64,000 nt of DNA from Chenggangzhangella methanolivorans (GTDB taxonomy: Bacteria; Pseudomonadota; Alphaproteobacteria; Rhizobiales; Methylopilaceae): positions 2,567,501-2,631,500 of the forward strand of contig NZ_CP081869.1 of NCBI RefSeq assembly GCF_019797865.1, in the 5' to 3' direction. A program made the translations under genes and the position numbers. The notes under the pieces are model-generated. The model was not told the DNA's origin and made no database searches. It saw only the letters and a program-made list of their open reading frames with translations. Every line of letters begins with the position of its first letter. Position 1 is the stretch's first letter. Below are positions 1 to 64,000 of this stretch, piece after piece.

Positions 1-530
1 CTTCTGGACAGTACCGTCCCATGGAAGCCGAAGGGGACTACGCCAAGGGCCTATCTCTTTGGCAGCACAAGATCATTCAGGAGGAGGCTCGTCGACGAGA
101 GCGCGATCCGCGATCTCTCTCTGAACTCATGAGCGTCCGCTACGAACTCATGATGGAGGTCCACGAATCGATCCGCACAGGGATGGCCAAATCATTCCAC
201 GCGCGACTTCGCGGTATCGGATCACAGAGGCCCGCGCCCAGTTCGCTGCCGATCATTGTTGTCCCTCATTCTGGCGCTGCAGAAGAGCCCGTGAGCTCGA
301 TCCGAGCCGTGACCGCGGCCGACATGATCGAGACGCCGCCGCCGCCCGCAGAAGGTGCCGCCAAGGACCCTAAGCTTCCGAGAAAAAGCAGGCGGAAGCG
401 GGATGAATACAACCTCGAGCCTTTCCCGACGAGCGCGAATTACGCGCCGCCGTCACCTCCGCCAAACCGCGAAGAGGATGAACAGCTCGAGTCATTTCCT
501 ACAAGTTCATGGGGTAACGCTGATGCTTAA
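1..530 (+). CDS. Tn7/Tn5053-like transposase, C-terminal part (TniA/TnsB family)
   Basis: The reading frame is open from the window edge, so this is only the last ~176 residues of a DDE transposase whose catalytic core lies upstream. The visible part is Arg/Glu-rich (EEARRRERDP, then a helical stretch ending near residue 60) followed by a Pro-rich, probably disordered tail, as in TniA/TnsB C-termini that contact the AAA+ regulator. The assignment rests mainly on context: the stop overlaps the ATG of a TniB-like ATPase by 8 nt and a TniQ gene follows. Inference from synteny, not from the catalytic domain. Confidence 0.7.
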   Translation, partial: SGQYRPMEAEGDYAKGLSLWQHKIIQEEARRRERDPRSLSELMSVRYELMMEVHESIRTGMAKSFHARLRGIGSQRPAPSSLPIIVVPHSGAAEEPVSSIRAVTAADMIETPPPPAEGAAKDPKLPRKSRRKRDEYNLEPFPTSANYAPPSPPPNREEDEQLESFPTSSWGNADA

Positions 531-1522
531 AGTTGCAGAACAGATCGTGCATCCGGAGTTCCGCGCACTTAGCGATCGCTTTGCCGAACGCATCAATGCG
601 ATCAAGGGGATTCGTATCCGGAATGACCGAACGCTGGAGCTCATTCAGCGCCTTCACCTCTTCAAAGATACAGCGTCGGGCACCGGCGACAGCGCAGGCG
701 GCGCACTCACGGCTCCGACCAGAGCCGGAAAGACCACTGTTATCCAAGAGTTTCTGGCCGATTTCCCTCCAGTCAGGCTTGGTGAGACCGACTGTAGCCC
801 TGTGATATATTGCGAAATGCCAAGTAATGCGAACACCGTCCCTTGGCGCCAAGCTTTTGTCGGCTCTCGGAGATATCGATCCCGAACGAGGAACCGCTGC
901 ATTTAAGCAAAGGCGCGTAATTGAGGCCGTGCGTGAGCGAAAAACGAAGCTTCTGATCATTGATGAGGTGCAGCGGCTGGTTGCCAAAGACCAGGGAAAA
1001 GTTGCTCACGCGGTCGCTGATTGGATTCAGGAGCTAATGAACGAGATTAGCCGCTCCTGCGGCATCATACTTGTCGGCACGACCAGGGCTCGCCGCATCT
1101 TTATCCGTAACGGCCATCTTATTGGCCGCAACGTACCTGCGCTGGAGATGAAACCCTACGCCACGAGACATGATGATCCGAGCGACTGGAAGCTTTATCG
1201 ATCGTATCTGATGACGTTCGACAGTGAGCTTCAGAGACTGGGCGGCTTCCAGAAATCACATTTGCATGAAGAAGATATGGCGAGCCGAATTCATGCGGCT
1301 GCACGCGGCTACCCTGGTGCGACTGCTCGTCTGATACACATCACTTCAGAAGCTGCTATGAGACTTGGCGATCAGCCAACGTTATCGCGTGAATTATTCG
1401 CCCATTGTTTTGATGAAATGTGGAAGTTTTCTGATGCCAAAGTCGTGAACCCGTTTCTGACGCCAAAACCTCCGGCTGTAGAACTCGTTTGGACGAAGGA
1501 CTGGGAGACGTCCTTTGACTGA
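523..1522 (+). pseudogene. tniB: TniB/TnsC-like AAA+ transposition regulator, frameshifted
   Basis: It starts at ATG 523, overlapping the transposase stop. The Walker A motif (APTRAGKTT) is in the first frame and Walker B (LLIIDEVQRL) in the second; the protein passes from frame 1 to frame 2 at about 838-848 (NANTVP, then LGAKLLSALG). Removing one C from the CCC there restores one frame of about 332 aa, normal for TniB. TniB-type ATPases bind DNA and link the transposase to the target selector. The break is a real mutation, a sequencing error, or less likely a programmed +1 shift. The stop overlaps the TTG start of tniQ. Confidence 0.8.
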
Positions 1523-3731
1523 TACGGCGTCTCCACGAGTTCCGGTGCCTGGCGATGCACTTCAGAGAGGTTTCGATTTCGTCATCGGCGAACGCACCGT
1601 ACAAAACCGCGTCACGCCATATTACGACGAAACCTTGCTTAGCATTTTGACGCGCATCGTCGGTCGCACTGGCCACTCCTACCTGGTGGCTTTGTGTCCG
1701 AAACTCGGAATGACGAGGGCTGAAGTCCACAGAGCTCCTTGGCTTGGCGGTCACACTTCCAGGATCGCTGAAGTCTGTGGCTTTCCGGAGGACGAGGTAA
1801 CGCGCCGAATGTATGGCTTCGGAGGATCGAAGCTCGGCCTTCAGCATGCGATGTTCAGTGGCGGCCCTATCGGGCAATCGTATGTCTCAACGAAACGACG
1901 GGCAGTCTCTCCAGCTTCTCTCAGGATCGCTCCCTATCACCGAATGGCGTGGGATCTGGTTCAGCTGGGCTTTTGCCCTGAATCGAACGAGCGACTCATC
2001 GATCGATGCCCGCTATGCAGCAAGGAGCTCACTTGGCTCGGTACCTCCGTTTGCCACTGCCATGCTTGCCGTTTCGATCTCCGGAAGCACGTGGAAAGCG
2101 GCGGTGACGTGAAACCGCCGATGTATCTCTCTAAGCTGGCAAACGCGCTTTCCCCCTTCCCTTCCTTACGAGCAGAGACCGTCGCCCAACTCCCTAGCGA
2201 TCTTCGTTCGCTCACCGGCGGGGAGCTACTCCAATCGGCCATACTCATCGGTCTTGCTACTCGTCGCCTGCTCGATCCGAAGGCGCCAAGCATGCGACGG
2301 AGTATGGGTAAAGGATCATCCAGAGCCGAGTCGGCTGAGATTCTTGGATATGGCTCACAAGTATTATTTGATATGAGAGAATACTTCTCCGATATTTTGA
2401 CTGAAACTCGGAATATTGGAGGAGGCAGCAAGAGCAACTCGCCCATTCGGAACGAACTAGGAGATCTATATGACCTGATCGACCCCAGCGTCGTGGGTCA
2501 AGCTATTTCAGACGTATTTAGCGCACGCATCAAAGATCACTATCAAAAATCCTATTCTCCTTTCGACAAAACTACATCATCGACGGTTCTATTGAAGTGG
2601 TGCGATCAGGTCATGAGCTATGACGAAGTCATTGCGAGCGTCACCACAAAGCAATTCCACGCTGAGAAAATGCGATCGCTTCGCACCCTTAAAGTCGGTC
2701 GCGGCGCAAAATCGCTAGCCTACCGGCGTGATAAGGTCAGAGAACTAATTATCGATTTGGAGAACTCTACACTTCAGACGGTTCTAAAGAAAAAGTACGG
2801 AATGCCCAATGTAATCCTGGATGGCTTGATCCAAAAAAAGGTCATCAAGCGCTCTCCCTCGCTCGTGGAGGAAATCCTTGGCCCAGGAAGGCTAGACGAA
2901 GCGGATCTCAGGCAATGGGTTCGGTCGATCGAGGCGAAGCTCGAGGAGCCCCGAGACTCGGAACCGGTCAGGCTCAAGGAGGCAATCCGGCATCTCGGGA
3001 CTGGTGACGCCGCCTGGCGTCGGGTCATAGATCTCATTCAAACGGGGCAAGTGCCGCTTGTTGGGGTGCGCGAAGACGTAACGGCTTTGACGGTTCGGTG
3101 GTCCCTATGCCGACGCAGCCTTGCTTCACACCTACCTGTCCCGACGGCAAAATCCGGCACCGCGTTGACCGTGATGCTCGCCCATGTTGGGCTGCGGGCA
3201 CGCAAAGCTGCCGAACTCGGAAGACTACAGGTCATCCGGACAGCTCCCTGTCCCAAAAACAGCCGCGTGTCCACGGTCGATCAAGCTGAACTGGATCGGT
3301 TCAGGAGCAGCTTCACGACGCCAGTAGCCTTAGCGAGCGAGTGGGGCGTGCCGGTCAAATTCGTGATTGCGTGGCTACGCGAGGCGAACGTCGAGGTCAT
3401 TGGAAGCGGCCGCCCTAACGTCTATCGTCTTGATGACGTCAAACGACTTTTGGCTTCCGGCAAAGAACAATTTGTTCGCTTCAATCAACATTCGGAAGAT
3501 CGTACTGTCTTTCTGCTACAATATCTTAGAATTCCGATCGGGCTCGAAATTAATAACATCAAGACACGCATTAGCACGGTGCAAAAATCGAAACAAAAAT
3601 CCTTGATAATGTTAATAAAGATTATTTCTGGCTTCAAACTTTCTGACATCATAAAAGATCACGGAACCTCTTGTGTCTTATACTTTCTCTTCTATCCGCA
3701 GGCGTGGAATCGAAAGGCATCTTATACGTAA
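1515..3731 (+). CDS. tniQ: TniQ/TnsD-like target-selection protein
   Basis: 738 aa from a TTG start that overlaps the tniB stop (translational coupling). The N-terminal ~190 residues are a TniQ domain with the usual PYYDETLLS start and a zinc-ribbon (CPLC at about 165, then CHCHAC at about 180). It is much longer than Tn5053 TniQ (~400 aa) and closer in size to TnsD-type selectors that read a fixed attachment site, with probable HTH regions at about 480-660. The last ~80 residues are AT-rich, of unlike codon use, and overlap the next gene, so the natural stop may have been lost. Family assignment is firm; the target site is unknown. Confidence 0.85.
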   Translation: MTDTASPRVPVPGDALQRGFDFVIGERTVQNRVTPYYDETLLSILTRIVGRTGHSYLVALCPKLGMTRAEVHRAPWLGGHTSRIAEVCGFPEDEVTRRMYGFGGSKLGLQHAMFSGGPIGQSYVSTKRRAVSPASLRIAPYHRMAWDLVQLGFCPESNERLIDRCPLCSKELTWLGTSVCHCHACRFDLRKHVESGGDVKPPMYLSKLANALSPFPSLRAETVAQLPSDLRSLTGGELLQSAILIGLATRRLLDPKAPSMRRSMGKGSSRAESAEILGYGSQVLFDMREYFSDILTETRNIGGGSKSNSPIRNELGDLYDLIDPSVVGQAISDVFSARIKDHYQKSYSPFDKTTSSTVLLKWCDQVMSYDEVIASVTTKQFHAEKMRSLRTLKVGRGAKSLAYRRDKVRELIIDLENSTLQTVLKKKYGMPNVILDGLIQKKVIKRSPSLVEEILGPGRLDEADLRQWVRSIEAKLEEPRDSEPVRLKEAIRHLGTGDAAWRRVIDLIQTGQVPLVGVREDVTALTVRWSLCRRSLASHLPVPTAKSGTALTVMLAHVGLRARKAAELGRLQVIRTAPCPKNSRVSTVDQAELDRFRSSFTTPVALASEWGVPVKFVIAWLREANVEVIGSGRPNVYRLDDVKRLLASGKEQFVRFNQHSEDRTVFLLQYLRIPIGLEINNIKTRISTVQKSKQKSLIMLIKIISGFKLSDIIKDHGTSCVLYFLFYPQAWNRKASYT

Positions 3732-4416
3732 ACAGAGAAATCAATATATTCTGTCATCCAAACAGAGAGCGGATCTTATTTCAAAAGCGCAGGAATTTAT
3801 TGCTCGCAATAAAGCGGGTGAGCGCTTTAGTCTGTTTGATGTAAGACAATTTATCATAGATGAGTTTTCAATTGAATATAGCGTGACGAATATCTCGACC
3901 TATCTACGGAGATCTGGGGTCAAATGGCCGTCTGTTAATGAAGGGCCGAGGTCATTAGATGGATTGCAGCTCAAAAGGTACGCGCAGTTCAGTAACGACG
4001 TGGCTACTCGTATCAGAAATGGAGAGCGGGGCCTGACGCGTAACACTGTTAAGGACTGGGTACTCTCAGAATTTGGGGTAACCATATCCGAGAACGCAGT
4101 TAGTAAATACAATAAGGAATGTGGAGTCCTTTGGCCTGAAATGACGGGCAGGAAAATTGCGCGAAAGACCGGCAGACCGGAAAAATATAAGGGTCAGCAG
4201 AAATTTAGTGCTGATCAGTGGGAAGCATATAAATCGTTTTCGCGCCAATCTGCCGCCGCCATATTAAGCGGCGATCGGTCCATTTCGAAAACTACGATTC
4301 AGCGCTGGGTGAAGTCAGAGCTCGGGATTGATATTTCGTTAGGATCGGTCAAAGCCTACAATAAAATTGCGGGCGTTGAGTGGCCACGCGGTTCGTTAAA
4401 ATTTGCTTCAAATTAA
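3673..4416 (+). CDS. Protein of three tandem HTH-like repeats, Tn7-like element accessory gene
   Basis: 247 aa from a GTG start, overlapping the end of tniQ. It contains three copies of a ~58-residue unit (about 29-86, 98-155 and 180-238). Each has a basic amphipathic stretch, a [FLW]-x-[EF]FG[VI]xIS core, a predicted recognition-like helix and the ending GV[KLE]WP. The pattern resembles three winged-helix/HTH modules joined by basic linkers (GRKIARKTGRPEKYKG), so sequence-specific DNA binding is likely. I do not recognise a named family. Its place directly after tniQ and directly before a cluster of ~16-bp repeats suggests a target-selection, end-binding or regulatory role. Base composition is more AT-rich than the rest of the window. 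Confidence 0.7.
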   Translation: MSYTFSSIRRRGIERHLIRKQRNQYILSSKQRADLISKAQEFIARNKAGERFSLFDVRQFIIDEFSIEYSVTNISTYLRRSGVKWPSVNEGPRSLDGLQLKRYAQFSNDVATRIRNGERGLTRNTVKDWVLSEFGVTISENAVSKYNKECGVLWPEMTGRKIARKTGRPEKYKGQQKFSADQWEAYKSFSRQSAAAILSGDRSISKTTIQRWVKSELGIDISLGSVKAYNKIAGVEWPRGSLKFASN

Positions 4417-4470
4417 GTGGAAAATGAGTAATCAATAGGGGCTAGCTCGATGCTTGCGCTTATTCAAGTT

Positions 4471-4658
4471 GACTCATTTTATCTGCGTTAGACTCATTAT
4501 TTCTGACGCATGACACCCGCTCAGTGTCGAATTCCAAAATAAGCGAGTCTGTCTGATCATCTAACTCATTGAATTATCAGGCACTCGGCGCCCAGAATAA
4601 TCGAGTCCAGTTCCTCAATTATTGAGTCTAGATGACGCTATTTCGCAAAGCCGAGTCT
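4471..4658. repeat. Cluster of seven transposon-end-type repeats
   Basis: Seven copies of a motif close to CAGAATAANCGAGTCT: inverted at 4471-4485, 4491-4505 and 4563-4580; direct at 4534-4550, 4591-4608, 4613-4629 and 4645-4658. The invariant core is GAGTC. Spacing and number resemble the TnsB-binding-site arrays at Tn7-family ends. The mixed orientation is odd for a single end and may mean an operator array for the preceding gene or remains of two ends. Confidence 0.65.
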
Positions 4659-5297
4659 AAGGCCCGAATTTTTGTTCAATTTTGAGGACTTTTGATCGAA
4701 CCGTACTGCAGGACGGAAACCCCGTGTGACGGGGCTGCGTCGCTGCGATGAACCAGGGCGCTGAGGTATCGCATCCGCAAATGGCCCTCGATTAGGAAGT
4801 GGCGGACGTCGGAATTTGGGTTCTGAGCATCGACCAAGCCGTGGGCGTGTGGAGAAGCAAGACAGGGATATCCCACGCGTTCATCGGCCTGGCGGTCGGA
4901 ACGTCCGGATACATATTGAAGACCCGATGGTGCTCTGGATTGAACTCCCAGAATGAGCAGTGAGCCCTAGGGAGTTCATCGCTCGTCCGCGTCTCCTCCG
5001 TCCGAATCAGACCGGTTAAGGGGAGCGAGCAGTAAGGCGAGAGGTCCCGGTGCCGGTATACTCGGCGGCCGGCGATAAGCGGGTGACGATGGCCGACTCA
5101 ATCAAGATAGCGGTCGTACCAGCTCTCGGCCGGCTCCTTTTCGTATGTGCCCTCACCCCGTGGCCGAAGACCTTTTGGCCACGCGAGACCCTTGTCCCGC
5201 CAGATTTAAAGCAGGTACCCGAGCCAAAGCAATTCAGGCTATTTTCAAAATAACCGAGATTTACCGCACTTAAAATATTGATTATGATAGATTTAAT
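4659..5297. other. Gene-poor segment between the two repeat clusters
   Basis: No gene is recognised. Two short open frames exist, 4676-4876 on - (66 aa, HFLIEGHLRMRYLS) and 5050-5253 on + (67 aa), both without a convincing ribosome site or family. Base composition changes from AT-rich to mixed, so this may be a remnant of transposon cargo. Confidence 0.4.
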
Positions 5298-5357
5298 CAG
5301 AATACGCGAGTCTGTAGATCCATATTAAACGAGTCTTGTTTCAGAATTAGTCAGTCC
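5298..5357 (+). repeat. Second cluster of end-type repeats, probable transposon end
   Basis: Three more copies of the same motif, all in one orientation (cores at 5298-5313, 5321-5336 and 5342-5357). They stop abruptly where GC-rich chromosomal sequence begins. The compact, same-direction array marks the likely outer end of the Tn7-like element. The exact terminus and target duplication cannot be fixed because the other end is outside the window. Confidence 0.6.
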
Positions 5358-5755
5358 CAAGGCGGGCTTGGCGGGACGGGCGCCTTAATCCTGTTCCCGC
5401 GCCGCTCGCGCGCTTGGCCTTGGCGGAAGCTGGACGAGGCTTTTGGCGCTTTCTCGCGCCAGGAGGCTCCGCACGAGGCCAGCTTCTCCCATGCGTCTCT
5501 CAGGCTGCCCGGCCACTGGCGAGCCAGCGCTTCGATCAGGGCGCCAGCTTGCTGGACGTTCTTTCGTAACCTCGCCGCGCTGCGGGCGTCTGCGTGTCGC
5601 CGAATCTGGGCAACCATGAGCTTATGGAGGACGAACCGTGTCGGCTCAGGCCCATTGATCGGTACGCTGGTTCCACAGGAGTCTTCGGCGAAAGCGTCGG
5701 TCGTCTGGATCGAATCCCTCTCGTCACCCATCTTCCTTCTGACCGGAGGAGCCAT
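5351..5755 (-). pseudogene. GSU2403-family nucleotidyltransferase-fold gene, C-terminal remnant
   Basis: The minus-strand frame contains the characteristic C-terminal block of this family: VPINGPEPTRFVLHKLMVAQ, then an Ala/Arg-rich helix with QQAGALIEALARQWPGSLRDAW and a terminal WRE. Family members are about 300-350 aa with the nucleotidyltransferase core upstream; here only ~110 residues remain and the 5' part has been replaced by the divergent TIR gene. Its 3' end coincides with the transposon end repeats. Family recognised from memory of its conserved C-terminus; no function is claimed. Confidence 0.55.
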
Positions 5756-6701
5756 GGCGACCGTATTCTTCTCTTACTCTCATAAGGATGAGGAGCTTCG
5801 CGACCGGCTCGAGGTCGCGCTTTCTGCGATGAAGCGGCAAGGGTTGATCGATGCCTGGCACGATCGGCGGCTGTCGGTCGGGGATGACTTCGACAAGGGA
5901 GTCCGATCAGAACTCGAGCGCGCCGATGTAATCCTCTTGCTGGTTTCTCCCGATTTCATCGCGTCCGACTACTGCCACGACGTCGAGATGGTCCGGGCGC
6001 TTGAGCGCCACAAGCGTGGCGAGGCGCGCGTCATCCCCGTGATACTGCGCGCGTGCGACTGGAAGCAGACCGCCTTCAAGAAGCTGCTCGCGGCACCGAC
6101 TGATGGAAAGCCAATCAGGAGTTGGCCCGACCTCGACGAGGCCTTCCTCGACGTTGTCCAAAAGATCCGTCAAACGCTGAGCGTCCCGGTGGCAAGCACC
6201 TCGAAGCCAGATGTCCTCAAAGCTGGGGCGGACACGGCTCCGTCCAACGCGGGACTACGGTCTAGCAACCTTAGGCTTCGCAAGAATTTCACCGACGTCG
6301 ACCGCGACCGCTTCCTCGACGAGGCTTTTGACTACATCGGTCGGTTCTTCGAGGGGTCGCTTGCGGAGCTGGAGAAGCGCAATGGCGGTATCGAGACCAA
6401 CTTCCGGCGCGTCGACGCCAACCGCTTCACCGCAGTCATCTACGAGGACGGCAATGCGGTTGCGCGCTGCGCGGTCTTCATGGACGGCTCCATGGGCCGT
6501 GGGATTTCCTACTCATCGACGGACAGCATGATTGGAAACGGCTTCAACGAGAACCTACGCGTGGAGGCCGACGAGCAGGGCATGTTCCTGAAGTCGATGG
6601 GCATGGCCATGACAGGTTCAGGTCGCGAGCAGAAGCTAACATATGAGGGCGGTGCCGAACTCTATTGGGACATGCTCATCGGACCGTTGCGGACGCGGTA
6701 G
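5754..6701 (+). CDS. TIR-domain protein
   Basis: 315 aa; ATG 5754 is preceded by GGAGGA at good spacing. Residues 1-140 form a bacterial TIR domain: FFSYSHKDEELRDRLE opening, the BB-loop region, LLLVSPDFIASDYC, and the Glu expected to be catalytic at E78 (YCHDVEM). This layout is typical of TIR proteins with NADase activity. Residues ~185-310 form a second alpha/beta-looking domain with no recognised motif and no membrane segment; it may sense the trigger. Stand-alone TIR effectors often act in anti-phage defence or abortive infection, and the position beside a mobile-element end fits. The defence role is inference. Confidence 0.8.
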   Translation: MATVFFSYSHKDEELRDRLEVALSAMKRQGLIDAWHDRRLSVGDDFDKGVRSELERADVILLLVSPDFIASDYCHDVEMVRALERHKRGEARVIPVILRACDWKQTAFKKLLAAPTDGKPIRSWPDLDEAFLDVVQKIRQTLSVPVASTSKPDVLKAGADTAPSNAGLRSSNLRLRKNFTDVDRDRFLDEAFDYIGRFFEGSLAELEKRNGGIETNFRRVDANRFTAVIYEDGNAVARCAVFMDGSMGRGISYSSTDSMIGNGFNENLRVEADEQGMFLKSMGMAMTGSGREQKLTYEGGAELYWDMLIGPLRTR

Positions 6702-6957
6702 AGAGCGCCGCGCCTGACCCGTAGCGGACGTTCGGAAGGCCATCTTTCAGTAGGCGGGGTTAGGGTCGCGCGTCGAACTTCTGTATCCATTCGACTTGCA
6801 AGCGCGTTGAAAGAGCCAGACCGTCCGCGCTCTTCATCCTTCATTGACCACGCTTCAGCAGTCTATGGCCGGCGCCCCCTTTTCAGTCGCGCCACGGACC
6901 GCTCGAGCACCGCGTCGCGTATCGTTGCTCGAGCAGTCTGCGTAAGGGCTCTGCCGG

Positions 6958-7495
6958 CTACGGTGTGCTGGAGGTTTTCCCAGTCGGGGAGCCATATTCG
7001 GGCAATTCAAGCTTCTGCGAATCTCTGACGAACAGCTTCATTGCGGCGCCTTTCACGACAGGCTGATCGATGACGCGCAACGCGCCTCGCAGCATCGCGA
7101 CGCCTATCCGGCTGTGAGGGTTCAGAAGTCGCGGCATTATCTTGGGCACGCTTTGGCCCTCCTCTACGAACGGTCTCATGATCCGCTCGTAGGCGGCGAA
7201 CCCCTCGCTAGGATCGGTCGACTTGGATAGCTCGCCGGCCAACACGTAGGCTCCGACGATGGCAAGCGTCGTGCCGATGCCGGAGATCGGCGTCGCGCAC
7301 CACGCGGCGTCACCCGCCAGAACGACGCGGCCAGCCGACCATCGATCCATTCGAACCTGCCGAAGCACCTCGAAGTAAAAGTCGTCGGCGTTCTCCATGC
7401 CATCGAGGACGCGCGACGCTTCCCATCCTGCATCGGCGAAGCGCTCGCGAATGAATGACCTCTGGCGGTAAGCTCGGGTAGCGCAGACCGCTTAG
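6958..7495 (-). pseudogene. FAD-dependent monooxygenase (PHBH-type), 5'-truncated
   Basis: The frame ERFADAGW...GMENADDFYFEV...RVVLAGDAAWCATPISGIGT carries the second FAD-binding motif (GDAA-x3-P-x-G-x-G) of PHBH-fold flavoprotein hydroxylases, followed by the C-terminal helix region. The N-terminal GxGxxG half is absent: a TAA lies just upstream at about 7495 and unrelated sequence follows. About 175 of the usual ~390 residues remain, so it cannot be a working enzyme. Confidence 0.75.
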
Positions 7496-7542
7496 TCCCC
7501 GAGTTTTCGGGAACCTTCGGCTGCGGCAGCGCTTCCAGACTT

Positions 7543-7710
7543 ATGATGGAAAAAATCACTGCTCTCGAAGCCGCTCGCCACGACGTCGCAAGACGGCACA
7601 TGCGCGTGGTTCGTTTAAAGAATCTGCTCGCTGTCGCTAACGCGATAGGTGCCAGCGCCCAAAACGTAGAGCGGAAGCTCAGCCTTGCTGAAATTCAATT
7701 GGCGGAGTGA
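7543..7710 (+). CDS. Small hypothetical protein
   Basis: 55 aa starting with two Met codons (MMEKITALEAARHD). It is Ala/Leu/Arg-rich and probably all helical (coiled-coil-like), with no recognised family. It sits alone between the monooxygenase remnant and the PRC-barrel gene and is supported only by an uninterrupted frame and plausible composition. Confidence 0.35.
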   Translation: MMEKITALEAARHDVARRHMRVVRLKNLLAVANAIGASAQNVERKLSLAEIQLAE

Positions 7711-7786
7711 ACTGCCCGGCTCGAGGCGATGAAAACCGGCACTCGCCACTAGGTCGAGCTGTCACTTTCGCGAGGGAACCCCTGCT

Positions 7787-7819
7787 CGCTTGGGCGGAAG
7801 ATTTGCTCCCGCCCAAGCG
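7787..7819 (-). terminator. Hairpin downstream of the PRC-barrel gene
   Basis: Inverted repeat CGCTTGGGCGG - 10 nt - CCGCCCAAGCG lies 17 nt beyond the stop of the minus-strand PRC-barrel gene. The stem is strong but there is no long U-tract. Confidence 0.5.
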
Positions 7820-7835
7820 ATGAGTGACAAAGTAT

Positions 7836-8132
7836 TTAGTGGTGGTGCTCAGGCATAGCCTTCAGCTGGTCCTTGGTCCACGTCGTGACTGCGTGAACGT
7901 GGCCGCTTTCGTCGCGCATGAAGTCAAGGTCAGCGACTGGAACCGCCACGGGTTTCGCGCCGATTCCCAAAAAGCCGCCTACGTCAATCACGACCTGGGA
8001 GTCAGTTCCGGTGCCGTGGACGTGAGCGACGGAGCCAATCTTCTCGTCCTCGGGACCGTAGATCGTCGCGCCCTCGAGCGTCGACGGGATGAGTTCCTGA
8101 GGGGAAAGTCGGACGTGCTTGCTGTGATCCAT
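7836..8132 (-). CDS. PRC-barrel domain protein
   Basis: 98 aa, start at 8132 preceded by GGGAGC. The core is a PRC-barrel fold: STLEGATIYGPEDEKIGSV, then a beta-rich stretch with VVIDVGGFLGIGAKPVAVP, ending in a His cluster (MPEHHH). Related short PRC-barrel proteins are common and stress-associated in Rhizobiales. Single gene with its own hairpin terminator. The His-rich tail might bind metal, which is only a guess. Confidence 0.85.
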   Translation of the reverse strand: MDHSKHVRLSPQELIPSTLEGATIYGPEDEKIGSVAHVHGTGTDSQVVIDVGGFLGIGAKPVAVPVADLDFMRDESGHVHAVTTWTKDQLKAMPEHHH

Positions 8133-8213
8133 AGCTTCGCTCCCATGCGTGGCTTGTCTTAAGCAAACCCACGCGGGGCTCTGTCTGTTCCAGAGCAGAC
8201 GCGCCGGCGCTCC

Positions 8214-8465
8214 TTAGCGTCTCATTGGAGCAGGCATAACGGCGAGGAGCTCGTTGTGCTGAGGCTGAAGGCAGACCGTCCAGCTGAGATCGTCGACCTT
8301 CGTCAGATCGAAGATCCACCGCCCGTGAAGGCTGACGTCAGCGTCGACTTCAACCTTTCCTTCCTGGCTCGACCGCACGTGAAGCGTGAGCTCCCTCTCA
8401 TCTGAGAAGTCGATGACGATCATGTCGTCCGGGCGCAGGTCTTTCGGCGACTGCTCAAACCGCAA
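8214..8465 (-). CDS. Hypothetical small beta-rich protein
   Basis: 83 aa (MRFEQSPKDLRPDDMIVIDF start, PAPMRR end). Alternating hydrophobic and charged residues suggest a small beta-sheet protein. No family recognised. It lies 82 nt upstream of the PRC-barrel gene in the same direction, so co-transcription is possible. The start is uncertain. Confidence 0.45.
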   Translation of the reverse strand: MRFEQSPKDLRPDDMIVIDFSDERELTLHVRSSQEGKVEVDADVSLHGRWIFDLTKVDDLSWTVCLQPQHNELLAVMPAPMRR

Positions 8466-8655
8466 AAGCAGGCGATCTCGGAAAGCCTCACCGTTTGGGA
8501 CGCAGTGCCTGATCCTGCCGAGGTTCGTCGGTCGTGATCATCTCGCTCTCCTGATATCGAGAATGGATCACGGTCAAAGTTCCCGAGTCGAGCGGGGCTT
8601 GAGCCACTCAATACCGCCAACCGCGCGAGGGCGCAGCGTCTTTTGATGGAAGCTG

Positions 8656-8958
8656 TCAGGCCGGTTCCGGCATTTCTTCGGCCTTTGCCGTGGGTGCGTC
8701 GCCCAAAATCATTGCGCGGCCAATCGCGGCGATCCTCGCTTCCAGATCAAGCTCGATCTGAAGCGCTACGGCGCTTTCAATCTTCAGTTCTTCGAAGGCC
8801 TCAAGCATCTCGTACAAGGCGGCCGTCTGCCCAAGCGGCGAGTGAGTATGCATCTCAAGATAACGATCGACGGCGGCCTTGGCCACGCTGCGCGCTTCCG
8901 AAGAACCCAGCAAAGCAGAGGTGGCGAAAGTTGCGAGGCAGTCTTTTACCGTCGTCAT
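8656..8958 (-). CDS. Hypothetical protein, member of a three-copy local family
   Basis: 100 aa, all-helical composition. The N-terminus (MTTVKDCLATFATSAL) and the central A[AL]xDxYL...LxxLxExxxE pattern match the protein at 52043-52324 (MTSIPDCLAAFSVAAM) and more weakly the one at 47110-47400. No domain known to me. It is followed on + by a terminator-like hairpin at 8997. Function unknown. Confidence 0.6.
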   Translation of the reverse strand: MTTVKDCLATFATSALLGSSEARSVAKAAVDRYLEMHTHSPLGQTAALYEMLEAFEELKIESAVALQIELDLEARIAAIGRAMILGDAPTAKAEEMPEPA

Positions 8959-8996
8959 GCTGTGGATCGTAAGCGAGGCGCGATCTCACGCACAAC

Positions 8997-9025
8997 AAAA
9001 AAGCCCGACGCATTCGCATCGGGCT
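8997..9025 (-). terminator. AAAAGCCCGACG-type hairpin, terminator-like repeat
   Basis: AAAAAAGCCCGA - 10 nt - TCGGGCT; read on the minus strand it is a GC stem followed by six U, a good intrinsic terminator for the gene at 9110-9442. The same sequence family recurs near 25158, 25451, 27123, 27333, 47467, 47682 and 48609. Confidence 0.6.
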
Positions 9026-9109
9026 GGTGCTCCGCGGCTGAGGGGCGGGAAATCCGAATAGCTTCGTCAGAGGTAGCGGCGATCGCCTGCCGCGGGCGCG
9101 AGTTGGGAA

Positions 9110-9442
9110 CTATTCGATCCCAAGCGCATATGTGATCGCCGCGCCTAAGATAGCGCAGATGACTCCCCAAACGACTTCTTTGCCCGGCGCCCAAAAACGA
9201 ATCCGGGTGGAGACGGGCTTTTCGATAGCTCCCAGCGCTGCCCATCCCGCCCGCGTGAGGCGGTATTGCGCTGAACGCAGTTCCGACAGAAGCCCCTCGG
9301 CGTGGTCCTGCGAGAAGCTCGCCGAGGAGGAGCGCCGCACCCTCTGGGCCGATGCGTTCAGCATCGTTTCCAGGAGGTCATTCTCCGAATGGTGCAGCAA
9401 AACCGGGGGGTTTGTCGGACAGTTTACCGCCACATGCACCAT
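9110..9442 (-). CDS. Hypothetical tail-anchored small membrane protein
   Basis: Up to 110 aa. The C-terminus is one hydrophobic segment (about 91-110, VVWGVICAILGAAITYALGI) preceded by a soluble part with RSAQYRLTRAGWAALG. Start uncertain: Met 1 or the internal Met at about residue 27. A plus-strand frame overlaps but lacks this ordered pattern. It ends ~85 nt before a minus-strand terminator hairpin, which supports this orientation. Confidence 0.45.
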   Translation of the reverse strand: MVHVAVNCPTNPPVLLHHSENDLLETMLNASAQRVRRSSSASFSQDHAEGLLSELRSAQYRLTRAGWAALGAIEKPVSTRIRFWAPGKEVVWGVICAILGAAITYALGIE

Positions 9443-9704
9443 GCACTTGAGGGACTTTCCATAAACCTAAGCAAGTGCAACATTTTCTTGCGCCTGCCTG
9501 ATCTCGAAAGGTGTCACAACTCGCCGGATTTGATGCTACCGATGCGTCAGGGTTGGAAAGCGTTGCGCGAGCAGCGTAGACAGCTCCGGGCCTCGGGGCG
9601 TCACGCTCAGAGGCTGAGGCTGGTGAATAACAAGCAGCCGGAACGTTTTTAGTCGACCAAGCGCTTAAGGCTCACAGTTGCGTGATCCATGCGGTGCTGC
9701 GTTG

Positions 9705-10912
9705 ATGCCCAGATACTCCGAACGAGAGCGCCTGCTCGAGGCTGCGCGTGTCTACAAGATGGCGCGCTCAGCTCATGCCTATGTGCGCGGCAATACCGAC
9801 AGATTCTACGAATGGCTCGCCGGCTCCGCCGTAGCGAAAAGGATTCCTGTCGGGCCCGCGGTTTGGATCTGCGGAGACTGTCACCTTGGCAATCTTGGGC
9901 CGCTGTCCGATGGCGGCGGAGGTGTCGAAGTTCAGATCCGCGACCACGACCAGGCGGTGATAGGCAACCCGGCGTTCGACCTCATTCGTCTAGCCCTTTC
10001 GCTTGCAAGCGCCAATCGCGGATCGGATCTTCCGGGGGTCATTACCGCTGAGATGATCGGCGAGATCATCGAAGGTTATGAGTCGGCGATGAATGATCCA
10101 TCGGCTGACATCGAGGCTGCTGGAGCGGAGCCTGGAGTCGTCAAAACGGTTCGACGAAAAGCGCTCGGGCGGAAATGGAATGACCTCGCTCGCGCGAGCG
10201 GTTCAAGAACAAGGATCCAAAAATCCCGCGCGGGCCGAAATTCTGGGATCTCGAACCCGCTGAGGCTCGCGATCTGTCCGAAGCGCTCGAACGGCCGGAA
10301 GTCGCCAAGACCGTCCTTTCGCTTTCGGGCAACGACTTCAAAACCAGGTTGGTTGACGCGGCCTACTGGATGAAGGGCTGCAGTTCTCTTGGCAACCTGC
10401 GTTACGCCGCAATAATTGCGGTGAAGGCTGGCCCAAAGCGAGAGCGGTTCGCTTTGATCGACGTGAAGGAGGCAGTCGCGCCAATTTCGCCGACCAGGCA
10501 TCTCGCCGAGATGCCTGATGACCACGCCGAACGCGTCGTGGCTGGGGCGAAGGCTCTCTCGCCGCATCTCGGCGATCGAATGATTGCCACTAGGGTCGGC
10601 GGTCGGTCGGTCTTCATCCGAGAACTGATGCCGCAGGATCTAAAGCTTGAGGTGGAGCAATTCTCGCGCAGCGAAGCGCTGAAGGCCGCTCGTATCTTGC
10701 ATGGGTCGTCGGCCGTGCGCACGCGCAGCAGATGGACGAGAAGGTGCGTCGCGCTTGGTAAGACGCTCCTCGACCATCGACGCCCCGATCTCGACGCGCC
10801 GCTTTGGCTTTGGAGCGCAGTGGTGGAGTTAGCGGGGCGGCATGAAGCGGGCTACCTCGAGCATTGTCGGAGGTACCGCTCGATCAGGCGGCCTGAGGAT
10901 CGACGCGAATAG
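9705..10912 (+). pseudogene. DUF2252 family protein, several frameshifts
   Basis: DUF2252 signatures are spread over three frames: KMARSAHAYVRGNTDRF and CGDCHLGNLG, then IRDHDQAVIGNPAFDLIRLA from ATG 9705. A frameshift at about 10186-10196 (CG dinucleotide run) leads to FKNKDPKIPRGPKFWDLEP and YWMKGCSSLGNLRYA. A third frame holds ~10690-10755 (WVVGRAHAQQMDEK), and the frame then returns for LDAPLWLWSAVVELAGRHEAGYLEHCRRY. DUF2252 proteins are kinase-like-fold proteins of unknown role, usually ~400-450 aa. Three separate indels make this a decayed gene. Confidence 0.8.
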
Positions 10913-11136
10913 GGGTTTCAAGCGCTAGATAGCCGGAGATCAGGCAGGTATGACTTAGATCGTCATCACCATTCCTGGGCCCTACGATCACGAGGGTTTG
11001 GGTTCGGGCGGTGTTGAGGCTTACGGGCCCGTTCGCACCACGGCTCTTCGTTTCGCGGCTCTAGCTCTATTGCAGAGCTCCAGCCTTCCAGCTGGTGACG
11101 CCGGTTCGATCCCGACGAGCTCCAACGCAAAGCTTG

Positions 11137-11349
11137 TCAGTCGTCAGCGTCGAGGCGCAAGCGTCCGATCTCATCCAGAAGCTCGTCAATCTCAACCTGG
11201 TTGCGAGCGATGGCCTCAGGTGTCCGATCGACCTCCGGTGGCCCCATGTCTTTGTAGGACATCTCACCAGCACGGAATTGGCGGTTGGCCTCTTCGAGAA
11301 GGCCGATCCGCTTGGCCAAGTCGGCAATTGCCTCTTCGAGATCAGTCAT
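11137..11349 (-). CDS. Small coiled-coil hypothetical protein
   Basis: 70 aa from ATG 11349 (MTDLEEAIADLAKRIGLLEE), with heptad-like leucines at both ends and a short central loop. The frame continues upstream but the composition changes at this Met. No family recognised. It reads towards the DUF2252 pseudogene, opposite to the phage-like genes that follow. Confidence 0.5.
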   Translation of the reverse strand: MTDLEEAIADLAKRIGLLEEANRQFRAGEMSYKDMGPPEVDRTPEAIARNQVEIDELLDEIGRLRLDADD

Positions 11350-11449
11350 CGTTAGGCTCGCTACCGTGCACCTAAAAACGTAAGCGTGGCGGAGAGTTCC
11401 GCGCAAGCGAGCCGAGATCCAGACAGTGTCCTCTTGGGAAGGTTCTGCC

Positions 11450-11560
11450 ATGCGCATCGCTGAGCTGATCGTCGCGATCTGCCTTCAGGCAGAGCCCAGC
11501 GCTTGCCTCATCACCCGCGACCACGATCCGCTTTCCGCTGCCGGCGCTGCGCAGGGCTGA
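11450..11560 (+). CDS. Small protein at the start of a phage-like lysis module
   Basis: 36 aa (MRIAELIVAICLQAEPSACL) beginning with a short hydrophobic helix. Preceded by GGAAGG at fair spacing. It lies directly upstream of decayed phage lysis genes on the same strand. No function can be assigned. Confidence 0.35.
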   Translation: MRIAELIVAICLQAEPSACLITRDHDPLSAAGAAQG

Positions 11561-11569
11561 TCTCTAATG

Positions 11570-11847
11570 CGGTGTTGTTGTCGGCCTTTGGCTTGGCTTC
11601 CCGCTTGGGCGCTGATCTTCGTGGCGCTCGCATGGGCGGACAGTTTACCTGAACCCGCAGCGCATCAATGTCTCGGACACGCAGCCGTACATCTGCAACG
11701 TCTCGACTTCGACCGCGACGATGGCGACGGGCAAGTGCTGGAAAACCATGCCGACGACGCTGGGCGGGACGCTCGCGCTTGATCGGCGCGATCATCAATC
11801 CGACGGTGCTCGGCACGTCCATCCCGGGCCGCGACCTGACGCAGTGA
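11570..11847 (+). pseudogene. Decayed phage-type small protein
   Basis: Fragments in different frames read as one protein once indels are ignored: RINVSDTQPYICNVSTSTAT then GKCWKTMPTTLGGTLA and LIGAIINPTVLGTSIPGRDL, ending in TGA 11845-11847. The stop lies 44 nt before the lysozyme start. Which phage protein this was is unclear; position suggests a structural or lysis accessory gene. Confidence 0.35.
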
Positions 11848-11890
11848 CCCCGCCGCCCTCGAGGCGGCTTTTCCATATCCGGAGATCACG

Positions 11891-12636
11891 ATGAAAGTGT
11901 CCGACCGCGGGCTCGCCGAGCTCGCGAGCCATGAGGCTATCGTCACGCGGCGCTAAAGGACTCGGTCGGCGTCTGGACCGTCGGCGTTGGCCACACCAAG
12001 GCGGCGGGCGGGGTTGACCCCGTCACGGTGACGGCTGACAGGCCCGTGGAAGAGTGGATCGCGCTGTTCCGGAAGGACATCGCGAAATACGAGGCCGGGG
12101 TCACGGCGGCGCTGAAGGTGCCGGTGACGCAGCACGAGTTCGACGCGCTGACCTCGTTCCACTTCAACACCGGCTCGATCGGCCGCGCGAGCCTGATGGC
12201 CTCGCTCAACGCCGGAGATCGAGCGACGGCCGCGGCGCGGTTCATGGCCTAGGTCAAGCCGCCCGAACTTGTCGGCCGCCGCACCAAGGAGATGCTGCTG
12301 TTCCGCGACGGAACCTATGCGGCCGAGCCGATGGTCACCGTCCTTCCTGCGAGCGATGCCGGCGCCGTGCTCTGGTCGAAGGGGCGACGCGTTCCAATCC
12401 TTCCGCTCCTCGGCGCGGGCGACGCCTCGGCCCAGCCGACCGTTCCTGCGGACAGGATCACGATCCGCCGCGGCGACAAGGGGCCGGTGGTCGCCGAGTG
12501 GCAGCGCATCATCGGGGTTTATGCCGACGGCGACTTCGGGTCAAAGACCGAGGCTGTCACCATGGCGTTCCAGAAGGCCCGCGGCCTCGTGCCTGACGGT
12601 ATCGTCGGCTCGAAGACCTGGGGCGCGGCGGCGTGA
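11891..12636 (+). pseudogene. Phage GH24-type lysozyme with peptidoglycan-binding domain, inactivated
   Basis: ATG 11891 follows GGAG. The N-terminus (LAELASHEA, then YKDSVGVWTVGVGHT in another frame) is the catalytic start of phage lysozymes of glycoside hydrolase family 24. VTQHEFDALTSFHFNTGSI is the conserved core, and a C-terminal PG_binding_1 repeat (YADGDFGSKTEAVTMAFQ) follows. Two lesions are visible: a 1-nt loss at about 11955 and an in-frame TAG at 12250-12252 where a Trp (TGG) is expected (FMA-W-VKPPELVGRR). Remnant of a prophage endolysin. Confidence 0.85.
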
Positions 12637-12944
12637 TGCGCGCGCCTACCGCGGTCCGTCTTGAGTTCGACGTTCTTCATGGCGTCGGGGTCGTGAAATG
12701 GGATTTCGTCAATCGCGCTTTGAAGCGCCGCTCGGACCAGAGCCGCAATGTGTTGGCGCTTTTCGTCGGCGGACTCAGTCGGATCATTGGGGAGATCAAT
12801 CCGAACTTTGATCTCGCGCCGCTTCCCCCGAATGTGCGCATGCGCTGGCACAGCTTCAGCTTCATCTGAGGCGGCAGGGTCAAGCTTCAAAGAGAATTTC
12901 CACTCAGGCACGCTGGTACTCCAAGCCCCACCGAGCGGCACCAT
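12519..12944 (-). CDS. Hypothetical protein overlapping the lysozyme remnant
   Basis: Up to 141 aa from GTG or later starts. The stretch HIRGKRREIKVRIDLPNDPT, then QHIAALVRAALQSAIDEIPF, looks like a small soluble protein. The last ~40 codons overlap the antisense lysozyme and may be spurious read-through. No family recognised. Confidence 0.3.
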   Translation of the reverse strand: MVPLGGAWSTSVPEWKFSLKLDPAASDEAEAVPAHAHIRGKRREIKVRIDLPNDPTESADEKRQHIAALVRAALQSAIDEIPFHDPDAMKNVELKTDRGRRAHHAAAPQVFEPTIPSGTRPRAFWNAMVTASVFDPKSPSA

Positions 12945-13046
12945 TATACTGTCGCAGCGCCTTCCTCAACACTCGCTGAAGGCCTGCATTTAGCAGTCCC
13001 GCGCCCGGCCGGCAGCCGAGCACCCTCCTGACATCGGAGATCTGGC

Positions 13047-13219
13047 ATGACCCGCATTTTCGCGGCGCTCGCGCTCGCATGCGCGCTCGCCGGCTGCAGC
13101 GCGAAGGAGCAGCGGCTCTGGGGCGCGGCCACCCCGATCATCAGCGCGATCATCGCGCCTGCCCTGCTCCGAAGCCCGAAGGCCAGCGCAAGGCGCGCCG
13201 GTCGGTCACCAAGGACTGA
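13047..13219 (+). pseudogene. Small phage-type lipoprotein, frameshifted
   Basis: MTRIFAALALACALAGCSAKEQ is a clear lipoprotein signal with the lipobox LAGC (Cys 17). The body (RLWGAATPIISAIIAPALL) is short. About 20 codons later the frame must change at about 13160 to reach EGQRKARRSVTKD and TGA 13217-13219. Size and place between lysozyme and a holin-like gene fit an Rz1-like spanin or lysis lipoprotein. Confidence 0.5.
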
Positions 13220-13223
13220 CGCC

Positions 13224-13644
13224 ATGGAAGCCTTCCTCAACGAAGTGTGGGCCGAGTTCCGCCCGCAGGCGGGTCACCGGCGTCGCGTCCATCCTCGGTT
13301 TCGCCCTCATGATCATCGTCGGCTGGCTGTCGCTGAAGGGCCGCCGCCGCGGTCGACGCGGTCAAGCAGGACAAGCGCGCCGCCAGCCTCTACCGGACGA
13401 TCCTCAACGTCCTGACGATGATCGTCACCGTGAAGTCCGCGCAGGGCGTGCCGGCGTCCTGAAGGGCGTCGACAGCGGGATCATCGCCGACGCGCTCGCC
13501 AAGGTGAAGGAGCAGAACCCGGAGGCCGTGAAGGGTCTCAAACAGGACGACGACAAGCTGCGCACGAAGATCATTGCGAAGCTGCCTGAGGTTCAGGCGT
13601 CGGTCGCCGAGTCCGCGGCCAAGGTCCAGCAGGCGGCGCAGTAA
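13224..13644 (+). pseudogene. Holin-like phage membrane protein, multiple frameshifts
   Basis: MEAFLNEVWAEFRPQ starts five bases after the lipoprotein stop. A changed frame gives VTGVASILGFALMIIVGWL (one membrane segment), then AAVDAVKQDKRAASLYRTIL, and another frame gives KGVDSGIIADALAKVKEQ and a Lys/Glu-rich tail. At least three indels. The small TM segment plus charged tail in a lysis module suggests a holin or holin accessory. Confidence 0.4.
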
Positions 13645-13677
13645 CAGGATATCGCGGTAACAGGCAGGGTGAGCACG

Positions 13678-14323
13678 ATGGGCAACGGCGCATTCGATCC
13701 TGAAGCTCGATACGCTCAGCTGGACGAGCGCGTCGCCAACCAAGGCGCGCGCATCGGCCAGCTTGAGCAGTCGATGAACCTCGGGTTTCGACAGCTTTAA
13801 AAGTCGGTCGCCGACATCGGCGCCGAATTTCGGTCCAACCAGAAGCCTCAGTGGCAGGCGATCAGCGTCGCGGCCACGATCACGATCGCCTTCATGGACT
13901 AATCGGAACGCTGGCCTACTTGCCTGTGACCGCGGCCTGCGGGACGCGCGGGACGACATCCGCTCCAACGCCAAGGACGCCCTCTCGGTCGAGGGGTTCA
14001 AGGACTTCAAGGCGACGTATGAGAACAACCGGATCGTCTATCGCCAGGACGTCGAAGCGAAGATCGCGGCCGGCGCGGCGGATCTACGAGCCCTCGAGGC
14101 GCGCATCCGTAAGGACAGCAAGGCGATCGTGCCACGCGGCGAGCACGAGGAGCACTGGCGCAGCCAGAATGCGCAGATCATCAACCTGCAGCGCCAGGTC
14201 GACGAGGTGAAGGCGCAGGCCGGGTCGACCTACGGCGTTCGCGACGTCATCCAACGGCTAGAGAAACAGGTCGAGGATCTGCGCGAGGAAAAATACCGGG
14301 CGATGTCTCGCGGCGGCCCGTGA
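13678..14323 (+). pseudogene. Phage-type coiled-coil membrane protein, disrupted
   Basis: MGNGAFDPEARYAQLDERVA opens a coiled coil. There is an in-frame TAA at 13798-13800 (a CAA is likely ancestral), then ISVAATITIAFM runs into a TM segment completed in another frame (GLIGTLAYLPVT). The long coiled coil ends with VDEVKAQAGSTYGVRDVIQR. It is the last gene of the plus-strand lysis module, followed by a strong terminator. Confidence 0.5.
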
Positions 14324-14352
14324 GCGGTAATCACCCCTAATCACCGATAATG

Positions 14353-14391
14353 ACGCCCCGCCCGGCCGGAGCCGGGACGGGGCGCTTTTTG
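14353..14391 (+). terminator. Intrinsic terminator of the phage-like module
   Basis: CGCCCCG-CCCGGC - 4 nt - GCCGGG-A-CGGGGCG followed by CTTTTT. It ends the plus-strand lysis module. The next 250 bases hold no convincing gene, only a 26-codon GTG-started frame at 14422-14502 on - (VAVYGIEAVELFAVIAGMYG) with a possible ribosome site. Confidence 0.8.
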
Positions 14392-14639
14392 CGTCTGCGT
14401 GCTACCGAGCTCGGAACACCGCTAGGCTGGCAGCGACCCGGCCCCATACATCCCCGCAATCACCGCGAACAGTTCGACCGCCTCAATCCCGTACACCGCC
14501 ACGCCACTCTCCCGCTTGCGACGTTTTATAAGCTCGATGCACGCGCGATAGTTCCGCCGCGCACTACCGGATCGTGCAGGCGCTGAGGATGGGTGCGGGT
14601 CGCGATACTAACTGCATTGGGCGTCAGTCGTCGGCCCGA

Positions 14640-14850
14640 CTAGACCCCCCCCCCCGGGGGATGCCTGCCTGGCGTCCTGCTCTCCATCAGCGACAGCGCC
14701 GCTAGCGCGTTCACCAGTGGGGCGACTGCGTTTCCAAACTCGTAAGGGTCAAATTTTACCTGAGGTATGCAGCCTGTACTCCTCGCCGATCAGCGCCACG
14801 ATAGCCTCACGAGCGGCCTCAATCTCGGAATGATCAGGGATTTCTGTCAC
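14640..14850 (-). pseudogene. Hypothetical small protein, frameshifted
   Basis: GTG 14850 gives MTEIPDHSEIEAAREAIVAL and LIGEEYRLHTSGK, then TGA; dropping one base in the AAAATTT run continues as FDPYEFGNAVAPLVNALAAL to TAG at 14640. The tail crosses an 11-C tract (14645-14655), read as a Gly run. Unknown family. Between here and 15090 there is only a GATCGGAGG palindrome (14908-14921) with a very short frame after it. Confidence 0.3.
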
Positions 14851-15090
14851 GGTAAGGCATCTCCAAGAGACCCTCCAATTGTGGGGTCGCGGTTTATAAA
14901 ACGCCGCCTCCGATCGGAGGTTCAGATGGCTGGCGGCCCGCCGAAACTGCCGGCTATGTCGACCTCACTCTGAAAGGCCCCTCTATTCCATCGCAATCCG
15001 CTAAGTGCCACGGGGCGAACGCTTGTCTGCTTCCTTTGGAACGGAATCAGTCACTGCGCGCTTAGCCCCGGATCACCAAGGAGGCTCCGT

Positions 15091-15303
15091 CATGCTCGGC
15101 CGCATCATCAAGACCGTCGCGAACGAGTTTCTCCGAAACCGGCAGGCCAGAGCGCTGGCGAAGGCCTGCGAGGTCGTATCAAATGGACGAGCCGCGGCCC
15201 TGCAGCCGGTCGTTGGTACAGTCAGCAGCCATCTTCGGCGCCGTGAGCGCCAGCGCGGGAGCGCTGGTGGCCGCTGCGGCCTACGAGCCATGCGATCCTG
15301 AGA
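15091..15303 (+). CDS. Small basic hypothetical protein, possibly a decayed phage gene
   Basis: 70 aa (MLGRIIKTVANEFLRNRQAR); AAGGAGG stands 8 nt before the ATG, the best ribosome site nearby. From about codon 35 another frame reads QSAAIFGAVSASAGALVAA, which resembles KSAAILRGAVNASAGALVAA of the phage membrane pseudogene at 23867-24269. The gene may therefore be a frameshifted relative of that holin-like protein. Confidence 0.45.
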
Positions 15304-15329
15304 TCACACGTAAAAAACAGCGTTGGATC

Positions 15330-15513
15330 GTAACGTGCATTAGTTTCGGAATGGCGCGAAAAGGATTTCCGTCAAGCATCAAGCGCGCCGTGATAGCGCC
15401 GCGCAGGTAGTCGGCGGCGATAGGCCACGCGCCTCGGCGGCCTTGCGGACTGCGTCCGCGAGCCTAGTCGGGACGGCGACGGTCAGTCTGGCGGGAAAGT
15501 TGCTGATCTCGAC
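15330..15513 (-). pseudogene. Ribbon-helix-helix-like protein remnant
   Basis: On the minus strand FPARLTVAVPTRLADAVRKA followed by AEARGLSP resembles a CopG/Arc-type ribbon-helix-helix (beta-strand, then helix with AAEARGLS), and after a frame change DYLRGAITARLMLDG fits the second helix. No start codon in frame and one indel. Probably an old antitoxin or plasmid/phage repressor fragment. Confidence 0.35.
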
Positions 15514-15707
15514 ATGCGCAGATCGCGCCGGTGAGGCCCTTGGGCCGACTACCCACAACCGGACTTGGGGCGGACAAAACTGCGCAAGCGCAGAGCGACA
15601 ACACCCTCGTTATCTAGGCTGGATTTTCCTAAATTTCTTGCTTTTCGAGCAACTTAGCTGAAGCGCACCAGGCGCAATCTTTCGACTGCGCAAGAAAGGA
15701 GGACCCA

Positions 15708-15899
15708 ATGCAAATCGACGATCTGGTTCTCAAGGCTCTTAGAGAAGACCCTGGTGCCTCCGAGGAGGACTTGGCCACGAAGGTCTTCAACATCCGCACG
15801 AGTGGCGACAAAAATATTGGCGCGCTACACAAGCGCGCCAAAGAAGTTGGTGATGCGATCAAGCGTCTGACGAAATTGCCCCGGCCCGCAGTGAGCTAG
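15708..15899 (+). CDS. Small acidic/basic helical hypothetical protein
   Basis: 63 aa (MQIDDLVLKALREDPGASEE); AAGGAGGA is 6 nt before the ATG. Predicted to be two or three helices, possibly a small HTH-like fold. No family recognised. Stand-alone gene. Confidence 0.6.
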   Translation: MQIDDLVLKALREDPGASEEDLATKVFNIRTSGDKNIGALHKRAKEVGDAIKRLTKLPRPAVS

Positions 15900-15968
15900 G
15901 GCAATCCACCCCCAAGTTGGATCGATCTCGGTCTTGCTGTGTTGATCTCCGAACCCTTTGGGATCAGC

Positions 15969-16118
15969 ATGACCGAAAACGAGCATGGGCAGATTGTCGA
16001 GACCCCAGTCGAAGCCAAACAAGGCACCGATGCACCTAAGGGCATGCCGGTCGTTTTGGTTGTCAGCACGGTGGGCGCTGCACTAGGGATGGGGCTTGTT
16101 TGGGCCTATTTCTTTTAG
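15969..16118 (+). CDS. Single-pass membrane microprotein
   Basis: 49 aa. A hydrophilic N-terminus (MTENEHGQIVETPVEAKQGT) is followed by one TM segment ending the protein (VVLVVSTVGAALGMGLVWAY). Same architecture as the microproteins at 43948-44103 and 49885-50196. It ends 4 nt before the stop of the convergent DUF2934 gene. Unknown role. Confidence 0.5.
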   Translation: MTENEHGQIVETPVEAKQGTDAPKGMPVVLVVSTVGAALGMGLVWAYFF

Positions 16119-16121
16119 TGC

Positions 16122-16352
16122 TTAAGGCAGCAGCGCTGACGGCGGATCGCTCGCCGGAATGGTGTCTTCCAGCTGTTTCTCGAGCTCTTCGGCCGGCGTC
16201 AGGGCCGCGCCCTTGCCCGAAGCGGCAGGGTCATCACCATCGATTTCTTTCTCGGCCTGATACCAGAATTGGTCAGAGCTTCCTTCCGGTTCTCCGGCCT
16301 GGATCCAGAGCTCGTAGGCACGCTGTTTAATCTGGGCTTCTCGATCGCTCAT
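16122..16352 (-). CDS. DUF2934 domain protein, copy 1
   Basis: 76 aa from ATG 16352. The N-terminal half is the DUF2934 signature (IKQRAYELWIQAGEPEGSSD, then FWYQAEKEI); the C-terminal half is a disordered acidic tail (DDPAASGKGAALTP). Near-identical to 50381-50611, as part of a duplicated block with the divergent 66-aa gene that follows. DUF2934 has no known function. Confidence 0.8.
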   Translation of the reverse strand: MSDREAQIKQRAYELWIQAGEPEGSSDQFWYQAEKEIDGDDPAASGKGAALTPAEELEKQLEDTIPASDPPSALLP

Positions 16353-16536
16353 AGCGCTGGCTCTCTCGAATGATTTCCGACCGCGTCGGATCATCCGCAA
16401 AACACACGCTGAACGCCTTCGTTCCAGCTAAGTCTTCACAGGTCGAAGCCGGAATTCACGACACCGGCACCTTCTGTCTGCACCGGAACGAACGACCCTC
16501 CCCTGAGCTTCTCATCGGTAGCCGAGGGAGGAAGAC

Positions 16537-16737
16537 GTGGAGTTTCGTGAGAAACTGAAAGAGGACCTGGCGATTTTTCGGCAGCGCCTGATCTGGCTCG
16601 AGGACGGGACCATGCGGTCCTACGAATATTCCCGTGGCCAGCAAATGGACCGTGTCACTGACGCCGTCAACTACACCAAGCGCATTATTGCCGAGATTGA
16701 AAAGTGCCTCGCAGAGCACTCGGAGCGGTCAGGCTAG
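16537..16737 (+). CDS. Conserved 66-aa hypothetical protein, copy 1
   Basis: Starts at GTG (MEFREKLKEDLAIFRQRLIW) after GAGGAAGAC. It continues with a YEYSRGQQMDR block and a C-terminal amphipathic helix. All but three or four residues are identical to the copy at 50783-50983, with mostly synonymous DNA differences, so the protein is under selection. No known domain. Confidence 0.7.
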   Translation: MEFREKLKEDLAIFRQRLIWLEDGTMRSYEYSRGQQMDRVTDAVNYTKRIIAEIEKCLAEHSERSG

Positions 16738-16751
16738 TCTTCCTGATCGTC

Positions 16752-16976
16752 CTAGCCCGCCAAGCCGGTAAAAGAGGCTGGAGCATCTTCCGGCAGATCG
16801 CCGCGCTGCTCCTCGGCGTCGTCTTCCGACGCCCCCTTAGGAGGCGCTTCCTGCTCGTCCTGCGCTTCCTCGACTGCGTCGTCGCCGGGCGTCACCAAAG
16901 CCTTGATGTTCTGCCCTTTCGGCGGCGCCGGCGTCTCTTCCGTCTCCGTCGACGGTCGGTCCTGATCGTTTGGCAT
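16752..16976 (-). CDS. Acidic disordered small protein (MPNDQDRPSTETE family), copy 1
   Basis: 74 aa from ATG 16976 (MPNDQDRPSTETEETPAPPK). The core GQNIKALVTPGDDA is conserved among three local copies; the rest is Glu/Asp/Ala-rich and likely disordered. Copies: 18236-18451 (intact) and 50999-51221 (frameshifted). Unknown role. Confidence 0.6.
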   Translation of the reverse strand: MPNDQDRPSTETEETPAPPKGQNIKALVTPGDDAVEEAQDEQEAPPKGASEDDAEEQRGDLPEDAPASFTGLAG

Positions 16977-17095
16977 GTTGGCCTCCGACGTTGGCAGGAG
17001 ACCTCGACCGCGGACGCCGCTTGGCAACCCCTCGATCAAAAGGAATGGGAACTCCGGCCAAACGCGTCCGTTGCCCCTTTAACAGGGAGAAAAGC

Positions 17096-17197
17096 ATGTC
17101 GAACGAGCGCTACGAGATCATCAAAGTGGACGGCGGTTGGGCCTACAAGATTGGAGACGCTGTCTCGGCCTCCTACCCAAGCGAGCAATCCGCTTGA
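17096..17197 (+). CDS. Short DUF2188-like protein, probably truncated
   Basis: 33 aa (MSNERYEIIKVDGGWAYKIG, then DAVSASYPSEQSA) ending in TGA. The W-A-Y-K-[IV]-G-D-x3-x2-[FY]PS pattern is the core of DUF2188-type proteins, usually 60-80 aa, in which an Ala-rich helix follows. Here that helix is missing or out of frame. AGGGAG precedes the ATG. Confidence 0.4.
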   Translation: MSNERYEIIKVDGGWAYKIGDAVSASYPSEQSA

Positions 17198-18047
17198 TCC
17201 ACGCAGATCTGGCGGTAGGCACGCCAGGCGCGTCGAGTTCGGAAGAGGCCGCGCCCGGAGCAATCCCGCCCGAGAAACTCACGACCGAGAGACGGACGAC
17301 GGAGCGTGACACGGGACTTGGCGACGGCGCGCCAAATTTTATCCCCTCGGACTGCCCGCTACCGTCGTTGCAGCTAGCTCGCTCAACGCCTGCCACACGC
17401 CGACATCGAGAACCGTCGCATCGCCGCGATTGATCTCGCCCCGACAGCCTGCGGTGCCAGCGCGGCCGGCAGCGCCGAGGGCTTGGCGTGGAAGCGATCG
17501 AACGCGGTCGCGACCGCCGTCCGGACATCGCTGCGCGCCATCCGGTTCACTCGCATCGCGACATTCTTCATCGCCTAGGCGTCAGCTTGTTCGCTGGCGA
17601 GACGCGCGCGGGCTTGGCTGGGCTTGGAGGCGTCGGCTCAGGCGCAGACGGCGTCGGCCGCGGCACGATGTCGGGACCTAGCTCTGGAATATCGTCGACG
17701 ATGGAGGCCTGGTTACAGGTCCGCCGGGAAGCGGCGCTTCCGGCCCTCCGAGGTTACCGACATCTGACATTGAGGTCATATTGCTTGCTCTGAGAAGCAA
17801 TCGGGTAGGAAGCCAGAGCCTAGAAAAACTAGACCCAGGCGAAACCCATCGCCAAAGCCGCTCCCGCTCTTCCAACGATGAGAACGACCGACATGCCCAT
17901 CGGTGCGTCTGTGCCCTGCTTCGCCTCGACAGCAGTTTCGACGACACGTCCGGATTCGTTCTCAACTTATTTGTTCTTTCTCAGCATGATGGAGAAACCC
18001 GAGGCTCGGTTTCGATCCGCTCACGTGTCTAGGCGGGCTAAACGCGT
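17198..18047. other. 850 bases without a convincing gene
   Basis: GC-rich, with several overlapping open frames on both strands but no family match and no strong ribosome site. The least unlikely are a Pro-rich minus-strand frame around 17580-17720 (PRPTPSAPEPTPPSPAKPAR) and one beginning MTSMSDVGNLGGPEAPLPGG near 17775. Probably eroded coding DNA. Confidence 0.4.
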
Positions 18048-18239
18048 TTAGTCCTCCGGACGCCTCGAGCGCAGGATGAAGGCGCGCAGCGAGTGCGATT
18101 GCTCATCGGACAATCCGGCTCCTTTCGCCAGCTTGTTCCAAAGCACGTCGGGCGCATCCGCGGCGTCGATTAGGGCGGTTCCTCGCACCGGTCCCATTTT
18201 GGCTAGCAGCCCAAAAAGCTCTTCATCGGTTGGCGTCAA
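18048..18239 (-). CDS. Small hypothetical protein coupled to the acidic protein
   Basis: 63 aa (MTPTDEELFGLLAKMGPVRG). Its ATG overlaps the stop of the upstream gene (18236-18451) as ATGA, indicating translational coupling. Helical, no known domain. Confidence 0.5.
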   Translation of the reverse strand: MTPTDEELFGLLAKMGPVRGTALIDAADAPDVLWNKLAKGAGLSDEQSHSLRAFILRSRRPED

Positions 18240-18451
18240 GTTGGAGACTGAGCCTCGTCTGCCTCTAGCGGGCGAGCCACGTCACCCTCAATAGTGTCAT
18301 CGCCATCGGAAGTGGCGCCCTGTTCGTATGCGGCCTCGGCTTCCTCCGACGCATCATCCCCCGGGGTTACGAGGTTCTTGATGTTCTCCCCGGCTGGCGG
18401 CCTGGGAGTGGCGTTCGTTTCAGTGGAAGGGCGGTCGTCTTGATGGTCCAT
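18236..18451 (-). CDS. Acidic disordered small protein (MPNDQDRPSTETE family), copy 2
   Basis: 71 aa from ATG 18451 (MDHQDDRPSTETNATPRPPA, then GENIKNLVTPGDDASEEAEA). Same N-terminal pattern as 16752-16976 with a more divergent acidic tail, so an older duplicate. First gene of a two-gene coupled unit. Confidence 0.6.
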   Translation of the reverse strand: MDHQDDRPSTETNATPRPPAGENIKNLVTPGDDASEEAEAAYEQGATSDGDDTIEGDVARPLEADEAQSPT

Positions 18452-18663
18452 GAAGCACTCCCGTTTAACCGCACAACCATGAGCGCTCGCGTCTGTTCCG
18501 GCGACGGCTGTCTGGTTCGTTTTACGAATATGCGCGAGACCAAAAGGCCACAGCGCCGCCAAACATGCGGCCACAACTTGACGGCAATGGGGTGCCCGGC
18601 GTTCATCCCGGAAGTTGCGTAGCGAGCCGCCGGCGCCTCCGGGGTATTTTTAGAGTTCCCATC

Positions 18664-19320
18664 ATGAAGACGAAACTTGCTCTCATCGGCGGCGCGCTGC
18701 TGCTGTCGACGTCTGCCTATGCGGCGGACCTTCCTATGGAGGCCGCGCCCGCAGTCGTGGCGGTGCCGTCCTTCAGCTGGACCGGTGGCTATATCGGCGC
18801 TCAGGTCGGATACGCCTGGGGCGACGCCAACTTCCGCGCGGCCGGCGGCAGCCTCAGCGCCAAGCCTAAGGGTTGGATGCTCGGCGGCTATGCCGGCTAC
18901 AACATTCAGCTCGACAACTCGCCGCTCGTCCTCGGCATCGAGACTGACTTCAACTGGGCCGACATCGACCGCACGCGCGGCGCGTTCGGCGCGACCGCGA
19001 AGACCCAGACCGATTGGACCGGCGCCACTCGCGCTCGAGTCGGCTTCGCTGTCGACCGCGTCCTCTTCTACGCCGCGGGCGGCGTCGCCTATGCGGATCG
19101 CGAAGTGAAGGTTCGCGCGGGCCGCCTTGGCGCCAAGGACAACAAGACCGCGGTCGGCTGGACGATCGGCGGCGGCGTCGAGTCGGCTGTGACCGACAAC
19201 GTCGTGGTTCGTGCTGAGTACCGCTACACCGATCTCGGCAAGGACACCTTCCGCCTGGCCGGCGTTCCGGTTCGAAGCAAGTACGACGAGCACCCGCGTG
19301 ATGGCGGGCGTCGCCTATAA
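18664..19320 (+). CDS. Outer-membrane beta-barrel protein, copy 1, with altered C-terminus
   Basis: 218 aa from ATG 18664. Signal peptide (MKTKLALIGGALLLSTSAYA, cleavage after AYA-A), then an 8-strand Omp25/RopB-type barrel beginning SFSWTGGYIGAQVGYAWGDA. Compared with the copy at 44320-44985 it carries a 3-nt insertion plus one extra C at about 19283-19296. The last strand VMAGVAYKFGW is therefore replaced by PRDGGRRL, and the terminal aromatic needed for barrel assembly is lost. Either a recent inactivation or a sequence error; the original frame continues to GGCTGGTAA at 19333. Confidence 0.9.
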   Translation: MKTKLALIGGALLLSTSAYAADLPMEAAPAVVAVPSFSWTGGYIGAQVGYAWGDANFRAAGGSLSAKPKGWMLGGYAGYNIQLDNSPLVLGIETDFNWADIDRTRGAFGATAKTQTDWTGATRARVGFAVDRVLFYAAGGVAYADREVKVRAGRLGAKDNKTAVGWTIGGGVESAVTDNVVVRAEYRYTDLGKDTFRLAGVPVRSKYDEHPRDGGRRL

Positions 19321-19399
19321 GTTCGGCTGGTAACGACTAGCCGCCGTTCGAACGAACTCGTTGTTGGTTCGTTGGTCCCGCAAGTTCGATGCGGATAGC

Positions 19400-19439
19400 T
19401 CCCGCCCCGCTGGCCCATAGAGGTCGGCGGGGCGGTTTT
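19400..19439 (+). terminator. Terminator downstream of OMP copy 1
   Basis: CCCGCCCCGC - 18 nt - GCGGGGCGG followed by TTTTC, within a block also present at 45052-45091 and, inverted, at 22442-22510. A second smaller stem (AACGAAC...GTTCGTT) precedes it at about 19352-19374. Confidence 0.8.
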
Positions 19440-19443
19440 CGCT

Positions 19444-19674
19444 TTAAGCCTTAGAGTTGGCCTCGACCCGCTCCTCACCATCCATCAGCAATGTGATATG
19501 CGCCTCGACAAACATTCTATTGAGTTCAAGGAGCCGCAAAGACGCCCGGGCCACTGCGGCGGCACCCTGCTGGCCATGAAGCCGCTCCACAGCGTTCCGC
19601 TGCCTCTCAATGCGCCTATCGAGATCTGCGAGCTCGCGCTTCACCTCGGCAAGTTCGGCTTCAGCGGGACTCAA
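19444..19674 (-). CDS. Coiled-coil hypothetical protein convergent to the OMP gene
   Basis: 76 aa (MSPAEAELAEVKRELADLDR), a long Arg/Glu/Leu-rich coiled coil with the tail MFVEAHITLLMDGEERVEA. Part of the duplicated OMP block; its counterpart at 45096-45289 is cut by an ISL3 element. It shares the terminator region with the OMP gene. The IS3 element begins 44 nt upstream of its start, so its own promoter may have been replaced. Confidence 0.55.
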   Translation of the reverse strand: MSPAEAELAEVKRELADLDRRIERQRNAVERLHGQQGAAAVARASLRLLELNRMFVEAHITLLMDGEERVEANSKA

Positions 19675-19735
19675 TAGAACCTCGATCGACGCAGAATGCA
19701 GTTAGTGACGCCGCCTTTGACGTGACCCCCGTTTT

Positions 19736-20671
19736 TCATCCATCGGAAGCGAGAGTCCTGTCGTGATCTGAGCCATCGTCGATGGCGGTTTCAAGAGGCC
19801 GAAGCGCGGAGCTGGCAGGTTGCGCAACGCTTCTGCCGGGGATCTCGAGGATGGCGTTGGCGTAGGCCCAAGGCGTCATCCAGCCGAGTTTCGAGTGCGG
19901 TCGTTCTTCGTTGTAGTCGCGCCGCCAGGCTTCGAGCACGGCGCGGGCTTGAGGGAGTGACCGGAACAACGTCTCGTTGAGAAGCTCGTCCCGCAGCCGG
20001 CCGTTGAAGCTCTCAATGAAGCCGTTCTGCTGCGGCTTGCCGGGCGCGATGTAATGCCAGCCGACGCCCATATCGTCTGCCCAGGCGAGGATCGCGTTCG
20101 AGGTGAACTCCGTGCCGTTGTCGCTGACGATTGTCGTCGGTCGGCCGCGCCGGCGTACGATGTCGTCGAGCTCGCGGGCGACCCGCAGGCCGGACAGCGA
20201 GGTGTCGGCCGCGAGCGCCAGGCACTCGCGTGTGCAGTCGTCGACCACGGACAGGATGCGGAAGCGGCGCCCGTCCGTGAGTTGGTCGGATAGGAAGTCC
20301 AGGCTCCATCGCTGGTTGGCTGCCATCGGCGTCTCGATCGGCCGCCGCGTTCCCATCGCCCGTTTGCGGCCGCCGCGACGGCGCACGGCCAGCTTCTCCT
20401 CGCGATAGAGCCGCTGCACGCGCTTGCGGTTGACCGCGTGCCCCTCCCGCTTCAGCAGGACGTGCAGTCGCCGATAGCCGAAGCGGCGACGCTCGGCCGC
20501 CAGCTCGTTCAGCCGTCCGCGCAGGACAGTGTCATCGCCACGCGTCCCTTCGTAACGCACGCTCATCCGATCGGCGCCGACCACCCGGCACGCCCGCCGC
20601 TCGCTCATCTCGAAGGCCTCGGCGAGATACGCCACGGCCTCCCGTCGCGCTGCGGGCGTCACCACTTTTTT
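19736..20671 (-). CDS. IS3-family transposase OrfB part
   Basis: Read as the -1 frameshift product after A6G ([20 protein letters not shown]). It has the HTH_21 region ([20 protein letters not shown]) and an integrase core with DDE residues: Asp in RWSLDFLSD, Asp in IVSDNGTEF, Glu in [10 protein letters not shown], and the K/R helix DELLNETLF. It ends with [12 protein letters not shown]. Intact, full length for the IS407 group. Confidence 0.85.
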
Positions 20672-20925
20672 CCCAGAAGATCCTTCAGCGCCGCGTTGTC
20701 GAGCATCGCGTCCGCCAGCATCCGCTTCAGCCGACCGTTCTCGTCCTCGAGCCCCTTCAGGCGCCGAGCCTCCGAGACGTCGAGCCCGCCGAACTTGGCC
20801 TTCCACTTGTAGAACGTCGCCGAGCTGACGCCGTGCTTCCGGCAGACCTCAGCGGTCGCAACGCCCGCCTCCTGCTCGCGCAGGATCGCGATGATCTGCT
20901 CTTCCGTGAACCGAGACTTCTTCAT
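20659..20925 (-). CDS. IS3-family OrfA (HTH protein)
   Basis: 88 aa ([20 protein letters not shown]): an HTH_Tnp_1 domain with [20 protein letters not shown] and a leucine-zipper-like end. It terminates just after the A6G slippery site, which lets ribosomes continue into OrfB. Confidence 0.9.
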
Positions 20926-21051
20926 CCGTCCGTCCCTCGTGCTGGGGCGGACTCTAGCTATCCGTGGAGGAGTTTCAGGGGGTCACGTCAGATGTTCGCG
21001 CGTCGTTCACCCAGATCCAAGCCGATTTCACTGCGCGATGGGGGTACAATC

Positions 21052-21300
21052 TTGAACGCGATTAGTCTGACGACCAATGTTCCTTCCGCCCGCCAATTGG
21101 AACGACGGAAGGAAATGTTGTCGTATACGGCCATTTCTGAGGGCATCGATGCGCCCTCGGCGGCGGTCGTCGATAGCGTCCTCGACGCTTTGAAACTTGC
21201 CGAGTTCGAAGCCAGAGAATCTAACGGTATGGTGACTATCGCTGCGGAGAATAGTGGAATCCTGACCCTCGACGAACCCGAGGATATCGTCCATCAGTAG
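21052..21300 (+). CDS. Hypothetical protein next to the IS3 element
   Basis: 82 aa from TTG 21052 (after GGGGG) or 61 aa from ATG 21117. Sequence LSYTAISEGIDAPSAAVVDS, then LDALKLAEFEARESNG. Mixed alpha/beta, no known family. It starts only 62 nt from the IS right end, so upstream coding sequence may have been lost. Confidence 0.4.
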   Translation: MNAISLTTNVPSARQLERRKEMLSYTAISEGIDAPSAAVVDSVLDALKLAEFEARESNGMVTIAAENSGILTLDEPEDIVHQ

Positions 21301-21460
21301 CGGCGCGCGCGAAGCCTCGGTGGCGCCCGATTCAAATTGACCGGTGTCACCCAGTCCGCTCTCTCTTATTCGCGCGCCACGCGACTGCGGCCCTGATCGC
21401 TCTGCCGGCCTTATAGGTCCAATCGTTTGAGTGGCGATCACGCTGATATTGGAAACGTCG

Positions 21461-21721
21461 ATGTCGAACTGCTTTCACTGGCAGCACTCATGGCCGCACG
21501 AAGCTGTGCGACGGGGCGACCTTCATGTGCCAAGCGGCCAACTTGCGCACGAGGGTGACATCGTTCGGGTCATCTGCATTGCGCGCGGACAGTACGAGGG
21601 ACGTTGGTATTGGGTAGCGTGCCGGCAAGATCACGACGCCAGCCGCGCCGACGGCTTTTGCAAAACACGCGACCAAGCGAGACTTAGCGCTGAAATTGCT
21701 TATCTTTATGCAAGAGGTTAG
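21461..21721 (+). CDS. Hypothetical protein with Cys/Trp-rich N-terminus
   Basis: 86 aa (MSNCFHWQHSWPHEAVRRGD, then VRVICIARGQYEGRWYWVAC). A small beta-rich protein with conserved-looking aromatics and two Cys. Its stop overlaps the stop of the convergent gene by 4 nt. Not recognised. Confidence 0.5.
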   Translation: MSNCFHWQHSWPHEAVRRGDLHVPSGQLAHEGDIVRVICIARGQYEGRWYWVACRQDHDASRADGFCKTRDQARLSAEIAYLYARG

Positions 21722-21924
21722 ATTCGCGCATCGACAGCAGCCCGCGTCTGCTTCCAAGCAACAAGCTCTTTTTCCAGACGGTCGAGGCGATCCTTGGCGT
21801 CCGTCGTATCGTATCCACGCGTCTCTAGCCGGAATATCGTCTCCATCAGAGACGACATCTGATCGAGCGTTGCGTCGATCTTGTCACTCACAAACGCGTA
21901 GTTATCGACCGAGCTGACCACCAT
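21718..21924 (-). CDS. Small helical hypothetical protein
   Basis: 68 aa from ATG 21924, chosen because GGAGGG lies 7 nt upstream (MVVSSVDNYAFVSDKIDATL). Amphipathic helices with LDRLEKELVAWKQTRAAVDA at the end. Unknown function; convergent with the previous gene. Confidence 0.5.
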   Translation of the reverse strand: MVVSSVDNYAFVSDKIDATLDQMSSLMETIFRLETRGYDTTDAKDRLDRLEKELVAWKQTRAAVDARI

Positions 21925-22130
21925 GGCACGCCCTCCGAGTTCCGCTGCTACGAATCGTAGGGCGAAATTGGTCGTCAAGCAATCGACAGGCTAGCGATTC
22001 AGTTGTGTCATGGCCACCGGAACAACTTGGTTTGTTTGCCCGCCGCGGGCTGCGCCGCCCCTCGAACCACGACGGGTTCTGTGCGTCGACCGAAGAGGCG
22101 CAGGCCGGCTTATTTGGGAGTGTAAACGCA

Positions 22131-22164
22131 GAAAAAACCCCGCCGCGGCTGGGCCGGGCGGGGT
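22131..22164 (-). terminator. Orphan minus-strand terminator
   Basis: CCCCGCC - 12 nt - GGCGGGG; read on the minus strand it is followed by TTTTTT. No gene is left immediately upstream on that strand. Confidence 0.65.
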
Positions 22165-22441
22165 CGAGGTTGACAGTTGGATCATGCAACCAGCCGGTGA
22201 AGTGGGGGAAGCTGACTGGTTGTCTGACCGCAATATTATACGCGCCTAGATAGCACTCGGATCGCCGTGGTACTCACAGAGCAGTGAACAAACCGGAATG
22301 TTCCGGTTGCGCAGGCGTTATCGAATTACGCGCAGTTGTATCAATCGAGTCAGGGTTGGCGCTCTTCGCAAGAGGGGAGCGCAGTTCTGCGGCCTGGTCA
22401 GTACGGCTTGTCCGGAATGACCGTTGGTGGGGCGTTTAACA

Positions 22442-22510
22442 TCGACGTAAAACCGCCCCGCCGACCTCTCGGGCCAGCGGGGCGGGAGCTATTCGCTTCG
22501 AACTTGCAGA
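22442..22510 (-). repeat. Inverted third copy of the OMP downstream terminator block
   Basis: The reverse complement matches the block after both OMP genes (GCAAGTTCGA-GCG, ATAGCTCCCGCCCCGCTGGC, AGAGGTCGGCGGGGCGGTTT) with only a few differences, but no barrel gene precedes it. It still works as a hairpin with a U-run. Confidence 0.75.
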
Positions 22511-22727
22511 CTGAACGCGCCTCTGCCGGGATGGTTCAGCGCCGGTGCTGAGTAAGTCCGATCTCAATCAACCATGGCGCTATCCAGTCGCATTGAGTTC
22601 ACAGGCTCGTGTTCTCTATTTTAGCGTAGAGCAGGTCTGGAGGGACGTGCTCTGTAGCGAGCCCGTCGACACGGCCCGAACTGGTCGGCAGGCTCGCCTT
22701 CTTCTTTTTTTCCGAGAGTGCGGAGCA

Positions 22728-22973
22728 ATGCTCACGATCGACGAGATTTCGTCTGAGTTTCAAGCGCAGAAGGCGGCCGCCGGACGGTTTGCTGGCCGAC
22801 TGCAAAGAGCCATCGACGCGATCCACGAGGGGCGGATCGATCTCGATCTCGCTGATGCGCTGGATCGACACGCCATTCACCTTGAGCGTGGACGCAAACA
22901 CGAGGCTCGATTTATTTACGCATGCATAGCGGCCGCAAGACTGCTTCGAACCGGTGACGACTTTTTCGCTTAA
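22728..22973 (+). CDS. Hypothetical helical protein
   Basis: 81 aa from ATG 22728 with GGAG 6 nt upstream (MLTIDEISSEFQAQKAAAGR). All-helical, with LERGRKHEARFIYACIAAAR near the end. The same reading frame continues upstream without start signals. Unknown family. Confidence 0.5.
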   Translation: MLTIDEISSEFQAQKAAAGRFAGRLQRAIDAIHEGRIDLDLADALDRHAIHLERGRKHEARFIYACIAAARLLRTGDDFFA

Positions 22974-22995
22974 CGGTTTAATGCTCGAACGGGGT

Positions 22996-23461
22996 TCAGG
23001 GCACCGCGCAGGTCGGCGGCCCGGCGCAGTAGGTCTCGATCCGTCGATGGTGGAACGCCGCCGCGATCGACAGCACGGTAAGCGCGAGAAACAGCGCCAT
23101 CAGCCGTGAGCCGCGATGCTTGCGCACTCCACATGGACCACACCTGTTGCGCCGCGATCGTCAGCACGAAGCCGCGCGTGAGCGCATACTCGGTGTAGTT
23201 CTGCGCCGTCTTCACCGCTTGGATCATCTCCACCGAATGTTCGGTGTTCGAGGCCCGGACCAAGATCCACTTCGTCGCGTCGACCATCAGCCCGACGTCC
23301 ATCGCCGCAATGAACGGCAGCAGCCACCAAAGCGTCGGCCGCGGCGGCGTCCGGCTTTCCCACGCCCAGAAGGCGCAGAACACCGCGCCAGTCGCGCAGA
23401 TCATGAACAGCAGTGACTGGATCGCCGCGTAGACCCAGTAAGAGAATTTAACTTCCATCAT
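22996..23461 (-). pseudogene. Phage-type membrane protein, frameshifted
   Basis: Starts MMEVKFSYWVYAAIQSLLFM overlapping the previous stop. The first two TM segments (about 8-30 and 42-58) are in frame; after VWSMWSAQASRLTA the frame must shift at about 23108 to give MALFLALTVLSIAAAFHHRR and a Cys-containing tail ending at 22996. Last gene of the minus-strand lysis-type module. Confidence 0.5.
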
Positions 23462-23568
23462 TTGCGCTCCAACGCGGCCTCGAGCTTCAGGAGGGCCCGG
23501 CGAACCCTCTCCGAGCCCGCCATGGTCTCCTGCGCGATGCGGTCGATCATGCTGGTGATCCACTTCAT
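23458..23568 (-). CDS. 36-aa phage-module protein
   Basis: MKWITSMIDRIAQETMAGSE followed by RVRRALLKLEAALERK. It overlaps the stop of the preceding frame by 4 nt and the start of the following gene by 4 nt (ATGATG). This tight coupling is typical of phage lysis cassettes. Function unknown. Confidence 0.5.
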   Translation of the reverse strand: MKWITSMIDRIAQETMAGSERVRRALLKLEAALERK

Positions 23569-23854
23569 CGAGCGCGCCCTCTCGGGAGCCCCTCGACCTT
23601 GTCGGCGAGGTCCTCGAGCGCCTTGGCGACGGCGAGATCCGCCGTCAGTCGTTCCCCTGCAATGCTGGAAAGGCGGTCGGTCGATCGGTCACCGACCGCG
23701 AAGAGTTTGTCCGACAGCGCCTCGATCCGCCGATCAGCGCGGTACTTTGCCCAGCCGAGATAGATCGCAACGATCGACACAACCGCGCCGCCGGGCCGAG
23801 CTGTTCGAACAGAAATCGGACGAAGTCCTGCACCAGTTTGCCGAGCTCGGTCAT
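23565..23854 (-). pseudogene. Phage-type membrane-anchored coiled-coil protein, frameshifted
   Basis: MTELGKLVQDFVRFLFEQLG, then (after a shift at about 23795) GGAVVSIVAIYLGWAKYRAD with one TM segment, and a coiled coil (RIEALSDKLFAVGDRSTDRL, LEDLADKVEGL). The layout resembles phage Rz-like or lysis accessory proteins. Confidence 0.45.
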
Positions 23855-23866
23855 GGGCGCGCCGCC

Positions 23867-24269
23867 TCAGCCGATCGGCCGCGTGGTGTTGACCCGGCCG
23901 TTGACCGAGACGACCGCGCCGACTACGCCCCAAAGGACGCCAACGAGGGTGACGGCGGCGTTCCACCACTTCACCTGCTCGGGCGAGGCGAGATCGACCA
24001 CGACGGGCGTGAGCGTCGGGAGCGCAGCGACCAGCGCGCCCGCGCTGGCGTTCACCGCCCCTGAGGATCGCCGCGGACTTGTACCAGGCAACGGGCTTCA
24101 GCGCGGCCGCGATCCGATCGTCGGTCACCACATCCGCCGCGATCTCGCGAGCCTTCGCCAGCTCCTTGCCGACGGTGACAGGTTTGCCGTGGGACGCCTG
24201 AACGATTGCGCTCGCGGCCGCATCGGCAACGACGTCGACGAGCTTGGGGCGGGTGATGGATTTGGACAT
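23867..24269 (-). pseudogene. Holin-like phage membrane protein, frameshifted
   Basis: ATG 24269 after GGAGA: MSKSITRPKLVDVVADAAAS, then PVAWYKSAAILRG; one indel near 24065 leads to AVNASAGALVAALPTLTPVV, then VKWWNAAVTLVGVLWGVVGA (TM) and RVNTTRPIG. First gene of the minus-strand module. A motif of this protein (SAAI..AV.ASAGALVAA) reappears at 15190-15290. Confidence 0.5.
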
Positions 24270-24397
24270 AGCTGTCTCCATGGCGCGGGCAGAAAGGCCG
24301 GCGCGGGCGCGGTGGATAGATGTGAAAGCAGCGCGAGGCTTGATCAGAGCGGCGTCAGTTCCAGATGCCGGCGCAAGCACCGACCGAGGAGACCCAG

Positions 24398-24751
24398 ATG
24401 AGAAGAGGTTCGCACGATACCGCGGCCGCGCTCGCCAACGCTCGGTTGATCGCCGCTACAGTTCAAAGCTTGCTGGAATTCGAGAGCGGACAGAGCCGCA
24501 GCTATAAATGCTGCGCGCCGCTCATTGCTGAGTTCGCGCAGTCTCTCCGAGGCGAGCGACGCGAAATGTACTCAGCTTGGGTATCGCTGAATTTAGCTAT
24601 CGGAAGACGGCTCAAACACGGACCGATCAAGCGGACGGCCATGACCTGTAGCCAGACAGCGTTGAAAAAGATGATGTCTGAGGGCCGCTTCGTTCAAGGT
24701 CGAAGGGTGAGCTTCCAAGATCACGGCACCGACGCGTCGATCAGGCTATGA
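24398..24751 (+). CDS. Hypothetical protein
   Basis: 117 aa from ATG 24398, GAGGAG 6 nt upstream (MRRGSHDTAAALANARLIAA). Helical and basic, with Cys pair KCCAPLI and a C-terminal MMSEGRFVQGRRVSFQ stretch. No family known. It lies divergent from the phage module and convergent with the next gene by 6 nt. Confidence 0.5.
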   Translation: MRRGSHDTAAALANARLIAATVQSLLEFESGQSRSYKCCAPLIAEFAQSLRGERREMYSAWVSLNLAIGRRLKHGPIKRTAMTCSQTALKKMMSEGRFVQGRRVSFQDHGTDASIRL

Positions 24752-24994
24752 TTTAAGATGAGCGCGACCGCTAGAATTCCCCTCTTCAGCCAACTCTTCA
24801 CTAATTGCATTGCGGTGAATTGTCAGCAGTTCTACCGCAAACTCAGCGTTCATCAATGACACTCTCGCGCGATCTGTCAACTGTCCGCGAGCGTCGAGGG
24901 CTATGATTCGCGTCCGGTGATATGTCACTTCCCCTCGCATCTGGGCTAACTCCGCTTCAGCCTTCGCGAGGTCCGTCTTCGTAAATTTTGGCAT
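24746..24994 (-). CDS. Small coiled-coil hypothetical protein
   Basis: 82 aa (MPKFTKTDLAKAEAELAQMR). The YHRTRIIALDARGQLTDRAR and AVELLTIHRNAISEELAEEG segments suggest two antiparallel helices, like the OMP-linked coiled-coil proteins in overall plan. Unknown function. Confidence 0.5.
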   Translation of the reverse strand: MPKFTKTDLAKAEAELAQMRGEVTYHRTRIIALDARGQLTDRARVSLMNAEFAVELLTIHRNAISEELAEEGNSSGRAHLKS

Positions 24995-25157
24995 CAGACG
25001 CAGGGCTCAGTTCTGCAACGGGTAAGCGGCCGAATCGCTCCCCAACGATCTGACCAACTTCATGCCGTCCGGAAGCCGCTAGGGGCATAACAGCGCCCGA
25101 CGCCGTTTCATGGCGGGGGTCAGCGCGAAGCGGAACTATCTTACCTGATCACCCGCG

Positions 25158-25193
25158 AAAAAGCCCGACGCGTCGGGAGGAGCGCGCCGGGCT
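25158..25193 (-). terminator. AAAAGCCCGACG repeat acting as terminator
   Basis: AAAAAGCCCGACGCG - 10 nt - CGCGCCGGGCT; on the minus strand this is a GC stem followed by U5, ~40 nt beyond the stop of the Rmf-like gene. One of four copies that share a second conserved box (TATACGCGCGAG here at ~25232) at fixed distance. Confidence 0.7.
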
Positions 25194-25234
25194 ATCTCAA
25201 GCGGGTGACAGCGGTTGGGCTGCGCTATTGGATG

Positions 25235-25432
25235 CTATACGCGCGAGGGGCGTCTTCGTTCCAGGATGATACGTTCGGCGAGGTTCTCTGCGGCGAGCCA
25301 CCCTAACGTCCATGCGGCGCGCGGGGCGATACCGTTGTGAGGGCAGCCTTCCGGAGCCACGCCATGCACGAAAGCGAGCTGTCCTTCCTCAAAATCGGAC
25401 GCGAAAGCAGCGCGGTCGTTATCTGCCTTCAA
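25235..25432 (-). CDS. Rmf/CrpP-like small protein
   Basis: 65 aa from TTG 25432 (AGGGA upstream); the frame can be extended but crosses a repeat hairpin at 25451-25483. The core EEGQLAFVHGVAPEGCPHNG, then RAAWTLGWLAAE, has the G-x2-A-x3-G-x4-CP-x6-RxAWxxGW pattern of ribosome modulation factor and CrpP-type proteins. These are ~55-70 aa RNA/ribosome-binding-like folds. Whether it hibernates ribosomes is unknown. Confidence 0.55.
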   Translation of the reverse strand: MKADNDRAAFASDFEEGQLAFVHGVAPEGCPHNGIAPRAAWTLGWLAAENLAERIILERRRPSRV

Positions 25433-25700
25433 ACGGTATCCCTGAGTCGAAGAAGCCCGACGCGGGGCTATCGCGCCGGCTTCCACATGGCCTTCGGGCG
25501 GATCGAGGTTCCCGCCTTGCCTGCCAGACGCCCCAGCGCGATCATGGGTTCCCGATCCAGCAAAGAGCCGACGCTTGGGCGGATGCGCCAACGACCAGAA
25601 TTAATGTGATTGAGTTGGCAATGCCGTCGGCTCGCTTGACGCGGCAGCCTGGCATCAGTCGCAAAAGTGTTTACGCACAATGCAATTGGGGATTGGCTTC

Positions 25701-25955
25701 ATGGCTCAGGGCGCACATAAACCCATCACGGAACTGAGCATCATCGTCTACGAGTTTCACAACGACGGACGGGAGATCGTCCGAGGGACATTGGCAGCGC
25801 TCACCCGCCGCCTCGACAGCGCGATGCCAAAGGGGCGCAGCGCGCTCTTCGACCCGGCTTGGCGCGGCGCAAATGGCTTCGTAATCACCGATGGTCAGGG
25901 CAACGAGGTTGGCCGGTGGACGCAGCAGTTGGTTCGCGATCGTCCGCTGGCTTAG
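25701..25955 (+). CDS. Hypothetical protein
   Basis: 84 aa from ATG 25701 (MAQGAHKPITELSIIVYEFH), with alternating beta-strand pattern and GFVITDGQGNEVGRWTQQLV. No recognised domain. It precedes the response regulator by 50 nt on the same strand and may be co-transcribed. Confidence 0.45.
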   Translation: MAQGAHKPITELSIIVYEFHNDGREIVRGTLAALTRRLDSAMPKGRSALFDPAWRGANGFVITDGQGNEVGRWTQQLVRDRPLA

Positions 25956-26005
25956 CAACGACTCCCGTTCGACTGCGTTGGGCTTCGTCAACCGGAGCGC
26001 AGTCA

Positions 26006-26461
26006 GTGTCCAGCCATGTTGCCCTTATCGCCGAAGATGACGCCATCACGCTTATGGCCGCCGCAGCGACTTTCCAGGACGCAGGCTACGAGGTTCTGGA
26101 AGCAGGCGACGCTCACGAAGCCTGGGACATCCTGTCCGGACGAGACAACGTTATTCTCCTGCTAACCGACATCGAGATGCCAGGCACGATGAACGGGCTC
26201 GAGCTTGCCAACAAGGTTCATAGGAGCTGGCCACACATAGAGATCATTGTTTGCTCCGGACGGGTGAAACCTGTTGACGGGGAGCTGCCCGAGCCGGTGA
26301 TGTTCCTTGGAAAGCCCGTTGATTTGATGACGCTCCAGCAAAAGGCTCGCGAAACTGTCGAGGCCAAAGCCAACACCAGACTTTTGGCCGAAGGCTTTGC
26401 CGGTAAGGATCGTGCAGTTTCAGGGCCGGACGATTTCGAAGAGGCCCAGTCGCCGACCTGA
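26006..26461 (+). CDS. Single-domain response regulator
   Basis: 151 aa from GTG 26006 (MSSHVALIAEDDAITLMAAA). Receiver domain with acidic pair EDD (10-12), phosphoacceptor Asp in LLLTDIEMPGTMNGLELANK (about 52), switch Ser in IIVCSGR and Lys in FLGKPVDLMTL. No output domain, only a ~30-aa tail. Such CheY-like proteins in Hyphomicrobiales often relay to kinases; no partner kinase is adjacent (a hybrid kinase lies at 57-60 kb). Confidence 0.85.
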   Translation: MSSHVALIAEDDAITLMAAAATFQDAGYEVLEAGDAHEAWDILSGRDNVILLLTDIEMPGTMNGLELANKVHRSWPHIEIIVCSGRVKPVDGELPEPVMFLGKPVDLMTLQQKARETVEAKANTRLLAEGFAGKDRAVSGPDDFEEAQSPT

Positions 26462-26486
26462 GACGCCAGCCGAACGCCGAGGAATC

Positions 26487-26702
26487 ATGCCCACGCTGCA
26501 CGAGTACGAAGTCGCCTTCAACGAGGGCGGATCCGACAACGTCAGGAAACTCATTCAGCGACAGAATGCGACTGACGCTGACACGCGACGCGAGGTTGAT
26601 CGGCTAGAAGACGCTGGCTGGAACATCGACCGGCGCGAGACAAGCGCGTCAGGCGGCGAACTTGGGAATGTCCGGTTTGTACGGCCTCGCCACACACAAT
26701 GA
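26487..26702 (+). CDS. Hypothetical protein
   Basis: 71 aa (MPTLHEYEVAFNEGGSDNVR), 25 nt after the response regulator. Helical with acidic/basic residues (TRREVDRLEDAGWNIDRRET). Not recognised. Confidence 0.4.
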   Translation: MPTLHEYEVAFNEGGSDNVRKLIQRQNATDADTRREVDRLEDAGWNIDRRETSASGGELGNVRFVRPRHTQ

Positions 26703-26806
26703 CATAGCCGTCTTCGCGCATTGCTCTGCCGATCACGGGAGCACGTTCGCCAGCGATCACTTGGCCTGCGGTACCTGCCGTAGCCGATACCGCGGTCCGA
26801 GCAAAT

Positions 26807-27013
26807 ATGACCACGAAAAAAGACAACCGCCGCCGCTTGCCACCTTTTGGACCAGGTCCCTATCGGATGGTGAGGACGCGGTCAGTGGCGAACGAATGGA
26901 AGATCGTTCACACTGACAGCGGCGAGCAGGTGACGATCGTCGGCGGCCGTGCGTATGGTCTCACACGATTGCAAGCGGTCGATCTTCTCCGACGCCTTAT
27001 GCCGTTTCAATAA
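26807..27013 (+). CDS. Hypothetical small protein
   Basis: 68 aa (MTTKKDNRRRLPPFGPGPYR), a basic N-terminus then WKIVHTDSGEQVTIVGGRAY and a helix. Followed at 18 nt by a strong inverted repeat. The beta-hairpin plus helix plan is reminiscent of DUF2188-type proteins, but the similarity is too weak to name. Confidence 0.45.
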   Translation: MTTKKDNRRRLPPFGPGPYRMVRTRSVANEWKIVHTDSGEQVTIVGGRAYGLTRLQAVDLLRRLMPFQ

Positions 27014-27031
27014 GGTGCGTCGGGTTCAATG

Positions 27032-27066
27032 GGCTCGCCGATCTGCAACGGAACGATCGGCGAGCC
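27032..27066 (+). terminator. Intrinsic terminator hairpin
   Basis: Perfect 12-bp stem GGCTCGCCGATC - 11 nt - GATCGGCGAGCC followed by TTT, 18 nt after the preceding gene. Confidence 0.75.
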
Positions 27067-27122
27067 TTTGGGACTGCCCCCCAGCAGGTTCCCGGACCTA
27101 AATATCAAAAGCTCAAGCGACG

Positions 27123-27160
27123 AAAAAGCCCGACGCGTGCTGACGTGCGCGCCGGGCTTC
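27123..27160. repeat. AAAAGCCCGACG hairpin repeat with downstream box
   Basis: AAAAAGCCCGACGCG - 10 nt - TGCGCGCCGGGCTTC, then ~38 nt later TAGACGCGCGGGCGG at ~27199. Same two-part organisation as at 25158, 47467 and 48609. Here no gene is evident on either side that it would terminate. Confidence 0.6.
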
Positions 27161-27796
27161 TTTCGCGTCAGCGGGCGGGGTGGGATCCGCTGCCTTCCAT
27201 AGACGCGCGGGCGGCAGCATAGTTCCCAGTCAGTGCGGCCGGGCGAGGACGGGAATGAACCACCCGGCCGCTGCTCGCCACGACCCAGCGAAGGTCACGA
27301 AGCAAGCGACGCTGGGGTAGCACGTCGTCTCCGAAAAAGCCTGACGCGTTAGGGGAGGCTAGGGTAGCGCGGAATTACCTCCAGTCCGCTTACCGGTGTC
27401 CGAACCGTGGCCCAAAATAAGCTTGGTCCGCTTTGCCTGGCCATCGGCTACAGAAATCATCCATGACATCTTTCAAAAAGCCGTTGTGCGATAGTCCGCT
27501 TATTGATCGTACGGTAAAGCGCGCTACTCACAGGCTTCGGCCGAACTAGGTGTTCGCGGGTGACCCTTTGCGGACGTCCAGTAAGTCCGCTCCAGGGTGG
27601 CTTCGCGCAAGATGATCGAACACCGCAGATGCGAGCGACGAGGCCGCGCCTATCGAGAGGGCGTGTTGAGCGACCCATCCTCAGAGCTACGAAATAATCT
27701 CACCCGCGCGGGCGCGGACGCGCGCAGCTTCAGGAATTAAAGTAGGCTGATCTGCTAATCGATCGCAGTGGCTTCCCATGCGCAATGCGGAATTAG
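27161..27796. other. 640 bases of intergenic DNA with repeat remnants
   Basis: It holds the conserved box of the repeat above (~27199) and a degenerate repeat copy (27333-27360). The rest has no supported gene. The ~100 bases before 27797 presumably carry the promoter of the HTH-cupin regulator; no clear -35/-10 pair was seen. Confidence 0.4.
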
Positions 27797-28462
27797 ATGG
27801 CTGATCGCAAAAACTTGACCTCCCAAAAGAGCCGGTCGGAGATGGTTGCCGCCGAAAAGGCGGCTGTCGAGAAAGCGGAAGTCGCAACCGCGGTCGTGCC
27901 AATCGATCACCGTGCTGGAGGAGCGATCCGAGAGCACCGTCTGGAGCGCTCTTTAACGCTCGCTGAACTGTCCTCCGCAGCCGGTATGTCGGTCGCGATG
28001 CTAAGCCGGATCGAGAACGGCCAGTCCGCAGCGAGCTTGGAGGTGATCGAAAGGGTCTGCGCGGCTCTGGGCGTCGACATGTCCACGTTGTTTCGTGCAA
28101 TCGAGGACACCGCCGGCTCCGCACAACTCTTGAAGGCCGGCGAACAGATGGAGGTCGTGCGGACCGGCACGAAGCACGGCCACACCTACCGCCTGCTGTC
28201 CTATCACAAAGGCCCGAGAAAGATCTTCGAGCCGTTCTTCATCGAGATGGACAAGCTGAGCGAGGTCTATCCCCGCTTCCAGCATCCAGGAACTGAGTTC
28301 ATCTACATGCTCAGCGGACGGATGGAGTACCGTTTCGGGGATAAGACGTTCTTAGTCGAGCCAGGAGACGCTTTCACGTTCTCCGGCTCGGTCATCCACG
28401 GTCCAGAAACATTGCTCGATGAGCACATCCGGTTCCTTGCAGTCATCATATACGCGGAGTGA
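27797..28462 (+). CDS. XRE-family HTH-cupin transcriptional regulator, PuuR-like
   Basis: 221 aa. After a ~38-residue Lys/Ala-rich N-terminal extension comes an HTH_3 domain (IREHRLERSLTLAELSSAAG, MSVAMLSRIENGQSAASLEV), then a cupin_2 domain with PGTEFIYMLSGRMEYRFGD and VEPGDAFTFSGSVIHGPETL. This HTH-cupin plan is that of PuuR and relatives, repressors of polyamine/amine utilisation genes. The gene is convergent with ridA and next to a cluster with ligase, flavoprotein and permease, so it is the probable local regulator. The ligand is unknown. Confidence 0.88.
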   Translation: MADRKNLTSQKSRSEMVAAEKAAVEKAEVATAVVPIDHRAGGAIREHRLERSLTLAELSSAAGMSVAMLSRIENGQSAASLEVIERVCAALGVDMSTLFRAIEDTAGSAQLLKAGEQMEVVRTGTKHGHTYRLLSYHKGPRKIFEPFFIEMDKLSEVYPRFQHPGTEFIYMLSGRMEYRFGDKTFLVEPGDAFTFSGSVIHGPETLLDEHIRFLAVIIYAE

Positions 28463-28468
28463 TGACGC

Positions 28469-28861
28469 TCAAGTTTTCAGGGCATAAGCCTCGATCTCAA
28501 CCAACTGCCAAGGCCGCAGCATCGAGGTGACCTGCACCAGGGTCGAGGCGGGCCGGACCTTGTCGAAAGCCTCGAGATGGGCCTTCGCGACCCCGTCAGC
28601 GTCGCTTATGTCACGCACGTAAACCACCGTGCGCACGACGTCCGAGAGCTCCGCTCCCGCCTTCCTGAGCGCGTTCTCGATGGTCAGAAGCGCCGCCTCG
28701 GTTTGTTCGAAGGCCCCGAGCTTTTCATGGCTTATGGGAGCGCAGGTGCCAGACACGTGGATCTGGTTACCGAAGGCGACGGCGCGCGAGTAGCCGAAGA
28801 CGCTCTCGTAGGGACCGCCGGACGAGATGTTCACGCGCAGGTTCGGATTGGAAGTCGTCAT
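28469..28861 (-). CDS. RidA family enamine/imine deaminase
   Basis: 130 aa. YjgF/YER057c/UK114 fold: YSRAVAFGNQIHVSGTCAP, ENALRKAGAELSDVVRTVVY, and the C-terminal PASTLVQVTSMLRPWQLVEI with the active-site-type Arg region (VRT) and terminal Glu (VEIEAYA). RidA hydrolyses reactive imines released by PLP and flavin enzymes. It is separated by 12 nt from the upstream flavoprotein gene, so they form one minus-strand unit in which RidA would process the flavoprotein's imine product. Confidence 0.9.
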   Translation of the reverse strand: MTTSNPNLRVNISSGGPYESVFGYSRAVAFGNQIHVSGTCAPISHEKLGAFEQTEAALLTIENALRKAGAELSDVVRTVVYVRDISDADGVAKAHLEAFDKVRPASTLVQVTSMLRPWQLVEIEAYALKT

Positions 28862-28873
28862 TGGTCGTCTCCT

Positions 28874-30217
28874 TCACAGGTTGGCGGCGTCGCGGATGCG
28901 ATACCAAGTCTCGACGGCCGGCACGGCGTGCTTGGCCACGAAGTGGAAGGGATGGCTGGGGAACCCGAGATCGCTGAACGCGCTCTGGCCCTCTGGGCGT
29001 GACAGCAACTGCAGGGCGATCTTTCGGCCGAAGTGGGTGGACCGTGATACACCGGTGCCGCAGTAGCCCATGGCGTAGTGCACGCCGTCGGGTGAACGCC
29101 CGAGATGCGGAAACTCGTCGAACGTGTAGCCGATCAGGCCGCTCCAGGCGTGCGTCACTGGCACGTGCTCAAGATCCGGAAATGTGTCCAGCAGATCCCT
29201 GGCGAGATGCTGGAACGATGCCGCCGATCCCTCGCGCGCAACATGGCTCGAGCGTCCTCCCCAGAGGATCCGGTTTTCGCCGGGCGCGGGCCTGAAATAG
29301 AAGAAGACCCTGTTGGAGTTGCCATAGACGCGACGCTTGGGCATCGCGGCCTCGAATCGATCCTGCGGGATGTGGCCGGTGGCGATCTGCGACGAGGCGA
29401 TCGGGACGATGCGTCTGGAGAAGTAGCCGCCGACGCCTTTCGTGTAGCCGTTGGTCGCCACAATCACGTCGCGAGCCCTGACGTCGAACCCATCGAAGCG
29501 GACGAGGTGCCCGGACCCGCTCGAGACGATGTCGCGGACCGGCGCGTTACCCGCGATCAGCGCTCCGGCGTCCCGCGCCCGGCTCAGAAGCCCGGCGTGA
29601 TAGCGGCCGGGATGGATCGAGGCGTCCTGCGGCAGCACCGCCCCGCCGTGGAAGCGATCGCTGCCGATCTCGGATCCCTGCTCGCCCTTCGGGACCATGC
29701 CGAATTCGACCCCGGCGAACCGGTGGAGATCCGACATGTCTCGGGCCATCGCCTCGTAATGCTCCGGGCGCATCGCGCCGCGGAACCGGCCGCACCGTTC
29801 GAAGGAGCAGTCGATGTTTTCGTCGCGAACGAGGCGTTCGATGCCATCGAGCATCTCGACGCCTTCGTGCAGAAGCTCGACCGCCTTTTTCTCTCCCTTC
29901 ATCTCGATCAAGGTTCGGACACGGAACTTCTGGTTCCCGCTGCCGACCTGCCCGCCGTTCCGGGTGCTGGCGCCGTAGCCCGGCACGCCCGCGTCCACGA
30001 CGAGCACCCCGCGCCCCGCGCGCGCCAGGACCAGCGCTGCGGATAGACCTGAAAATCCTGCACCGACGACCAGCACATCGACTTGGCGCGGTACGGCGTC
30101 GAACCCTGCGGTCGGTGGCTTCGCGGCGTCCCACCAGAATGGTTCAGTTTCAAACTGGCCCTTGCCTTCGCCCTTGGCCAAAAGTCCAACGGTCATCTCA
30201 AGGCGCTGGTTTGACAT
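28874..30217 (-). CDS. FAD-dependent oxidoreductase (DAO family), PuuB-like
   Basis: 447 aa from ATG 30217. N-terminal Rossmann motif VDVLVVGAGFSGLSAALVLA (about 45-65), then GASTRNGGQVGSG, substrate-binding middle part, and C-terminal GLIGYTFDEFPHLGRSPDGV plus GYCGTGVSRSTHFG closing the FAD site. This organisation matches gamma-glutamylputrescine oxidase/DadA-like amine or amino-acid oxidases. It is divergent from the glutamine-synthetase-like gene across a 256-bp control region and is followed by ridA. The substrate is inferred to be an N-alkyl or gamma-glutamyl amine; sequence alone cannot tell. Confidence 0.85.
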   Translation of the reverse strand: MSNQRLEMTVGLLAKGEGKGQFETEPFWWDAAKPPTAGFDAVPRQVDVLVVGAGFSGLSAALVLARAGRGVLVVDAGVPGYGASTRNGGQVGSGNQKFRVRTLIEMKGEKKAVELLHEGVEMLDGIERLVRDENIDCSFERCGRFRGAMRPEHYEAMARDMSDLHRFAGVEFGMVPKGEQGSEIGSDRFHGGAVLPQDASIHPGRYHAGLLSRARDAGALIAGNAPVRDIVSSGSGHLVRFDGFDVRARDVIVATNGYTKGVGGYFSRRIVPIASSQIATGHIPQDRFEAAMPKRRVYGNSNRVFFYFRPAPGENRILWGGRSSHVAREGSAASFQHLARDLLDTFPDLEHVPVTHAWSGLIGYTFDEFPHLGRSPDGVHYAMGYCGTGVSRSTHFGRKIALQLLSRPEGQSAFSDLGFPSHPFHFVAKHAVPAVETWYRIRDAANL

Positions 30218-30262
30218 GGTTTTTCCGCGATTCAACGGGTCGCCGAAGGCTTTTTGTTTTCT

Positions 30263-30284
30263 TCTGATACAAATTTGTTGCATT
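30263..30284. promoter_or_regulatory. Candidate operator in the divergent control region
   Basis: TCTGATACAAATTTGTTGCA: an ACAAATTTGT palindrome followed by TTGCAT, 46-67 nt upstream of the flavoprotein ATG. A closely similar site (TCTGATATGCAAATTAATTG, then CAT) lies upstream of the permease at 34771-34794. Both sites are AT-rich in otherwise GC-rich DNA. Binding by the HTH-cupin regulator is inference. Confidence 0.5.
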
Positions 30285-30473
30285 AGACGCAACACGGGAA
30301 TTAGGGTGCGTTCAACGCGGCAATCAATAGCCGCCTACAATGGGGAGCCTTGGATGAAGCCGATCGACTACATGGGAGGAACGTTATCTCCCGGCTGCAT
30401 GAAACTCCCGAAAGTCTAGATCTCGAAAGCGCCAAGAATTTCTGAATGAGCACGCGCCGTCAGTTCGTTAGAC

Positions 30474-31757
30474 TTGCTCGCTCAGTTCGTAGACATCCAC
30501 GGCGTGGCGAAAAGCAAGTCCGTACCCGTCCAGCACCTGGAGGGACTTCTGAGCGAGGGCGCAGGGTTCGCCGGCGCCGGAGCTTGGGGTCTCGGAATGG
30601 CTCCGCATGAGGCCGAGTACATGGTCGTCTGCGACTTGGACACGCTGACGCTGACGCCGTGGGCGCCCGGCTATGCCCGGATGATGGGAACTGGTCAGGT
30701 CAAGGGCGAGGCGCATGCGGTCGACACCCGCAACGTACTGAAGCGGCAGGTCGAGCGGCTCGCGGACCGCGGCTGGACTCTGAACACAGGCGTCGAACCG
30801 GAGTTCATCCTTGTCCGGCGCTCGGCTGACGGTCAGGTTTCCGTCTTCGACGAGACCGACACGCTCGCCAAGCCCGCCTACGACTACCGCGGGCTGATGC
30901 GGGGACGCAGCTTCCTGGAGAGGATCACCGCCGCGCTTCAGGCCGTAGGGGTGGACGTCTACCAAATCGATCACGAGGACGCGAACGGCCAGTACGAGAT
31001 CAACTTCAAGTACGCCGACGCCCTGAAGTCGGCCGACCAGATCATCCTGTTCAAGATGGCGGCGGCCGAGATCGCCCACGAGCTGGGCGCGATCTGCTCG
31101 TTCATGCCGAAGCCCCGGAGCAATGCGACCGGCAGCGGCATGCATATCCACTGCTCGATTGCGGATGCGGACGGCAAGAACATCTTCCATGACAAAACCG
31201 ACCCTCGCGGTCTCGGCCTGAGCAAGCTCGCCTACCACTTCCTGGGCGGCGTGATGGAGCACGCAAAGGCGCTCACCGCTCTGCTCGCTCCGACGGTGAA
31301 TTCCTACAAGCGCCTCGTCGTCGGCCAGAACGCCTCCGGCACGACCTGGGCTCCCGTCTTCATCGCCTACGGCGACAACAACCGGACCGCCATGGTCCGC
31401 GTGCCTTATGGGCGGCTAGAACTGCGGACCGGCGACAGCGCGATGAACCCCTATCTCGCGAGCGCGGCGCTGATCGCGGCAGGCCTCGACGGCGTCGAGC
31501 GCGAGCTCGATCCCGGTGAGCCCCACAACGTCAACTTCTACGGTCTCTCGTCCGGGGAAGTCGCAGATCTGGGCGTGGAGGTCCTGCCGCAGACGCTCGG
31601 TCAGGCGCTCGACGCGCTCGAGGCCGACGAACTGTTCTCGCGGACGCTCGGTGAGCGCGTCGTCGGCGAGTTCCTGAAAATCAAACGGGCGGAATGGGGC
31701 GAGTATTGCCGTCACGTCTCTCAATGGGAAGTCGAGAGATACCTCAGCTTTTACTGA
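30474..31757 (+). CDS. Glutamine-synthetase-family ligase (GlnT/GmaS-like)
   Basis: 427 aa from TTG 30474; an upstream ATG (30446) is in another frame and the first residues seem to be missing or shifted. It begins [19 protein letters not shown], the N-terminus of type III GlnT/gamma-glutamylmethylamide synthetases. ATP/Glu-site blocks: [36 protein letters not shown] and NSYKRLVVG. Such enzymes ligate glutamate to an amine using ATP. It heads a plus-strand operon with the three glutamate-synthase-like subunits (25-nt gap), as glnT/glxBCD or gmaS/mgsABC do. The amine used is not readable. Confidence 0.88.
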
Positions 31758-31784
31758 TCATCGGTCCTCTTCTGGAGCCAAATT

Positions 31785-32683
31785 ATGTGTGGAATTGCTG
31801 GCCTGTTCTTGAAGAATGGCCGACTTGAAAATGAACTCGGGTCACTGCTCGCGACCATGACCTCGTCCTTGTGCGAGCGTGGCCGGACTCCGCTGGGTTC
31901 GCCCTGTACACGACCGGGGCCGCCGACGGCGTCAAGCTCACGGTGACGACCGGAGCCTCGGCCGACCTCGAGCGGGTCGGGGCGGAGCTCGGGCGCGCGA
32001 TCCAAGCCGCCGTGAAGGCCAACGTACGCTATACGCATGCCACTTTCGCCATCCCCGCCGACAAGGCGGACCAGGCTCGCGCATGGCTGACCGAGAACAC
32101 ACCTGACGTATCGATCGTCAGCGAAGGCCGTCGCCTGGAGATCTACAAGGAGGTCGGCTACCCGACCGAGGTAGGGAAGAAGTTCGACCTCAATTCGATC
32201 GGCGGCACCCACGCCATCGCCCACACCCGCATGGCGACGGAGTCGGCCGTGACGACCAACGGCGCGCACCCGTTCTCGACGGGTCGCGACCAGTGCCTCG
32301 TGCACAACGGCTCGCTGTCGAACCATGCCTCGCTGCGGCGCGAGCTGCGCAAGGACGGAATCCGCATCGAGACCGCCAACGACACCGAAGTCGCCGCCGG
32401 CTACATCAGCCGTGAGCTCCGTCGCGGCCGCAGTCTCGGCGACGCGCTCGAGTCGAGCCTGTCGGACCTCGACGGCTTCTTCACCTTCGTGGTGGGGACC
32501 GAGAACGGCTTCGGCGTCCTGCGCGACCCGATCGCCTGCAAGCCGGCGGTCATGGCCGAAACCGACGACTACGTCGGCTTCGCCTCCGAATATCGGAGCC
32601 TGACGTGCCTGCCCGGCATCGCCCAGGCTCGGCTCTTCGAGCCAAAGCCCGCCACGCCCTACTTTTGGGAGAGCCGCCAGTGA
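31785..32683 (+). pseudogene. mgsA: Class II glutamine amidotransferase subunit (MgsA/GlxB-like), frameshifted
   Basis: ATG 31785 gives MCGIAGLFLKNGRLENELGS with the N-terminal nucleophile Cys 2. The conserved ERGPDSAG is broken at 31881-31884 (one C missing in GGCCGG). The rest is intact in the new frame: TRMATESAVTTNGAHPFSTG, CLVHNGSLSNHASLR, ANDTEVAAGYISRELRRG. Restored length ~299 aa, as in N-methylglutamate synthase subunit A. It would release ammonia from glutamine (or handle the gamma-glutamyl group). The next gene overlaps its stop by 4 nt. A sequencing error is a real alternative. Confidence 0.8.
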
Positions 32684-33366
32684 GGTCGATCGATCTTTCC
32701 GTCACGCCGCTGCGTGAGCTGAACGCCGAACTGCAGGCCCTGCAAGAGGGCGCAAATGAAACCCAGTGGCGCATCGAGAACCCGTTCGGCTTCCACGCCA
32801 TCGCGGTGGGCGTCGCCGCCCCGATCGACATCGAGATCGCAGGCCCTGTCGGCTACTTCTGCGCTGGCATGAACAAGCACGCCCGCGTGCTGATCGACGG
32901 AAACGCAGGTCAGGGCGTCGGCGAACATGATGTCGGGCACGATCCAGGTGAAAGGCGACGCCGCGCAGTCGGCGGGAGCGACCGGCCGAGGCGGACTGCT
33001 TCTGATCGAGGGCAACGCCGGCGCGCGCTGCGGCATTTCGATGAAGGGCGTCGACATCGTCGTGAAGGGCGAGATCGGCCACCTGTCGGCCTTCATGGGC
33101 CAGAAGGGCCGCCTCGTTTGCTTCGGTGACGCCGGCGAAGCTTTGGGCGACTCGATCTATGAGCGCGCCTTTACGTGAAGGGCAAGGTCGCGAGCCTCGG
33201 CGCGGACTGCGTCGAGAAGGAAATGCGCGACGAACACAGACACGAGCTGTTCGAGCTGCTGAAGCAGGCTGGCGAGAACGGCTCGATCGATGTCTCCGAA
33301 TTCCGCCGCTACGGGTCCGCCCGCAAGCTTTACAACTTCCACGTCGACAACGCGGGTGCGTACTGA
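32680..33366 (+). pseudogene. mgsB: GXGXG-motif glutamate-synthase-like subunit (MgsB/GlxC-like), two frameshifts
   Basis: Starts MRSIDLSVTPLRELNAELQA. The right-handed beta-helix repeats follow (GPVGYFCAGMNKHARVLIDG, NAGQGVGE). A 1-nt loss at about 32921-32925 then shifts to MMSGTIQVKGDAAQSAGATG and GGLLLIEGNAGARCGISMKG. A second loss at about 33161-33165 shifts to VKGKVASLGADCVEKEMRDE. Restored length ~229 aa, normal for this subunit, homologous to the C-terminal domain of GltB. Its stop overlaps the ATG of mgsC. Confidence 0.8.
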
Positions 33367-34699
33367 TGACCGCTCATGAGCGTCACTGGGGCGCGACCCT
33401 GCCTCGCCAGTCCGCGACCTTCGACCAGCACACGCTTGCCGAGATCCGCCGCGCGGCCGCGACCGGAATCTATGACATCCGGGGCGGCGGAGCGAAGCGA
33501 AAGGTCCCCCATTTCGACGACCTGCTTTTCCTCGGCGCCTCGATGTCGCGCTATCCGCTCGAAGGCTACCGCGAGAGGTGCGACACGAGCGTCACCCTCG
33601 GAACGCGTTTCGCCAAGAAACCGATCAAGCTCGACATCCCGATCACCATTGCGGGCATGAGCTTCGGCGCTCTGTCGGCACAGGCGAAGGAGGCGCTGGG
33701 TCGCGGCGCCTCAATCGCCGGCACGTCGACGACGACGGGCGACGGCGGCATGACACCGGAGGAGCGCGGGCAGTCCAAGACCCTCGTCTACCAATACCTG
33801 CCGTCCCGCTACGGCATGAACCTGGATGACCTGCGCAAGGCCGACGCGATCGAGATCGTCATCGGCCAGGGCGCCAAGCCAGGCGGCGGCGGAATGCTGC
33901 TCGGCCAGAAGATCTCTGACCGCGTCGCGGAGATGAGGTCGCTGCCGAAGGGAATCGATCAGCGCTCGGCCTGCCGCCACCCGGACTGGACCGGCGCGGA
34001 CGACCTCGAGATCAAGATCCTCGAACTGCGCGAGCTGACGGGGGTGGGAGAAGCCCATACCTCAAGGTCGGCGCCAGCCGTCCGCAGTACGACGTCGCGC
34101 TTGCCGTAAAAGCCGGCGCCGACGTCGTCGTACTGGACGGCATGCAGGGAGGGACCGCCGCGACCCAAGACGTGTTCATCGAGCACGTCGGCATTCCGAT
34201 CCTGTCGGCGATCCGCCCGGCGGTGAAAGCGCTCCAGGACCTCAACATGCACCGGAAGGTGCAACTGATTGTCTCCGGCGGCATCCGCAACGGCGCTGAC
34301 GTCGCCAAAGCCATGGCTCTGGGCGCGGACGCGGTCGCAATCGGCACGGCGGCGATGGTCGCGCTTGGCGACAATGACCCGCATTTCGAGGCGGAATATC
34401 AGAAGCTGGGCTCGACCGCCGGCGCCTATGACGACTGGCACGAGGGGCGTGATCCGGCCGGCATCACGACTCAGGATCCGGAACTTTCCTCCCGGCTAGA
34501 TCCGGTCGCTGCCGGCCGGCGGCTCGCCAATTACCTCAAGGTCATGGCGCTCGAAGCGCAGACGATCGCCCGCGCTTGCGGGAAGAGCAGTCTGCACAAT
34601 CTTGAGCCCGAAGACCTGGTGGCGCTGACAATTGAAGCGTCCGCGATGGCTCAGGTGCCGCTCGCGGGCACCACCTGGATCCCGGGATCGTCATTCTGA
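33366..34699 (+). pseudogene. mgsC: FMN-binding glutamate-synthase-like subunit (MgsC/GlxD-like), frameshifted
   Basis: ~444 aa when repaired. The first frame holds IPITIAGMSFGALSAQAKEA and NTGDGG-like GTSTTTGDGGMTPEERGQ (FMN site of glutamate synthase), then GQGAKPGGGGMLLGQKIS. Around 34041-34060 a G is gained and two bases are lost, so that WEKPIYLKVGASRPQYD is split. The second frame continues DVVVLDGMQGGTAATQDVFI and IVSGGIRNGADVAKAMALGA. It would catalyse the synthase half reaction, forming glutamate or N-alkylglutamate. Followed by a terminator. Confidence 0.82.
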
Positions 34700-34712
34700 A
34701 CACATGACTGCG

Positions 34713-34742
34713 AGGGCGGCCCGAAAGGCCGCCTTCGCTTTT
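34713..34742 (+). terminator. Terminator after mgsC
   Basis: GGGCGGCC-CGAAA-GGCCGCC followed by TTCGCTTTT. It separates the ligase/mgs operon from the permease gene, which therefore needs its own promoter. Confidence 0.75.
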
Positions 34743-34770
34743 AGGCAGGCCGCCAACCATTCCCCGTTTG

Positions 34771-34794
34771 TCTGATATGCAAATTAATTGCATG
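34771..34794. promoter_or_regulatory. Candidate operator upstream of the permease
   Basis: TCTGATATGCAAATTAATTG then CAT: near-palindromic ATGCAAATTAATTGCAT, 114-137 nt before the permease ATG, matching the site at 30263-30284 (TCTGATA, CAAATT, TTGCAT in the same order). Confidence 0.5.
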
Positions 34795-34907
34795 CTGAAC
34801 AAATACTGGTAGCCTTCCCGTGCTCGCGCGTAATGCGCCCCGGAGAGGGCGGAGTAGAGCAATGATCTCAAAGTAACGCTGGCCTACTGTCCGGCGGAGG
34901 AGAGGAA

Positions 34908-36530
34908 ATGAGCAACGCGGACGAAGTTTCGCGATCGGGGGCTGCTGTCTTGAGCGATCCTTTGATTTCTAGCAGTGAAGGGCATCAACTCCATCGGTCG
35001 ATCACATGGAAAGATGCGTTCTGGGTGGCAAGCGGCGTTCCGGCGCTCGTGTTGTTCTCGATCGGCGGCCTGGCGGCGACGGTCGGCGCGCCGTCTTGGC
35101 TGTGTTGGACGGCGTCGGTGATTTTTGGGTTCCTGCAGGCCTTCGTCTATGCCGAGATCGCAGGCCTGTTCCCAGGCAAGTCCGGTGGCGCGTCGGTCTA
35201 CGGCGCGGCAGCGTGGGTGCGTTACTCGAAGATCGTCGCGCCTCTGTCGCTCTGGTCGAACTGGCTCGCCTGGACGCCGGTGCTAACAGTCGGATCGACG
35301 ATCGCCGCAGCCTACATCCTTACGTCGCTGTTCGGCCCTGACGCCGCGATCAACACCCAGAAGCTGACGCTCCTGGACCTCGGCTTCCTGAAGCAGGGAC
35401 TTGAGATCAGGATCAACGGCACGTCGATCGTCGCGACGGTCCTCATGCTCCTTACCTTCGCGGTCCAGCACAAGGGCATCCTCGGGACCGCGCGCATTCA
35501 GTTCATCATCGCGGTAGTGGCGCTGACGCCGCTTCTGCTGATTGGCATCGTGCCGTTCTTCACCGGCGACATCGCCGTCTCGCACTTCCAGCCCTTCGTT
35601 CCGATCTCGGGCGCCTGGGACAAGGCGGGCTGGACACTGTTTCTTGGCGGCATCTACATGGCGGCCTGGTCGTCCTACGCATTCGAAACCGCCGTCTGCT
35701 ACACGCGCGAATTCCGCGATCCAAAGACCGACACCTTCAAGGCGATCTTCTGGTCGGGCGTCCTGTGCGTCGCTGCCTACACCCTCATCCCGCTTGCCTT
35801 CCAGGGCGCGCTCGGCACGGAAGGCGTGGCGTCGCCAGGGATCGTCGACGGGTCGGGCGTCGCCGGCGCGATGGCGGGAATGGTCGGCGGCGGCGCGACG
35901 GTCGGGAACATCCTGATCGCCATGCTCGTCCTGTCCCTGCTGCTGGGCGTGTCGACCTCGATGGCAGGTTCGTCTCGCACGCTCTACCAGGGTTCCGTCG
36001 ACGGTTGGCTTCCGAAGTATCTCAGCCACGTCAACCACCACGGCGCACCGACCAGGGCGATGTGGACCGACCTCGGCTTCAACGTCGTGCTGCTGACCTT
36101 GTCGGACTCCCTGTTCGTCCTCGCGGTGTCGAACATCTGCTACCTGGTCTTCATCTTCCTCAATCTGCATGCGGGGTGGATCCACAGGATCGACAACGCG
36201 CATGTCGAGCGCCCCTACCGTTGCCCGAACTGGCTGATGGTCGTGGGGTTCATTCTTGCCTATGTGAACGCCTTCATGCTCGGGGCGGGCGCGAACGTCT
36301 GGGGTCCGGGGACACTCATGACGGGCGTGTTCGCGTTGGCGATCATCCTGCCAGTCTTCTGGTATCGGCACTACGTCGTGGACAAGGGCAGCTTCCCGCA
36401 GGCGATGCTCAAAGATCTCCATATGACCGACGGCGTTCTCTCGGCGCCCAAGGCCGGGCTGCTGCCTTACGCGGCCCTTGCCGCCGGTGTGCTGATCGTC
36501 TTCAGCGCAAACTCCTACTTCCACGGCTGA
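34908..36530 (+). CDS. APC-family amino acid/amine permease
   Basis: 540 aa from ATG 34908 with GGAGGAGAGG upstream. About twelve membrane segments begin near residue 35 (KDAFWVASGVPALVLFSIGG). APC features include the early GAPSWLCW...EIAGLFPGKSGGASVYG stretch, equivalent to the consensus first helices, and FETAVCYTREFRDPKTDTFK in the middle. It lies on its own transcription unit between terminators and shares a candidate operator with the flavoprotein/ligase region. Likely imports the amine or amino acid used by the cluster (PuuP-like role, inference). Confidence 0.88.
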   Translation: MSNADEVSRSGAAVLSDPLISSSEGHQLHRSITWKDAFWVASGVPALVLFSIGGLAATVGAPSWLCWTASVIFGFLQAFVYAEIAGLFPGKSGGASVYGAAAWVRYSKIVAPLSLWSNWLAWTPVLTVGSTIAAAYILTSLFGPDAAINTQKLTLLDLGFLKQGLEIRINGTSIVATVLMLLTFAVQHKGILGTARIQFIIAVVALTPLLLIGIVPFFTGDIAVSHFQPFVPISGAWDKAGWTLFLGGIYMAAWSSYAFETAVCYTREFRDPKTDTFKAIFWSGVLCVAAYTLIPLAFQGALGTEGVASPGIVDGSGVAGAMAGMVGGGATVGNILIAMLVLSLLLGVSTSMAGSSRTLYQGSVDGWLPKYLSHVNHHGAPTRAMWTDLGFNVVLLTLSDSLFVLAVSNICYLVFIFLNLHAGWIHRIDNAHVERPYRCPNWLMVVGFILAYVNAFMLGAGANVWGPGTLMTGVFALAIILPVFWYRHYVVDKGSFPQAMLKDLHMTDGVLSAPKAGLLPYAALAAGVLIVFSANSYFHG

Positions 36531-36589
36531 CGACAAAGATCGGGCTGGCCCCGACGCCTCCGGCTCCTCTCAATTCTGTCAGGGAACTT

Positions 36590-36620
36590 GAGCTGCTCCG
36601 TCACCGGAGCAGCTCTTTTT
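36590..36620 (+). terminator. Terminator after the permease
   Basis: Perfect 11-bp stem GAGCTGCTCCG - 4 nt - CGGAGCAGCTC followed by TTTTT. Confidence 0.9.
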
Positions 36621-36975
36621 GGGCACAGTTCTCCACAACTCAAAGATTTCGGAACTTCGGGAAACATGACGCGTCGCGCAGGAGCTATCAGTACGCCTTC
36701 ATGCCACAGCTTCTTCGGGGGTAAGGTCCACAGTCGGGGCTCGATCTCAGGTCCGCTATTTGGCTGAGCCTTGGTGTCTGGTGTTGGCGCTTCGCGGCTT
36801 TGAGCGCGGTTGAGCCGTTGCCGACAGCCAAAATGTCCGCGTTTCCAACGAGTAAGTCGCATCTCGAGCTGAATGCATCGAGACACTCGCGCTCTTGGCA
36901 TTATAAAGACCGATCCGGCGGCTCCGCACGAAAGCGGCGGGGTAGTCAATCTTGAGAAACTTCGCCGATCTTCAG
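36621..36975. other. 355 bases, no gene seen
   Basis: No supported gene, repeat or RNA. Convergent intergenic region between the permease terminator and the stop of nrsF. Confidence 0.5.
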
Positions 36976-37614
36976 TCACCAGCGGAGCATGCGGGCACCC
37001 GCCGCGGAGCCGATCACAGTCATGAGGGCGACGGCCAGCGAATACCACACCGCCAGGAACAGTGGAGAATCGTCTGGACAGTGCATGGCGTAGAATGTTG
37101 CGCCGACGGCTCCAGCTAGAAGGCCGGCGGCGGCTCCGAGCGCGCCGGGAGAGTTGGGCGCGCCGCGTCTGAGAGCGATCAGTATGACGGCGAGCGGGAC
37201 GGCGGAGATGATCGGCACGCAAGCGAGGCATAGGAGCGCGTTCCGGCCGACCGTCCGGCTCCACCAGAGGGCGCTCGGGGTCACGGCCAGTTCGACCACC
37301 ACCGTGATCGCGAAGACCACAACCGCGCCGATGAGCGCGATTCGCGCAGCGCCAAGTCGAGCGCCGGGCCGGGCCAGCCGCATTACGAGTAGGCCGGCGC
37401 TCGCGACGAATGATCCCGTGATGACGAACTTCAGCGGATAGCGGATCGCCGCGAACGCGGGGTCGACCGGCGGCCTCGCGCCCAAGAGAGTCCACGTCGC
37501 GAAACCCGCGAAGACAGCGGCTAAGGCGACCGCCGCGGCAACCGCCGGCAGAAGCCGCTTCCGCGGGGCGTCCGCGTCCAGCGCTATCGTCCTGATCAGA
37601 TCCTCCGTCCTCAT
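36976..37614 (-). CDS. nrsF: NrsF-type anti-sigma factor (DUF1109)
   Basis: 212 aa, starting MRTEDLIRTIALDADAPRKR: a short cytoplasmic N-terminus, then six membrane segments. The DUF1109 signature AMHCPDDSPLFLAVWY lies near the end and a second Cys pair (CLACVP) in the middle. NrsF holds SigF at the membrane and releases it on metal or oxidative stress in Caulobacter. Its ATG overlaps the sigF stop by 4 nt, so the two are coupled. Confidence 0.9.
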   Translation of the reverse strand: MRTEDLIRTIALDADAPRKRLLPAVAAAVALAAVFAGFATWTLLGARPPVDPAFAAIRYPLKFVITGSFVASAGLLVMRLARPGARLGAARIALIGAVVVFAITVVVELAVTPSALWWSRTVGRNALLCLACVPIISAVPLAVILIALRRGAPNSPGALGAAAGLLAGAVGATFYAMHCPDDSPLFLAVWYSLAVALMTVIGSAAGARMLRW

Positions 37615-38171
37615 TTGCGAAAACTCCTATAGGCGTCGGCCAAAGCCGACAGACCGCGATGAAGCGCGACCCTTACGGCGCCTTCGCTCATGTCGAGGTC
37701 TTTCGCCGTTTCGCGGATCTCCTTTCCGTCGATCGAGATCGCCTTAACCACCGCGTGTTGTTTGCCCTTAAGAACGGAGATCAGCCTACTAGCCTCATCC
37801 GGTCGCAATCCCTCGTCTTCAGGTTCCGTCGGCAAGGTTTCCGCAAAGTCGTCGATCGGAACATGGATGCGTCGCCCTCGGCGGCGGAGCGCGTCTATGA
37901 TCTTGTTGCGTGCGATCGCCGCCGCCCATCGCCCGACAGGCTGCCCCTCATCCCAGGTGCCGCGCTTGAGATGGATCGCAAGCAGCGTCTCCTGGACCAC
38001 GTCCTCGACATCGGCCGAGCCGAAGCCCCATGCCGACGCCCGGCTTCGCGCCACGCTCCGGATGAAAGGCGCCAGAGCCGCCAGAAGCCGCTCATATGCA
38101 GCGGCGTCGCCTGCGATCCCCGCTTTCATCCAAGCGATCCAATCGCTTTCAGCCGCCTTTCCGCCGATCAT
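37611..38171 (-). CDS. sigF: ECF sigma factor SigF
   Basis: 186 aa. Region 2 contains DVEDVVQETLLAIHLKRGTW and AIARNKIIDALRRRGRR (DNA melting/-10 recognition); region 4 contains ISIDGKEIRETAKDLDMSEG and AVRVALHRGLSALA (-35 recognition HTH). Directly coupled to nrsF. Controls a stress regulon in relatives; the divergent gene at 38362 is a plausible target. Confidence 0.92.
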   Translation of the reverse strand: MIGGKAAESDWIAWMKAGIAGDAAAYERLLAALAPFIRSVARSRASAWGFGSADVEDVVQETLLAIHLKRGTWDEGQPVGRWAAAIARNKIIDALRRRGRRIHVPIDDFAETLPTEPEDEGLRPDEASRLISVLKGKQHAVVKAISIDGKEIRETAKDLDMSEGAVRVALHRGLSALADAYRSFRK

Positions 38172-38361
38172 CCGCCCTCAATACGTTGGGGTAAGCGCCT
38201 TCGTTACGCGGAATGACAGGGTCAGGCGCCCGTCCACGGCTCATGAATGTAACGAATCCGCTCTGGTCTGCGAAAGTTACCTGAGAGCACAAGCCTTTAG
38301 GGATGTCCCAAAGCCGCACCCTGCGAGCCGACGGGACGGCCATGAACCAGAAGGGACGGCC

Positions 38362-38919
38362 ATGTCCGGATCCACACGTGTGAGCTTCATCGGCGGTGCA
38401 TCGGGCCCATGGCGCGTGGAGCGCATCGAAGCGATCGCTGGCGCCGCGCTCCCTCCTGTTCGTTTCGTCGATGTCGTCACGGTCGAGCCCGGCGCGCCGA
38501 AGCCGCCGGGCGAGTGGGTCCTGACCGGCGCGACCAGCAATACCCGCTACACGACGCGGATTGAGACGTCGGCGCTCACTGCGAAGCAGGAGCCGCTGGG
38601 CCGATCTGACGCTACCCTCGCAGCGTTGATACCAATCCGAAAATCCCCGTCTTGGTGGAGCCTCGCGCAAGACGAGCGTCGGTCGATCTTCGAGGCGCAG
38701 TCGCGGCATATCGCGATCGGCCTCGACTATCTTCCCGCGATCGCACGCCGGCTACATCATGCCCGCGATCTCGGGGAACCATTCGATTTCCTGACCTGGT
38801 TCGAATTCCGGCCTGAAGACGAAGCCGACTTCGATGCTCTGGTCGCGCGTTTGCGCGACATCCCGGAATGGTCGTTCGTCGAGCGCGAAGTCGACATCCG
38901 GCTACGGCGCCCTGATTGA
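38362..38919 (+). CDS. Chlorite dismutase family (heme) protein
   Basis: 185 aa from ATG 38362 (MSGSTRVSFIGGASGPWRVE). Dimeric-alpha/beta-barrel family: WWSLAQDERRSIFEAQSRHI, then LPAIARRLHHARDLGEPFDF and LTWFEFRPEDEADFDALVAR. The His in RRLHHARDL is in place for the proximal heme ligand. The short length matches clade 2 Cld or Cld-like proteins; chlorite activity cannot be assumed. Divergent from sigF. Confidence 0.8.
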   Translation: MSGSTRVSFIGGASGPWRVERIEAIAGAALPPVRFVDVVTVEPGAPKPPGEWVLTGATSNTRYTTRIETSALTAKQEPLGRSDATLAALIPIRKSPSWWSLAQDERRSIFEAQSRHIAIGLDYLPAIARRLHHARDLGEPFDFLTWFEFRPEDEADFDALVARLRDIPEWSFVEREVDIRLRRPD

Positions 38920-39099
38920 TCCGGCCGGCGATGCCATCGTGCGACCCGCGTAACGATCCGGATCCCTCGAGCGTAATCGATCGTGTAGCCGGCGGCGGAG
39001 GCCGGTCCCGATCGGTCGCGACGATCCTTGTCCTGGCCGAAGGCTACGGGTGAGCGCGTCCGGCGCGCGCCGCCCGTCACTCTGGTCAGGAGCTTGACG

Positions 39100-39786
39100 A
39101 TGGGTGGACGCTCGCTTGCCGCAGCCCTCGCTATGGCCCTTCTTGGCGCATCTCACGCTGCGCGCGCCGAGCAGCCTATCGTGGTCGAACTGTTCACGAG
39201 CCAGGGCTGCTCGTCCTGTCCGCCCGCCAACGCCAATCTGATCCAGCTCGCCGACCGGCGCGATGTGCTGGCTCTCAGCTATTCCGTGACCTATTGGGAT
39301 CGGCTCGGCTGGAAGGACAGTTTCGGCAAGGCCGAGTTCACGCGCCGGCAGGCCGACTACGTGCCGAAGCTCGGCCTGGACGGCCCGTTCACGCCCCACA
39401 TGGTGGTCGACGGACGCTTCAGCGCGGTCGGCCAGGATCTGAACGAGGTGCTCGGCCTTGTCGCGCGCGCCGGCGACCGACGCGGGCCCGAGGTCGAAAT
39501 CTCGGCTGGCAAGGTCGCGATCGGCGCCGGAACGCCGCAGCTGGGCGGAGCCGACGTCTGGCTGGTGCGGTTCGATCCGAACACGGTGCGCGTCGCGGTG
39601 GGGCGCGGCGAGAATTCGGGCCGCACCCTGCCGCACGCGCATGTGGTCCACGAACTGCGCCGGCTGGGCGGGTGGACCGGCGAGGCGGCGACGCTGCCGC
39701 TGCCCCCGGCCGTCGACAAGCTGCAGACCGCGATCCTCGTCCAGGCCAGAGACGGCGGACCGATCGTGGCCGCCGCGCGTCGATGA
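39100..39786 (+). CDS. DUF1223 secreted thioredoxin-like protein
   Basis: 228 aa from ATG 39100 (AGGAG upstream). Signal peptide to about residue 23 (LLGASHAARA), then VVELFTSQGCSSCPPANANL with a CSSC redox motif at 37-40, and FTPHMVVDGRFSAVGQD typical of DUF1223. Periplasmic redox or folding role is inferred from the fold. Followed at 43 nt by the DUF1353 gene. Confidence 0.87.
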   Translation: MGGRSLAAALAMALLGASHAARAEQPIVVELFTSQGCSSCPPANANLIQLADRRDVLALSYSVTYWDRLGWKDSFGKAEFTRRQADYVPKLGLDGPFTPHMVVDGRFSAVGQDLNEVLGLVARAGDRRGPEVEISAGKVAIGAGTPQLGGADVWLVRFDPNTVRVAVGRGENSGRTLPHAHVVHELRRLGGWTGEAATLPLPPAVDKLQTAILVQARDGGPIVAAARR

Positions 39787-39829
39787 CCTGAAGACACAGG
39801 ATCTCTAAAACAGCGCGAAGGGGCCTTGC

Positions 39830-40540
39830 ATGACCGTGCGCGCCCTTGGCCTTACGGCCATCATCTGCACCGTTTGGGCCTTGCCGGCCTCCGCTCAGTT
39901 CACCGGGGATCTGGCGTTCGACCCCGACGGCTGCATGGCGGAGCGAAAATGCATCCTGCGGTCGCCGCTGCTGTTTATCGACGGCGCCAAGCGGACATGG
40001 CGGGCCGAGGCCGGCGATGTCACGGACGGGGCGAGCATACCGGACTGGGCGCAGAGCATTATCGGAGGCCCATGGGACGAAGCCTACCTGAAAGCGGCCG
40101 TGCTTCACGACCACTATTGCGACAGGCGGACGGCGTCCTGGGGCGACACGCACCTGATGTTCTACGAGGCGCTGATCGAACTCGGCGTGAGCGTCTATAA
40201 GTCGAAGCTGATGTATTACGCCGTCTATGTAGGCGGGCCGCGCTGGATCGACATGGTCGCGCCGACCTGCGGCGACGGCTCGGGGGCGCCATGTGCCGAC
40301 GGCCAGCAGCCTACGATGAAACGCATCGGCGAGATCGTCCGGGGCGAGCGCTACGACCGCTTGGACATGCGCGCGGAGATGGCCGAAGTCTCGGCCCGCA
40401 TGGACGCGGACCCGGACATGTCGCTCGAGGACCTTCGTTCGATGGCTGCGAAGAACCATCCCGAGGATCCGTTTCTCAAGCAGGACGGGCCGGTCCGGGC
40501 GGGCGAGCCGGCGGATCGTTTCATGCGCTCGATGAGGTGA
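39830..40540 (+). CDS. DUF1353 secreted protein
   Basis: 236 aa with signal peptide MTVRALGLTAIICTVWALPA (cleavage at ASA-Q). The DUF1353 core GDVTDGASIPDWAQSIIGGP, then AAVLHDHYCDRR (His/Cys cluster), and YYAVYVGGPRW. The C-terminal ~70 residues are charged and probably disordered. Unknown function; possibly in the stress-gene neighbourhood of sigF. Confidence 0.85.
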   Translation: MTVRALGLTAIICTVWALPASAQFTGDLAFDPDGCMAERKCILRSPLLFIDGAKRTWRAEAGDVTDGASIPDWAQSIIGGPWDEAYLKAAVLHDHYCDRRTASWGDTHLMFYEALIELGVSVYKSKLMYYAVYVGGPRWIDMVAPTCGDGSGAPCADGQQPTMKRIGEIVRGERYDRLDMRAEMAEVSARMDADPDMSLEDLRSMAAKNHPEDPFLKQDGPVRAGEPADRFMRSMR

Positions 40541-40549
40541 CGCGCCGGC

Positions 40550-41188
40550 CTACCATCTCAGCAGGCGAGACCCCGCAAGCGCGCCGGCGGCCGTGACCAA
40601 CCCGATCGCGATCATGTACCAAATGGCGACGAAGAGCGGCGAATCGTCGGGACAGCTCGTGGCGTAGACCATCGCCGCCATCGCGCCAGCCAGCAGCCCG
40701 GCGGCCGCCCCGGTCAGGGCGGGCGAGGCCGGCGCACCGCGTCGAAGCGCCGTCAGCAGCGCGACGAGGGCCGGCGCGGCAAGCAGCGGAATGTGCGTCA
40801 AGCAGACCGTTGACATGGTCCCGACGGCGCGCGTCGTCCATCGATCCGCGGGCGTGACCAGCAATTCGATCGCGACCGAGACCAGCAGCGGCATGGCGGC
40901 CGCCGCGAGCGCGAGACCCTCGGCGGCGCCGGCCCGGCCGGGTCTGGAAAGCCGCAGAGCGATAGCCGCGGCCGCGAGCGCGAACCCCGCCATCAGCGCG
41001 AATTTCAGAGGGAAGCGCACGCTCCCAAAAGCTTCGACGATGTCTGGGCGGATGGAGAGCCGCATCGCGAACACGGCCGCCGCGCCGGCCGCGCCGAGCA
41101 GCAGCGCGCCCGCGACGGCGCGTCCGACCCTCCTCGGGGGAGAGCCCGCATCCGCGACGAGCGCGTCAATGAGCTGGGTCGTGAACAT
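40550..41188 (-). CDS. Second NrsF-type anti-sigma factor (DUF1109), no adjacent sigma
   Basis: 212 aa from ATG 41188 (MFTTQLIDALVADAGSPPRR). Six membrane segments and the signature YATSCPDDSPLFVAIWY; clearly paralogous to 36976-37614. No sigma gene lies upstream; the next gene is a truncated membrane protein. It may act on SigF or on a sigma elsewhere. Confidence 0.88.
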   Translation of the reverse strand: MFTTQLIDALVADAGSPPRRVGRAVAGALLLGAAGAAAVFAMRLSIRPDIVEAFGSVRFPLKFALMAGFALAAAAIALRLSRPGRAGAAEGLALAAAAMPLLVSVAIELLVTPADRWTTRAVGTMSTVCLTHIPLLAAPALVALLTALRRGAPASPALTGAAAGLLAGAMAAMVYATSCPDDSPLFVAIWYMIAIGLVTAAGALAGSRLLRW

Positions 41189-41241
41189 CCTGTCTTGGTT
41201 ACGCGACGGCCAGCTCAAGCGTTACGTTCGGGATCTTCGAC

Positions 41242-42342
41242 CTAGGGTGGAGGCCGGGTCGGCAGGAACCGGTAGATCCGCCAGGCGCCGGGACGTTCGT
41301 TCAGCAACTCGAAGGCCGGGTCTTTGGCGAAGGCGCCGGACGCCCACGCGCCGTCGGCGGCGGTGACTACGATGACACTGCAGTCGTGCGGCTCGAACAG
41401 CGCGTGCACGGCAGAGGCCGAAGCTGTTCCATCGAAGACGGCGCGGAACTCCGTGTCCGTGCGATCGACCTCTTCGGCCGACTTCCCCGAGAACGGACGC
41501 GCGAACTCCCATCCGGCGTAGCAGGAGCGCCGGTCGGAGAGGAGCGCCCATGAGATGTTGATCGGGTGCTGCGTCATGTCCGCAAACAAGCCCGGATTGC
41601 TGGCGATCCGCTCGGTTAGGCCGGAGTGCGCCCGCGCCTCGCGCCAGAGTTCGGGAGACCGGGCGAATGCGGCCGCGGAGCCGGACGGACGAGCCGCGAG
41701 ATCGTCGCGGAAGAAGAAGAACCCGCCATAGGCTCCGGCGAGAACGCAGGCGATCGCAAGCATCGATGGTACGGCCTTTGTCGGGCGAGCTGTCCAGCGC
41801 GACAGGCCTGCGGCCGCGAAGGCCGCGAGCACGAGCGTTCCGGGCAGGACCGCGCGCCAGCCAAGATCGTTGTTGAGGATTTTGCTCACGAGCAGCCAGG
41901 AGACCGCGAATGAGGCTGCGGCGCCGAGCGCGAGGACCGTCGCGACGCGCCTCCGCCCCGGATCGCCGCCGGCTGTGGCGAGCGCCGCCGCAAGCGCCGC
42001 CACGCCAATCGGAAAGGTCGCGGGCAGGTCGACCGGGAGCTGCACGGGCCAGAACCCGATCAGGTCGAGCGGGCGCCGGATCGCGTCTGCGACGGACGGG
42101 CCGAACACCTCGTAGGCGTGGAACGCGACAGGCGGTCCGCCGCTCCGCTCCGCCGCCGCCCGCGCCTGTTCAATCAAGATCGGCGAGGCCGCCGCCAGCG
42201 CGATCCCGAGCGCCAGGGCCGCGCGGGCGATCAAGCGGCCTCTTCGTTCCGAGACGGCCGCCGCATAGAAGCCCGCCATCGCGGCCGCGAGCGCGAACGT
42301 CACGCCGCCGACCCAGATCGAGCTGCCAAACGCAGCGGCCAC
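41242..42342 (-). pseudogene. Polytopic membrane protein, 5' end removed at an IS junction
   Basis: ~366 residues remain. About seven membrane segments (FALAAAMAGFYAAAVSERRG, ALALGIALAAASPILIEQAR, FAVSWLLVSKILNNDLGWRA, VLPGTLVLAAFAAAGL) are followed by a periplasmic C-terminal domain with CYAGWEFARPFSGKSAEEVD. It resembles the C-terminal half of large glycosyltransferase-39-like membrane proteins. The frame runs straight into the inverted repeat of the IS at 42343, and the missing N-terminal part is not on the other side of the IS. Confidence 0.6.
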
Positions 42343-42376
42343 TGGCCGGCCCCCATCGAGTGGTCCGGTTGCAATG

Positions 42377-43243
42377 TTAGTTCATGAGCGGCGCTGACGC
42401 GATGGTTGGTGTGGCCGGCGGAGCTGGTCGGGGTTGCGCAGCCGGCCATAGCGCGACCTCGGGCGCGGGCGGTCTGTAGCCGAGCGCCGAGTGCGGCCGG
42501 ACGGCGTTGTAATGCCGTCGCCAGCCTTCGATCACGGCTTTGGCCTCGGCGAGCGAGTAGAAGATCTCGCCGTTGAGAAGCTCGTCGCGTAGCCGGGCGT
42601 TGAAGCTCTCGCAGTAGCCGTTCTCCCAGGGACTGCCAGGCTCGATGAAGGCGGTCCGGGAGCCAACGGCCACGATCCACTCGCGGACGGCCTTGGCGGC
42701 GAACTCCGGGCCGTTGTCCGATCGGATGTGGCCCGGCGCGCCGCGCAGGACGAACAGGTCCGACAGGACGTCGATGACGTCGGTCGACCGGAGCCTCCGC
42801 CCGATCCGGATCGCAATGCATTCGCGCGTGAACTCGTCGATCACGTTGAGCATCCTGAACTTGCGGCCGTCGTGCGTGCGATCCTCGACGAAGTCGTAGG
42901 ACCAGACGTGGTTCGGCCGCTCCGGCCGCAGCCGCAGGCACGAACCGTCGTTGAACCAGAGCCGCCCTCGCTTGGGTTGTTTCTGCGGGACCTTTAGCCC
43001 CTCCCGTCTCCAGATCCGCTCGACCCGCTTCAGGTTCACGGCCCAGCCGGCGGAGCGCAGCAGGGCTGCGATCCGCCGGTAGCCGTAGCGGCCATACTGG
43101 ACGGCGAGCGCAACGATGTCGGCGGTCAGCGCCGCTTCATCGTCCGGCCGCATAGGGACCTTCCGCTGCGTAGAGCGGTGCTGGCCGAGCACGAGGCAGG
43201 CCCGACGCTCCGTCACACCGAGCTTGCTCACCACACGATCCAC
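42377..43243 (-). CDS. IS3-family transposase OrfB
   Basis: 288 aa (MDRVVSKLGVTERRACLVLG). In vivo probably fused to OrfA by -1 shifting (ARG-KLISPARRRDCVDRV). HTH_21 region RYGYRRIAALLRSAGWAVNL, integrase core Asp in VWSYDFVEDRT, Asp in IRSDNGPEF, Glu in GYCESFNARLRDE. Complete. Confidence 0.9.
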   Translation of the reverse strand: MDRVVSKLGVTERRACLVLGQHRSTQRKVPMRPDDEAALTADIVALAVQYGRYGYRRIAALLRSAGWAVNLKRVERIWRREGLKVPQKQPKRGRLWFNDGSCLRLRPERPNHVWSYDFVEDRTHDGRKFRMLNVIDEFTRECIAIRIGRRLRSTDVIDVLSDLFVLRGAPGHIRSDNGPEFAAKAVREWIVAVGSRTAFIEPGSPWENGYCESFNARLRDELLNGEIFYSLAEAKAVIEGWRRHYNAVRPHSALGYRPPAPEVALWPAAQPRPAPPATPTIASAPLMN

Positions 43244-43269
43244 GCAGTCGCGACGACGGGCGGGGCTGA

Positions 43270-43545
43270 TCAGTTTCCCCTTGCCGCCTCCGCCAGGATC
43301 ATCTTGTCCAGCGTCAGGTCCGACACCGCGCGTCGAAGCCGGGCGTTCTCAGCCTCAAGCTCCTTCAGGCGCTTCACTTGATCGCCCTTCAGCCCGCCAT
43401 ACTCAGTGCGCCAGCGATAGAACGTGACTTCGGTCACGCCGATCGAACGGATCGCTTCAGCGACCGGCCGCCCTTGTGCCGTAAGAACCTCAACCTGCCG
43501 CAGCTTCGCGACGATCTCTTCGGGTGCGTGCCTCTTCCTCGGCAT
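43270..43545 (-). CDS. IS3-family OrfA
   Basis: 91 aa (MPRKRHAPEEIVAKLRQVEV). HTH with EAIRSIGVTEVTFYRWRTEY and a leucine-rich C-terminal coiled coil (LKELEAENARLRRAVSDLTL) ending at the slippery GGGGAAAC. Confidence 0.9.
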   Translation of the reverse strand: MPRKRHAPEEIVAKLRQVEVLTAQGRPVAEAIRSIGVTEVTFYRWRTEYGGLKGDQVKRLKELEAENARLRRAVSDLTLDKMILAEAARGN

Positions 43546-43643
43546 CGTTCAGTCCTCCACATGGCCAAAAGCCATACATCAGGGAGGACCACTTCCCAGG
43601 GGGCAGACCAAACCCGCGATGATTTTCCCTCGTTTCGACGCGC

Positions 43644-43868
43644 CTACTTAACCTCGCCCTGCTTTTGCTCATCGGCGGGATCCTTGTACGGGCCTTCAGG
43701 TCGCTTCTCGTGACGCTCGTCGGGGCCGTTCGTTGCCCCACTTTTCGTGCGCTTCCTGTCGAATTCCTCGATATCCAGATTTTGAGCGGGCCGATCGACT
43801 GGGCTGTCGGACCTAACGTGTTTGCCCGTTTCGTCGGACCTTAACGGAGGCACGTTCGTGTTTGTCAT
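43644..43868 (-). CDS. Small disordered hypothetical protein
   Basis: 74 aa from ATG 43868 (GGAGC upstream). Highly charged (ERHEKRPEGPYKDPADEQKQ), no predicted fold. Similar in style to other short acidic/basic proteins in the window. Its stop is 33 nt from the IS end. Confidence 0.5.
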   Translation of the reverse strand: MTNTNVPPLRSDETGKHVRSDSPVDRPAQNLDIEEFDRKRTKSGATNGPDERHEKRPEGPYKDPADEQKQGEVK

Positions 43869-43947
43869 CAATCGCTCCTATCGCCTCGTCGCTCAGTAAA
43901 AATAGGTTGCCTGACTGTCTGATGCGGCCTCGACGCATCTGCGTGGC

Positions 43948-44103
43948 CTAGCCAGGGTTCACCGTAGGTCCGCCCTGCGGCAGCGGTTCAGTCACCTCAT
44001 CCTTGTTGAGCAAGAGAGCGGAGGCTCCGACCGCAAGCGCCACGACGAAGGCCAGCATGAAGGCAAGTGGCTTCCATTTGGTCTGAGACTTCTGCTCGAT
44101 CAT
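43948..44103 (-). CDS. Single-pass membrane microprotein
   Basis: 51 aa from ATG 44103 (GGAGCC upstream): MIEQKSQTKWKPLAFMLAFV, one TM segment to about residue 32, then a short acidic periplasmic tail with PLPQGGPTVNPG. Too short for a known family. Same plan as 15969-16118. Confidence 0.5.
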   Translation of the reverse strand: MIEQKSQTKWKPLAFMLAFVVALAVGASALLLNKDEVTEPLPQGGPTVNPG

Positions 44104-44319
44104 TCTCGGCTCCTTACGCATTCGAGAGCTAAGCGCTTGGAGCCACGCGTGGTTCCGACAGTGCGCGTGTTTCGGGCGGACCAGAAAGGCGGCAACTCAA
44201 AGGACACACCGATACCAAACATGCGGCTACAACTTGACGGCAATGGGATACCCGGGGATCTATCCGATCAGTTGAGTAGCGGTCCGGCGCATCCGGCAAA
44301 ATTCTTAGAGTTTTCAAAC

Positions 44320-44985
44320 ATGAAGTCGAAGCTTGCTCTCATCGGCGGCGCGCTGCTGCTGTCGACGTCGGCCTACGCGGCAGACCTCCCCATGGAAGCC
44401 GCTCCGGCAATCGTGGCGGTCCCGTCCTTCAGCTGGACCGGCGGCTATGTCGGCGCCCAGGTCGGATACGCCTGGGGCGACGCCAACTTCCGCGCGGCCG
44501 GCGGCAGCCTCAGCGCCAAGCCCAAGGGTTGGATGGTCGGCGGCTATGCTGGTTACAACATTCAGCTCGACAACTCGCCGCTCGTGCTCGGCATCGAGAC
44601 TGACTTCAACTGGGCCGACATCGACCGCACGCGCGGCGCGTTCGGCGCGTCCGCGAAGACCCAGACCGACTGGACCGGCGCCACTCGCGCTCGCGTCGGC
44701 TTCGCTGTCGACCGCGTCCTCTTCTATGCAGCGGGCGGCGTCGCTTATGCGGATCGCGAAGTGAAGGTCCGCGCCGGTCGGCTTGGCGCCAAGGACAACA
44801 AGACTGCGGTCGGTTGGACGATCGGCGGCGGCGTCGAGTCGGCTGTGACCGACAACGTCGTGGTCCGCGCTGAGTATCGCTACACCGATCTCGGCAAGGA
44901 CACCTTCCGCCTGGCCGGCGTTCCGGTCCGCAGCAAGTACGAGCACCGCGTGATGGCGGGCGTCGCCTACAAGTTCGGCTGGTAA
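44320..44985 (+). CDS. Outer-membrane beta-barrel protein, copy 2 (intact)
   Basis: 221 aa from ATG 44320. Signal peptide MKSKLALIGGALLLSTSAYA, 8-strand Omp25/RopB-like barrel, ending with HRVMAGVAYKFGW and the C-terminal aromatic required for BAM insertion. Differs from copy 1 mainly at third codon positions. Upstream (from ~44216) and downstream DNA are also duplicated. Surface-exposed structural/adhesion-type role is typical of the family. Confidence 0.92.
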   Translation: MKSKLALIGGALLLSTSAYAADLPMEAAPAIVAVPSFSWTGGYVGAQVGYAWGDANFRAAGGSLSAKPKGWMVGGYAGYNIQLDNSPLVLGIETDFNWADIDRTRGAFGASAKTQTDWTGATRARVGFAVDRVLFYAAGGVAYADREVKVRAGRLGAKDNKTAVGWTIGGGVESAVTDNVVVRAEYRYTDLGKDTFRLAGVPVRSKYEHRVMAGVAYKFGW

Positions 44986-45051
44986 CGGCTAGCCGACGTT
45001 CGAACGAACCCGTTGTTGGTTCGTTGGTCCCGCAAGTTCGATGCGAAGAGC

Positions 45052-45091
45052 TCCCGCCCCGCTGGCCCATAAAGGTCGGCGGGGCGGTTTT
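45052..45091 (+). terminator. Terminator downstream of OMP copy 2
   Basis: CCCGCCCCGC - 18 nt - GCGGGGCGG then TTTTC; same block as 19400-19439. Confidence 0.8.
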
Positions 45092-45095
45092 CGCT

Positions 45096-45289
45096 TCAAG
45101 CCTGCGAGTTGATCTCGGCCAACGGCTCCTCACCATCCATCAGCAATGTGATGTGAGCCTCGACAAACGCTCTATTGAGTTCAAGGAGCCGCAAAGACGC
45201 CTGGGCCACTGCGGTGGCGCCCTGCCGGGCGTGAAGCCGCTCCAAAGCCTTCCGCTGCCTCTCAATGCGCCTATCGAGATCTGCGAGCT
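45096..45289 (-). pseudogene. Coiled-coil protein paralogue, 5' end cut by ISL3 element
   Basis: C-terminal ~64 residues of the same protein as 19444-19674 (ending AEINSQA instead of VEANSKA). Alignment stops exactly at 45289, where the ISL3 inverted repeat begins; the start codon region is gone and is not found beyond the other IS end. Confidence 0.75.
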
Positions 45290-47040
45290 GTCAATCGGCG
45301 CTGAACTTTGACCCCTTATCGGCGTCCAATGTTGGGTCTGACGCATTTTCGATGATGCGCGACGGGATCATCCGGCACCAATAAGGCGGGCCTCGAGCAG
45401 GTCGAGCTTGGCGCGACCGTACATCTGGCGCTTGATGAGCTTGAGCTTTGTGATCTGGCCCTCGGTCTGTCCGTTGGACCAGGGCTCGCCCAGGGCCGCT
45501 CGGACGGCGGCTTGGTCCCGGACCACGCCACGCGTAAATGAGCCGAGCAGGCTGGGCGAAGCGTCTGCGATCCAGGGATCGAGCTCCTGCGCGGCGTGGC
45601 GCCGGACCATCGCGTGGAAGCGGTCGAGCAGGACGCGCGCCTTCGCAAGTTCCGGCGCTGCCGCTTCGATCGACGCGACGAGGATCGCGTCGCCTTTGGT
45701 GAGCCGGTCGCGTTCAATCGTCATCGCCTTGGCGATGGTCTTCGCCGACGGCGCCCGTTGCAGTTGGCGAAGGCCTTTGGCTTCCGACCTCCTGCGTCTG
45801 GTCGCCCATTCTGTCACGACGCGGAGAGAGCCCTGGAAGCCGCGCCGCCGAAGACGCCGCCACAGCTCTGCGCCGTTGGCGCAGCCTTCGGTCCATTCGG
45901 CGGCCAGGACCGGCAACCAGGCTTCGAGCGAGCTTTGTCGCGTTCGGAAGGCGTCGCCGTGCTCGCCACGCAGGATCCTACGCACCGTGCCGCGTGCGAG
46001 CGCCGCCCGCCGGGCGATCGCCTTGATCGACAGTCCCTCGCGCGCCATGCTGAGAACGGCTTCGTCGGCTCTCGCGCGGCGCAGATAGCCCTCATACTGC
46101 AGCCGCTCCGCGACCGTCAGCAGCTTCGGATCGATGCGCGTCGCGCCGAGCGTCCGGCGGATCGGCGTCATGGCGGCGCGGACGGCGTTTAGGAAGGCGG
46201 CGCTGGCGTTCTCCATCAGATGCCAGCGGTCCGCGACCTGGACGGCATGGGGCAGAACTCGCGCCGCCGCCTCGCCATAGCCTCCTCCGCGGTCGCGGGC
46301 GACGACGGCGATACCGGAATGATCGCCGAGCCACGCAGCGACGGTCGCGATCTCTCGATCAGGCAACAGAGCGACAGGACGCCGGCGTTCGAGATCGACG
46401 ACGATTGATCCGTAGCGGCAGTTGCGCCGGAACGCCCAGTCATCGACACCGACGACGCGCAGCGGAGCGTCTGGCCTCATCGTTCGCCTTCGCACGACCC
46501 TCAGCAGCGTGTCGTTGCTGACCGGCAGCATGAGCCGCCGGGCGAGGCCGGCTCCCGGCCGCCCACCCAGCGCAAGGCCCAGATGATGGACAACGGTCTC
46601 CAGCCGCTCGACCCGGCGGGCTCCACGCCCCAGGACACCGGCGAAGGGCTCGCCGAAGATCCGGCGCGGGCACCGCGCCTGCTCACAGACAAACCGCCGC
46701 GCCGTCAGGCGTAGCCGAACGGGACGCCCACCGAAGGGTAGGTCCGCGACCCGGCGGACATAGCGGCTGTGGATCCGCCGCGCTGGCGAAGAGCAGAGAG
46801 GGCACCGGGCGATCACCGCCGGCGATCGGACGCAAACCTCGATCGCGTCCGCTTCAACCGTCACCCGGTCCACGATAAGACCGGCCGGCGCCAACGCGTT
46901 CGTTCGAAAGCCAAAGGCCATGACGGTCCTCCTCCGCAAGGGAGGCGAAAGCCACCAGCCAACTTCATCGAGAATGAGTCAGACCCAAAATTGGACGCCG
47001 ATCCCCCGACCTACGGGGTCAAAATTCCACGCCGGATCAC
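45290..47040 (-). mobile_element. ISL3-family insertion sequence
   Basis: 1751 bp with 26-bp imperfect inverted repeats: left GTCAATCGGCGCTGAACTTT-GACCCC, right (other strand) GTGATCCGGCGTGGAATTTT-GACCCC. A second pair (GGCGTCCAATNTTGGGTCTG) follows inside each end. Expected 8-bp duplications are absent (TGCGAGCT against ACACCACA). Confidence 0.88.
45368..46921 (-). CDS. ISL3-family transposase
   Basis: 517 aa from ATG 46921 (MAFGFRTNALAPAGLIVDRV); six more residues if an upstream start is used. N-terminal zf-ISL3 zinc finger (CPLCSSPARRIHSRYVRRVA and CEQARCP), HTH, then DDE core: first Asp in VVGVDDWAFRRNCRYG, second in VARDRGGGY, with QVADRWHLMENASAAF between, and Glu in the C-terminal part. 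Full length for the family. Confidence 0.92.
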   Translation of the reverse strand: MAFGFRTNALAPAGLIVDRVTVEADAIEVCVRSPAVIARCPLCSSPARRIHSRYVRRVADLPFGGRPVRLRLTARRFVCEQARCPRRIFGEPFAGVLGRGARRVERLETVVHHLGLALGGRPGAGLARRLMLPVSNDTLLRVVRRRTMRPDAPLRVVGVDDWAFRRNCRYGSIVVDLERRRPVALLPDREIATVAAWLGDHSGIAVVARDRGGGYGEAAARVLPHAVQVADRWHLMENASAAFLNAVRAAMTPIRRTLGATRIDPKLLTVAERLQYEGYLRRARADEAVLSMAREGLSIKAIARRAALARGTVRRILRGEHGDAFRTRQSSLEAWLPVLAAEWTEGCANGAELWRRLRRRGFQGSLRVVTEWATRRRRSEAKGLRQLQRAPSAKTIAKAMTIERDRLTKGDAILVASIEAAAPELAKARVLLDRFHAMVRRHAAQELDPWIADASPSLLGSFTRGVVRDQAAVRAALGEPWSNGQTEGQITKLKLIKRQMYGRAKLDLLEARLIGAG

Positions 47041-47109
47041 ACACCACAAACGTGGACGGACATATCCACGTGTATGCTCAGCGCGATTGAGGGCTAGCCC
47101 CGCCTCCCT

Positions 47110-47400
47110 TTAAAGTGGCGACGACACACTCGGCACACCTACGCCCACCATCGAGGCAGTGACCTCGGTGAGCCGCACGTTGATCAGCTTCATGATCATC
47201 GCCGAATGGTCCTGAGATCCGACGATCGACCGCGCTTCGCGATGGAGCTTTTGAAGCGCGTCGTACCTGTCGGAGGCGCTTCCCCCGACCGCTTCGATAT
47301 AAGCGTCCAGTGCTTGGGCGCACGTGCGCCTGCCCTCGTCCCCGTCCGCCCAGGCGGCAACAGCAAAGACCGCAAGCGTCCCATCGATGTCAGCGGCCAT
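47110..47400 (-). CDS. Hypothetical protein, distant member of the three-copy family
   Basis: 96 aa from ATG 47400 (MAADIDGTLAVFAVAAWADG). Pattern LAVFAVAA...AxxALDAYIEA and a C-terminal helix resemble 8656-8958 and 52043-52324, at lower similarity. The terminator-like repeat at 47467 lies upstream of its start. Confidence 0.4.
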   Translation of the reverse strand: MAADIDGTLAVFAVAAWADGDEGRRTCAQALDAYIEAVGGSASDRYDALQKLHREARSIVGSQDHSAMIMKLINVRLTEVTASMVGVGVPSVSSPL

Positions 47401-47942
47401 TGCCGGCAGTGTCCCCGCGAAGTTTTGGGGACCGTATCTGACTGCCCTCAGCGTCGCCAGCGCAGCAAAAAGCCCGACGCACGGTGACGGGCGCGTCGGG
47501 CTCTTCAAGGCGAAACGATACGGGGAGGTACGTTTCGAGAGCTATACGCGCGAGCGATGTGATCGGTTCCGGGGCGCTGGATGAGGCCCGCCGAGAGGAA
47601 TCGGGGGAAACCCTCGGCGGGCCCGCGGGACGCTCTCTCCCTAGCTCGTTTCGGCGAGAAACTTCTATCAGGGCGCGCATGAAAAAGCCCGACGCATGGG
47701 ACGCATCGGAGCGATTATGTAGCTCGCAAACAGACTGCCGGCTGACTGTCGGATGACAGGTTCGTGAACCCCACCTGCATCTTAGAATTATCTTATGTTC
47801 ATCACGGATGCGGTAGGATCGCGGTGCTTCGGGTGGCCCCCGCCAGGAAAAGGCGCTGGACAGGTTTCCGCCCCTCTCTGTCCAGACAACTGAAGCATGG
47901 CCCGGTCGCTGGGGAGCGGTCGGGCCGCTCTTGCAGAGCGGC
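47401..47942. other. 540 bases with hairpin repeats and no clear gene
   Basis: It contains the two-part repeat (hairpin 47467-47504, box ~47541), a perfect 11-bp stem GGCCCGCCGAG...CTCGGCGGGCC (47585-47623) and a degenerate repeat copy at 47682-47710. Open frames cross all of these hairpins and are not credible. Confidence 0.5.
47467..47504. repeat. AAAAGCCCGACG hairpin repeat with downstream box
   Basis: AAAAAGCCCGACGCA - 9 nt - GCGCGTCGGGCTCTTC, with CTATACGCGCGAG 37 nt further on (~47541). Same organisation as 25158, 27123 and 48609. Confidence 0.6.
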
Positions 47943-48155
47943 TCACGCCGCCGGCTCGGAGATTTGACCTTTTTCAGCTTCAACAAGTAGCTGGAGCAAA
48001 GCAAGAGCCTCGTCCCCGATCTCGAAGACCGTCAGCATCACTCCGACAGCGCCTTGCTGCATAAGATCCCGAAAAATCGAAAGCGCCTCGACAGCACTTT
48101 CGCAGCCCACCTCGTGCTCGACGCCGAGGGGCCCATGTGTGATCACGAACGACAT
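47943..48155 (-). CDS. Small hypothetical protein
   Basis: 70 aa (MSFVITHGPLGVEHEVGCES): beta-hairpin start and helical remainder (ALSIFRDLMQQGAVGVMLTV). No family recognised; plausible codon use. Confidence 0.5.
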   Translation of the reverse strand: MSFVITHGPLGVEHEVGCESAVEALSIFRDLMQQGAVGVMLTVFEIGDEALALLQLLVEAEKGQISEPAA

Positions 48156-48240
48156 GGCGCGTAGTTAACGAGTGATAATTCACTCTACCATAACGATTGC
48201 GACATGGCTGGCATACCACCGGTCGCGTAGGGAAAACTAC

Positions 48241-48483
48241 CTAGCGCTTAGGATGGCGACTGCTCTCTGACGACGAATTCAAGCTGAAAAGTACCGTGCC
48301 GCTGTCATCGGTGACGTCCAGGCGCCACTCTTCGCCAAGGCTTTCCCGATCTTCAGCTTCGTCGAGCAGCACGCCCGCGTATTTCATGGCCTCACGACGG
48401 GCGGACCTGATATCCGGTAGGTCTATGCCCACACTGTCGGGGATTTCCACACCGTCATGTACGTTGAAATGGTAGCGCGGCAC
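48241..48483 (-). CDS. DUF6894-type small protein
   Basis: 80 aa from GTG 48483 (MPRYHFNVHDGVEIPDSVGI). The PRYxFxxxDG...D.xGxxLpd.xxARxxAxxxA pattern (here DLPDIRSARREAMKYAGVLL) is that of the small DUF6894 proteins frequent in Bradyrhizobium and Methylobacterium. Function unknown. Confidence 0.75.
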   Translation of the reverse strand: MPRYHFNVHDGVEIPDSVGIDLPDIRSARREAMKYAGVLLDEAEDRESLGEEWRLDVTDDSGTVLFSLNSSSESSRHPKR

Positions 48484-48608
48484 ATGCGTCTCCCGCGTCA
48501 ATGACCGTGAGCGCGAAGCCCTCAGCCGTCGATGCCCAAACGAGTGATTTTCGCCGATACACGTGATGGCTAGGGGTTGCTGACTAGTCAACCACGCAGG
48601 GCGCAACA

Positions 48609-48646
48609 GAAAGCCCGACGCGAAGATGGCTGACGCGCCGGGCTTC
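48609..48646 (-). repeat. AAAGCCCGACG hairpin repeat with downstream box
   Basis: AGAAAGCCCGACGCG - 10 nt - GACGCGCCGGGCTTCTC, then TTAGACGCGCGGGCGGGGCG at ~48687. Read on - it lies ~90 nt beyond the stop of 48734-48919 and could terminate it. Confidence 0.6.
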
Positions 48647-48733
48647 TCATTGGGAGTTTGCAGCGGGGACTAAAGCCGCCGCACTCGTTAGACGCGCGGG
48701 CGGGGCGATGGGTTCCCGGCCTTACGTCGGCGA

Positions 48734-48919
48734 CTAAGCCTCTTCGGAATCTTCCAGCGCCGGCGGCTCCCGATCATCGTCGGCGCTTCCCGGCTCGGCT
48801 TCCTTCCGCGCCTTGGCATCGGTGGCCGCAGCCGCCTTGTCTCCACCGCCGACTTCAACGCCAGCTTTCTCTTTCGGCTTGGACGTATCTGTTCCGTAGA
48901 CCGATGGCTGGTCGTTCAT
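48734..48919 (-). CDS. Small disordered acidic protein
   Basis: 61 aa from ATG 48919 with GAGGAG 8 nt upstream (MNDQPSVYGTDTSKPKEKAG). Lys/Ala/Glu-rich, disordered, ending REPPALEDSEEA. No fold expected. Confidence 0.5.
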   Translation of the reverse strand: MNDQPSVYGTDTSKPKEKAGVEVGGGDKAAAATDAKARKEAEPGSADDDREPPALEDSEEA

Positions 48920-49233
48920 ATCAAGCTCCTCGATTCGCCGGATCGCGCTGTTCTTCCGCGTAGACACGCTCGGCTCCGCGATCGGCAACGTCACGTTTGG
49001 CTGGCGTCATATTCTGGCGGCTCTTGAACGCGGCGTAGGCGATCGTGATGCCCAGCAGACTCACGCCAAGAACTGTCATCAAAAGCCAAAGGTCTCCACA
49101 CCGGGGGCCATGTCACTCTCCTCAATTAAGTCTCGATAGGAGAAGGCCCGCGGGCGCGAAATGTTCCGACGCTATCAGCGGAACGAATTTTCCTCGGTTC
49201 TGTTAAGCCAGCATCGCAGCACGGAACCACCAT

Positions 49234-49449
49234 ATGACCGCGCGCCTTGACTATCTTTCCATTGAGTCAGTCTGCGCGCTCAAGGCGGTGGAGTCGCACT
49301 GGCTGAACGGGGTCGACGCTGTTCTGCGAGATCTTGAGGACGAAGGCCTAATTGAGTGGTCAGAGCGCGCGTGGGCGCTCACCGAGGCAGGCAAGTTTGC
49401 GATCGATCGCAACACCGATCCCCGATCGGGCAGCGTGCTCCGTGCCTAG
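49234..49449 (+). CDS. Small winged-helix-like protein 1
   Basis: 71 aa (MTARLDYLSIESVCALKAVE). The end ALTEAGKFAIDR after GLIEWSERAW resembles the wing of MarR/PadR-like wHTH domains (L.LT..G...). Tandem relative of 49476-49715. Role unknown. Confidence 0.5.
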   Translation: MTARLDYLSIESVCALKAVESHWLNGVDAVLRDLEDEGLIEWSERAWALTEAGKFAIDRNTDPRSGSVLRA

Positions 49450-49475
49450 GACCGAATTCTCGGGAGAAACGCCAC

Positions 49476-49715
49476 ATGGTTGATACGCGAACGCTGTCGC
49501 CTGAAGGCGTCGCGATCTTGGAAACCCTGATGAAGGGTGCCGGCAGCCCCCTTTTGTCCGACAGCGTTCTTCGCGCTGTGGAAAGCACCGGCCTGATCCA
49601 ACGCCAAGGCAATAACTGGCTGCTGACCGAGGATGGTTTGCGTTCCGTCGATGAAGCGCGAGAGCGGCTCCAGAATGGCCCGCAAGTCAGCCATGGAACT
49701 GGACAGCCGCGTTAG
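49476..49715 (+). CDS. Small winged-helix-like protein 2
   Basis: 79 aa from ATG 49476 (MVDTRTLSPEGVAILETLMK). It shares with the preceding gene the order 'V[LE].[LV].STGLI....NWLLTEDG', suggesting a tandem duplication of a minimal wHTH. 26 nt separate the two genes. Confidence 0.5.
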   Translation: MVDTRTLSPEGVAILETLMKGAGSPLLSDSVLRAVESTGLIQRQGNNWLLTEDGLRSVDEARERLQNGPQVSHGTGQPR

Positions 49716-49793
49716 CGCGCGTAGGGCGACCGTGAGCCGCTGAGCCAACTACCCAAATCTCGGTGATCAGAAAAAGACAGATGGTCTGCACGA

Positions 49794-50015
49794 TCAGAGC
49801 AAGCTGCGGACAAATGGAATGAATCCGCCGTGCTTCTGAGCGGTGGCGTTCACCTGGTCATAAATGCCTGCAGCCCTTGCATCCTCACCAAGGCGCGCAG
49901 CCGCCCTTGAGATGCAACTCTCGCGGCACGTCGTGGCCGTCTCTTTTCGCGCGGCCGCAAGCGCTCTGGTCGCCCACTCGTTTAAAAAGCGATTCAGCTC
50001 GATCTCTTGGTTCAT
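49794..50015 (-). CDS. Hypothetical helical protein
   Basis: 73 aa from Met 50015 (MNQEIELNRFLNEWATRALA); helical with two Cys (TTCRESCISRAA). The frame extends 8 codons upstream. Overlaps the tail of the membrane microprotein frame below. Confidence 0.4.
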   Translation of the reverse strand: MNQEIELNRFLNEWATRALAAARKETATTCRESCISRAAARLGEDARAAGIYDQVNATAQKHGGFIPFVRSLL

Positions 50016-50196
50016 CGTGTCCGCGGATCTCAGCGCCAACGGCCATCATAATTGAATGTGTCCGTCCGAACCAAGCGAACAGGCCCAAAACCAGAAACGT
50101 CCCTGTTATCGCAGCTACGATCAACCAACCACCTGCTCGTCTGGCAGGCTTTTCTTCTGTCGGAATGCTCGGGTCGTCCGGCCGATGATCCGTCAT
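49885..50196 (-). CDS. Single-pass membrane protein, C-terminus uncertain
   Basis: From ATG 50196 (MTDHRPDDPSIPTEEKPARR). One TM segment (GGWLIVAAITGTFLVLGLFA) follows, then FGRTHS. Beyond that the frame runs 65 codons through the gene at 49794-50015 and looks non-coding, so the true stop was probably lost to an indel near 50075; real size ~45-50 aa. Confidence 0.4.
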   Translation of the reverse strand: MTDHRPDDPSIPTEEKPARRAGGWLIVAAITGTFLVLGLFAWFGRTHSIMMAVGAEIRGHDEPRDRAESLFKRVGDQSACGRAKRDGHDVPRELHLKGGCAPW

Positions 50197-50210
50197 GTGA
50201 GAGGGAATGA

Positions 50211-50300
50211 CTAAAGCACTGTCATCCACATTAGCGTACAGAGCGCTGCAATGAGAACCGCTAGTCCCATGAAAAGAATAACGGGTCTACGAAGATGCAC
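50211..50300 (-). CDS. 29-aa single-pass membrane microprotein
   Basis: GTG-started (MHLRRPVILFMGLAVLIAAL then CTLMWMTVL): basic start and one TM helix. Lies 14 nt upstream of the start of the previous entry and reads in the same direction. Supported only by its hydrophobic pattern. Confidence 0.3.
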   Translation of the reverse strand: MHLRRPVILFMGLAVLIAALCTLMWMTVL

Positions 50301-50380
50301 CGCGCTGCCTCATTCGAGCTCCCGACCAAATGGGCAATTTGCGCCCGGGATCAAAACCAATGGCGCGCGATATGGTCGCC

Positions 50381-50611
50381 CTACGGTTGCGTGGCCGAGG
50401 GCGGATCGCTCGCCGGGATCGTTTCTTCCAGCTGCTTCTCAAGCTCTTCGTCCGGCGTCAGAGCCGCGCCCTTGCCAGAGGCGGCGGGATCATCGCCATC
50501 AATCTCCTTTTCCGCCTGATACCAGAATTGCTCGGAGGTCCCTTCCGGTTCACCCGCCTGAATCCAAAGCTCGTAGGCGCGCTGTTTGATACGGGTTTCT
50601 CGATGGCTCAT
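50381..50611 (-). CDS. DUF2934 domain protein, copy 2
   Basis: 76 aa from ATG 50611 (MSHRETRIKQRAYELWIQAG). Same as 16122-16352 apart from a few residues; divergent from the 66-aa protein in the same arrangement as at 16 kb, showing a block duplication. Confidence 0.8.
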   Translation of the reverse strand: MSHRETRIKQRAYELWIQAGEPEGTSEQFWYQAEKEIDGDDPAASGKGAALTPDEELEKQLEETIPASDPPSATQP

Positions 50612-50782
50612 TGCGGTGGCTCCCTCGACTGATCTCCGAGCGCATCGGGTCATCCGCGAAACACGCGCCTAGCACCTTCGTTCCACAGGCCGGCGATAGA
50701 ACTCACCAGACCGACAATCGTGATCCGCGCTGGAACGAACGGCCGCCAGTGCGCTTCCCTCCTCAGACCAAGGGAGGAACAC

Positions 50783-50983
50783 TTGGAATTTCGTGAGAAG
50801 TTGAAAGAGGATCTGGCGATTTTTCGGCAGCGCCTGATCTGGCTCGAGGACGGCACCATGCGGTCCTACGAATATTCCCGAGGCCAGCAGATGGACCGTG
50901 TTCCAGATGCGGTGGATTACACCAAGCGCATCATCGCCGAGATCGAAAAGTGCCTTGCGGAGCACTCGGACCGGTCAGGCTAG
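50783..50983 (+). CDS. Conserved 66-aa hypothetical protein, copy 2
   Basis: TTG start (GTG in copy 1) after GGGAGG: MEFREKLKEDLAIFRQRLIW, ending EKCLAEHSDRSG. Differs from copy 1 at about three residues (V/P, N/D, E/D). Confidence 0.7.
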   Translation: MEFREKLKEDLAIFRQRLIWLEDGTMRSYEYSRGQQMDRVPDAVDYTKRIIAEIEKCLAEHSDRSG

Positions 50984-50998
50984 TTCGTTCGGCCTCGT

Positions 50999-51221
50999 CA
51001 GCCCGCCAAGCCGGTGATCGAGGCTGGAGCGTCTTTCGCTAGCTCGCCGCTCGGCTTCTCCGCGTCATTTTCCGCCGCGCCCTTTGGAGGCGCTTCCTCT
51101 TCGTGCTGCGCTTCCTCGACTGCGTCGTCGCCGAGTGTCACCAAGCCTTGATGTTCTGCCCTTTCGGCGGCGTCGGCGTCTCTTCCGTTTCGATCGACGG
51201 TCGATCCTGATCGTCCAGCAT
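50999..51221 (-). pseudogene. Acidic disordered small protein, copy 3, frameshifted
   Basis: ATG 51221 gives MLDDQDRPSIETEETPTPPK then GQNIKAW and a stop. One A is missing relative to copy 1 (CACCAAAGCC became CACCAAGCC); the rest of the acidic tail can be followed in the shifted frame to about 51000. Confidence 0.75.
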
Positions 51222-51273
51222 GTCGGTCTCCATCACTCGATTCCGCGTCACTGATGAGCAGCAGATACGAGAA

Positions 51274-51295
51274 GCCCCGGCTTAAAAGCCGGGGC
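51274..51295 (-). terminator. Hairpin after the Ser/Thr-rich secreted protein
   Basis: Perfect 10-bp stem GCCCCGGCTT - 2 nt - AAGCCGGGGC, 20 nt past the stop of 51315-51596; only a weak U-run (TTCT). Confidence 0.6.
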
Positions 51296-51314
51296 CGCGT
51301 GATCCGGGTGAACG

Positions 51315-51596
51315 TTATTTGCTCGATCCCTTCGGAGTCTCGCTATGGCCGCGCAGGTCCTTGGCCTGATCGTTCGAGGTTCCCGCCGAAGTCGGCTTGT
51401 CGCCCTTGGTGTCCATGCCGGTAGACGTGCTCATTCCATCCTTATTGTCCGAACCGGTCTTGCCCTGCTGTTCCGACGAACTTGCGCCGGAGCTGGATGA
51501 CGCGTTGTTCTCAGTGCCGGTCGACTGAGCAAACGCGCCCGAAGCGGATGCGGCGACGAGCAGAGCAGCGGCGCTAAGCTTGAAAATATTGGACAT
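51315..51596 (-). CDS. Secreted Ser/Thr/Gly-rich low-complexity protein
   Basis: 93 aa from ATG 51596 with GGAGG 5 nt upstream. Signal peptide MSNIFKLSAAALLVAASASG (cleavage at AFA-Q), then a disordered S/G/T/D/K tail (SSSSGASSSEQQGKTGSDNK) ending RGHSETPKGSSK. Common small periplasmic/secreted type in Methylobacterium relatives; function unknown. Confidence 0.7.
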   Translation of the reverse strand: MSNIFKLSAAALLVAASASGAFAQSTGTENNASSSSGASSSEQQGKTGSDNKDGMSTSTGMDTKGDKPTSAGTSNDQAKDLRGHSETPKGSSK

Positions 51597-52042
51597 AAGT
51601 CCTCCCATCACGAACGATGCAAATGTCGTTCTCTGGAGGACAAGGGTCTTCGCGGTGAATCGTTCCGATTTATCCGTGCTGGAATAGTACGACATCAAAA
51701 GACATGGGCCTAATGCGAGCGCACTCCAACCCTTCGAAAGAATTAACCGCGCGCCGCACTTTTGTCACTTCCGAGCATGCCCTGAAGTGACCAGCGCCCC
51801 GTGGGGCAGCTTTGCGCTTTGATCGCTCACCTGAGTGACCGTTTTGCAGACATCAGCGGATGTCCGCAACTGGCGCCGATACGGCTGCGCGTCCCTGAGC
51901 GCGGCTGATCTCAATCTGCCGGAGCGGGCTGTCTATTTTCGAAGCCGTACGAACGCCCGGCAGTAATCGCGATGATGCGCAGGATGGCGCATTAGGGACG
52001 CGGTCATCGCGACGGCTGGCCGCTGGAGCCAGTCTTCTTGCT
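51597..52042. other. 445 bases, mostly empty
   Basis: The promoter region of the secreted protein is expected near its start. The remainder shows no supported gene, repeat or RNA. Confidence 0.4.
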
Positions 52043-52324
52043 TCAGGCGTGCTGGTCCGAGCCGAGTTGCTCCTTTGGAGGCCCCGCGGCCTCGACGATC
52101 CTGTTTTCGAGGTCGGCCCTGATGGCCATGGCGGCCGTGCTGTCTAGCGCGAGCTCCACATAGGCGGCGAGAAGTTCGTGAAGCGCCGCGAGGCGACGCA
52201 GCGGGTCGTTGGGCACGCAGAGCAGGTACGCGTCGATCGCCGCGCGGCCCCTTTCTTCCGCATCATGCGTGTTGGTCATGGCCGCCACCGAGAACGCGGC
52301 AAGGCAATCCGGGATGCTCGTCAT
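52043..52324 (-). CDS. Hypothetical protein, member of a three-copy local family
   Basis: 93 aa (MTSIPDCLAAFSVAAMTNTH), helical, with AIDAYLLCVPNDPLRRLAAL. Clear relative of 8656-8958 (CLAxF, A[IV]DxYL, LxALxExLxAxxEL). No known domain. Confidence 0.6.
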   Translation of the reverse strand: MTSIPDCLAAFSVAAMTNTHDAEERGRAAIDAYLLCVPNDPLRRLAALHELLAAYVELALDSTAAMAIRADLENRIVEAAGPPKEQLGSDQHA

Positions 52325-52490
52325 CCGGCCAGGTTATCGTCGCCGGCCGCCACGGCAAGCGATGCGGAAGTAGCCGATGGGCAATCCGATCTGCGGGAAC
52401 CTCATGCTCGCGGCGTGACTTTTCAGATCGCCGCTCTGCCGAGCGTGCCTTCGTGGAACGGCGGCCCAAGCAAGACAGATGGAGAGCCCC

Positions 52491-53253
52491 ATGAGATTCG
52501 AGAAACAAGGTCGTGATGATAACCGGGGCCGCCTCCGGCATCGGCGAAGAAGCGGCGCGTCGTTTCGCCGAGGAGGGCACGACCCTGGTCCTCGGCGACA
52601 TCGACGTCGAAGGACTACGGAAGGTCGCCGCAGACCTGTCAGGCGACGCGGTCGAGACGGTTGAGACCGACGTCTCCCAGATGGCCTCGTGCGAAGCCTT
52701 GGTGGCGCGCGCGGTCGAGCGGTTCGGCGGGATCGACGTGCTCGTCAACGACGCGGGTGTCGACCACCTCGGCAAGCTCGACGATGGTGACTTCGCGGAC
52801 TTCGCGAAGGTCATCGAGACCGACCTCTACGGGGTGGTCCAGATGAGCCGCGCGGCGATCGCTACGCTGCGCACTCGCAAGGGCTCGATCATCAACGTGT
52901 CGTCGGTGTCGGGTCTCGGCGGCGACTGGAACCACAGCTTCTACTGCGCGGCCAAAGGCGCGGTGACGAACTTCACCCGCGCGCTGGCGATCGACGAGGC
53001 TAAGAACGGGGTTAGGGTCAACGCGGTCAACCCGTCGCTGACCTACACCCCGCTTATCTCTGGCATGAAGGACCAGCCCGAGCTGATCGCGAAGTTCGAG
53101 GAGCGGATCCCGATGGGCCGCGGGGCGCAGCCGTCCGACATCTCCGGCGCCATCGCGTTCCTCGCCAGCGACGACGCGCTCTACATCACGGGCGTGAACC
53201 TGCCCGTCGATGGCGGCCTGTCGGCCTCGAACGGCCAGCCTCCTTTGAGCTGA
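52491..53253 (+). pseudogene. SDR family oxidoreductase, one-base insertion near the start
   Basis: ATG 52491 gives MRFE then an extra A in GAAAC (52503-52505). Without it the protein reads MRFENKVVMITGAASGIGEE, ~254 aa, a classical SDR: TGAASGIG cofactor loop, VNDAGVD (NAG motif variant), catalytic Tyr/Lys in SFYCAAKGAV, NPSLTYTPL, and the C-terminal DGG. As given, translation could only start inside the Rossmann fold. Homopolymer error is likely. Substrate unknown. Confidence 0.85.
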
Positions 53254-53270
53254 ACGCCGCACGGGCGAAA

Positions 53271-53295
53271 GCGCCCCGCATCATGTGCGGGGCGC
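53271..53295. terminator. Bidirectional terminator hairpin
   Basis: Perfect 10-bp stem GCGCCCCGCA - 5 nt - TGCGGGGCGC between the convergent SDR and PfpI-type genes. Confidence 0.7.
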
Positions 53296-53323
53296 CGGCC
53301 GTCGTGTGTGGCTGTGGTTGAAG

Positions 53324-53893
53324 TCAGGCGCTGCGGGCCTGCTCGGGGTGCTTGCCCTCGGCGAACTCCTCCACGAGCTTGGCGCAGAAGGCCGGAAGGT
53401 CGTCCGGGTTGCGGCTCGTGACGAGCCCCTTGTCGACCACGACCTCCTTGTCGACCCAGGTCCCGCCCGCGTTCTCGACGTCAATCTTGAGCGTCGGGTA
53501 GGACGTGATGGTCCGGCCCTTCAGGACGCCAGCCTCGATCAGCGTCCACGGCGCGTGGCAGATTGCGGCGACCGGCTTGGCCTGCTCGAAGAACGCCCGG
53601 ATGAACGCGATCGCGTCCTTATCGCCCCGGAGCTTGTCGGCGCCCACGCAGCCGCCGGGCACGACCAGCCCGTCGAAATCGTCGGCCGAGACCTCGGAGA
53701 ACGTCTTGTCGACGGCGTAGCTGCCGCCCGGGTCGAGGTCGCTGTTCACCGTCTTCGCCTCGCCAGCCTCGATGCTGACGACCGTTACCTCGCCGCCGGC
53801 CTTTTCGACGGCCTCCTTGGGCTTAGCGAACTCCGGCTCCTCCGTGCCGCGCGGCGCGATCAGGATCGCGATCTTCTTGCCTTGAAGGCTCAT
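53324..53893 (-). CDS. DJ-1/PfpI family protein
   Basis: 189 aa from ATG 53893 (MSLQGKKIAILIAPRGTEEP). Class I glutamine-amidotransferase-like fold with FDGLVVPGGCVGADKLRGDK and the nucleophile-elbow Cys in KPVAAICHAPWTLIEAGVLK, followed by ITSYPTLKIDVENAGG. Members act as deglycases/chaperones or general stress proteins. Divergent from the alpha/beta hydrolase. Confidence 0.9.
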   Translation of the reverse strand: MSLQGKKIAILIAPRGTEEPEFAKPKEAVEKAGGEVTVVSIEAGEAKTVNSDLDPGGSYAVDKTFSEVSADDFDGLVVPGGCVGADKLRGDKDAIAFIRAFFEQAKPVAAICHAPWTLIEAGVLKGRTITSYPTLKIDVENAGGTWVDKEVVVDKGLVTSRNPDDLPAFCAKLVEEFAEGKHPEQARSA

Positions 53894-54078
53894 GGCCGTC
53901 TCCTTCCATGCGAATGCCGCGCGCCTTCTCCGGGCGCGGGGTGCGAATGCCCTGACCAACGGCGCTGGCAAGGTTTCGATCCCGAGGAGCGGTGGCGGAG
54001 AACCGTTCGACGCGCGTCGGCGTTGCTTCTGCAAACCGGAGCATCACCCGGCGCGACTGAACGCATCAAGGAGAACGC

Positions 54079-54894
54079 ATGCACATCGAGAGCCGAGACG
54101 GCGCGCATCTGCACGTCAAGGACGCCGGAAAGGGCAAACCCGTGGTCCTGATCCACGGCTGGCCTCTGACAGGCGACATGTTCGAGTACCAGACGCTGGC
54201 GCTGCTCGAGGCGGGCTACCGGGTCATAACCTACGACCGCCGCGGCTTCGGCCAGTCCGCGCACCCCGCGACCGGATACGACTACGACACCTTCGCCGAC
54301 GATTTGGCGGCCGTGCTGGACAAGCTCGACGTTCGCGAGGCGAACCTCGTTGGGTTCTCGATGGGCGGTGGCGAGATCGCCCGCTACCTCACCCGCCATG
54401 GCTCCGACCGGGTCGCGAAAACCGTGCTGATGGCTTCGGTCGTGCCGTACCTGCTGAAGGACGACAGCAACCCCGACGGCGTCGACGCGAGCGTGTTCGA
54501 GGACATGAAGAGCGAGATCCGCAAGGACCGCTTCGCCTTCCTGCAGACGTTCGCCAAACAGTTCTACGGCGTCGGCGTGATCTCCCGACCCGTCAGCTCG
54601 GCGCTGCTCGACTGGACATTTACGCTGGCCTTGATGGCGAGCCCGAAGGCAACGCTCGACTGCGTGGACGCGTTTGGGCGGACCGACTTCCGGCCGGACC
54701 TGAAGTCCTTCACCAAGCCGACCCTGGTCATCCACGGCGCGTCGGACGCGACCGTACCGATCAAGCCAAGCGGCAAGGCAGCCGCCGCGGGCATCCCGGG
54801 CTCGACCTACATCGAGTACGACGGAGAGCCCCACGGCCTGTTCGCGACCGATCCCGAGCGGCTGAACCGCGACCTGATCCAGTTCATCGGCTGA
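54079..54894 (+). CDS. Alpha/beta hydrolase (non-heme haloperoxidase/arylesterase type)
   Basis: 271 aa, GGAG upstream. Oxyanion HGWPLTGDMF, nucleophile Ser in LVGFSMGGGEIARYL, acid Asp in VIHGASDATVPIK and His in YDGEPHGLFATD complete a catalytic triad. The YDRRGFGQS motif is typical of the bacterial cofactor-free haloperoxidase/esterase group. Signal peptide absent, so cytoplasmic. Natural substrate unknown. Confidence 0.88.
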   Translation: MHIESRDGAHLHVKDAGKGKPVVLIHGWPLTGDMFEYQTLALLEAGYRVITYDRRGFGQSAHPATGYDYDTFADDLAAVLDKLDVREANLVGFSMGGGEIARYLTRHGSDRVAKTVLMASVVPYLLKDDSNPDGVDASVFEDMKSEIRKDRFAFLQTFAKQFYGVGVISRPVSSALLDWTFTLALMASPKATLDCVDAFGRTDFRPDLKSFTKPTLVIHGASDATVPIKPSGKAAAAGIPGSTYIEYDGEPHGLFATDPERLNRDLIQFIG

Positions 54895-55009
54895 ACCTAG
54901 CGTGGGCCCGTCGCCGCGGTCGCATGACCCCGGCGATGGGCTCTTCGCTGATCGGCGCCCGAACGAATTCCGGGCGTGGGCCGTTTGCTCCAAGACACAG
55001 GAGCATTCG

Positions 55010-55878
55010 ATGAAGCACTTCCCGAAGCCGCCGTTTCCCAAGCAGCCGCAGTCCTTCCCGGGGCTGACCGAGAAGATGAATCCTCGGCCCGACCATGGCG
55101 AGGAGAGCTACAAGGGCTCGGGCAAGCTCGCGGGCAAGAAGGCGATCATCACGGGTGGCGACAGCGGGATCGGGCTCGCGGTCGCGATCGCGTTCGCCCG
55201 CGAGGGCGCCGACCTATTGGTCGTGCACCTGCCGAGCGAGGGCGAGGATGGCGCGACCTGCCGTCGCCATATCGAAGAGGCCGGCCGCAAGGCAGTGATG
55301 GCGCCCGGCGACATCAGCGACGCGAGCTTCCGCGAACAGGTCGTGGAGCGCGCCATCGCGGAGCTTGGCGGCCTCGACATCCTGGTCAGCAACGCGGCGT
55401 ACCAGAAACCTTTTAAGTCGCTCGACGAGGTCTCGCTCGAGGAGTGGACCAAGACGTTCGACACCAACGTCCACGCGACCTTCCACCTGACGCAACTCGC
55501 GACGCGCCACATCAAGCCCGGTGGCTCGATCATCAACACCGCTTCGATCAACTCGAAGGATCCGTCCCCGCAGCTCTTGCCCTACGCCACCACGAAGGGA
55601 GCCATCGCGAACCTGACGGTCGGCCTCGCGCAACTGCTTGCCGAGAACGGCATCCGGGTGAACGCGATCCTGCCCGGTCCGATCTGGACTCCGTTCATCC
55701 CGGCGGGAATGCCGCCCGAGGCGGTCGAGACCTTCGGCTCAAAGACGCCGTTCGGCCGCCCCGGGCAGCCGGCGCCGACGACTCATGCACGTCGGCTTAC
55801 GTCATGCTGGCCTCAGACGAAGCGAGCTACACCTCGGGCGCGCTGCTCACCGTCGCAGGCGGCCAGACCGTGGTGTGA
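55010..55878 (+). pseudogene. SDR family oxidoreductase (YghA-like), frameshifted near the end
   Basis: ATG 55010 (MKHFPKPPFPKQPQSFPGLT), a Pro-rich N-terminal extension as in YghA-type SDRs, KKAIITGGDSGIGLAVAIAF, ILVSNAAYQ, catalytic YATTKGA and LPGPIWTPFIPAGMP. At ~55775 one base is missing; the C-terminus SAYVMLASDEASYTSGALLT, then GGQTVV, is in the next frame. Restored ~289 aa. Only the last strand/helix is affected. Confidence 0.85.
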
Positions 55879-56282
55879 TGCGGGTCGCGAATCCCCCAAC
55901 GTACTTCTTTCCGCACCCAGTCGCGGAGGTATTCATAGCCTGCTCGTCGACGCCGTAAGCGGTGGGCACATATGCCCGGCCGACGTCCGCATCCACGCCA
56001 TGGCCAGCCTCGAATATGCAGCGTTCAGAGCGATCCGGCGCTACTAGATCGAAGACCTGGAGATCAACCGGAAGGCTGTGCTGCCGTTCACGTATTGGCG
56101 AAAAGGTCGCTCAGAAGAAAGTCCGCTCCCTGAAGATACCGGCTGAAACTACATCCGCTTCCCGGAACGCCTTCGACTTCCGCGGTGGGCGCGGACAAGC
56201 TGGATCCTGCCGGCGCGCAGCACTCGAGATAGCCCGGGTCATCGGCTGAAGCCTTGGACCCGGGCGATCTACTATTACGCAC
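55879..56282. other. 400 bases without a recognised gene
   Basis: Short frames only, for example one ending RIHAMASLEYAAFRAIRRY at 56047. No family, no start signal. Possibly eroded coding sequence. Confidence 0.4.
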
Positions 56283-56747
56283 TCAAAGCTTCGACTTCAG
56301 CGCGCTCAGGCCGGAGGTGTAGATTCCGTCGATGGCCTTCTTGGCGGTCGCCTCGTCGGCGCCCTTGGGCATGAACGATCCGGTCCAGGTCACCGTCGAG
56401 CTCTCGCCGCTGCCCTTGATCGAGAAGGTCGACTTGTAGTCCGAGACCGGAAGCGGGCTCTCGACGATCACGTAGGAATAACTGCTACCCTCCTTCATGG
56501 CCGTCTGGTTCTCGACGATCGTGCCGCCGCCCTTGAGCGAAAGTGTGCGCGTTTTGCCCTCGTTCGACAGCGCGCACTTCTCCACCGCAGGGTGGAACTG
56601 GCCGATGCCACAGAAGTCCTTGGCGGACGCCGCCCAGACTTTCCCTGGCGCGGCGTTTATCTCGATGGATTCGGTAACCTCGGTGGCAGCTGCAGCGGCG
56701 GTCATGCCGACGAGCGCGGGAAGGGCGAGCAGAACCAGCTTCTTCAT
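56283..56747 (-). CDS. Secreted SRPBCC family protein
   Basis: 154 aa from ATG 56747 (GAGGAAA upstream). Signal peptide MKKLVLLALPALVGMTAAAA, then a START/Bet-v1-like fold: VTESIEINAAPGKVWAASAK, FHPAVEKCALS, STVTWTGSFMPKG, and a C-terminal helix (AIDGIYTSGLSALKSKL). Binds hydrophobic ligands in other members; exported here. Confidence 0.85.
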   Translation of the reverse strand: MKKLVLLALPALVGMTAAAAATEVTESIEINAAPGKVWAASAKDFCGIGQFHPAVEKCALSNEGKTRTLSLKGGGTIVENQTAMKEGSSYSYVIVESPLPVSDYKSTFSIKGSGESSTVTWTGSFMPKGADEATAKKAIDGIYTSGLSALKSKL

Positions 56748-56990
56748 GAGCATTTCCTCTAGCTTTCTTGGTTTTCCGACCGCCATCAGACGGAACGGCC
56801 GCGTTTTTGGTCGTCGGACCGCCTCGTCCGACATTTCGGCCTGCGACGGCGAAAAGGAGTCGCCGAGCCCTCTCGTCCGCGGCTCGCTCCGGACATACCG
56901 TTGGTCAGCCGAGCTTCAATCCAACGTCGTCGTTTTCGCGCGGCGTTGGAATACGTGCAGACTTTTGAGCTGTGCCGTATTTTCCAGCCC

Positions 56991-59968
56991 TTAAGCGCTA
57001 TCTGGCCCTATCGTCAGAGACGCCACGCTCGAAGCGAGTTCAGCGCTCCGGAACGGTTTGGTCAGCCGCGGCAGGTCGAGCGCGATCCCCTCAACCTCCG
57101 CATAACCGGACACGATCAGCACCGGCAGACTGGGCATCTGCTCCCGAAGAACGCGAGCCAATTCGACGCCGCTCATCCCCGGCATGAGGTGGTCGGTGAC
57201 GAGCAGGTCCGGACGCGCACCCTCGGCAACAATCGAAAGAGCAGCTTCGGCCGAAGAGGCCTCTTGCACGCGGTAGCCGATCTCCTCAAGCATGTCTGCG
57301 GTGCTGGCGCGGACGATCTCTTCGTCGTCGACGAGCAGCGCAAGGCCACGGCTGCCAACCGGCCCGACCTGAGCCGGCGCAATCTCCGCGGCGCTCGCGG
57401 TCGCAGAGCTGATGGGCAGCCAGAGCTCCACGTTCGTGCCGACGCCCGGCTGGCTCTGGATCGTCAGCGCCCCGCCGAGCTGGGCGACGAGACCGTGCGC
57501 CATCGACAACCCCAGACCCGTGCCCTTGCCTATGCCCTTGGTCGAGAAAAACGGCTCGACGGCTCGGGAGAGGGTCGCCTCGTCCATCCCGACGCCCGTG
57601 TCGGCGACCGATAGGCGGACGTAGTGGCCGCGCCTGAGATCGCCGCGGGGCGTCCGGACGCTCTCGCCCGTCGCAGTGATCCGCAGCGTCCCGCCGTCAG
57701 GCATCGCGTCCCGCGCGTTCACGCCGAGGTTCAGGAGCGCCATCTCGAGCTGGTTGGGGTCCGCCTTCGCCGGCGGCAGATCGTCGGCGACCTCGACCAC
57801 GACGCGAACCTGCGGCCCGGTGGTGCTGGAGAGCAATTCCGCCATGCCGCCGACGAGGCCGCCGACGTCCACGGGGATCGGCTGAAGCGGCTGGCGGCGC
57901 GCGAATGCGAGAAGCCGCTGAACCAGCGTCTTGGCGCGTTCCGCCGACTGGATCGCGCCGCCGATCAGCCTCTGCTCGCGCTCTCCGCCCACGCCCCGCC
58001 GTTGAAGCAGGTCGAGGGATCCGACGATCGGAGTCAGCAAGTTGTTGAAGTCGTGGGCGACGCCGCCGGTCAGCTGGCCCATCGCCTCCATTTTCTGGCT
58101 CTGCCGAAGCGCGTCCTGGGCAGTCTCGAGTTCCACCTCGGCGCGAAGTCGATCCGAGATGTCGAGCGCCAGATGGAAGGCGCCGATGATGCGACCTTCC
58201 TCGTCCAGCAGCGGCGTGTAAGTGATCTCCCAGAACGGCTGGCCGAATTCCGGCCGCCCGAACTCCTCGACCACGGTGAAGCTTTCGCCGCTCAGCGCGC
58301 GGGCCATCAGCGCGCGCATGACCTGCCGCTGCTCGGGAATGAAGAGATCGGGGAACACGTCGCCAAGCTTTGTATCGAAACCGTTGACGCGTCGGAACTC
58401 GTCGTTGTGCGCTTTGTTGAAGGCGATGAGCCGGTACTCGGGATCGAAGGCGCAGATCGGCGAGCGGGTCGCATCGACGATGTCGCGGAACCGGCGCAGC
58501 TCGAAGGTTCGCTCGGCCACGCGCTGCTCCAGCAGCGTGTTCAGAGCGCGCAGCTCCTCCTCGGCCCGCTTGCGCGCGGAGATGTCGACGGCCGTGCCAG
58601 CGACGCGGATACAGCGCACGTCATTTTTCGTATCGTCGAAGACGCCGCGGCCCTTCGCGGCGACCCAGCGGACGACGCCATCCTCTTTGCCAATCGTGCG
58701 ATATTCGACGTCATAGATCGCCCGCCGCCGTGGGTCTGCGGCTGCCGCGAACGCCTCGCTGGTCCTGTCGCGATCCTCCGGGTGCAGCCCGTCGTAGAAG
58801 TCCGCCATCGTCACCGGCACGTCAGGGCTTATTCCGAACAGCGCCTTGGTTCTCGGCGGCCAGATCAGTTCGTCGCGCACAAGGTCGACATCCCAGAAGC
58901 CGATTTCCGCGTGCTCGACCGAAAGCCGCAGCCGCTCTCCTCGCTTTCCCGCAGCCGCGCCTCCGCTCCGACGCGCTCGATATGCGCCCAGCACCTCTCC
59001 ACCACGGCTTCCACGATGGCGACGTCTTCGTCACGCCAATCGCGTGGCCGGTCCTGATGTACGGCCATCATGACCGCAAGGCGCCCGTCCTTGATCAAGG
59101 GACAGCAGATGATGGCGTCGATGCCGATCGACTGGAACATCTCCCGACCGTCCTCGGGGGCGAGCTCTCGGGCGACATCGCCGACCACGAGCGTTCGACC
59201 CAGACGCATGTCAGCCGCGGCGCGGGAGCCGAAGAGGTCCAGACTGTAGGTTCCGGCCGAACTCGCAATGCCGGGCGCGGTGAAGTCGTTGCGTATGACG
59301 AAGCGGTCGTTGTCTGCGTCTACGTCGGCATAGGCGCAACGCGAGGCGTCGAGCCGCCGCGCGAGCAGCGCTGCGGCTGAAAGCATGGCGGCCGGCGCGT
59401 CCCGGGACGAGCGCAGCGCTTCATCTAGCTCGCTTAGGAAGCGCAGACGCGCCTCGCTGGCGCGCAAGGCCGCCTCGACCTGGACCTTGCCTGTCGTCTC
59501 CGTGGTGACGTTCAGCATCCCGACGATGCGGCCGTCGTCGTCGCGAGTGGGGCTGTAGGAGAACTGCCACCAGGTGTCCTCGCGGTAGCCGTTGCGCTCC
59601 ATTACGAGATGCAGGTCCTCGAACCACAAGGCTTCGCCGGCGAGCGCCTTTTGGATGAGCGGCTCGATGTCCGTCCAGACTTCCGACCAGACCTGCTGGA
59701 TTGGCTGTCCGAGAGCCGCGGGATGCTTGAGGCCGAGGATCGGCGCGTAGGCGTCGTTGTAAAGCAGCGTGAGCTCTGGCCCCCAGATGAGGCACATGGC
59801 CTGTCTGGAGGCGAGCATCAGTTCGACGGTGGTGCGGAGCGCCTGCGGCCAGCCATCGACTGGCCCAAGCGGCGTCTTGCTCCAATCTTGAGCAAGAACG
59901 AGCGTGCCGACTTCGCCGGCTCCGATCAGACGCGGACCGGCTTCCGCATCTCTAACTGCAATCTGCAA
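56991..59968 (-). pseudogene. Hybrid sensor histidine kinase (PAS-GAF-PAS-PAS-HisKA-HATPase-REC), one frameshift
   Basis: ~992 aa if joined. First frame from ATG 59968: PAS (MCLIWGPELTLLYNDAYAPI, LGLKHPAALGQP), then GAF (ASRCAYADVDADNDRFVIRN, IICCPLIKDGRLAVMMAVHQ). A shift at ~58934-58940 (EARLRESEE, then RLRLSVEHAEIGFWDV) leads to two more PAS domains, the H-box with phospho-His in GGVAHDFNNLLTPIVGSL, N-box LNLGVNARDAMPDGG, G-box GIGKGTGLGLSMAHG, and a receiver with Asp in LLVTDHLMPGMSGVE. No membrane segments: a cytoplasmic sensor. Confidence 0.88.
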
Positions 59969-60455
59969 CCCAATTGCCCTGTTCGAAATGCCTCCGGATC
60001 GTAGGAGGCGCCCACCAGCAAATAGCTGGACTGGCGCTGCACGTCATCGACAAGCTGCGTTCAGCAGACTTTCAAAGGTCGCATCCCGAGCAAGGCGTCG
60101 ACGACCGCTCTTGGCGCGTCGCTGGACGATTGCGGGTGTATGATCGGGTTGAGGGGCCGCCTCTGGGAGGAGGCAATGCGCCAGCCCGACTTGTTCCGCT
60201 ACCTCAGTAGCCATGGACGCCATTCGCCTCATCGGACCCAAAGCGCCGTTGAAGCCGAAGCACATCTGGGCGATCCGCTAGCAGTTTAAAACAAATGCTC
60301 AGGTCCTGGCCGCTCAGTACTATTTGGGCCGTGTGCGTAGTGAGGCTCAACGATCGAAATTGGCGTTAGGGGTGGGCCGCGATTTTCGCGTCCGGGGGTT
60401 AAGTTTGGTTGGTTTGTGTTCTAGTCTGCCGCTCGCGTGAAAGTGTCGGAATGCG
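59969..60455. other. 490 bases with an integrase remnant
   Basis: The only recognisable item is the 22-codon frame at 60213-60281 (see next entry). The rest has no supported gene. Upstream of the AraC gene the AT-rich TTAAGTTTGGTTGGTTTG (~60400) may be promoter DNA. Confidence 0.4.
60213..60281 (+). pseudogene. N-terminal remnant of a tyrosine recombinase/integrase
   Basis: MDAIRLIGPKAPLKPKHIWA then IR and a stop. The APLKPKHVWAIR pattern is the start of a common proteobacterial XerC-like integrase; everything after it is missing. Confidence 0.4.
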
Positions 60456-61466
60456 ATGATGAAACCGATATTCACCACAGCAGGCATCCATGCCCGCGAC
60501 CGGTTCGCCTATTGGCACGAGGTCGCAGGCAAGATCATCACGGGACATGACTCGCAAGCCAGTCATCGCGACCGCTTCGACGCGGAGCTGAAGGTCGCCG
60601 ATCTCGCGGACATCGGGATGTTCGACTTCACGAACCAAGCGATGGCCTGCGCGCGCGAGAGACGTCATATCCGCTCAGACGGCGAAGGTGAGTTCTTCCT
60701 ATGTCGTAATGGTTCTGGAGAATTTGCGCTTGACCAGAATGAGCGCCGCAATGTCTTTCGTCGCGGCGACATGGCGCTCATTGACTCAAATCTCGCATAT
60801 AACATTCGCTTTACCGATAAGTCGCAAATGCTATTGGTAAAGATACCTCGAATTATATTGGAATCCCGCTTTGGTTCGATGAGAGATTTCGCTGGCGCGC
60901 GCCTTTCGAGCGAGAGTGGACTCAACGCTTTTCTTTCCGATTTGCTCGACGGCCTGAGAGCCCACGTTTCAGATTTCGACGAGGCGACGTCGGAACTGGT
61001 TCGCAACCAATTGGTCGATCTTCTCACCCACGCCGTTGGTTCGATGGCTGGTGAGAACAAGCGACTTACGACGCCGCGCACCTTCGCACTGATGAGGCTA
61101 CGGTCGGCGATCGACGCTCGATTGTCGAACAGTTCGCTAAACAGCGAGTCAGCCGCGCGGGCAGCAGGCATGAGCGTACGCTACGCCAACGATTTGTTGG
61201 CTGCCAATGGCAATTCGATCGCTAAGCTTATTCGCGGGTTGAGACTCGAGCGTTGCAAAAAGGCGCTCGCAGATCCAAGTCAGGATCACCGTACGATCGG
61301 CGAGATCGCGTTTGGCTGGGGTTTTTCAGATCTGACGAATTTCGGGCGACTGTTCGGCGCGGCCTTTGGCATGACGCCACGCTCATTCCGGCAGAATCGA
61401 CGGTCTCAAACCGAAAATCAGCAGCTTGCCGTCGCAGCGCCGGATACCATCCGACCCAAAGCGTAA
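60456..61466 (+). CDS. AraC-family transcriptional regulator
   Basis: 336 aa. N-terminal AraC_binding_2-like domain (AGIHARDRFAYWHEVAGKII, then GEFALDQNERRNVFRRGDMA). The C-terminal double HTH has SLNSESAARAAGMSVRYAND and TIGEIAFGWGFSDLTNFGRL followed by FGAAFGMTPRSFRQ, the classic AraC signature. It is noticeably richer in AT than neighbours. No obvious target next to it; the GNAT gene is convergent. Confidence 0.92.
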   Translation: MMKPIFTTAGIHARDRFAYWHEVAGKIITGHDSQASHRDRFDAELKVADLADIGMFDFTNQAMACARERRHIRSDGEGEFFLCRNGSGEFALDQNERRNVFRRGDMALIDSNLAYNIRFTDKSQMLLVKIPRIILESRFGSMRDFAGARLSSESGLNAFLSDLLDGLRAHVSDFDEATSELVRNQLVDLLTHAVGSMAGENKRLTTPRTFALMRLRSAIDARLSNSSLNSESAARAAGMSVRYANDLLAANGNSIAKLIRGLRLERCKKALADPSQDHRTIGEIAFGWGFSDLTNFGRLFGAAFGMTPRSFRQNRRSQTENQQLAVAAPDTIRPKA

Positions 61467-61484
61467 CTCTCTGCGCAGGCCTCC

Positions 61485-61962
61485 TCAGCCAAGCCGCTGT
61501 TCCATCTGGTAAATGTGGATGGCGACCCCAATCCGGATGAGGTCCTGCCGACAAGTCACGCGGAAGCCCCAGCGCTCGAAAGGTCCGCGCGCCGCTTCGC
61601 TCGCTTCCACGAACAAGCGGGTAAGCGCGAGTTCATTCCCCCGAGCTTCGATGTGCGCGTAGATCGCGGCTTCGACGCCGCGGCGACCCCAATCGCTTCG
61701 GCAGAACAGCATGTCGATGTGGAAGTCGTTCTCAAAGTCGCCGAATGCGACAGTGCGACGTCGCCCGTGACCGCCACAACACCGAACGTCCATCGTTTAG
61801 ACGTCGATGGAGCGCCTTGACGCCCGGCACCTCAGGGGCCCAAGCGACGACCTGATCTTTATTGTAGAACTCGCGGGCCGTTCCATGCACTGCGTCGAAA
61901 AGCACCCCGGCAAGAGGTTCCGCGTCTTCGTCACGGTAGGAGCGTACCAGAACATCCATCAT
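61485..61962 (-). pseudogene. GNAT family N-acetyltransferase, frameshifted
   Basis: Start MMDVLVRSYRDEDAEPLAGV and EFYNKDQVVAWAPEVP in one frame. After indels at ~61755-61790 the second half is in another: VAFGDFENDFHIDMLFCRSD, WGRRGVEAAIYAHIEARGNE (acetyl-CoA loop replaced by R-x2-G-x2-A) and FERWGFRVTCRQDLI. ~158 aa when joined, YafP-like. 275 bases upstream are empty. Confidence 0.75.
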
Positions 61963-62237
61963 GAAGGTCCGCACTGCGCGCCGCAAAATGATTGCCCACG
62001 GAGTCCGCAGCCAACCATCCGGCTGAGGGGAAGTAAACAGTTTCTATGCGCCGAAGATCTAAGCGCCGCGACGGCATAGCGGCGCTCTCCGAGGTAGACC
62101 GAACTTCTGTTTGCGGCGGTGGCAACAATGCCGGTGTCTGGCGCGCCTCGGCCGCAGACTTTTTTTGGCGTAGCCTCATAGTACGATGCAGGCGGAGCAT
62201 TCGTTCCACCTGCATAATTCGTGGCCTGGACTTCAGT

Positions 62238-63023
62238 TTAGCGAGTGGCGGATCGCGAGGCGCGGGCGGCTTCGTCGATCACGTCGGACACGACCTTCGC
62301 CTGCGTCATGAACACCGCGTGACTAGCGGGCACGGTGGTCACCTTCGCGCCGATGCGCTTGGCCATGTCATGAAGCATGCGCTGATCAAAGGCCTTGTCA
62401 TCGGTCGCGATCACCGCCCAGCTCGGCCGAGTCCTCCAGGCGGCCTGCGTGAGCTTCGTCTCGAAGGCCGACATGTTGATCGGGACTTGCGAGTCCCGCA
62501 TGAAGGCCGCATCGACGTCGCTGGCGTCGGCGGCGAAGCCGGCCTTGAACGTGCCCGGAAGGATGAAGCCGAAGCCGTCGGCGGTCACGTCCAGAACGAA
62601 CTCCGGCGGGGTCTCGAAACCGGCATACTGCTGCGCCGTCGACTCGCCGGCGTCGGGTGAGAGCGCCGACACGTAGACGAGGCCCGCGACCTTCTCATCG
62701 ACTCCCGCTTCGGTGATCACCGTGCCGCCCCACGAGTGGCCGACGAGAATGGCCGGACCATCCTGACGGCTCAGGGCGCGCTTGGTCGCGGCGACATCGT
62801 CGGCGAGAGACGTCAGTGGGTTCTGGACGATGGTTACCTTGTAGCCGCGCTGCGTAAGCTCGTCATAGACCCTGCGCCATCCCGAGCCGTCGGCGAATGC
62901 GCCGTGCACCAGGACGACGTTTCGGACCTGTTGGCTGGCCGGAATGGGCTCGGCGGCGTTTGCCGGCGTGGCGGCTGAGATCCCCACGGCAGCGGCGGCC
63001 GCAAGAATGGACTTCGCGTTCAT
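62238..63023 (-). CDS. Secreted alpha/beta hydrolase
   Basis: 261 aa with signal peptide MNAKSILAAAAAVGISAATP (cleavage near ANA-A). VVLVHGAFADGSGWRRVYDE, nucleophile Ser in ILVGHSWGGTVITEAG, acid region WAVIATDDKAFDQ, and His in VTTVPASHAVFMTQA. This is the EstC/salicylate-esterase-like group often annotated as alpha/beta hydrolase in Rhizobiales. Followed in the opposite order by an SDR gene 70 nt upstream (same strand). Confidence 0.88.
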   Translation of the reverse strand: MNAKSILAAAAAVGISAATPANAAEPIPASQQVRNVVLVHGAFADGSGWRRVYDELTQRGYKVTIVQNPLTSLADDVAATKRALSRQDGPAILVGHSWGGTVITEAGVDEKVAGLVYVSALSPDAGESTAQQYAGFETPPEFVLDVTADGFGFILPGTFKAGFAADASDVDAAFMRDSQVPINMSAFETKLTQAAWRTRPSWAVIATDDKAFDQRMLHDMAKRIGAKVTTVPASHAVFMTQAKVVSDVIDEAARASRSATR

Positions 63024-63093
63024 CTTCGTTCTCTTTTGCCTGGTTTATAATTAAAAGTCGTGCATCTGCCTGCTCATAGATTTGACCGGAGTT

Positions 63094-63875
63094 CTATTTG
63101 ACTGTCGGAACCGTTCCCCCGTCGATGATGTATTCGGTTCCCGTGATCGACGCCGCGCGCTCGGAAGCCAGGAACGCGATCAGGTTCGCGACCTCCTCCG
63201 GACTGGCCGGGCGTCCGATAGGGATGCCGCCGAGCGCCGACATGACGATCTGCTTGCCGCCCTCGAGGTCGGTGCCGGCCTGCTCCGCCAGACGCGCCGC
63301 AAACTCGTGCGAGGCCTCTGTAAGGATCCAGCCGGGCGCAACGCTCACGACGCGAACCCCCTTCGGAGAGATCTCCTTCGAGAGGCACTTACTGTAAGTC
63401 GAGAGGGCGGCCTTCGCCGCCGCGTACGCCGTCGTCGACTCCGGTAGGGCAGGAGCCTCTGGATCGAGGAGACATGAATGACGACGCCACTCCCGCGGGC
63501 GATCATGTCCGGAACGAGCAGCCGATCGAGCCTGACGGCGGGGAACAGGTTGAGGTCGAGTTCTTTTCGCCACTCGTCGTCGGTCAGTGCGGAGAACCCG
63601 CCGCCCGGAGCCGACGAGCCCCCGAGGTTATGCACGACGACGTCGATTCCGCCGAGCCGCTGACGCGCGATGTCGGCGACGGTCGCGCAACCTTCGTCCG
63701 TGGTGAGATCGGCGGCGATGAAGAGCTCGCTCGGCAGATCGTCAGGTCGAGATCTGGCGGCGGTCAGGACATGCGCGCCGAGCTCACGAAATAGGGTGAC
63801 CATGGCGGCGCCGGCGCCCTTCGTTCCGCCCGAGACGAGTACACGCTTACCAGCAACGTTCAGAAAGTCGTTCAT
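63094..63875 (-). pseudogene. SDR family oxidoreductase, one base missing
   Basis: ATG 63875: [20 protein letters not shown] with GGTKGAGAA cofactor loop, VVHNLGGSS (NNAG equivalent) and VSSIQRLLP. One C is missing in CCC at 63446-63449; after it the frame reads [20 protein letters not shown] (catalytic Tyr/Lys), [12 protein letters not shown] and [14 protein letters not shown]. ~260 aa when repaired. Likely a sequencing error; same strand and 70 nt upstream of the hydrolase. Confidence 0.85.
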
Positions 63876-64000
63876 TAGCTTATCTCCAGATGTATGAGGT
63901 TGTTGTTTCGTCGATTGGGGCATTTCACTGCTTTGGAATTTGGCCGATCGCGTTCCTTCGGCCCGACCGCTGGCGCAATCGCCAGGTCGCCGTTTTCAGA

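Follow-up and report, generated by a model that had tools for sequence, protein, structure and literature searches.

The window analysed here, 64,000 nucleotides of Chenggangzhangella methanolivorans (positions 2,567,501 to 2,631,500 of contig NZ_CP081869.1), raises the question of what is encoded directly after tniQ, where a second open reading frame (ORF) starts before the first has ended. The original prediction saw in it the gene of an unrecognised, separate protein made of three tandem helix-turn-helix (HTH)-like repeats, overlapping tniQ and adjacent to an array of seven copies of a short motif, several of which the protein could read at once. The overlap was borne out (3673-4416 against 1515-3731), and so were the three repeats. 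As for the nature of the protein, the ORF at 3673-4416 is almost certainly the C-terminus of TniQ itself and not a gene of its own. The features on which the argument draws are collected in Table 1.

Table 1. Features of the window around the ORF at 3673-4416 (positions are those of the window)
Feature	Position	Strand	Remarks
tniA, 3' end (TnsB-like transposase)	1-530	+	In two frames, the split lying upstream of the window
tniB (TnsC-like ATPase)	524-1522	+	Split near 835-840; M. turkensis TniB residues 1-106 and 105-333 in two frames; PF05621 matches the second piece
tniQ, N-terminal and middle part	1515-3731	+	59% identical to M. turkensis TniQ residues 1-730; departs from the TniQ frame near 3670
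ORF of 247 aa	3673-4416	+	GTG start; overlaps the tniQ ORF at 1515-3731; frame-shifted C-terminal portion of TniQ
HTH unit 1, ORF residues 25-86	3745-3930	+	Unit HMM 85 bits; helices 29-47, 54-65, 71-80
HTH unit 2, ORF residues 93-155	3949-4137	+	Unit HMM 93 bits; helices 97-115, 123-134, 140-149
HTH unit 3, ORF residues 175-238	4195-4386	+	Unit HMM 91 bits; helices 180-198, 206-217, 223-232
Right end of element B	4471-4515	-	Two end-type repeats; terminus ...TGACA at 4515
gyrB-proximal target remnant	4516-4524	.	CCCGC (B duplication, 4516-4520) overlapping CTCAG (C duplication)
Left end of element C	4525-5357	+	Clusters at 4525-4658 and about 5245-5357; aligned with the M. jiangsuensis (G076) and M. 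turkensis (G034) left ends

The repeats were recovered by a shuffle test, by a Pfam match and as predicted helices. Their expected endings are present (GVKWP, GVLWP and GVEWP at residues 82, 151 and 234), although the units measure 62-64 residues instead of about 58. The pairwise local scores between units exceeded those of all 1000 shuffles in each case (z about 11, 8 and 23), and Pfam HTH_33 matches the ORF at E 1.9e-8 (34.2 bits for a cut-off of 25). A unit HMM finds exactly three copies in the ORF, spanning residues 25-86, 94-155 and 176-238; since it was built from ten copies, including all three of this ORF, independent support for the units comes from the shuffle test and the HTH_33 match. 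In the AlphaFold2 model, obtained from a three-row alignment (mean pLDDT 73.4, pTM 0.35), every unit has a helix of 19 residues and, after it, two shorter ones spaced as in an HTH. This is the HTH-like fold of three helices that had been expected; as the model has no strands in any unit, the term 'winged' is unsupported, despite the Pfam name. Such predicted modules fit the likely DNA-binding role that had been proposed for them. The structure model of full-length TniQ (mean pLDDT 50.6) was too poor for use. Neither the ORF nor the unit profile matched any solved structure significantly by sequence, and Foldseek returned no match against the PDB at E 0.001 or better. VIA-align did list HTH domains (sigma54, TnsB 7pik, Pax5, Tc3) with Z up to 6.4, which the tool rates as middling and which ranked below one Z 6.5 row for another protein with an rmsd of 10.7. 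A search of PHROGs gave weak matches only.

The identity of the ORF follows from comparison with M. turkensis (G034, VKM B-2748), rated as belonging to the same genus as the genome of the window (G000), i.e. Methylopila. There, the homologue is a single open frame of 988 aa corresponding to an uninterrupted TniQ of 970 aa, and the sequence taken for a separate protein is encoded inside it. Residues 722-958 of this TniQ align by tblastn with the ORF at 54-55% identity, in a frame other than that of the preceding part; because the matches run from 1 to 730 and then from 722 to 958, no stretch of TniQ is missing between the two ORFs of the window. The TniQ proteins of M. jiangsuensis (G076) and of a further element of the window's own genome, called C below, each carry one such unit at their C-terminus, in a single frame. 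The proposed co-occurrence with long TniQ proteins also held, as all homologues of at least 86 bits in the genomes sampled lie in TniQ of Tn7-like elements, the other matches of the unit profile being few and scoring 23-25 bits. An N-terminal TniQ domain, the first mark of a TnsD-like protein, is indicated by Pfam PF06527, which the C-type TniQ P0004 matches above the cut-off of 27 bits (37.1) and P0002 and P0003 below it (21.9 and 19.8), and by the match of a profile of these TniQs to the TniQ chain 7u5d at 1.2e-9; on the tniQ of the window PF06527 is weak (E 2.9e-4) and under the cut-off. The second mark, a long C-terminal region with several HTH domains, is found here as the three predicted units.

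What, then, is the array? A cluster of short repeats does exist at 4471-4658, yet it is not one array: up to 4515 it belongs to the right end of one transposon, element B, and from 4525 on to the left end of a second, element C. Around 4489-4550 the right end ...TAGACTCATTATTTCTGACGCATGACA is followed by CCCGCTCAG and then by the left end TGTCGAATTCCAAAATAAGCGAGTC... The left end of C shows a mean column identity of 81% with those of M. jiangsuensis and M. turkensis, including the second cluster about 700 bp inside. It is to repeats of this sort, at transposon ends, that transposases of TnsB type bind. The idea that the protein reads several units of the array is not supported, and the position of the elements at gyrB suggests this gene as the target instead.

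Matching 5-bp duplications flank the ends of B and C and thereby define their extents. Element B covers about 97 kb (contig 2475003-2572015), with CCCGC directly before its left end at 2475003 as well as at 4516-4520 of the window; element C covers about 122 kb (contig 2572025-2694484), with CTCAG also after its right end at 2694484. A third element, A, extends from about 2430055 to 2474993 between CAGGC and CCGGC, which differ at one of five bases. The three lie in the same orientation beside gyrB and occupy together about 264 kb (contig 2430055-2694484), within which the window falls. It seems that each newcomer went in between gyrB and its predecessor, and the nesting of the duplications suggests that A arrived first, then B, then C. 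Over the five elements of three genomes, the duplication is exact in four (CCCGC for B, CTCAG for C, GTCGG in M. turkensis, GTGAT in M. jiangsuensis) and conserved at four of five bases in A.

In their architecture, these are Tn7-like elements. Their termini are TGT...ACA with multiple short repeats at both ends; with the pattern used, no more than one or two copies are counted at some right ends (M. turkensis and C). Clusters of at least three end repeats within 200 bp occur at three places in a 390.9-kb stretch of the window's genome, all at element ends; near-identical positions were counted once, and the right ends of C and M. turkensis have too few copies to be listed. A cruder count over 290.9 kb adds the second cluster of the C left end and, beyond the elements, a single place at 2703421-2703449. 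TnsA, a DDE transposase (TnsB/TniA), TnsC/TniB and TniQ are encoded in one operon in M. turkensis (matches to TnsA PF08722, PF09299 with rve under the cut-off, PF05621, and PF06527 under the cut-off), and tblastn finds the same order in B.

Several other genes were noticed along the way. Element B encodes, upstream of tnsA, an AAA+ protein that matches Peptidase_M41 (FtsH-like; L005:6443-8401, + strand), and what looks by eye like its counterpart stands at the same place in M. jiangsuensis (L036:8117-10387, - strand); these transposons may share it as an accessory gene. A TIR-domain protein (window 5616-6701, + strand; PF13676, E 1.6e-16), encoded next to the left end of C on its inner side, may be the product of a defence gene. 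The left ends of M. jiangsuensis and M. turkensis contain, between their two clusters, a conserved ORF of about 190 aa starting with MRW (L055:1988-2557 and L043:18283-18870, both on the + strand), for which Pfam gave no match; in the window, the DNA at about 4690-5226 (- strand) aligns with it, yet no ORF of at least 80 aa is listed there.

The reason why TniQ changes frame in element B is a matter apart. Quite probably it is an indel of the assembly rather than decay, and an indel-rich assembly would be the simplest, and a likely, cause of the splits as a whole. This view is based on the following observations. With M. turkensis proteins as tblastn queries, tniA, tniB and tniQ of element B are each found split between frames; in the query genome itself the four operon genes are in single frames, as they are in M. 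jiangsuensis for the matched parts. Also, 12 of the 17 ACR_tran (AcrB-type) genes of the window's genome are in pieces and 5 are whole, compared with none split among 31 above the cut-off in relatives (11 in G034, 10 in G076 and 10 in G235); for this count 54 matches were grouped by place, one weak match under the cut-off being excluded in each of the four genomes. The mean coding-like ORF is 303 aa long in this genome and 399 aa in M. turkensis, on eight 20-kb tiles each that are not homologous. The assembly consists of one 5.54-Mb contig with a completeness rating of 88%. Given how often the ACR_tran genes are broken across the genome, other 'split' or 'overlapping' genes of the window might also reflect assembly indels.

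The main alternative, which concerns the cause of the split only, is that element B is older and decaying and that tniA, tniB and tniQ carry real frame shifts, its tniQ being then a genuine pseudogene. All three genes being split would agree with this, and so would the fact that tniA and tniQ of A are in more pieces than those of B, while in C, proximal to gyrB, tniB and tniQ are unbroken. Some weight is left to a real inactivating mutation in the copy of B, though we regard it as unlikely, by the position of A and B as the older, inner elements and by the unbroken frames of gyrB, dnaN and recF nearby. As 2 of the 12 split ACR_tran genes lie inside B and C, 10 of the 15 outside the elements are split too; moreover, the pieces are otherwise open, and all three units appear to be under constraint at the protein level, with a dN of 0.39-0.47 against M. 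turkensis (no dN/dS is given because dS is saturated). A small DNA-binding protein of its own, made by translational coupling to tniQ and binding the adjacent repeats, could be read from the ORF as sequenced, with its own GTG start, its overlap with tniQ and the repeat cluster downstream; it is made very improbable by the relatives, which carry the same sequence within TniQ in one frame, and by the repeats, which are the ends of two elements and are of the same type on elements whose TniQ has a single unit. Even less probable is programmed frameshifting that would yield TniQ in two forms, a short one and a long one with the HTH part: both A and B do shift frame between TniQ and the HTH part, but the direction and the place of the change differ between them, and M. 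turkensis, M. jiangsuensis and element C need none.

With the assembly indel retained as the preferred cause of the split, we may turn to the insertion site. The distance from the gyrB stop to the element end is 9 bp for A, 5 for B, 1 for C, 6 in M. turkensis and 1 in M. jiangsuensis, the value for A being that before insertion of B and C and the value for B that before insertion of C. That the gene is gyrB is indicated by the equivalog model TIGR01059, which is matched above its cut-off when two parE models are not passed, and by dnaN and recF beside it in M. turkensis. Among 13 Methylopila genomes an element is present at gyrB in three, and no such end in the other ten (one of which, G111, has a lone GAGTC). 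Very probably, therefore, these are Tn7-like transposons homing to gyrB. None of the texts consulted gives gyrB as an attachment site for Tn7-like elements: the name has no occurrence in the main texts of PMC11406308, PMC10293859 and PMC8649781, and in the part of PMC12452197 available it appears as a marker gene. As far as our literature search reached, the attachment site appears to be new, with no report found, and the kind of element is known.

The TniQ with its tail seems to be of narrow distribution. The protein encoded by the ORF (P0001) is found in 2 of 297 genomes of the order and the full TniQ in 2 of 385 genomes of the class, the second being a partial TniQ match; the unit profile is matched in 4 of the 385, the three others at 23-25 bits, two of which look by eye like IS630 transposases (the window's own genome is included in each of these counts). 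Of the 13 Methylopila genomes, none has the unit outside these TniQs, save for one match of 24.9 bits in G298. Relatives of TniA are more widespread (24 of 297 genomes of the order), with more than 50% identity only in three Methylopila and 25-32% in the 21 others. A pattern scan of contigs confirmed 2 of 27 stretches; as it used two peptide patterns only, the rarity is drawn mainly from the sampled searches. A plasmid origin of the ORF was discarded, none of 72,556 plasmid records matching it; the full M. turkensis TniQ gave five weak partial matches among the same records. Viral contigs yielded no relative of TniQ, 49 stretches fitting the pattern and none being confirmed by alignment to TniQ.

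TnsD tails with multiple HTH domains are already known, according to the available part of PMC10293859. With TnsD and the TnsD-like TniQ of Tn7 and CASTs described there, the present proteins share the TniQ domain, the long multi-HTH C-terminal region, the insertion at the 3' end of a conserved gene and the target duplications; they are set apart, as far as that description goes, by C-terminal HTHs that are homologous to each other and vary from one to three copies, and by their site, gyrB, in place of glmS, parE or a tRNA gene. The TnsD of some type I-F3 CASTs, which targets parE (available part of PMC11406308), likewise acts beside the gene of a type II topoisomerase B subunit, a likeness of site; the gene here is gyrB by NCBIfam. 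TnsF of Tn6022 is also a DNA-binding target selector beside tniQ, but, in the same partly available account (PMC10293859), it is a separate tyrosine-recombinase-like protein next to a short TniQ, whereas here the HTHs are part of TniQ. The units further resemble the HTH_33 of IS630 type, matching both Pfam HTH_33 and an NCBIfam IS630 model. An IS630 transposase was rejected: only the HTH part of that model is matched (33.1 bits for a cut-off of 100), and the Pfam scan of the ORF gave no DDE family.

How might the tail work? Taken jointly, the reading of the ORF as the C-terminal target-recognition region of a TnsD-like TniQ, split most likely by an assembly indel, in an element homing to the gyrB 3' end, is one that we hold to be moderately likely. 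Recruitment of the TniB ATPase and of the TniA/TnsA transposase, as known for TnsD of Tn7, would fall to the TniQ core, and the C-terminal HTH modules would contact DNA at the gyrB 3' end, a contact that would position the element just a few bp beyond the stop codon of gyrB. That the units themselves read gyrB seems fairly likely to us by analogy, since their place in TniQ fits the region of TnsD that recognises the attachment site, as C-terminal regions of TnsD are described in the available parts of PMC11406308 and PMC10293859. Against the same descriptions one has to set another possibility, which bears on the role only and which we find rather unlikely: the units would serve to bend DNA, to grip it non-specifically or to contact TniB/TnsC, and the middle region of TniQ would read gyrB. 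The middle of the C-type TniQ does have weak HTH-like Pfam matches. Besides, TniQ has two units in A, three in B and in M. turkensis, and one in C and in M. jiangsuensis; as elements with one, two or three units all sit at gyrB, insertion there does not require the extra units, and this constant location is equally compatible with recognition by the region before the units.

Coming back to units that would read gyrB, we note that they match best by position (46% between unit 2 of A and unit 2 of B, 52% between unit 3 of B and unit 3 of M. turkensis), which suggests growth at the C-terminal side. One may then speculate that the tail is an extensible reader whose duplicated modules set the seat of the protein on the gyrB end, one, two and three modules giving offsets of +1, +9 and +5/+6, and which would allow elements to pile up at a site occupied by a relative; we consider this a doubtful proposal. 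What has been gained is that a false 'new protein' is replaced by a clearly delimited group of Methylopila elements of Tn7-like type that home to gyrB. The gyrB site, together with a tail of countable homologous modules, would make the gain or change of a target of TnsD type testable, and the stacking of three elements next to a single gene is relevant to the way in which such transposons escape mutual exclusion.
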